DNA of 20,052 nt from a virus, in the IMG/VR virus record IMGVR_UViG_3300000117_000013, positions 54,871 to 74,922 of that record; one strand, written 5' to 3'. The translations under genes were made by a program, and so were the position numbers. Shown here piece after piece: positions 1 through 20,052 of this stretch. The notes under the pieces are model-generated. The model ran no database searches. It was given only the letters and a program-made list of their open reading frames with translations, and was not told the origin of the DNA. Position 1 is the first letter of the stretch. Every line of letters begins with the position of its first letter.

Positions 1-234
1 CAAGCGGCGATAGATGGAATCATCAATACTGAATTTGATGTGGGTACACCACCCGCTATTGGACGAACTGCTGGTGTTGGAAGAACAACAACTTTTGGTA
101 CTACTCCTTTGGGTAACAGTGAGAAAGGTCTTGGTAAACAGTTCACGGTTACTAAACTAGAAGAGAGTGTGGACAAAGAAATACAGAATGCCATTGTGGA
201 CAGTGGTATTCTGGGTGATAGTGACGGAGCATAA
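1..234 (+). CDS. C-terminal end of an unidentified late structural gene (5' truncated by window)
   Basis: The frame is open from the first base of the window to a TAA at 232-234, giving 77 visible codons; the true start lies upstream. The GTG at 40 is in frame but has no reason to be the start, because coding reads straight through it. The visible residues are rich in Gly and Thr (GVGRTTTFGTTPLGN) and end in an acidic DSDGA tail, typical of a virion protein tail end rather than an enzyme. The next gene starts two bases after the stop, so the two are very likely co-transcribed. In T4, gene 5 (baseplate hub lysozyme) lies shortly upstream of gene 6, so a hub protein is one possibility, but nothing in the 77 residues proves it. 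I do not recognise the family. Confidence 0.6.
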   Translation, partial: QAAIDGIINTEFDVGTPPAIGRTAGVGRTTTFGTTPLGNSEKGLGKQFTVTKLEESVDKEIQNAIVDSGILGDSDGA

Positions 235-236
235 CA

Positions 237-827
237 ATGTTATATTTAGCAGACCCTCTTTACAACCCAGATCAATATGATCCTAGAACCATAACATCGA
301 AACTGAAACTTTCGAAGAATGTTTCCATATCTAATTTTTTAGGATATGGAGCTTCTAGTCTAGGTCATATTGGCAAAGCAGAAGACCGAGCGCAACTAGC
401 ACGCAATCTTTTACTTCATGCTGACATTATGCATATTATCAATTCGGAAAAAGATTTGTTTCCGGATATTAAAATGAAAGTATCTGAGGGACTCTATGAG
501 GCAGGCCCGAATGAAACTCTTGGTGGAGACAATATACTAAAAGCTGATGGACGTATGGTTGGGTATAATGTGTTTAATGGTAATGGTCAACTTGATTTAG
601 AAAGAACATTTGATGTCGCAGTTCACATAAAAGACAACGCAAGATTTAAACGTTTGGTCTTGGATTATGACACGTATAACCCCGATGGTTCTTTGACAGC
701 TACCATTCTGGTAGAACTTCCTCACATTCCATCATCATACGATGTTGTGTTTGACCAGAAGATTGAAAGTCAATTTAATGGGAACTTGTTTTCTAAAAAA
801 GAGTTGGTGGAAGTCCTGCTGAAATAG
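237..827 (+). CDS. 196-aa baseplate-region protein, possible catalytically degenerate peptidase M15-like fold
   Basis: The start at 237 is preceded by an ACGGAG ribosome site and follows the previous stop by two bases. The length equals that of T4 gp53, but the sequence does not resemble gp53. The motif order recalls the M15/VanY peptidase fold: an N-terminal LSKNVSISNFL segment (residues 25-35), a helix around EDRAQLARNLL (49-60), a GG near 96-97, a G at 109, a helix IKDNARFKRLVLDY (131-144) like the usual helix before the last strand, and a strand ILVELP (157-162). The zinc ligands expected in such a fold are not in place: Arg106, Phe113 and Glu160 sit where His, Asp and His would be. If the alignment is right, this is a non-enzymatic structural relative. 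The position just before gene 25 suggests a baseplate hub or wedge role. The fold call is inference by eye and uncertain; that it is a real gene is firm. Confidence 0.5.
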   Translation: MLYLADPLYNPDQYDPRTITSKLKLSKNVSISNFLGYGASSLGHIGKAEDRAQLARNLLLHADIMHIINSEKDLFPDIKMKVSEGLYEAGPNETLGGDNILKADGRMVGYNVFNGNGQLDLERTFDVAVHIKDNARFKRLVLDYDTYNPDGSLTATILVELPHIPSSYDVVFDQKIESQFNGNLFSKKELVEVLLK

Positions 828-835
828 TATAAATA
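828..835 (+). promoter_or_regulatory. T4-type late promoter box TATAAATA upstream of gene 25
   Basis: An exact TATAAATA lies directly after the stop codon of the preceding gene and 25 bases before the gene 25 start. In T4-like phages this octamer is recognised by the late sigma factor gp55 and needs no -35 element. The downstream bases GAACTA are identical to those at the second strong site (4191). Transcription would begin just upstream of the ribosome site CGGGGA at about 850. Confidence 0.75.
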
Positions 836-860
836 GAACTAGGATATATCGGGGATTACC

Positions 861-1316
861 ATGGCAATTAGACGTGCACTATCAACAGAAGATAAGAATC
901 TAGATTCGGTTACTTTTAGAACAACAAAGAACCGAAAGAATCTCGACATTGATCTTTCTTTTGCTAACAAACCACAGACAGGGGATGTGTACAAGAAGAC
1001 TGAAGCGGCTGCGGTAAAACAGTCTGTTAGGAATCTTCTTACTACAGGCCCTGCCGAGAAACCGTTTCAGCCAGGATATGGTGCAAACCTGTATGCTTTT
1101 CTATTTGAACTGGATACGCTGTTTGATAAGTCGGCAATTAAGAACAATATTAAAGAAGCGATAAGGGTATATGAACCAAGGGCAGACTATAAGACCCTTA
1201 AGGTCAGATGCAAAGAATTAGACGATGCTAACTCTTTACAAATAGATGTAGTATTCAGGGTAATAAATTCAGGTGAAGAGGTAACTCTCACAACACAATT
1301 AAATAGGTTAAGGTAA
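861..1316 (+). CDS. 25: Baseplate wedge subunit gp25 (GPW/gp25 family)
   Basis: A 151-aa protein, close to the usual size of T4 gp25 (about 130 aa). It carries the family hallmarks: DIDLSFANKP (29-38), the helix AVKQSVRNLLTT (51-62), the segment KPFQPGYGANLYAFLFE (67-83), and the EPR core motif in RVYEPRADY (102-110) followed by strands. In T4 and in contractile injection systems gp25 nucleates the sheath and connects the wedge core bundle (gp6, gp7) to the first sheath ring. It has its own late promoter 25 bases upstream and a ribosome site CGGGGA. Its TAA overlaps the gene 6 ATG by one base (TAATG), implying translational coupling and balanced production with gp6. Identity is firm. Confidence 0.94.
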   Translation: MAIRRALSTEDKNLDSVTFRTTKNRKNLDIDLSFANKPQTGDVYKKTEAAAVKQSVRNLLTTGPAEKPFQPGYGANLYAFLFELDTLFDKSAIKNNIKEAIRVYEPRADYKTLKVRCKELDDANSLQIDVVFRVINSGEEVTLTTQLNRLR

Positions 1317-3145
1317 TGGCGACAACAATTAAATCGTCCGCACTGGACTTCGCAAACATTAAGAACAATCTTAAGACGTTCTTACAGAAGAAAGAAGAGT
1401 TCAAGGATTACAACTTTGAGGCCTCTGGTCTGGCAAACATCTTGGACGTGTTGGCGTACAATACGCACCTTAACGGTCTGACCGCTAACTTTGCTCTTAA
1501 CGAATCTTTTCTATCTACTGCACAACTGCGTAGTTCACTTGTGCAATTGGCCGAAACAATTGGTTATATTCCTAAGTCAAAGACCGCATCGCAAGCCATT
1601 ATTAAGATGGCAATGAACCTGTCAAACGTTGCAGACCGTCAACAGACAATTACACTATCGACAGGTTATCAATTTACAACTAAAGTAGATGTTAACACAT
1701 ACACCTTCCAAACAAACGAGACACTAATCGCATCCGATGATGGTGCGGGTTATTATCAATTTAAAACTCTTGATGGTAACGATAAGATTTCCGTATTTGA
1801 GGGAACCAAAAAAACAAAGACTTTCATTGCGGGTGACAACGATGAGAATGCGGTTTATATTATTCCAGACAAGAACATGGATATCTCTACTGCAATTGTT
1901 AAAGTATATGAGAATGCAAGTACTAGTAAATTTGTAACTTACACAAACATCACAAAGGCCACAACTATCAGTGAACAGTCTACCTTGTACATCCTTAAGG
2001 AGATGCCTAATGGATATTTTGAATTATCATTCGGTAATGGTACAACTTTAGGTCAGACTCCGGATTCAGGTTCAAAGATCACAGTAGAATACTTGGCAGT
2101 AAACGGTGCGAATGCAGATAATGCTCTTACATTTGAACCTTCTTCTCTAGTAAAAATCACAGAAACTATCAACAGAACTCCTGTTGTTTCCACATATACT
2201 AAATCTGTGGGTGGTGGTGAAAAAGAAAGTGTAGAATCCATACGTAAGAATGCGCCCTTCCAATACGCAGCACAGAACAGGATGGTAACCTTCGCAGACT
2301 ATAACTCATTGATTCTTAGAAACTATGCCACACTAATTAAAGACATTTCTAGTTGGGGTGGAGAAGACAATCTTAAGCCTGAGTTTGGTGTTATCTTTTC
2401 TTCTATTGAATTTGAAGATGATGTGTCGGAACAGAGAAAGGAAGTGGTCAAGAATGGTATTGTAGACCTTGCGTCTCAGTTAGCTGTCGCTACTTTTGAT
2501 ATCAAGTTTTCTGATCCAGTCAAGACGTGGGTCGAAACCGAAGTATTCTTTAGATTCAATCCAAACCTAACATCACTATCCCTGAACACAATTCAGGAAA
2601 ATGTTCGTACTGCGGTGCAGACATATTTCTCAGGGAATGTTGGTAAATTTGAACAGGCATTCCGTCGATCAAACATGTTGACCCTAGTGGATGATGTCAG
2701 TCCCGCTATCTTGTCTTCTCGTGCAGAAGTGAAGATGCAACAAAGATTTGCACCATCCTTGTTAGTAGAACAAGACCACTCATTCTCTTTCCCATCTGCA
2801 ATTGCAACTCCAGACGATGTTTTATATAGAATTACATCCTCTACGTTTGTATTCAGGAATGAGAACTGTCAGGTAAGAAACAAACTCAAATCTAACAAAT
2901 TACAAGTAATCAACCTCACAACTAATAAGCCTATCGTCGATAACGTGGGTCAATACAATCCCGATGCGGGGACAGTAAGTATTGTGGGATTACAAGTCGA
3001 TACAGTAATCGGTGGTGTTAATTATATCAAATTAGCAGCGGTTCCGGCAAATCAATCTGCAATCGTTCCTGAGAAACAATATATTCTTAACTTTGACAAC
3101 GCAAGATCAATCGCACGTGCTGTCGTTACAAAGGCTGATAACTAA
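1316..3145 (+). CDS. 6: Baseplate wedge subunit gp6
   Basis: A 609-aa protein, slightly shorter than T4 gp6 (660 aa). The N-terminus has the family signature: NFEASGLANILDVLAYNT (33-50), ESFLSTAQLRSSLVQLA (63-79) and the following GYIPKS (83-88), as in gp6/J-like baseplate wedge proteins. Around residues 300-335 there is the ESVESIRKNAP...R.VTFADY segment, also conserved in J-like proteins, and near 416-465 a helical LSLNTIQENVRTAVQ and a SNMLTLVDDV element. Two gp6 copies with gp7 form the core bundle of each wedge and close the inner baseplate ring; gp25 sits on them. The start is the TAATG overlap with gene 25, with AAGG just upstream, and the stop overlaps the next gene in the same way. 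Identity is firm. Confidence 0.94.
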   Translation: MATTIKSSALDFANIKNNLKTFLQKKEEFKDYNFEASGLANILDVLAYNTHLNGLTANFALNESFLSTAQLRSSLVQLAETIGYIPKSKTASQAIIKMAMNLSNVADRQQTITLSTGYQFTTKVDVNTYTFQTNETLIASDDGAGYYQFKTLDGNDKISVFEGTKKTKTFIAGDNDENAVYIIPDKNMDISTAIVKVYENASTSKFVTYTNITKATTISEQSTLYILKEMPNGYFELSFGNGTTLGQTPDSGSKITVEYLAVNGANADNALTFEPSSLVKITETINRTPVVSTYTKSVGGGEKESVESIRKNAPFQYAAQNRMVTFADYNSLILRNYATLIKDISSWGGEDNLKPEFGVIFSSIEFEDDVSEQRKEVVKNGIVDLASQLAVATFDIKFSDPVKTWVETEVFFRFNPNLTSLSLNTIQENVRTAVQTYFSGNVGKFEQAFRRSNMLTLVDDVSPAILSSRAEVKMQQRFAPSLLVEQDHSFSFPSAIATPDDVLYRITSSTFVFRNENCQVRNKLKSNKLQVINLTTNKPIVDNVGQYNPDAGTVSIVGLQVDTVIGGVNYIKLAAVPANQSAIVPEKQYILNFDNARSIARAVVTKADN

Positions 3146-4185
3146 TGGCTCATACAATAGTAGATAGAACTCTTATTGATATTGGGAGACGTGAACCCAA
3201 TATACGTGAGTACGTCATTGAAGACGCTCTATCACAACACATTGTAGAAAGTTATCCTAAGTTCGTTTCGTTCTTACGGGCGTATTTCGACTTTGAAGAA
3301 ACGAAGGAATCTCCTTCGCATTTAATTCAGGAATTGTTTTACACACGTGATGTAACACAAACCGATTTAGAATTACTTTCTTATATTGAAGATGAGTTAC
3401 TTTTAGGTCAAGCTTATTTTGAGGGTTTCACTGATAAAAGAGCCGCTGCAAAGTACTCCAGCACACTGTATAGATCGAAGGGTACTAAGTACTCTATACA
3501 ACAATTCTTTCGCACATTCTTTAACGTCGATCCGGATGTTGTATACACAAAGAGACAAATTTTTAATGTAGGTGAATCTATCATTGGTGCAGAATCTCAG
3601 AGATATCTCACCGACGATAAGCTTTATCAACAATATGCACTGTTGATTAAGACGGAACTGTCTGTAGCTCAGTGGAGAAAACCTTACAAGTTGTTTGTAC
3701 ATCCAGCTGGAATGTATCTTGGTGCAGAAGTTCAACTTGTCGGTCAGTTTGACCTTAATATTGAAGAACAACCATTCCCAGGCTTAAAAGATATCCCTGA
3801 ATTTGAAGTTGAGGGTGTCGCATCAATGGGTAGAGATGCTATATCAAGTATGACAGGTCTATTTAACTTTAACGCACCAGACGGGACAACACAATTGTTT
3901 AGAACAAACCTTGGATCAGAATCCACATATCCTAACCCAGGCGGTAACGATATTAATGACGTACAAACTAAAACTATCGAAGAAGTGGCTAACCTCTACT
4001 CGACGATGGGTGAGTATCTTGAGGCAGACGCACCTACGTTTGATGAAGATACGGACGCACAAGGTTCAGGTATGGGTCTCAGCAGTACTGAAACAATCGA
4101 CCAAGATAAGTTCGATTGGGTCGATTCAGATGGTATTACAAATCTGGATGAATTATTTGATTCTGCGTATAACCCCAACCTATAA
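3145..4185 (+). CDS. 7: Short homologue of baseplate wedge gp7 (C-terminal core only)
   Basis: A 346-aa protein following gene 6 with a TAATG overlap, in the place of T4 gene 7. It matches the C-terminal third of T4 gp7: YPKFVSFLRAYFDF (37-50); a DKR...YRSKGTKYSIQQFFRTFF stretch (97-126) like the T4 DKRDAV...YSTKGIEASYKFLF; and WRKPYKLFVHPAGMYLG (177-193) like the T4 SRWKSDVIRFVHPVGFGF. T4 gp7 is 1032 aa, so the large N-terminal outer domains are missing and what remains is the part that bundles with gp6. After residue 205 the protein becomes acidic and probably flexible, ending in a Asp/Glu-rich tail (about 285-346). Whether the missing outer domains are replaced by the next genes is unknown. 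The gp7 assignment relies on motif memory plus synteny with genes 6 and 8. Confidence 0.82.
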   Translation: MAHTIVDRTLIDIGRREPNIREYVIEDALSQHIVESYPKFVSFLRAYFDFEETKESPSHLIQELFYTRDVTQTDLELLSYIEDELLLGQAYFEGFTDKRAAAKYSSTLYRSKGTKYSIQQFFRTFFNVDPDVVYTKRQIFNVGESIIGAESQRYLTDDKLYQQYALLIKTELSVAQWRKPYKLFVHPAGMYLGAEVQLVGQFDLNIEEQPFPGLKDIPEFEVEGVASMGRDAISSMTGLFNFNAPDGTTQLFRTNLGSESTYPNPGGNDINDVQTKTIEEVANLYSTMGEYLEADAPTFDEDTDAQGSGMGLSSTETIDQDKFDWVDSDGITNLDELFDSAYNPNL

Positions 4186-4190
4186 AGTTG

Positions 4191-4198
4191 TATAAATA
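4191..4198 (+). promoter_or_regulatory. T4-type late promoter box TATAAATA upstream of the 334-aa fibre-like gene
   Basis: An exact TATAAATA five bases after the gene 7 stop and 28 bases before the next ATG. The 14 bases TATAAATAGAACTA are identical to those at 828-841, so both sites look like true copies of a phage-specific late promoter. An AGGA ribosome site follows at about 4214. Confidence 0.75.
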
Positions 4199-4225
4199 GA
4201 ACTATAAGTTTTTAGGAAAACTAAA

Positions 4226-5230
4226 ATGACACGACAGATACTTAACAGAGGCACAACAGCAAATGACGGAACGGGTGATACTCTCCGTGGTGCTAGTCTC
4301 AAGATAGAACAAAACTTCCAAGAAATCTATCAGAAACTTGGTGGGGATAGTACTGTCTTGATGCCTTTGATATCTTTTGATAGTGATCGTATTATTTTCG
4401 AAGGAAGACTTAACAACACTAATGAGACATTTATCGGTGTCAATGAACCGACAGCTGACAGAATTATTTTATTTCCCGACTACACTGGGGATGTTATTGT
4501 CGATTCTGCAACACAAACAATGGCCAACAAGACTGTACTCACAAGTTCTTTGGTACAACCAGAACTCATGGATAGTGAAGGCGCATTGTTTCAATACAGT
4601 CTGATTGCAGCTAAAGTAACTGGTGATAGAAATATCAACCTACCTTTATTGACTGACTCTGACGAGTTTACTTTCAATGATGCAATACAGACACTAAACA
4701 ACAAAACCATCAACGCACCTATGTTGAACAATCCTAAGATTGGAACAGAGTTGCAAGACAGTGATGGTAACCAGATATTTGAATTTGTTTCAACAGCCGG
4801 TGCAGTAAATCACTTTAAGGTAACCAACGCTACAAATAACAACACACCAGTTATTGAAGCTGTGGGTACAGATAATGACATCGACCTTGGTTTGAAAGCA
4901 AAAGGAACTGGTGGTATTGAAATTCAGAGTAGACTAAAACTCTCTTACCAAATCATGACATCTAATGGAGATGTTGATATTGACAAACCTCTTACATTTT
5001 TCAACTCAGGTAGTTCATTAACTATTGGAATGCCTGATGGATCGGAAAGAGGTATTATTAAATACTTAGTAAATCAGAATAGTGGTACTGCGACAATCAC
5101 ACCATCGAATCTACAGAATTTCTCAACTATAACTCTTGCGGTAAATCAATCTGCTACGTGTATTTGGGATAACACTGAATGGATCATAATAAATACTGGT
5201 ATAGATTCCGCCGGTGCAATATTAAGTTAA
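4226..5230 (+). CDS. 334-aa fibre-like or baseplate-attached structural protein
   Basis: The protein opens with NRGTTANDGTGDTLRGASLK (7-26) followed by a short helix IEQNFQEIYQKLGG. This start type (TANDGTGD.LR.A..KI..NF.E.Y) is common at the N-termini of phage tail-fibre and virion decoration proteins, where it probably forms the docking part. The rest is beta-rich with few charged clusters. It contains two similar segments, TQTMANKTVLTSSLVQPEL (about 95-113) and IQTLNNKTINAPMLNNPKI (about 153-171), an internal repeat of type QT-x-x-NKT-x-x-x-P. Then come a KAKGTGGIEIQSRLKL turn and a C-terminal sandwich ending in a Trp-containing strand CIWDNTEWIIIN, a common end of fibre domains. It lies between genes 7 and 8, where T4 has nothing, and has its own late promoter. 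No enzyme motif is visible. Confidence 0.6.
   Translation: MTRQILNRGTTANDGTGDTLRGASLKIEQNFQEIYQKLGGDSTVLMPLISFDSDRIIFEGRLNNTNETFIGVNEPTADRIILFPDYTGDVIVDSATQTMANKTVLTSSLVQPELMDSEGALFQYSLIAAKVTGDRNINLPLLTDSDEFTFNDAIQTLNNKTINAPMLNNPKIGTELQDSDGNQIFEFVSTAGAVNHFKVTNATNNNTPVIEAVGTDNDIDLGLKAKGTGGIEIQSRLKLSYQIMTSNGDVDIDKPLTFFNSGSSLTIGMPDGSERGIIKYLVNQNSGTATITPSNLQNFSTITLAVNQSATCIWDNTEWIIINTGIDSAGAILS
5188..5195 (+). promoter_or_regulatory. Possible late promoter box AATAAATA upstream of gene 8
   Basis: AATAAATA, inside the 3' end of the preceding gene and 48 bases before the gene 8 ATG. It matches the relaxed NATAAATA form described for T4-like cyanophages. It lies in coding sequence (codons of IIINTG), so chance is a real alternative, and no GAACTA tail is present. 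Confidence 0.25.
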
Positions 5231-5243
5231 ATAGGATAAAAAA

Positions 5244-6641
5244 ATGGCAGCCGTAGTTTTTGACAGACAAAGAAAGAATTCGATCAGAGATATCCTTGTA
5301 GATATCAAAGATTCTGATAATTTTTATTATGCGGGTATTGGTAAATCAGAAGACTGGAATGATTCTGATCTTGCACCAAACCCCACTAACTCTCTAAGGG
5401 AACAGAGACTTGCACGTTTGGGTATACAGTCTATTAAGAATATTACTGACCAAACGTTTGTTGTACCACGTTACAACTGGACATCTGGTGCTATCTATTC
5501 TGCATATGATGATGCACAATCTGGATATCCTACGAATGCATACTATGTTATGAATTCAAACCAACAAATTTATATGTGTCTACAACAGGGTAAGACTAAT
5601 GCAAACCCACCTCAAGTAGTCGCATCAACGGTTCAACCTACTGGTAATACTACAGGAGACGCATTCCGTACGGCTGACGGATATATGTGGAAGTTCTTGT
5701 ACTCTATCGGTGCATTGAAAGCCGCCAAGTTTATCTCTACCGCATATATTCCTGTCGCAAAGGTACAGGACAGTGCTGGTGCTACTCTTCTTGCAGATGA
5801 GATCGGAGTTGACTCAGACTCTCCAGCGGAAGATGTGGAACAACAGTTAGTTCAACAGAATGCTGTGCCTGGCCAAATTCTGGGTTATGCAGTGGTAAAT
5901 GGGGGAACTGGATATACATCACCCCCAACTCTAGAAATTGTCGGTGACGGTACAAACGCAAAAGCAGTTCCTACTGTTGTCGGTGGTGCAATCACCAAAG
6001 TTACTGTAAAAGATAGTTCAGATAATAGTATTGCATTTGGATCGGGTTATACCAGAGCAAGTGTTAGTATTAGTGGTGGAGGCGGAGACTCTGCTGAAAT
6101 TCGTGCGATTATCGGCCCTGTCAATGGTGTTGGTGCAGACCCAAGAGACGAACTTAAGTCTGGTGCTATGATGTTTAACACAAAACCAACGGGTACAGAG
6201 AACGGAGACTTCATTGTAAATCAACAATTCAGACAGGTAATGTTGTTGAAGAATCTGTTGATTCAAGATAGTTCAGCTGTGTTTACTCAAGAGACTGGAT
6301 TAGGTTTATCTAAACTAACATTGACTTCAGTTAACGATGGCCCATTCGTAGATGATCTTGTTGTACAAGGTGCTACTTCTGGTGTTAAAGCTTTTATTGA
6401 TGACGTGGATTCTAGTGGAATCTTTTTTCACCAATCAGACTATACGGGATATGGATCATTCCAGAATGGCGAAACGATCAGTATTGTCGAAGGTGGTGGT
6501 TCAACTACTGCAACAGTATCAAACACCATTAAAGGTGAATTTGATCCGTTGTCTGGAGAACTTCTATATATTGATAATCGTGCTGCTGTTGAAAGGTCAA
6601 CAGATCAGACCGAAGATATCAAAATTGTAATTCAACTCTAA
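5244..6641 (+). CDS. 8: Baseplate wedge subunit gp8, with an inserted beta domain
   Basis: A 465-aa protein against 334 aa for T4 gp8. Conserved landmarks in order: FYYAGIGKSEDWND (27-40), like the T4 FITFGRSEPW; a VVPRYNW segment (73-79), like T4 VIPRRDW; a Cys-containing strand YMCLQQG (110-116); and DGYMWKFLYSIG (145-156), like T4 DGYVWEYLFEIP. Residues about 210-290 carry two copies of a GxGYT motif (GGTGYTSPPTLEI and GSGYTRASVSISGGGG), an apparent beta-sandwich insertion that explains most of the extra length. In T4 gp8 forms a dimer that joins gp6/gp7 to gp10 in the wedge. Start: ATG after AGGATAAAAAA, 13 bases past the previous stop. The order 25-6-7-8 supports the call. Confidence 0.88.
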   Translation: MAAVVFDRQRKNSIRDILVDIKDSDNFYYAGIGKSEDWNDSDLAPNPTNSLREQRLARLGIQSIKNITDQTFVVPRYNWTSGAIYSAYDDAQSGYPTNAYYVMNSNQQIYMCLQQGKTNANPPQVVASTVQPTGNTTGDAFRTADGYMWKFLYSIGALKAAKFISTAYIPVAKVQDSAGATLLADEIGVDSDSPAEDVEQQLVQQNAVPGQILGYAVVNGGTGYTSPPTLEIVGDGTNAKAVPTVVGGAITKVTVKDSSDNSIAFGSGYTRASVSISGGGGDSAEIRAIIGPVNGVGADPRDELKSGAMMFNTKPTGTENGDFIVNQQFRQVMLLKNLLIQDSSAVFTQETGLGLSKLTLTSVNDGPFVDDLVVQGATSGVKAFIDDVDSSGIFFHQSDYTGYGSFQNGETISIVEGGGSTTATVSNTIKGEFDPLSGELLYIDNRAAVERSTDQTEDIKIVIQL

Positions 6642-6652
6642 GGTTGTAGAAA

Positions 6653-9600
6653 ATGACAAAGATTTTTAATAAACAAGTATTTAATACTACATACAAGGAC
6701 GATCACGCTGACAGTGATGGATATCATCGCATCCTGTTTAACAGTGGACGTGCTCTACAGGCCCGTGAGTTAACTCAACTCCAAACGATTGTCCAGAAAG
6801 AGATCACACGTCTAGGTCAGAACGTCTTCAAAGACGGTGCACCCGTAAATAACTCTTCTTCGTCCTTTAATAAGAAACTTGAATTTATTAAAATTAAAGC
6901 AAGTACCCCACTACCATCAAACGTAGATATTATTGATAATGTCTTTGTTGGTCAGACTAGTGGAATTAAAGTCCGTGTTGATGATAAACTTGCTGCGACT
7001 GCAACTGACCCCGAAACACTTTACGTCACTTATCTAGAAACACCTCAAGCGCAGGCTGGAGAAACAGCCCTTCGTGTAACTGCGAATGAAACCTTGTCGG
7101 GTACTATTGACGGCAGTACGTATACATTTGATGTACAACAAGAAAACAGTTCATCTAACCCTGCCACAGGACAAGGACTTTCATATCAGACTGGTGAAGG
7201 TTCATTCTTTGCTGTTGGTCGATTTGTATTCTCACCAAGACAAACAATCTATCTCTCCAAGTACGATCAGAACTATAGTGGTGAGATTGTTTTCAAAGTA
7301 ACAGAAGATATTGTTACTTCTTCCGATGACGATGCTCTCTTTGATAACCAAGGGGCGACACCTAACAGATCATCGCCTGGCGCAGACAGATACAGAATTC
7401 GTCTAACACTATCTAAGTTGGAAGACCTAGACTCGGATGAGAACCATGTCCCATACTCTAAGATTGTGGACGGAAAAGAAGTCAACAAGGTAATATCTTC
7501 TGAAGGATTTAATGAAATCACTAACCACGTAGCAACACGTGTCCGTGAGATTCATGGTAACTTCATTAAAAAATATTTCAAGACAAGATTCTTACCTAAT
7601 AACGATACGACTTTTAAATTGGAAATTGATCCTGGCCTTGCTTACATCGACGGTTTCCGAATCGAAAAAACCTCAACAACACCTATTGTTGTAAAGCGTG
7701 CACAAGAAACAACCACAATTGACAATCAAGGTATTCTTGCCGACTACGGAAACTTTTTCCTAGTATCAGATACCTTGGGTGCGAAGGGAATGTTGAACTT
7801 CGACCAATGTGAAGAAGTACAACTGTACAGAACTGCTGGTGGACAAAACTCTATTGGTACATGTAGGGTTCGTGCTATCTCAGAATTCCAGAACAATCAA
7901 TATCGACTTCATGTGTTCGATGTGACGATTACTAATAACTCATACAGTTTGAGAAATGTGCGTTCCGTAGGTACAAGTACATCGAATTACTATAACATAG
8001 ATTTTAGTAATAATACAACACTGCGTGAGACTAAGAAGAAAACTCTATTATTTGATTCTCCTATTCCTAGACCTAAGAATTTTAGTAGTGTTTCATTGTC
8101 CTCGCAAAGAAGGTTTAGTGGGACTGCGACATCTGGTGGTGAACTTACTATCACACTAACAACTTCAGGTGAAACCTTTGAGAATACAGGCGATTGGATT
8201 TTTGCATCTGCAGCCGATGGTTTCTTAGGTTCAGTGACAACAAGTTTAACAGGTGGCGCAACTTCTGCCACCCTTTCCGGTCTACCCTCCAGTACTGCGG
8301 TAGAAATTCTCGCATATGTCAAAAAAGGTCTTGCAAAAATTAGACCTAAAACCTTGACAGAAACCACAGTTAGTGGTAGACTAGATTCAGATGGTGACGG
8401 TGTTAAGTATCTTGCTCTTGGTAAGTCAGACATTTTCTCTCTGAACAGAGTCCGAATCAACGACTCCGATGGAAATAACATATTCACAGATTTTAAACTG
8501 GATACAGGTCATCGTGATACTCACTATGATGATGGTAAACTTATCTGGAAAGGTGTTGGCCAACCAAGCACAGACTCCGCTGGTGGTAATGGTACAACGA
8601 TCTTCGCTAGATTCAAGTACTTCTCACATGGTACAGGCGACTTCTTTGCAATCAATTCCTATACAGGACAGGTTGACTACGTAGATGTCCCAGCACACAA
8701 AATGGAGAATGGACGTTTGGTATCTCTCCGTGACGTGTTGGACTTCCGTCCCGCTACTAACGGTTCGGGTTCCTTTACTGTTGTAAACGAACTCCCTCAA
8801 CCTACAGACACGGTTGAGATGGATGCAGAATTCTATCTGCCTCGTAAAGACAAACTTGTGTTGTCAAATTTGGGTGAGTTGAGATACTTACAAGGTACTG
8901 CATCAATTACACCTACATTTCCCGACACACCTACAGACTGTATTGATCTGTACAAATATGAATTGAATCCGTTTACTCTTCATACAAAAGATATGAAAGC
9001 TCGTCTCCTTCCTTTGAAAGGATATACGATGGCGGACATCAACAAGATCGAAACCAAACTTGACAAAGTGGAAGAAATGGCTACTCTGTCTATGTTGGAA
9101 CTAAAAACACAATCACTGAAAGCTTTGGACTCTGCGGGTGCAGATAGAACTAAGTCCGGTTTCTTTGTGGACAACTTTGCAAACCATGCTTTCTCAGATA
9201 TTAGAAGCGTTGAATATCGTGCGACGATTGATCCCCAGAAGAAAATATTAAGACCGGGCAAGAAAGAAACAACAATCGACCTTAGATTTGATTCTGCAAA
9301 TGCGGGTCAACTGAATGTTAAAAAGTCGGGGGATTTAATTACCCTAGACTATACAGTGGTTCCTTATCAACAACAGAATACTGCTTCTAGAACAGAAAAC
9401 CTAAACCCATTCTTCATTGAAAAGATTGTGGGTTATGTTACTATGTCTCCTGCTTCCGATTACTGGAAAGAGACCGATGTTAGAGCCCCAGAAATTATCG
9501 ATCAACCAACAGTTCTTGACACATCTAATGCTGTGAACTGGAACAACCATGAGTGGGATTGGGGTGGTGTATCTCTTGATGACTTGGAAGTTGGTGCTTC

Positions 9601-12385
9601 ACAAGGTCAAGTAACTGGTACATCTACATCTCAAACAAGTAACACTCTTGAACCTGCGATCACTGGACAAAATACAACCGTAGACCAAACAGATTGGACT
9701 GTAACAGGTACAACCTCAGATACAACATCTTTGGGTACACAGACAGATATCGTCTCTCAAGAAACTCATGAAGAATTCACGAGTACCTTTGGTGGCGTAA
9801 CAATTACCGACCCTGATCAAGTTGGTCTTATTGCTGACGTTTGGGCAGATGAGAATCCAATGACGGGTGGTGTGCGTGGCGGCCGCCGTGGTGGTGCTAC
9901 TATTACTGTGGGTACAATAGATACAATTCAGACCACAACCACAGAAACACGTGAAACTACTGAGACTATTGATACTACAACTTTAGCTCAAACTACAACT
10001 ACTACAACCGAGACTGAGTTCCAAACAGAAACACAGATCACAACGAATACTTCTACAACCACAACGGTTAATAGAATTTCGGGTGAACACACTGTGCGTG
10101 AAATTGTGGGTCAACGTGTATTCGATTTGATTTCCATCCCTTGGATGCGCTCTAGAAAAATATCATTCAAAGCTGATGGTCTTCGTCCATCTACAAGATA
10201 CTTCCCATTCTTTGCTAATACTGATGTTAGTGCTTACTGTATTTCTACAGGAGTGTTTAAAAGACATTCGGATAGAGACCCAGAGACAAGAACGGCTGGT
10301 CTCACACCATCTGTAACACACAGTGAACAGACGCCTGCAAACGCAAATCTTATTTCTGATACAAGCGGAAATATTATGGGTGAGTTTGAAATACCAAACA
10401 ACTCAGCAATGCGTTTCCCGACAGGTCAAAGAGAGTTTTTACTGTGTGATATCAGTGTCCCGAATAAAGATGATGCCTTGTCATTTGCTACTACACAATT
10501 CACTTCAACGGGTTTCATTGAACCTGTGCAAGATATTGTACATAGTACACGTATCTTAGAAGTTACTGGTAGTGCATCGACAAGACGGGACACAGATACT
10601 AGAAGTACATTTACAACAAGTACAGACGTGGCCGTTACTGAAGAAACTGCTACAGACGTTCAGACGGAAACTACCACAACTGAAACTGTTGTTGGAACAG
10701 AAACAAACTCTGAGATTATTGATTCTCAGGCAATCACTACTACGATTGGTGTATATTCTGACCCGCTTGCACAAACTTTTCAAGTTGGTTTAGATGATCC
10801 GAATGGTGTATTCGTTAAAAAAGTACGTGTGTTCTTTGCGACTAAGGATGATACAGGTCTTCCTGTAATGTGTCAGATTAGACCTACGGTAAATGGTGTA
10901 CCTCATTCAACAGCTGTTGTTCCAGGCGGAGTAAAGATTGTTCAACAATCGCAAGTAACTGCCATTGAGGATACATACAGTAATCCTACAATCGAAGAGA
11001 TGTTGGCCAATGGTACAGACTTTGAGTTTGATGAACCAATCTACTTGGCCCATTCACACGAGTATGCTATTGTTCTACAGTCAGCGTCTATGAAGTACAG
11101 AACGTACATTTCTCGTGTTGAAGATTTTGTACTTGGTTCTACAGAGAAACGTATCGCTGAACAACCAACTTTGGGGTCATTGTTTAAATCTCAAAACTCT
11201 CTGTTATGGGAACCTTCTCAGACAGAAGATTTGGCATATCAATTATTCAGATGTGACTTTAATACTTCTGGTAATGCTTTACTGGAAAATGTAAATGTTG
11301 ATCCTACGGTATTGACCAAGAATCCATTTGCAGTACCTCAAGATTACGTTAATGCTGGTGGTAACAAAGCTAAGACTGTGACTGTTATTAATAGAGGTCA
11401 TGGTTTACGTCAAGGTGATATCACAACTATTGCTGGTCTTGATTCTGCCACAAGATACAACGGTGTTCTTGGATCAAGTGTCATGGGTAATCGACAGGTT
11501 ACTTCCGTAGATGGTACAGCGTATCAATTCCTTGCGGATTCTGCCTTTAACAAAGCAGGAAGATTCGGTGGTGGTAAGTGTAGTGGTAGTATGAACCCAA
11601 CATTCGATTTGGTTTGGCCTACGGTTCAGACTATGAAAGTGCCTACTACGAATATCACCATGTCAGCGAAGTTCACTTCGAACTCTTCGTTGGTAGATAG
11701 TTCATCTGGTAGATTCATACAAGACAATACGTTCCAATTGATTCAGAATAAAAAGAACAATTACTTTAATGCACCAAAATGTATTATTAATCCGAATGAA
11801 GAGTCAACGGAACTGTCAACTTACAGTCATCCTAAATCTGCAATCATTCAGATGTCTATGACAACAACTGATAGTAAAGTATCTCCTGTTATTGATATGC
11901 AGTCTGCCGGTATGGCAATGATTGGTAACATGATCGATAAACAGGATTCTGCATCTACAGATGGATACAATGTGCCATTGACTTACTTCCCCGAAACTAC
12001 AATTGCGGGTTCTAGTTTGGCAAAACACATAACACAAGAAGTGGTATTGGAAGAGACTGCAAAAGGCATCAAGGTAATACTTGCTGCAAACAAACCACCC
12101 GAAGCTAACTTCAAACTTTATTACAAGACTGGTGAAGCTGAAGATAGACTTAAAGCTAAAGTTTGGGTGTTAGCAACTCCGGACAATGTATTACCTTCTG
12201 ACACGAACCCAAGTAAGTTCCGTGAATATCGATATACTATTGGTGGGTTTGGTGATGTCAACAACTTGAATGGTGCTGATCTTGCAGACTTCCGTAAATT
12301 TAAGTTGAAGATCGTCATGGAGTCAACTAACAGTGCTAAGGTTCCGATTATTCGTGACCTTAGAGCAATTGCATTGGCGATCTAA
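6653..12385 (+). CDS. Giant 1910-aa tail/baseplate structural protein with DUF4815-like N-terminus
   Basis: The N-terminus has DGYHRILFNSGRALQAREL (22-40) and TQLQTIVQKEI, the opening of the DUF4815-type phage structural proteins found in marine T4-like phages. It continues as a long beta-rich protein. Recognisable later blocks are KISFKADGLRPSTRYFPFF (about 1168-1186), DPLAQTFQVG...VFVKKVRVFFATKDDTG (about 1370-1402), and a GHGLRQGDITTIAG block (about 1582-1595), all of a kind repeated in such proteins. Three Thr/Ser-rich stretches (about 988-1036, 1087-1141 and 1315-1363) are probably flexible or fibrous linkers; a GGVRGGRRGG patch lies near 1070-1080. It follows gene 8 where T4 has genes 9-12, so a peripheral baseplate or fibre-network role is likely, but this is inference. 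The start follows AAGG at about 6642; the stop overlaps the next ATG (TAATG). Confidence 0.65.
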   Translation: MTKIFNKQVFNTTYKDDHADSDGYHRILFNSGRALQARELTQLQTIVQKEITRLGQNVFKDGAPVNNSSSSFNKKLEFIKIKASTPLPSNVDIIDNVFVGQTSGIKVRVDDKLAATATDPETLYVTYLETPQAQAGETALRVTANETLSGTIDGSTYTFDVQQENSSSNPATGQGLSYQTGEGSFFAVGRFVFSPRQTIYLSKYDQNYSGEIVFKVTEDIVTSSDDDALFDNQGATPNRSSPGADRYRIRLTLSKLEDLDSDENHVPYSKIVDGKEVNKVISSEGFNEITNHVATRVREIHGNFIKKYFKTRFLPNNDTTFKLEIDPGLAYIDGFRIEKTSTTPIVVKRAQETTTIDNQGILADYGNFFLVSDTLGAKGMLNFDQCEEVQLYRTAGGQNSIGTCRVRAISEFQNNQYRLHVFDVTITNNSYSLRNVRSVGTSTSNYYNIDFSNNTTLRETKKKTLLFDSPIPRPKNFSSVSLSSQRRFSGTATSGGELTITLTTSGETFENTGDWIFASAADGFLGSVTTSLTGGATSATLSGLPSSTAVEILAYVKKGLAKIRPKTLTETTVSGRLDSDGDGVKYLALGKSDIFSLNRVRINDSDGNNIFTDFKLDTGHRDTHYDDGKLIWKGVGQPSTDSAGGNGTTIFARFKYFSHGTGDFFAINSYTGQVDYVDVPAHKMENGRLVSLRDVLDFRPATNGSGSFTVVNELPQPTDTVEMDAEFYLPRKDKLVLSNLGELRYLQGTASITPTFPDTPTDCIDLYKYELNPFTLHTKDMKARLLPLKGYTMADINKIETKLDKVEEMATLSMLELKTQSLKALDSAGADRTKSGFFVDNFANHAFSDIRSVEYRATIDPQKKILRPGKKETTIDLRFDSANAGQLNVKKSGDLITLDYTVVPYQQQNTASRTENLNPFFIEKIVGYVTMSPASDYWKETDVRAPEIIDQPTVLDTSNAVNWNNHEWDWGGVSLDDLEVGASQGQVTGTSTSQTSNTLEPAITGQNTTVDQTDWTVTGTTSDTTSLGTQTDIVSQETHEEFTSTFGGVTITDPDQVGLIADVWADENPMTGGVRGGRRGGATITVGTIDTIQTTTTETRETTETIDTTTLAQTTTTTTETEFQTETQITTNTSTTTTVNRISGEHTVREIVGQRVFDLISIPWMRSRKISFKADGLRPSTRYFPFFANTDVSAYCISTGVFKRHSDRDPETRTAGLTPSVTHSEQTPANANLISDTSGNIMGEFEIPNNSAMRFPTGQREFLLCDISVPNKDDALSFATTQFTSTGFIEPVQDIVHSTRILEVTGSASTRRDTDTRSTFTTSTDVAVTEETATDVQTETTTTETVVGTETNSEIIDSQAITTTIGVYSDPLAQTFQVGLDDPNGVFVKKVRVFFATKDDTGLPVMCQIRPTVNGVPHSTAVVPGGVKIVQQSQVTAIEDTYSNPTIEEMLANGTDFEFDEPIYLAHSHEYAIVLQSASMKYRTYISRVEDFVLGSTEKRIAEQPTLGSLFKSQNSLLWEPSQTEDLAYQLFRCDFNTSGNALLENVNVDPTVLTKNPFAVPQDYVNAGGNKAKTVTVINRGHGLRQGDITTIAGLDSATRYNGVLGSSVMGNRQVTSVDGTAYQFLADSAFNKAGRFGGGKCSGSMNPTFDLVWPTVQTMKVPTTNITMSAKFTSNSSLVDSSSGRFIQDNTFQLIQNKKNNYFNAPKCIINPNEESTELSTYSHPKSAIIQMSMTTTDSKVSPVIDMQSAGMAMIGNMIDKQDSASTDGYNVPLTYFPETTIAGSSLAKHITQEVVLEETAKGIKVILAANKPPEANFKLYYKTGEAEDRLKAKVWVLATPDNVLPSDTNPSKFREYRYTIGGFGDVNNLNGADLADFRKFKLKIVMESTNSAKVPIIRDLRAIALAI
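9614..10740 (+). repeat. Thr-rich low-complexity zone within the giant structural protein
   Basis: Three coding stretches (9614-9760, 9913-10074, 10597-10740) are dominated by ACA/ACT/ACC Thr codons with Glu, Ser and Gln, for example TTTTETRETTETID and TETTTTETVVGTETNSEI. They share a T-E-T-x-T cadence. Between the first two, a GC-rich patch with an 8-bp GCGGCCGC at 9879 encodes RGGRRGG, unlike the AT-leaning surroundings. Confidence 0.8.
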
Positions 12386-12612
12386 TGGAGAAGTATATAC
12401 CATTAGAAGGTTCAAATGATTTCGCACGTGCGGGAGAGTATGGGCCTGTTATCAATATAAATAAAGATGAGATTCAGGCAGCACGTGAACGAAAACGTCT
12501 CTGGAAAGAAGAACAGAAAAGGAAAGAATCTCTAGAAAAAGAAGTAGATACTCTTAAGAAAGAGATGTCAGATATTAAAGGGTTACTTTCGCAAATAGTA
12601 GAGAAATTATAA
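12385..12612 (+). CDS. 75-aa coiled-coil protein, function unknown
   Basis: A small, highly charged protein whose ATG overlaps the stop of the giant structural gene (TAATG). Residues 1-27 are a short non-helical head with GEYGPVININ. From about 28 to 75 it is one long amphipathic helix rich in Lys and Glu with leucine/isoleucine heptad spacing (LEKEVDTLKKEMSDIKGLL), a coiled coil likely to oligomerise. It lies between the giant protein and a fibre gene. It might act as an adaptor or trimerisation aid for the fibre that follows, or be a minor virion part. Its stop is directly followed by the next ATG, so translation is probably coupled. The family is not recognised. Confidence 0.6.
   Translation: MEKYIPLEGSNDFARAGEYGPVININKDEIQAARERKRLWKEEQKRKESLEKEVDTLKKEMSDIKGLLSQIVEKL
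12456..12463 (+). promoter_or_regulatory. Possible internal late promoter TATAAATA before the 794-aa fibre gene
   Basis: An exact TATAAATA inside the coiled-coil gene, about 150 bases before the next ATG. It falls on codons for ININK, so it may be fortuitous, but the octamer is exact and the placement would let the fibre genes be made separately from the baseplate genes. Confidence 0.4.
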
Positions 12613-14997
12613 ATGGCACGTCCAATTACAGCTTTAACAGATTCGTTTAAAATCTTCAGAGATAATGTTAATACTATCTCTAATAACGTAGGCGACCCTG
12701 ATTTATTGACCACAACAACACGTGCGTCTCAAAGATCAGACTCATCTGACGTAGTAAGTGCATTAAACGAATTAGACTCAGACCTACATGGTGCAGGCGG
12801 CGGTGACGTTAAGAGTGATCTTAACTACCTTTCCTATGCAATCAACACAGTACGGGACAGTGGTCTTACAGGAGCCATTAATGCTATCGACGCATATATC
12901 GGTGGTGACTCTGACACACTGAATGTTGAAGCGAATACAATCAAGAATGCTATCAATGAGATCGAAGCAGTCTTTGATGCATCAACAAAGAAAATCAATA
13001 GTGCACCTAACTTCGTATTTGACGGTGGTGCTGACCTTGAGATTAACGTAGACGGTGGTGATGTTACCTTTAAAAAGGACTCAGACCAATACGCAAAACT
13101 TACTTTAGGAACAACAACTGTTCTTGACATGACCGTTGCGGGTCAGATCACAACTGGTGATTCTGCTGGTGGTAACTTTGAGATCGATGCTGGTGGAGAC
13201 ATTACTCTTGACGCAGACGGTAACCAAATCAGATTTAAGAACGGTGCGGGTGGAGACGAAGTAACTCACACTCTTAACGACGATGCCACATACGAAATCG
13301 ACGCACCTTCTACTTACACCGTGGACGCAGGCGGGGATGTCATTCTCGACGCAGATGGTGGTAATGTTACATTCAAAGACGGTGGTACTACCGACTATAA
13401 CTTTGCTACAGACGGTACAGTTTCTCGCACAGGGAACTTGACACTAGACATTTCTGGTGATATAGTACTCGACGCAGCCGGTGATAACATCACCTTTAAA
13501 GATGCGGGTTCAACAAGAGTAAATTACACTCTTGGTGCGACAACAACAGTTCAACATTCTGGTAACCTCACCGACTCGGTTGGTGGAAACCACATTGAAA
13601 ATATCAATGGTAACCAGACAGTCACAGTAGATAGTGACTACACCTTAAATGCTGACTCTGCAACAGTAAACACTGAACGCAACTTTAAAGTAGATGCTGG
13701 TTTAAATATTATACTGGATGCAGATGGCGGTAATTTTATCATTCAGGCCGATGGTGTAGAAGATTATAGATTCAACACCAACGGTACAATCTCCAGAACC
13801 GGAGACTTTATTGTTGACGTAACTGGAGACATCACATTAGATGCAGACGGTGGTGATGTATACCTCAAAGACGGTGGAACCACAAACTATCAATTTGCTA
13901 CAGACGGTACGGTATCACGTACAGGTAATCTTACAATTGATGTATCTGGTGACATTACACTGGATGCAGATGGTAATCAGATTCGATTCAAAAACGGAGC
14001 CGGTGCTGATGAGGTAACTCACACTCTTGCCGATAATGCTGGATACACAATCGCCGCACCTTCAGATTATGTTGTGGATGCGGTTGGGGATATTGTCCTT
14101 GATGCAGACGGTGGAGACGTATTGCTCAAGGACGGTGGTACAATCTACGGTTCTTTGACTGCGACAGGTTCTAACCTGATCGTCAAGTCTGGTACGACTA
14201 CTGCACTGACATTCTCTGGTGCAAACTTAGTAACTAGTGGTACTGTAGAAACTGGTGGCAACCTAACAATGGGTGGCACAACCATTTCTAGAACTGGTGC
14301 CTTGACTATTGACGTATCATCTAATATCAGTCTTGATGCGGATGGTGGAAACATCTATCTGAAAGACGGTGGTACAACTTATGGTGCCCTTAAGAACAGT
14401 GGTGGTGACCTAGTAATTCGCAACAGAAGTGCGGATCACGTCACATTTGATTCAACTGCAAGTGCAACATTTGTTGGAAACGTTATACAGGGTACATCTC
14501 TAAACACAACATCCGGTCACTTGGGTGGTGCAATTAACGAAGTTCATGATGAACTTGATTCTGCTGTATCTTCACTACAGACAACCAAAGGGAGAGTAAC
14601 TACCCTAGAATCTGAGATGGATTCTAATGAAGCACGTATTGGTGTTTCAGTACAATTCAACGTAGACAATCCTTATAGTTGGTCACATTCTACATCAAAT
14701 AGAGCTGCAATTAACGATCTAGACTCAGCAGTCGGAACTCTGAGTAGTTTAGATGCGACTACATATCAAGGTAACTCAAGAAACAACGTAATACGTGCAT
14801 TGAATGCCGTTGCGGGTGACTTGCAAGACTTACAAGATTCTGCTGGGACGCTAGACAGTAGAATAGGATCACTCTCTAATTTGGCTGCTTTCTTTGATAG
14901 TTCGGGTGCAACATCAAGTATAGTCAATGCGCTAAATCATATGGCAAGTAGAGTGGTGGATATATATGACGAGAATGGCACTCTCTTAAATACTTAA
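12613..14997 (+). CDS. 794-aa tail fibre protein with Asp/Gly-rich beta repeats
   Basis: Domain order: an N-terminal helical part (1-125) with two ALNELDSDL / AINEIEAVF type motifs (about 50 and 115), probably the docking end. From about 130 to 610 there is a run of beta repeats built on the pattern GDI-x-LDADGG-x-x-x-x-KDGGT-x-Y-x-F-x-TDGTVSRTGNL, then a C-terminal helical region (about 640-794) where AINEVHDELDSAVSSL and LESEMDSNEARIG repeat the N-terminal style. One stretch (about 320-345, GGNHIENINGNQTVTV) resembles the beta-helix of T4 gp5/VgrG spikes. The protein has no visible enzyme motif and should be a trimeric fibre or pin. The start follows a GAGA site and abuts the previous stop. 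The fibre role is inferred from architecture; the exact T4 equivalent (gp34, gp37, gp10, gp12) is not assignable. Confidence 0.72.
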   Translation: MARPITALTDSFKIFRDNVNTISNNVGDPDLLTTTTRASQRSDSSDVVSALNELDSDLHGAGGGDVKSDLNYLSYAINTVRDSGLTGAINAIDAYIGGDSDTLNVEANTIKNAINEIEAVFDASTKKINSAPNFVFDGGADLEINVDGGDVTFKKDSDQYAKLTLGTTTVLDMTVAGQITTGDSAGGNFEIDAGGDITLDADGNQIRFKNGAGGDEVTHTLNDDATYEIDAPSTYTVDAGGDVILDADGGNVTFKDGGTTDYNFATDGTVSRTGNLTLDISGDIVLDAAGDNITFKDAGSTRVNYTLGATTTVQHSGNLTDSVGGNHIENINGNQTVTVDSDYTLNADSATVNTERNFKVDAGLNIILDADGGNFIIQADGVEDYRFNTNGTISRTGDFIVDVTGDITLDADGGDVYLKDGGTTNYQFATDGTVSRTGNLTIDVSGDITLDADGNQIRFKNGAGADEVTHTLADNAGYTIAAPSDYVVDAVGDIVLDADGGDVLLKDGGTIYGSLTATGSNLIVKSGTTTALTFSGANLVTSGTVETGGNLTMGGTTISRTGALTIDVSSNISLDADGGNIYLKDGGTTYGALKNSGGDLVIRNRSADHVTFDSTASATFVGNVIQGTSLNTTSGHLGGAINEVHDELDSAVSSLQTTKGRVTTLESEMDSNEARIGVSVQFNVDNPYSWSHSTSNRAAINDLDSAVGTLSSLDATTYQGNSRNNVIRALNAVAGDLQDLQDSAGTLDSRIGSLSNLAAFFDSSGATSSIVNALNHMASRVVDIYDENGTLLNT
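13198..14028 (+). repeat. Duplicated beta-repeat block in the 794-aa fibre
   Basis: The peptide DITLDADGNQIRFKNGAG occurs at residues 196-213 (DNA 13198) and 447-464 (DNA 13951), each followed by a DEVTHTL strand. Likewise DGGTT[DN]Y[NQ]FATDGTVSRTGNL occurs near residues 256 and 420. The DNA copies differ at many synonymous sites while the protein is kept, so the duplication is old and under protein selection. Confidence 0.85.
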
Positions 14998-15011
14998 CAA
15001 AGGACGGTGGA

Positions 15012-17459
15012 ATGCCAATTGCGAAGAGTAAGCCGCTTAAACTCCAAAGTCCTGATCAAGGTGATTTAAAGAGGTTAAGCAGTACAGAAGAAAATTATCT
15101 ATCTTATTTGGTGGGACAACACCTTATTGAGACAAATACTGATGTCGGTAATTTAACTTTATCTTCTAGTGGCAATCTTTTAACTGGTTCCTTTATTGAT
15201 ACCTATTTTAATGAAGCGGTAGGTACTCATCCGGCCTCATCTATCTCTTCAGCATCTACTACCACCAACCTTTATCAGATTCAAGGTACAGCGTCAGAAA
15301 CAGATTCGGATTTTAGGAAACCAATAGCCTATTATAACCCACCTACCGATGGCCCGTCAAGCCTTTTAGAAGGTGTTCATGAAATGGCCGATTCGGATAT
15401 GAATATATTTGTGGATCGACTAAATGCTCGAATCGCATTATCTGATTATCTGGGACAATTTAAGTTGGGTTCATCTTCGCCAGGCGCAGACTATGCTGTA
15501 TTTACTTCGAATGTTTTTTCGGATACACAGACCGATGGAACTCAGGTAGATTATAACATATATCGTAGAGAAACGCAATCCTCTCCTACTAGTATATTGG
15601 ATAGTGATGGTGCAGTCACCAAACTAATGTCGGTGAAAAGAAGTGGTGGTAAGACCGGAACATTCCAAGGTTTGACTCCGATGACTACAAGACAGATGAA
15701 AGTGTCTTTGGGTCAACGTGCAAAAACAAGAAGAGCTCCTTCTAATGCGATTGGTTCTTATCAATTGCGATCAAGTTCTCAAGGTCAACCAGCTACAGGT
15801 TCTTGGAGAGCAGTGGGTACTGCAACAAACACTAAAAAAGATTTGGTTGAAACTGCATACGCTAGAACTAGAGTATCAGCTTACTTGCGTACAAGTAGTA
15901 GAGCATACACACGAACTTCTACACGAACAAGTACTCGTGACTTTGCTGGTAACTACTTAGGCAACTATACCCGTACATTTACAGGTAACTATACTCGTAC
16001 ATTTATTGGTCAATACGTAGGTAACTTTATAGGTAACTATAACAGAACTAGAGTATCAGCTTATGGTCGTACAAGAAGTAGTAACTTCGCTGGCAACTTT
16101 ACTGGTGATTACTCACGTGATTTCTTAGGAAACTACACTCGTAATTTCGAAGGCGGTTATGCTAGAAATTATGAGGGAGTGTACTCAAGAAGTTTTTCAC
16201 GTAATTTCACAGGCGACTATTCTAGAAACTTTATAGGTGACTATTCCAGAAATTTTACGAGAACCTCAACGAGAACAAGTTCTCGTGATTATGCCGGTAA
16301 CTTCGCTGGCAACTTTATAGGGGAATACCTAAGAACTCGTCCATCGAGCTATGTTGGGGACTATGTTGGCATTTATGTTGGTAACTTTGTTGGCAACTTT
16401 GCGGGTAACTTCTTAGGGGAATATACAAGAAATCGAACTGCTACTTCTACAAGAGAATCTATTGCCGGAACTTTCACCAGAAACAGACAATCAACCGCTA
16501 GTTATATAGCGCTTTACGCTTCGCCTGACGTTGATGGTGACGGTGTGCCTGTTGACTTTTACATGAGACAGCGCAACTCAACAGTTTATTATACTGGAGA
16601 GTATACCAATAGTCCAGCTTTTGTTGGTAACTATTCGAGAAACAGGGTTTCAACGAATATTCCTTTTTCTAGAACCCACTATTATTCCAGTGGAACCGAC
16701 TACGATCCAGAAAATTATTTTAGGAATGTCAACTATCTTGGTGACAGAACCTATATTGGGGAATATATACGTACACGTGTTGTATCTTTTGCTGGTAACT
16801 TCGTTGGAGACTTTATAGGGGATTACGTAAGAACCTCAACGAGAACAAGAATCACTGATAGTACTAATAACTTTGTGGGTAACTATGCTGGCAACTATTC
16901 TAGAAACTTTATAGGTGACTACGCAAGAACCTCAACTAGAACATCAACCAGAACAAGTAATCGTGACTTTACTGGTAACTTCTTAGGCGAATATGCTCGT
17001 GCATACACACGCACACGAACCTCTAACTATACACGTGATCGATCTTCTGCTTACTCTAGAAGCTTTGCTGGTAACTATGCAAGAAACTTTTTTGGAGAAT
17101 ATGCTCGTGCATACACACGCACACGAACCTCTAATTACACTCGCACATCAAACAGAACTTCCACTAGAGATTACGGAGATTCTTTCTCTAGAGACTTTAT
17201 AGGAGATTACACAAGAGATTCGACAGATACCTTCTCAAGAAATAGAGTATCTGCATATACAAGAGGAAGAGTTTCAGCTTATACGAGAGATTCAACCCGA
17301 ACTCGTGTATCGAACTATGTTGGGGACTTCACAGGTAACTATTCTAGAAACTTTGTAGGTAACTACTCACGTGACTTTGTGGGTAATTACACAGGAACAA
17401 CTATCGGTTCAGGATCATCTGTAATAGAAACTTATACCTTGTATGTTCGATATGCATAA
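15012..17459 (+). CDS. 815-aa tetrapeptide-repeat tail fibre protein, copy 1
   Basis: The ATG follows AAAGGACGGTGGA. Residues 1-280 are a modular head: KLQSPDQGDLKRLSSTEEN (10-28), then an EM-x-DSDM module near 120-130 and a LGSSSPGADY element near 155, and a last IGSYQLRSSSQG element near 251. From residue 282 (15855) to 481 there are 50 uninterrupted tetrapeptides such as NYTR, TFIG, NFAG, DYSR, TRVS. An island (about 482-579) breaks the array and contains a Ca-loop-like DVDGDGVPVD (506-515) and GTDYDPENYFR (560-570). Fifty-five more tetrads run to about 799, followed by a short tail ending ETYTLYVRYA. Arg is the main basic residue; Lys and Cys are absent from the arrays. Probably a host-contact or side fibre; identity with a named T4 fibre cannot be shown. 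Copy 2 lies next door. Confidence 0.7.
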   Translation: MPIAKSKPLKLQSPDQGDLKRLSSTEENYLSYLVGQHLIETNTDVGNLTLSSSGNLLTGSFIDTYFNEAVGTHPASSISSASTTTNLYQIQGTASETDSDFRKPIAYYNPPTDGPSSLLEGVHEMADSDMNIFVDRLNARIALSDYLGQFKLGSSSPGADYAVFTSNVFSDTQTDGTQVDYNIYRRETQSSPTSILDSDGAVTKLMSVKRSGGKTGTFQGLTPMTTRQMKVSLGQRAKTRRAPSNAIGSYQLRSSSQGQPATGSWRAVGTATNTKKDLVETAYARTRVSAYLRTSSRAYTRTSTRTSTRDFAGNYLGNYTRTFTGNYTRTFIGQYVGNFIGNYNRTRVSAYGRTRSSNFAGNFTGDYSRDFLGNYTRNFEGGYARNYEGVYSRSFSRNFTGDYSRNFIGDYSRNFTRTSTRTSSRDYAGNFAGNFIGEYLRTRPSSYVGDYVGIYVGNFVGNFAGNFLGEYTRNRTATSTRESIAGTFTRNRQSTASYIALYASPDVDGDGVPVDFYMRQRNSTVYYTGEYTNSPAFVGNYSRNRVSTNIPFSRTHYYSSGTDYDPENYFRNVNYLGDRTYIGEYIRTRVVSFAGNFVGDFIGDYVRTSTRTRITDSTNNFVGNYAGNYSRNFIGDYARTSTRTSTRTSNRDFTGNFLGEYARAYTRTRTSNYTRDRSSAYSRSFAGNYARNFFGEYARAYTRTRTSNYTRTSNRTSTRDYGDSFSRDFIGDYTRDSTDTFSRNRVSAYTRGRVSAYTRDSTRTRVSNYVGDFTGNYSRNFVGNYSRDFVGNYTGTTIGSGSSVIETYTLYVRYA
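15855..16454 (+). repeat. First tetrapeptide array of copy 1 (50 units of 12 bp)
   Basis: Reading from AYAR at 15855, every four residues form one unit without an indel for 600 bp: position 1 is N, D, T, A or S; position 2 is mostly Y or F, else R or S; position 3 is variable and small or aliphatic; position 4 is G or R, sometimes S. The nucleotide copies vary at synonymous positions. Confidence 0.92.
16749..17408 (+). repeat. Second tetrapeptide array of copy 1 (55 units of 12 bp)
   Basis: Starting with TYIG at 16749 the same four-residue register holds for 660 bp to TTIG. Units include AYTR, TRTS, NYSR, DFIG and TSTR. A perfect 38-bp direct repeat lies inside (16989-17026 and 17097-17134), offset by 108 bp, exactly nine units. 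Confidence 0.92.
16989..17134 (+). repeat. 38-bp perfect direct repeat within array
   Basis: The bases 16989-17026 recur identically at 17097-17134 (both begin GAATATGCTCGTGCATACAC). The offset of 108 bp keeps the frame and the 12-bp register, as expected for a recent in-frame duplication or recombination within the array. Confidence 0.95.
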
Positions 17460-17462
17460 ATA
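17455..17462 (+). promoter_or_regulatory. Possible late promoter CATAAATA between the two fibre paralogues
   Basis: CATAAATA overlaps the stop codon of copy 1 and lies 31 bases before the copy 2 ATG. It matches the relaxed NATAAATA late box, with GAAGA downstream, and the spacing is like that at the two exact boxes (25 and 28 bases to the start). The remaining 34-base gap shows no hairpin. Confidence 0.5.
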
Positions 17463-17493
17463 GAAGAAGATTAACAGAATGTGTGAGATATAA

Positions 17494-19941
17494 ATGTCTT
17501 CGAATGTACCACTAAAATTACAAGGAACCAACGGCGATCTTCAGGAGATGAATTCTACTGAAGAAAACTACCTTGCCTACGTGGTCGGTAAAGACGCCTT
17601 GGCTGCCAGTGCTGGTGGAACAAATCTAGTATCCGATATAACTCTTACCTCAACAGGTGGTACGAGTATCGGTTCTTTTGTAGATACGTTTAACAACCAA
17701 GCTGTTGGAACACACCCCGCATCCGCAATTACCTCTGGAAGTACTACAACAACCGTTTATCAGAAAGCTGGTACAGCGAGCGAGGGATCAGGTCTTCGTC
17801 CCGTTGGATATGCGGAAGATGGAAGTTCAGTACCAAGTCTTTATGAGATGCCTGACTCTGACATGACGATCCTTGCACGTAGAATCAATTCTCGTATTGC
17901 AACATCCGAATATCCTGGCTTATACAAATTAGGGTCTTCTTCGCCTGGCGCAGATTATACAACTCATATTTCTGGGGTCTTCAATGACACTCAGACGGAC
18001 GGAACTACTGTACCATATAACATCTATCAAAGAAATGCCATGACAGCACCAACTACGGTGAGACCAATTGGTCTACGTAGTGATGGTGATATTCAAGAAA
18101 TGTCTGATACAGACATCGTGAACACTGTTGGGTCATTTGTAAGAACATTGAGAGCAACCGCTGGTGAAGTCGGTTCTTACCAATTACGTTCCTCTTCACA
18201 AGGAGCTCCTACAGACTCCGGAACATGGGCATCTGTAGGCACCGCAACGGATACGAAAAAAGATACTGCGGATCAAGCTTATGCGAGAACACGTACATCC
18301 GCATATTCAAGAACAAGAAATTCAAGTTATACTAGATCACGTGGATCAACATTCTCTCGCATATCTACCAGAACTAGAACGTCAACCTATGCCGGAGATT
18401 ATGTTGGTGATTACACCAGAGATTTCATAGGAAATTACAATAGGGACTTTGCTGGTAATTACGCTGGGGATTATGTTGGTAACTATAGTAGAACAAGGGT
18501 ATCAACTTATAATCGTGACAGGGTAACTAACTTCGCTGGTAACTTCATAGGGAACTATAGTAGAACTAGGGTTTCAGCCTACACTCGTGATAGAGTAACA
18601 GACTTTGCTGGTAACTTTGTCGGTAACTATACCAGAACAAGAGTTTCAGCCTACACTCGTGATAGAGTAACAAACTTTACACGTAACAGGGTTTCTACCT
18701 ATAATAGAACTAGAACTTCTACTTACGCAAGAACTAGAATCACGGACTACGTTGGTGACTTTGTAGGAAATTACTCTCGTAATAGAGTCTCTACCTATAA
18801 CAGAACTCGTGTATCAAACTATGCTGGTGATTTCGTAGGTGACTATGCGAGAACATTTACTGGCAACTATTCAAGAAACTTTCTCGGAAACTACAGTAGA
18901 AACTTTGCGGGTAACTATGTGGGTGATTATGCACGTACATCAACCCGTACTTCTACTAGAACTCGTACATCTACATACACTCGTACTTCTACTAGAACCC
19001 GTACAAGTGCATATTCTCAAGCTTATACTAGAACTTCCACACGTACTAGAACTTCTACATTCAACCGTGACAGGGTAACCAACTTTGCGGGTAACTTTGT
19101 CGGAAACTACGCAGTAAACTTTGCGGGGGATTTTGTAGGTAACTACAACAGAACCTTCGTAGGTAACTACGCTGGTGACTTTACTGGTAACTATACCACG
19201 GTCTTTACCGGAGACTTTGTAGGTAACTACAGTAGAACCTTTGTTGGTAACTATGCCGGAGACTTTACTGGTAACTATACGACAGTCTTTACCGGAGACT
19301 TTGTAGGTAACTACGCAAGTACTTCTACACGTACAAGTACCAACACCGGAACTTATACACGTGTTAGAACGGCAACGGGAACATATACTCGTACTTCAAC
19401 ACGCACAAGTACTAATACCGGAACTTATACTCGTGCTCGTGCCGCCACAGGTACTTACACTCGTACTTCAACACGTACTAGAACGGCAACGGGAACATAT
19501 ACTCGTACTAGAACGGCATCGTCAACTCGTACCTCAACACGTAATAGAGTTGCGGCGGTCAACTATGCAAGAACGGTAATCTATTCTAGATGGTACATGG
19601 GTGGAACTGGATATGAACCAGAACCATATTTCAGATTCTTCTCTAGAACTGTAAACTATTCTAGAAACGTAACTTACACGGGTAACTTTACAGGCAACTT
19701 TGCTGGTAACTTTGCTGGTAACTATACTCGTACTCTGTACTACGCTGGTAACTTTACAGGTAACTATCAAAGAACCCTGTATTACACTGGTAACTATACT
19801 CGTACATTATATTATGCTGGTAACTTCGGTGGTAACTATACTAGAACTCTTTACTATACAGGTAACTATACTCGTACTCTGTACTATGCTGGTGATTTCG
19901 TAGGTAACTACGCACGTACGTATAACAAATTACACTGGTAA
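17494..19941 (+). CDS. 815-codon tetrapeptide-repeat tail fibre, copy 2 (apparently frameshifted near 3' end)
   Basis: A paralogue of the preceding gene. The head shares STEENYLAYVVG (21-32), a QAVGTHPASAI segment (about 69-79), an EMPDSDM module (about 121), the LGSSSPGADY element (about 148-157), a third EMSDTDI module (about 202), and SYQLRSSSQG (about 229). The tetrapeptide array runs from AYAR at residue 262 for 89 uninterrupted units, then a Thr-rich variant (TGTYTR, TATG) with a 24-residue duplication. Next come an island with GTGYEPEPYFR (about 704-714) and a last section with repeated TLYY. The frame stops after a non-repeat tail YNKLHW, yet the tetrad pattern continues past the stop in the +1 frame, so the natural protein is probably longer. 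The ATG follows a GTGAG site. Confidence 0.68.
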   Translation: MSSNVPLKLQGTNGDLQEMNSTEENYLAYVVGKDALAASAGGTNLVSDITLTSTGGTSIGSFVDTFNNQAVGTHPASAITSGSTTTTVYQKAGTASEGSGLRPVGYAEDGSSVPSLYEMPDSDMTILARRINSRIATSEYPGLYKLGSSSPGADYTTHISGVFNDTQTDGTTVPYNIYQRNAMTAPTTVRPIGLRSDGDIQEMSDTDIVNTVGSFVRTLRATAGEVGSYQLRSSSQGAPTDSGTWASVGTATDTKKDTADQAYARTRTSAYSRTRNSSYTRSRGSTFSRISTRTRTSTYAGDYVGDYTRDFIGNYNRDFAGNYAGDYVGNYSRTRVSTYNRDRVTNFAGNFIGNYSRTRVSAYTRDRVTDFAGNFVGNYTRTRVSAYTRDRVTNFTRNRVSTYNRTRTSTYARTRITDYVGDFVGNYSRNRVSTYNRTRVSNYAGDFVGDYARTFTGNYSRNFLGNYSRNFAGNYVGDYARTSTRTSTRTRTSTYTRTSTRTRTSAYSQAYTRTSTRTRTSTFNRDRVTNFAGNFVGNYAVNFAGDFVGNYNRTFVGNYAGDFTGNYTTVFTGDFVGNYSRTFVGNYAGDFTGNYTTVFTGDFVGNYASTSTRTSTNTGTYTRVRTATGTYTRTSTRTSTNTGTYTRARAATGTYTRTSTRTRTATGTYTRTRTASSTRTSTRNRVAAVNYARTVIYSRWYMGGTGYEPEPYFRFFSRTVNYSRNVTYTGNFTGNFAGNFAGNYTRTLYYAGNFTGNYQRTLYYTGNYTRTLYYAGNFGGNYTRTLYYTGNYTRTLYYAGDFVGNYARTYNKLHW
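18277..19344 (+). repeat. Main tetrapeptide array of copy 2 (89 units of 12 bp)
   Basis: From AYAR at 18277 to TSTN ending at 19344, four-residue units follow without a register break. Common words are NYSR, NFAG, DFVG, TRVS, AYTR, DRVT, TSTR. Longer words recur, such as RVSAYTRDRVT, encoded by an identical 30-bp stretch at 18571-18600 and 18643-18672 (72 bp, six units apart). Confidence 0.93.
19177..19314 (+). repeat. 54-bp near-perfect direct repeat in copy 2 array
   Basis: 19177-19230 and 19261-19314 match at all but two synonymous bases and encode DFTG-NYTT-VFTG-DFVG-NY. The offset is 84 bp, seven tetrads, so the register is kept. Confidence 0.93.
19321..19464 (+). repeat. Tandem 72-bp (24-residue) Thr-rich repeat in copy 2
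   Basis: Two tandem units, 19321-19392 and 19393-19464, each encode a TSTRTSTNTGTYTR start followed by R-x-ATGTYTR. A partial third unit follows to about 19510. This is a Thr/Arg variant in which the aromatic residue moves by two positions relative to the main array while unit length stays a multiple of four. Confidence 0.88.
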
Positions 19942-20052
19942 CTTTACTCGTAACAGTACTAGAACTTCTACTCGTAATAGAGTTTCAGCTTACGCAAGAA
20001 CTAGGGTCACAAATTACACTGGTAACTTTACCCGTAATAGCACTAGAACTTC
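19919..20052 (+). other. Out-of-frame continuation of copy 2 tetrapeptide repeats, running off the window
   Basis: In the +1 frame relative to copy 2, an open reading of RITNYTGNFTRN, STRTSTRNRVSAYARTR and VTNYTGNFTR runs from about 19919 to the window end with no stop and in perfect four-residue register. This is the same protein style as copy 2, so it is either the rest of that gene after a 2-base loss near 19918-19921, or a section joined by frameshifting. The gene's natural end is not in the window. Confidence 0.75.

Follow-up and report, generated by a model that had tools for sequence, protein, structure and literature searches.

The DNA analyzed here, hereafter the window (20,052 nucleotides, positions 54871–74922 of the 91,491-bp virus record IMGVR_UViG_3300000117_000013), carries two adjacent genes, A and B, with long arrays of four-residue repeats. 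What structure would such chains adopt, and what would they do for the virus? Our answer, to which we assign a probability of roughly 80%, is that A and B are T4-like phage adsorption fibers and that the shaft is an antiparallel beta-hairpin, giant and self-complementary. On our best reading, this hairpin spans ~190–1,030 residue pairs across the protein family. The repeats, their complementarity and register, the mirrored changes in length, the domain order and the gene context were computed; from these we infer the physical pairing of the strands.

A reading of the DNA made from its letters alone (the sequence-only reading) had described runs of 50, 55 and 89 units in a four-residue register, and these are borne out if one, five and six deviant units, respectively, are allowed. 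Residues 282–485 of A form 51 units with one deviant (exact run of 50 units, 15855–16454), residues 576–795 of A form 55 units with five deviants (longest exact run, 25), and residues 262–617 of B form 89 units with six deviants (exact run of 61 units, 18277–19008). In composition-shuffled shafts, the longest exact run averaged 2.4–2.5 units and never exceeded five (200 shuffles each), confirming that the tetrapeptide arrays are real and well above chance level. The Fourier peak proposed as a check was recovered at 12.07 bp in gene A (19 times the mean power), while gene B peaked at 6.0 bp (18 times) and 12.02 bp (10 times); the 12 strongest peaks of two control genes included none close to 12 bp. 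As to the extent originally given for the arrays, 15855–19344, start and register hold but the end does not: the array of A reaches position 17396, and that of B switches to another residue phase after the tip, persists to the window end and passes beyond it.

Copies of one tetrapeptide mostly differ in their codons (16 TSTR copies have 14 spellings and 23 TRTS copies 20; GNYT, with 6 among 11, is less diverse), implying that the repeat is not only the product of recent DNA slippage. Across 385 arrays comprising 8,166 units from 51 non-redundant shafts, units take the form x-[YFRS]-x-[GRST], with Y, F, R or S at position 2 and G, R, S, T or A at position 4, and an eight-residue sub-period, F-x-G-N-Y-x-R-N, is present in many arrays. 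The order of units is constrained: succession from an aromatic-Gly to an Arg-Ser unit occurs at 0.1%, as does Arg-Ser to Arg-Ser, and aromatic-Gly to Ser-Arg is absent at the precision shown. Given this restricted order, we sought a structural reason. Arginine is not essential across the whole family, since the arrays of one short member with a marginal pairing score, L093, are devoid of it.

Table 1 Features of genes A and B and of their upstream neighbors (window coordinates).
Feature	Position	Strand	Remarks
VrlC-like baseplate gene, first of host-recognition region	6653..12385	+	31% identity, four pieces
Repeat protein gene	12613-14997		directly precedes A and B
Gene A, 815 aa: N-domain, outgoing arm, tip, returning arm, C-terminal strand	15012..17459	+	
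A N-terminal anchor domain (putative), residues 1-282	15012..15857	+	family-conserved; pLDDT mostly ~70-95
A outgoing arm, residues 283-484 (202 residues)	15858..16463	+	gapless pairing with returning arm
A tip, residues 485-593, mostly non-repeat	16464..16790	+	between paired arms
A returning arm, residues 594-795 (202 residues)	16791..17396	+	from pairing alignment; code
A C-terminal segment, residues 796-815, motif YTLYVR	17397..17456	+	pLDDT 72-95 from ~residue 791
Gene B ORF as in record, 815 codons, interrupted	17494..19941	+	remainder outside window
B N-terminal anchor domain (putative), residues 1-262	17494..18279	+	51% identity to A N-domain (aligned part)
B outgoing arm, residues 263-699	18280..19590	+	end set by homology to L013 B
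B tip, residues 700-715 (16 residues)	19591..19638	+	homologous to 16-residue L013 B tip (pairing alignment)
B returning arm, start	19639..20052	+	runs on outside window to L016:6181

Gene A shows all features of the family (Table 1), namely an N-domain, complementary arms of equal length, a central tip and a C-terminal YTLY strand. Gene B shows them in two pieces because of a frameshift: the frame switches between ~19904 and the stop of the ORF at 19941, and the repeat resumes in a separate 368-codon open frame downstream. In the closest relative, L013, the gene B homolog is a single intact ORF of 1,144 aa.

The family consists of long proteins of T4-like phages. A profile of the B N-domain confirmed 158 stretches in IMG/VR, 80 of which were retained; the count of family ORFs covers 79 loci, excluding eight duplicate relative loci, eight small loci of the window’s own record and one downstream stretch. 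From 108 family ORFs we removed 21 that were 3’-open and two without the C-terminal motif (the interrupted B of the window and L029), leaving 85, or 51 after redundancy removal; [YF]TLYx[RK] thus lies within the last 14 residues of 85 of the 87 ORFs that are not 3’-open. A and B are adjacent in all six loci of the first search, as they are in the window’s record; in the wider locus set, many loci hold one family ORF and others two, several being cut by contig ends. Among 50,697 named phage records, a tblastn search with the B N-domain (E ≤ 0.1) matched a single one, Phage C48C1, whose only family gene encodes 3,347 aa. The sole match in bacterial genomes lies on a contig of 142 kb that was binned with a Sphingobacteriales MAG and is weak evidence on the host.

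In the architecture we propose, the conserved N-terminal domain would anchor the protein, probably to the baseplate, and the chain would emerge from it in extended form, as a strand of four-residue units that is hundreds of residues long. It would turn at a short or globular non-repeat tip in mid-protein, and the returning half would run back with every residue opposite a fixed partner, until the nearly invariant C-terminal strand (YTLYVR) packs against the N-terminal domain. A chain that returns in this way is expected to have a central tip, complementary halves in one antiparallel register, and arm lengths that co-vary.

Across all five depth bins, mutual information between the arms of the 51 non-redundant proteins was strongly raised at one or two shared offsets (at residues 240–400, 0.195 compared with a median of 0.033), and in four of the bins these offsets gave the maximum; three further offsets came close in the first bin. 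In 45 of 50 proteins the best register was 13 or 14, a count that, like those below, is inflated by relatedness and not made up of independent cases, since the proteins belong to one family and individual proteins recur in several pairs. When a pair matrix was derived from the first 120 residues and applied beyond residue 120, the register outranked 40 alternatives in 39 of 49 proteins. C48C1 was among the 10 that failed, because its inserts shift the register; with inserts allowed, 1,030 of its residues are paired.

Pairing was free of gaps in 29 of the 51 proteins; against the hairpin, it contained at least one gap in the other 22, and L044, L093 and L094 paired poorly. The pairing alignment yielded equal gapless arms of 190–945 residues in 28 proteins, with lengths of 202 in A, 423 in L013 B, 883 in L053 and 945 in L045, and the arms of L014 B measure 701 and 695 residues after subtraction of its insert. 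Within A, Y283 is aligned with G795, R285 with Y793, R287 with G791, S289 with F789, Y291 with R787, and so onward for 202 residues. Alignment scores were compared with unit shuffles for six proteins, and exceeded them in A (178 vs 95 ± 7), L013 B (417 vs 201 ± 10) and L053 (712 vs 334 ± 13). Antiparallel pairing scored 0.86–1.15 in four proteins, as compared to 0.09–0.36 for parallel pairing. The first 340 residues of the outgoing arm of B matched the returning arm from the downstream frame with a mean log-odds of 1.08 at the family register and of at most 0.69 at eight others.

This complementarity is specific to a protein’s own arms. At residues 380–620, the own partner ranked first in nine of 10 cases, and at residues 190–380 in 13 of 21, with all 21 among the top three. 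Inverted repeats in the DNA were considered as its origin and rejected, gene A being devoid of any of at least 14 bases.

Pairing obeys a near-strict code. Counting was done in 28 gapless proteins with arms longer than 150 residues, selected by the pairing alignment itself, with Lys included in the Arg class and Ser, Thr and Ala pooled as Ser. The sequence-only reading had proposed a strand with two faces, and the register agrees: positions 2 and 4 pair with positions 2 and 4, and positions 1 and 3 with 1 and 3. On the aromatic face, Tyr would mostly stand opposite Arg, Phe opposite Ser, Thr or Ala or else Arg, and Gly opposite Arg, Tyr and Ser, nearly to the exclusion of Arg-Arg, Arg-Ser, Gly-Gly and aromatic-aromatic neighbors. 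Of 6,857 aligned pairs on this face, 61 break the rule, compared with 28% after unit shuffling, 13–56% at nine other registers and 19.5% between arms of different proteins. Rule-breaking pairs amount to 58 of 5,238 (1.1%) in own arms beyond residue 120 and to 43 of 1,209 in the first 120 residues of the remaining 23 proteins; A has none in 98 face pairs and B none in 167.

The commonest pair, Tyr:Arg (2,398; 2.4 times the expectation), upholds the aromatic–Arg relation suggested from the letters, and is followed by Gly:Arg (1,254), Phe:Ser (1,036), Gly:Tyr (721), Gly:Ser (435), Phe:Arg (338), Phe:Gly (314) and Tyr:Ser (300). Rare pairs are Phe:Tyr (27), Ser:Ser (16), Tyr:Tyr (14), Gly:Gly (2), Arg:Arg (1) and Arg:Ser (1). 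In A, the counts are Tyr:Arg 32, Gly:Ser 16, Phe:Arg 16, Gly:Arg 11, Gly:Tyr 9 and Phe:Ser 9, plus a few others, so that Phe is less choosy here, facing Arg more often than Ser. The other face would prefer Asn/Asp with Asn/Asp and Val/Ile with Val/Ile; enrichments there were 2.5-fold for Val/Ile/Leu with itself and for Ser:Ser, 1.9-fold for Asp/Glu:Asn and 1.7-fold for Asn:Asn.

Arm lengths change in step. Among 40 protein pairs with an N-domain identity of at least 0.72, 72 of 232 outgoing-arm indels of at least 4 residues were matched in the returning arm by one of equal length, sign and distance, whereas random placement gave a mean of 8.9 and a maximum of 18, and counting from the tip instead gave three. 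The other 160 are without a strict mirror partner, in part because long indels split differently between the arms (L047/L045: 120 + 56 vs 176 residues). Mirrored cases include L075/L074 (−12 at 468 and −10 at 522, vs −12 at 470 and −10 at 526) and L085/L080 (124 residues at 114 vs 124 at 102). Substitutions are coupled as well, with an odds ratio that is 4.7 in register and 5.5 one step further, compared with a median of 1.9 over 61 offsets; 11 of the coupled substitutions exchange Tyr:Arg and Phe:Ser.

That last asymmetry bears on how many chains make up the shaft. The pairing signal is stronger on the +2 than on the −2 side of the register, and one step past the register it equals the signal at the register itself, as a second interface would give. 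Phage fiber proteins are commonly trimers, which likewise speaks for an oligomeric, perhaps trimeric fiber whose outgoing arms pair with the returning arms of neighboring chains, for instance in a closed six-strand tube, rather than forming a free two-stranded ribbon; register and code would be unchanged. A one-sided excess would, however, also arise from the twist of an antiparallel sheet of two strands, and while neighboring offsets contribute added information, a logistic test for a second interface isolated no second offset. The one-sided signal may reflect sheet twist or a second interface, and we regard the chances of the oligomeric arrangement as evenly balanced. The stacked ladder within an assumed trimer that the sequence-only reading had envisaged was not sustained in that form: the partners come from a single kind of chain, its outgoing half pairing with its returning half, antiparallel and in one register.

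The hairpin could also be real and yet belong to a scaffold, a decoration or a non-virion surface protein, in keeping with the label of the only annotated homolog, that in C48C1, as ‘hypothetical protein’. Gene context makes such a role unlikely. The VrlC-like gene of the window shares 31% identity with VrlC-annotated genes of the Pelagibacter phages HTVC008M and EXVC030M, and baseplate wedge genes were found within the window by PHROG matches. Downstream of B lie three genes without a PHROG match, then structural and tail-fiber-like genes, and further on a head-tail adaptor, a sheath stabilizer and a terminase with 78% identity to that of C48C1 and less than 60% to the 2,548 other matching records. 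A and B thus map between the VrlC-like gene and the neck genes, adjoining tail-fiber-like genes. The section of the pelagimyophage study used here describes the region between these landmarks as the host-recognition cluster, whose fiber proteins its authors left unidentified (PMC7029224).

Variable tips and an adhesin-like insert, albeit below the Pfam cutoff, likewise count against a non-fiber role. Of 27 protein pairs with an N-domain identity of at least 0.80, 26 had a tip less conserved than either arm, and inserts of at least 20 residues number 18 in the returning and six in the outgoing arm. One insert, in L015, matched GLEYA (6e-5) and PA14 (8e-4), both below cutoff; three further weak Pfam matches (E 0.01–0.11) in the search of seven inserts, two tips and the A N-domain were taken as chance. 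The variable tips, and the inserts placed mainly in the returning arm, would bind receptors, and A and B are putative adsorption (tail) fibers of a T4-like phage, this function and the location on the virion being suggested by the locus. With arm length presumably setting the reach, A with 202 pairs would form a short fiber and B with ~420–440 pairs a long one.

A one-way shaft, built from base to tip as a solenoid or triple beta-helix like those of gp5/VgrG or pentapeptide proteins, would account for the repeats, the Gly and Asn content and the eight-residue sub-period, with the mirror symmetry being secondary. Equal arms, own-arm complementarity and mirrored indels are not required by it, however, and AlphaFold2 returns the C-terminus to the N-domain. 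In a single-chain prediction of A, the N-domain is confident, nearly the whole shaft has a pLDDT below 50, which counts against the hairpin, and at the confident C-terminal end stands a strand, 779–813, of about the length of strand 265–297 that leaves the N-domain. Judged by strand boundaries, the confident ends of the two sum to 265 + 813 = 1078, which is the covariation register (i + j = 1078), and the low-confidence ends to 1076. In the tip segment of B (pLDDT 36), a turn was predicted at the tip, but so was a local hairpin within the outgoing arm. A gp5-like triple helix had been our initial idea and was abandoned on the C-terminal strand and the arm-pairing results.

Database searches gave the one-way solenoid no support either and turned up no named repeat family, in line with the sequence-only reading, which had set the repeat apart from pentapeptide and hexapeptide solenoids. 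Pfam searches of A, B and their relatives returned no repeat family, all matches being below curated cutoffs, with no gp5-type family for A or B and no match for the A N-domain or the A tip. The best PHROG match of A and B, at E = 0.0011, is of unknown function; PDB sequence searches yielded nothing trusted (best E, 0.028 and 0.24), and Foldseek found no match at E ≤ 0.001 in PDB and BFVD. With VIA-align, 12 of 814 chains reached Z ≥ 2 (best Z, 7.2), a result that does not amount to a search for the shaft because the shaft is too weakly predicted. Weak tblastn matches in S-RIM2 (E 0.006) and marine virus AG-345-D19 (E 0.05) proved, in the two records inspected, to be a different, GNVTGDLTG-type repeat. 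Overall, we deem the one-way solenoid improbable. A disordered, sticky Tyr/Arg/Gly-rich linker is more improbable still: shaft confidence and composition would suit it, and a disordered prediction had been named beforehand as grounds to doubt an ordered fiber and was weakly obtained with the single chain, whereas the strict register, unit grammar, mirrored indels and long-range complementarity seen in covariation argue against disorder.

Returning to the self-complementary hairpin, its wider meaning lies in the code. No simple code governing how distant strands of beta proteins pair is known to us. Probably, a near-strict residue code, comparable to base pairing, zips together distant halves of a chain over up to ~1,000 pairs, matched steps in the arms keep the register while the reach evolves, and widespread, almost uncultured T4-like phages build their adsorption fibers in this way. 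Thousands of aligned natural pairs that obey the code at ~99% make cross-strand preferences (Tyr:Arg, Phe:Ser, Gly:Arg) directly measurable. The family would also supply a parts list for fibers of chosen length and an explanation for giant unannotated phage genes, and it raises the evolutionary question of how arms 1–3 kb apart within a gene co-vary in length.

In the titles and abstract openings of open-licence literature, we found no description of the repeat, the hairpin or the pairing code, and the nearest known systems differ from the A/B family. Pentapeptide and hexapeptide solenoids are set apart by the period, which is four here, and by the lack of a Pfam match. The anchor weakly resembles MABP/beta-prism domains (PDB 3tow; also 8b6v and 2qp2; Z 5.4–7.2 over 112–118 residues, model range 44–815) in a span that includes the C-terminus; the low Z may reflect a common arrangement, and no fiber is known there. 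SasG of Staphylococcus aureus forms a single-layer beta structure. The portion of the SasG source considered describes an extended, variable-length fibril of tandem G5 and E domains that runs one way (PMC4458895), resembling the A/B family as an extended repeat fibril of variable length and differing in that long-range complementary arms do not feature in it; A, B and their relatives have no Pfam match to G5 or E domains. The triple-stranded beta-helix of T4 gp5 and VgrG, as far as the excerpt used covers it, combines an eight-residue VxGxxxxx repeat with three interdigitated chains of the same direction (PMC4576200). The A/B family would likewise form regular phage beta fibers with a short repeat and Asn/Asp ladders, but its units have four residues and lack VxG, and its complementary arms are antiparallel. 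Pelagimyophage tail-fiber genes occupy the same location between VrlC and the neck genes as A and B, according to the section of the study cited for that cluster (PMC7029224). Another counterpart is the C48C1 protein (WJE88074.1; Kyanoviridae, OQ984149; 3,347 aa), which is encoded by one gene rather than two and has five domains inserted in its returning arm, and which shares with A and B the N-domain (46.9% identity to B), the repeats and the C-terminal strand.

Comparison of three pairs of family relatives (L085 with L080, L067 with L053, and L075 with L074) revealed insertions or deletions of 10 to 124 residues that are of the same length and occupy mirrored positions in both arms, the outgoing and returning repeat halves of one chain, at sites widely separated along the gene. 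In the short member L093, whose very short, Arg-free shaft is built of Tyr/Gly/Ala units, arm pairing was marginal.

Coordinates of features in the window and in related loci.
Feature	Location	Protein length
Repeat protein upstream of A	12613-14997	794 aa
Frame shift within ORF B	19904-19941	
Phage C48C1 fibre gene	L001:19995-30038	
Short family member	L093:9995-11197	401 aa

The single fibre gene of Phage C48C1 contains a ~70-residue stretch (KTRHRSYLYYST...) as two consecutive copies, perhaps reflecting a recent duplication. Since ORF B, the second of the adjacent putative fibre genes, is intact in relatives, its frame shift would represent either an assembly error or a genuine decay event. 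The protein encoded upstream of A, the first putative fibre gene, carries repeats of its own (GDITLDADGG type) and weakly matched DUF5649 and gp5-trimer.

Among the genome contigs searched, the sole relative (L099) resides on a 142-kb contig, probably of phage origin, that is binned with a Sphingobacteriales MAG. Structural proteins of S-RIM2 and marine virus AG-345-D19 (L097 and L098) harbor a different four-residue array, GNVTGDLTG, which is possibly a further short-repeat structure.
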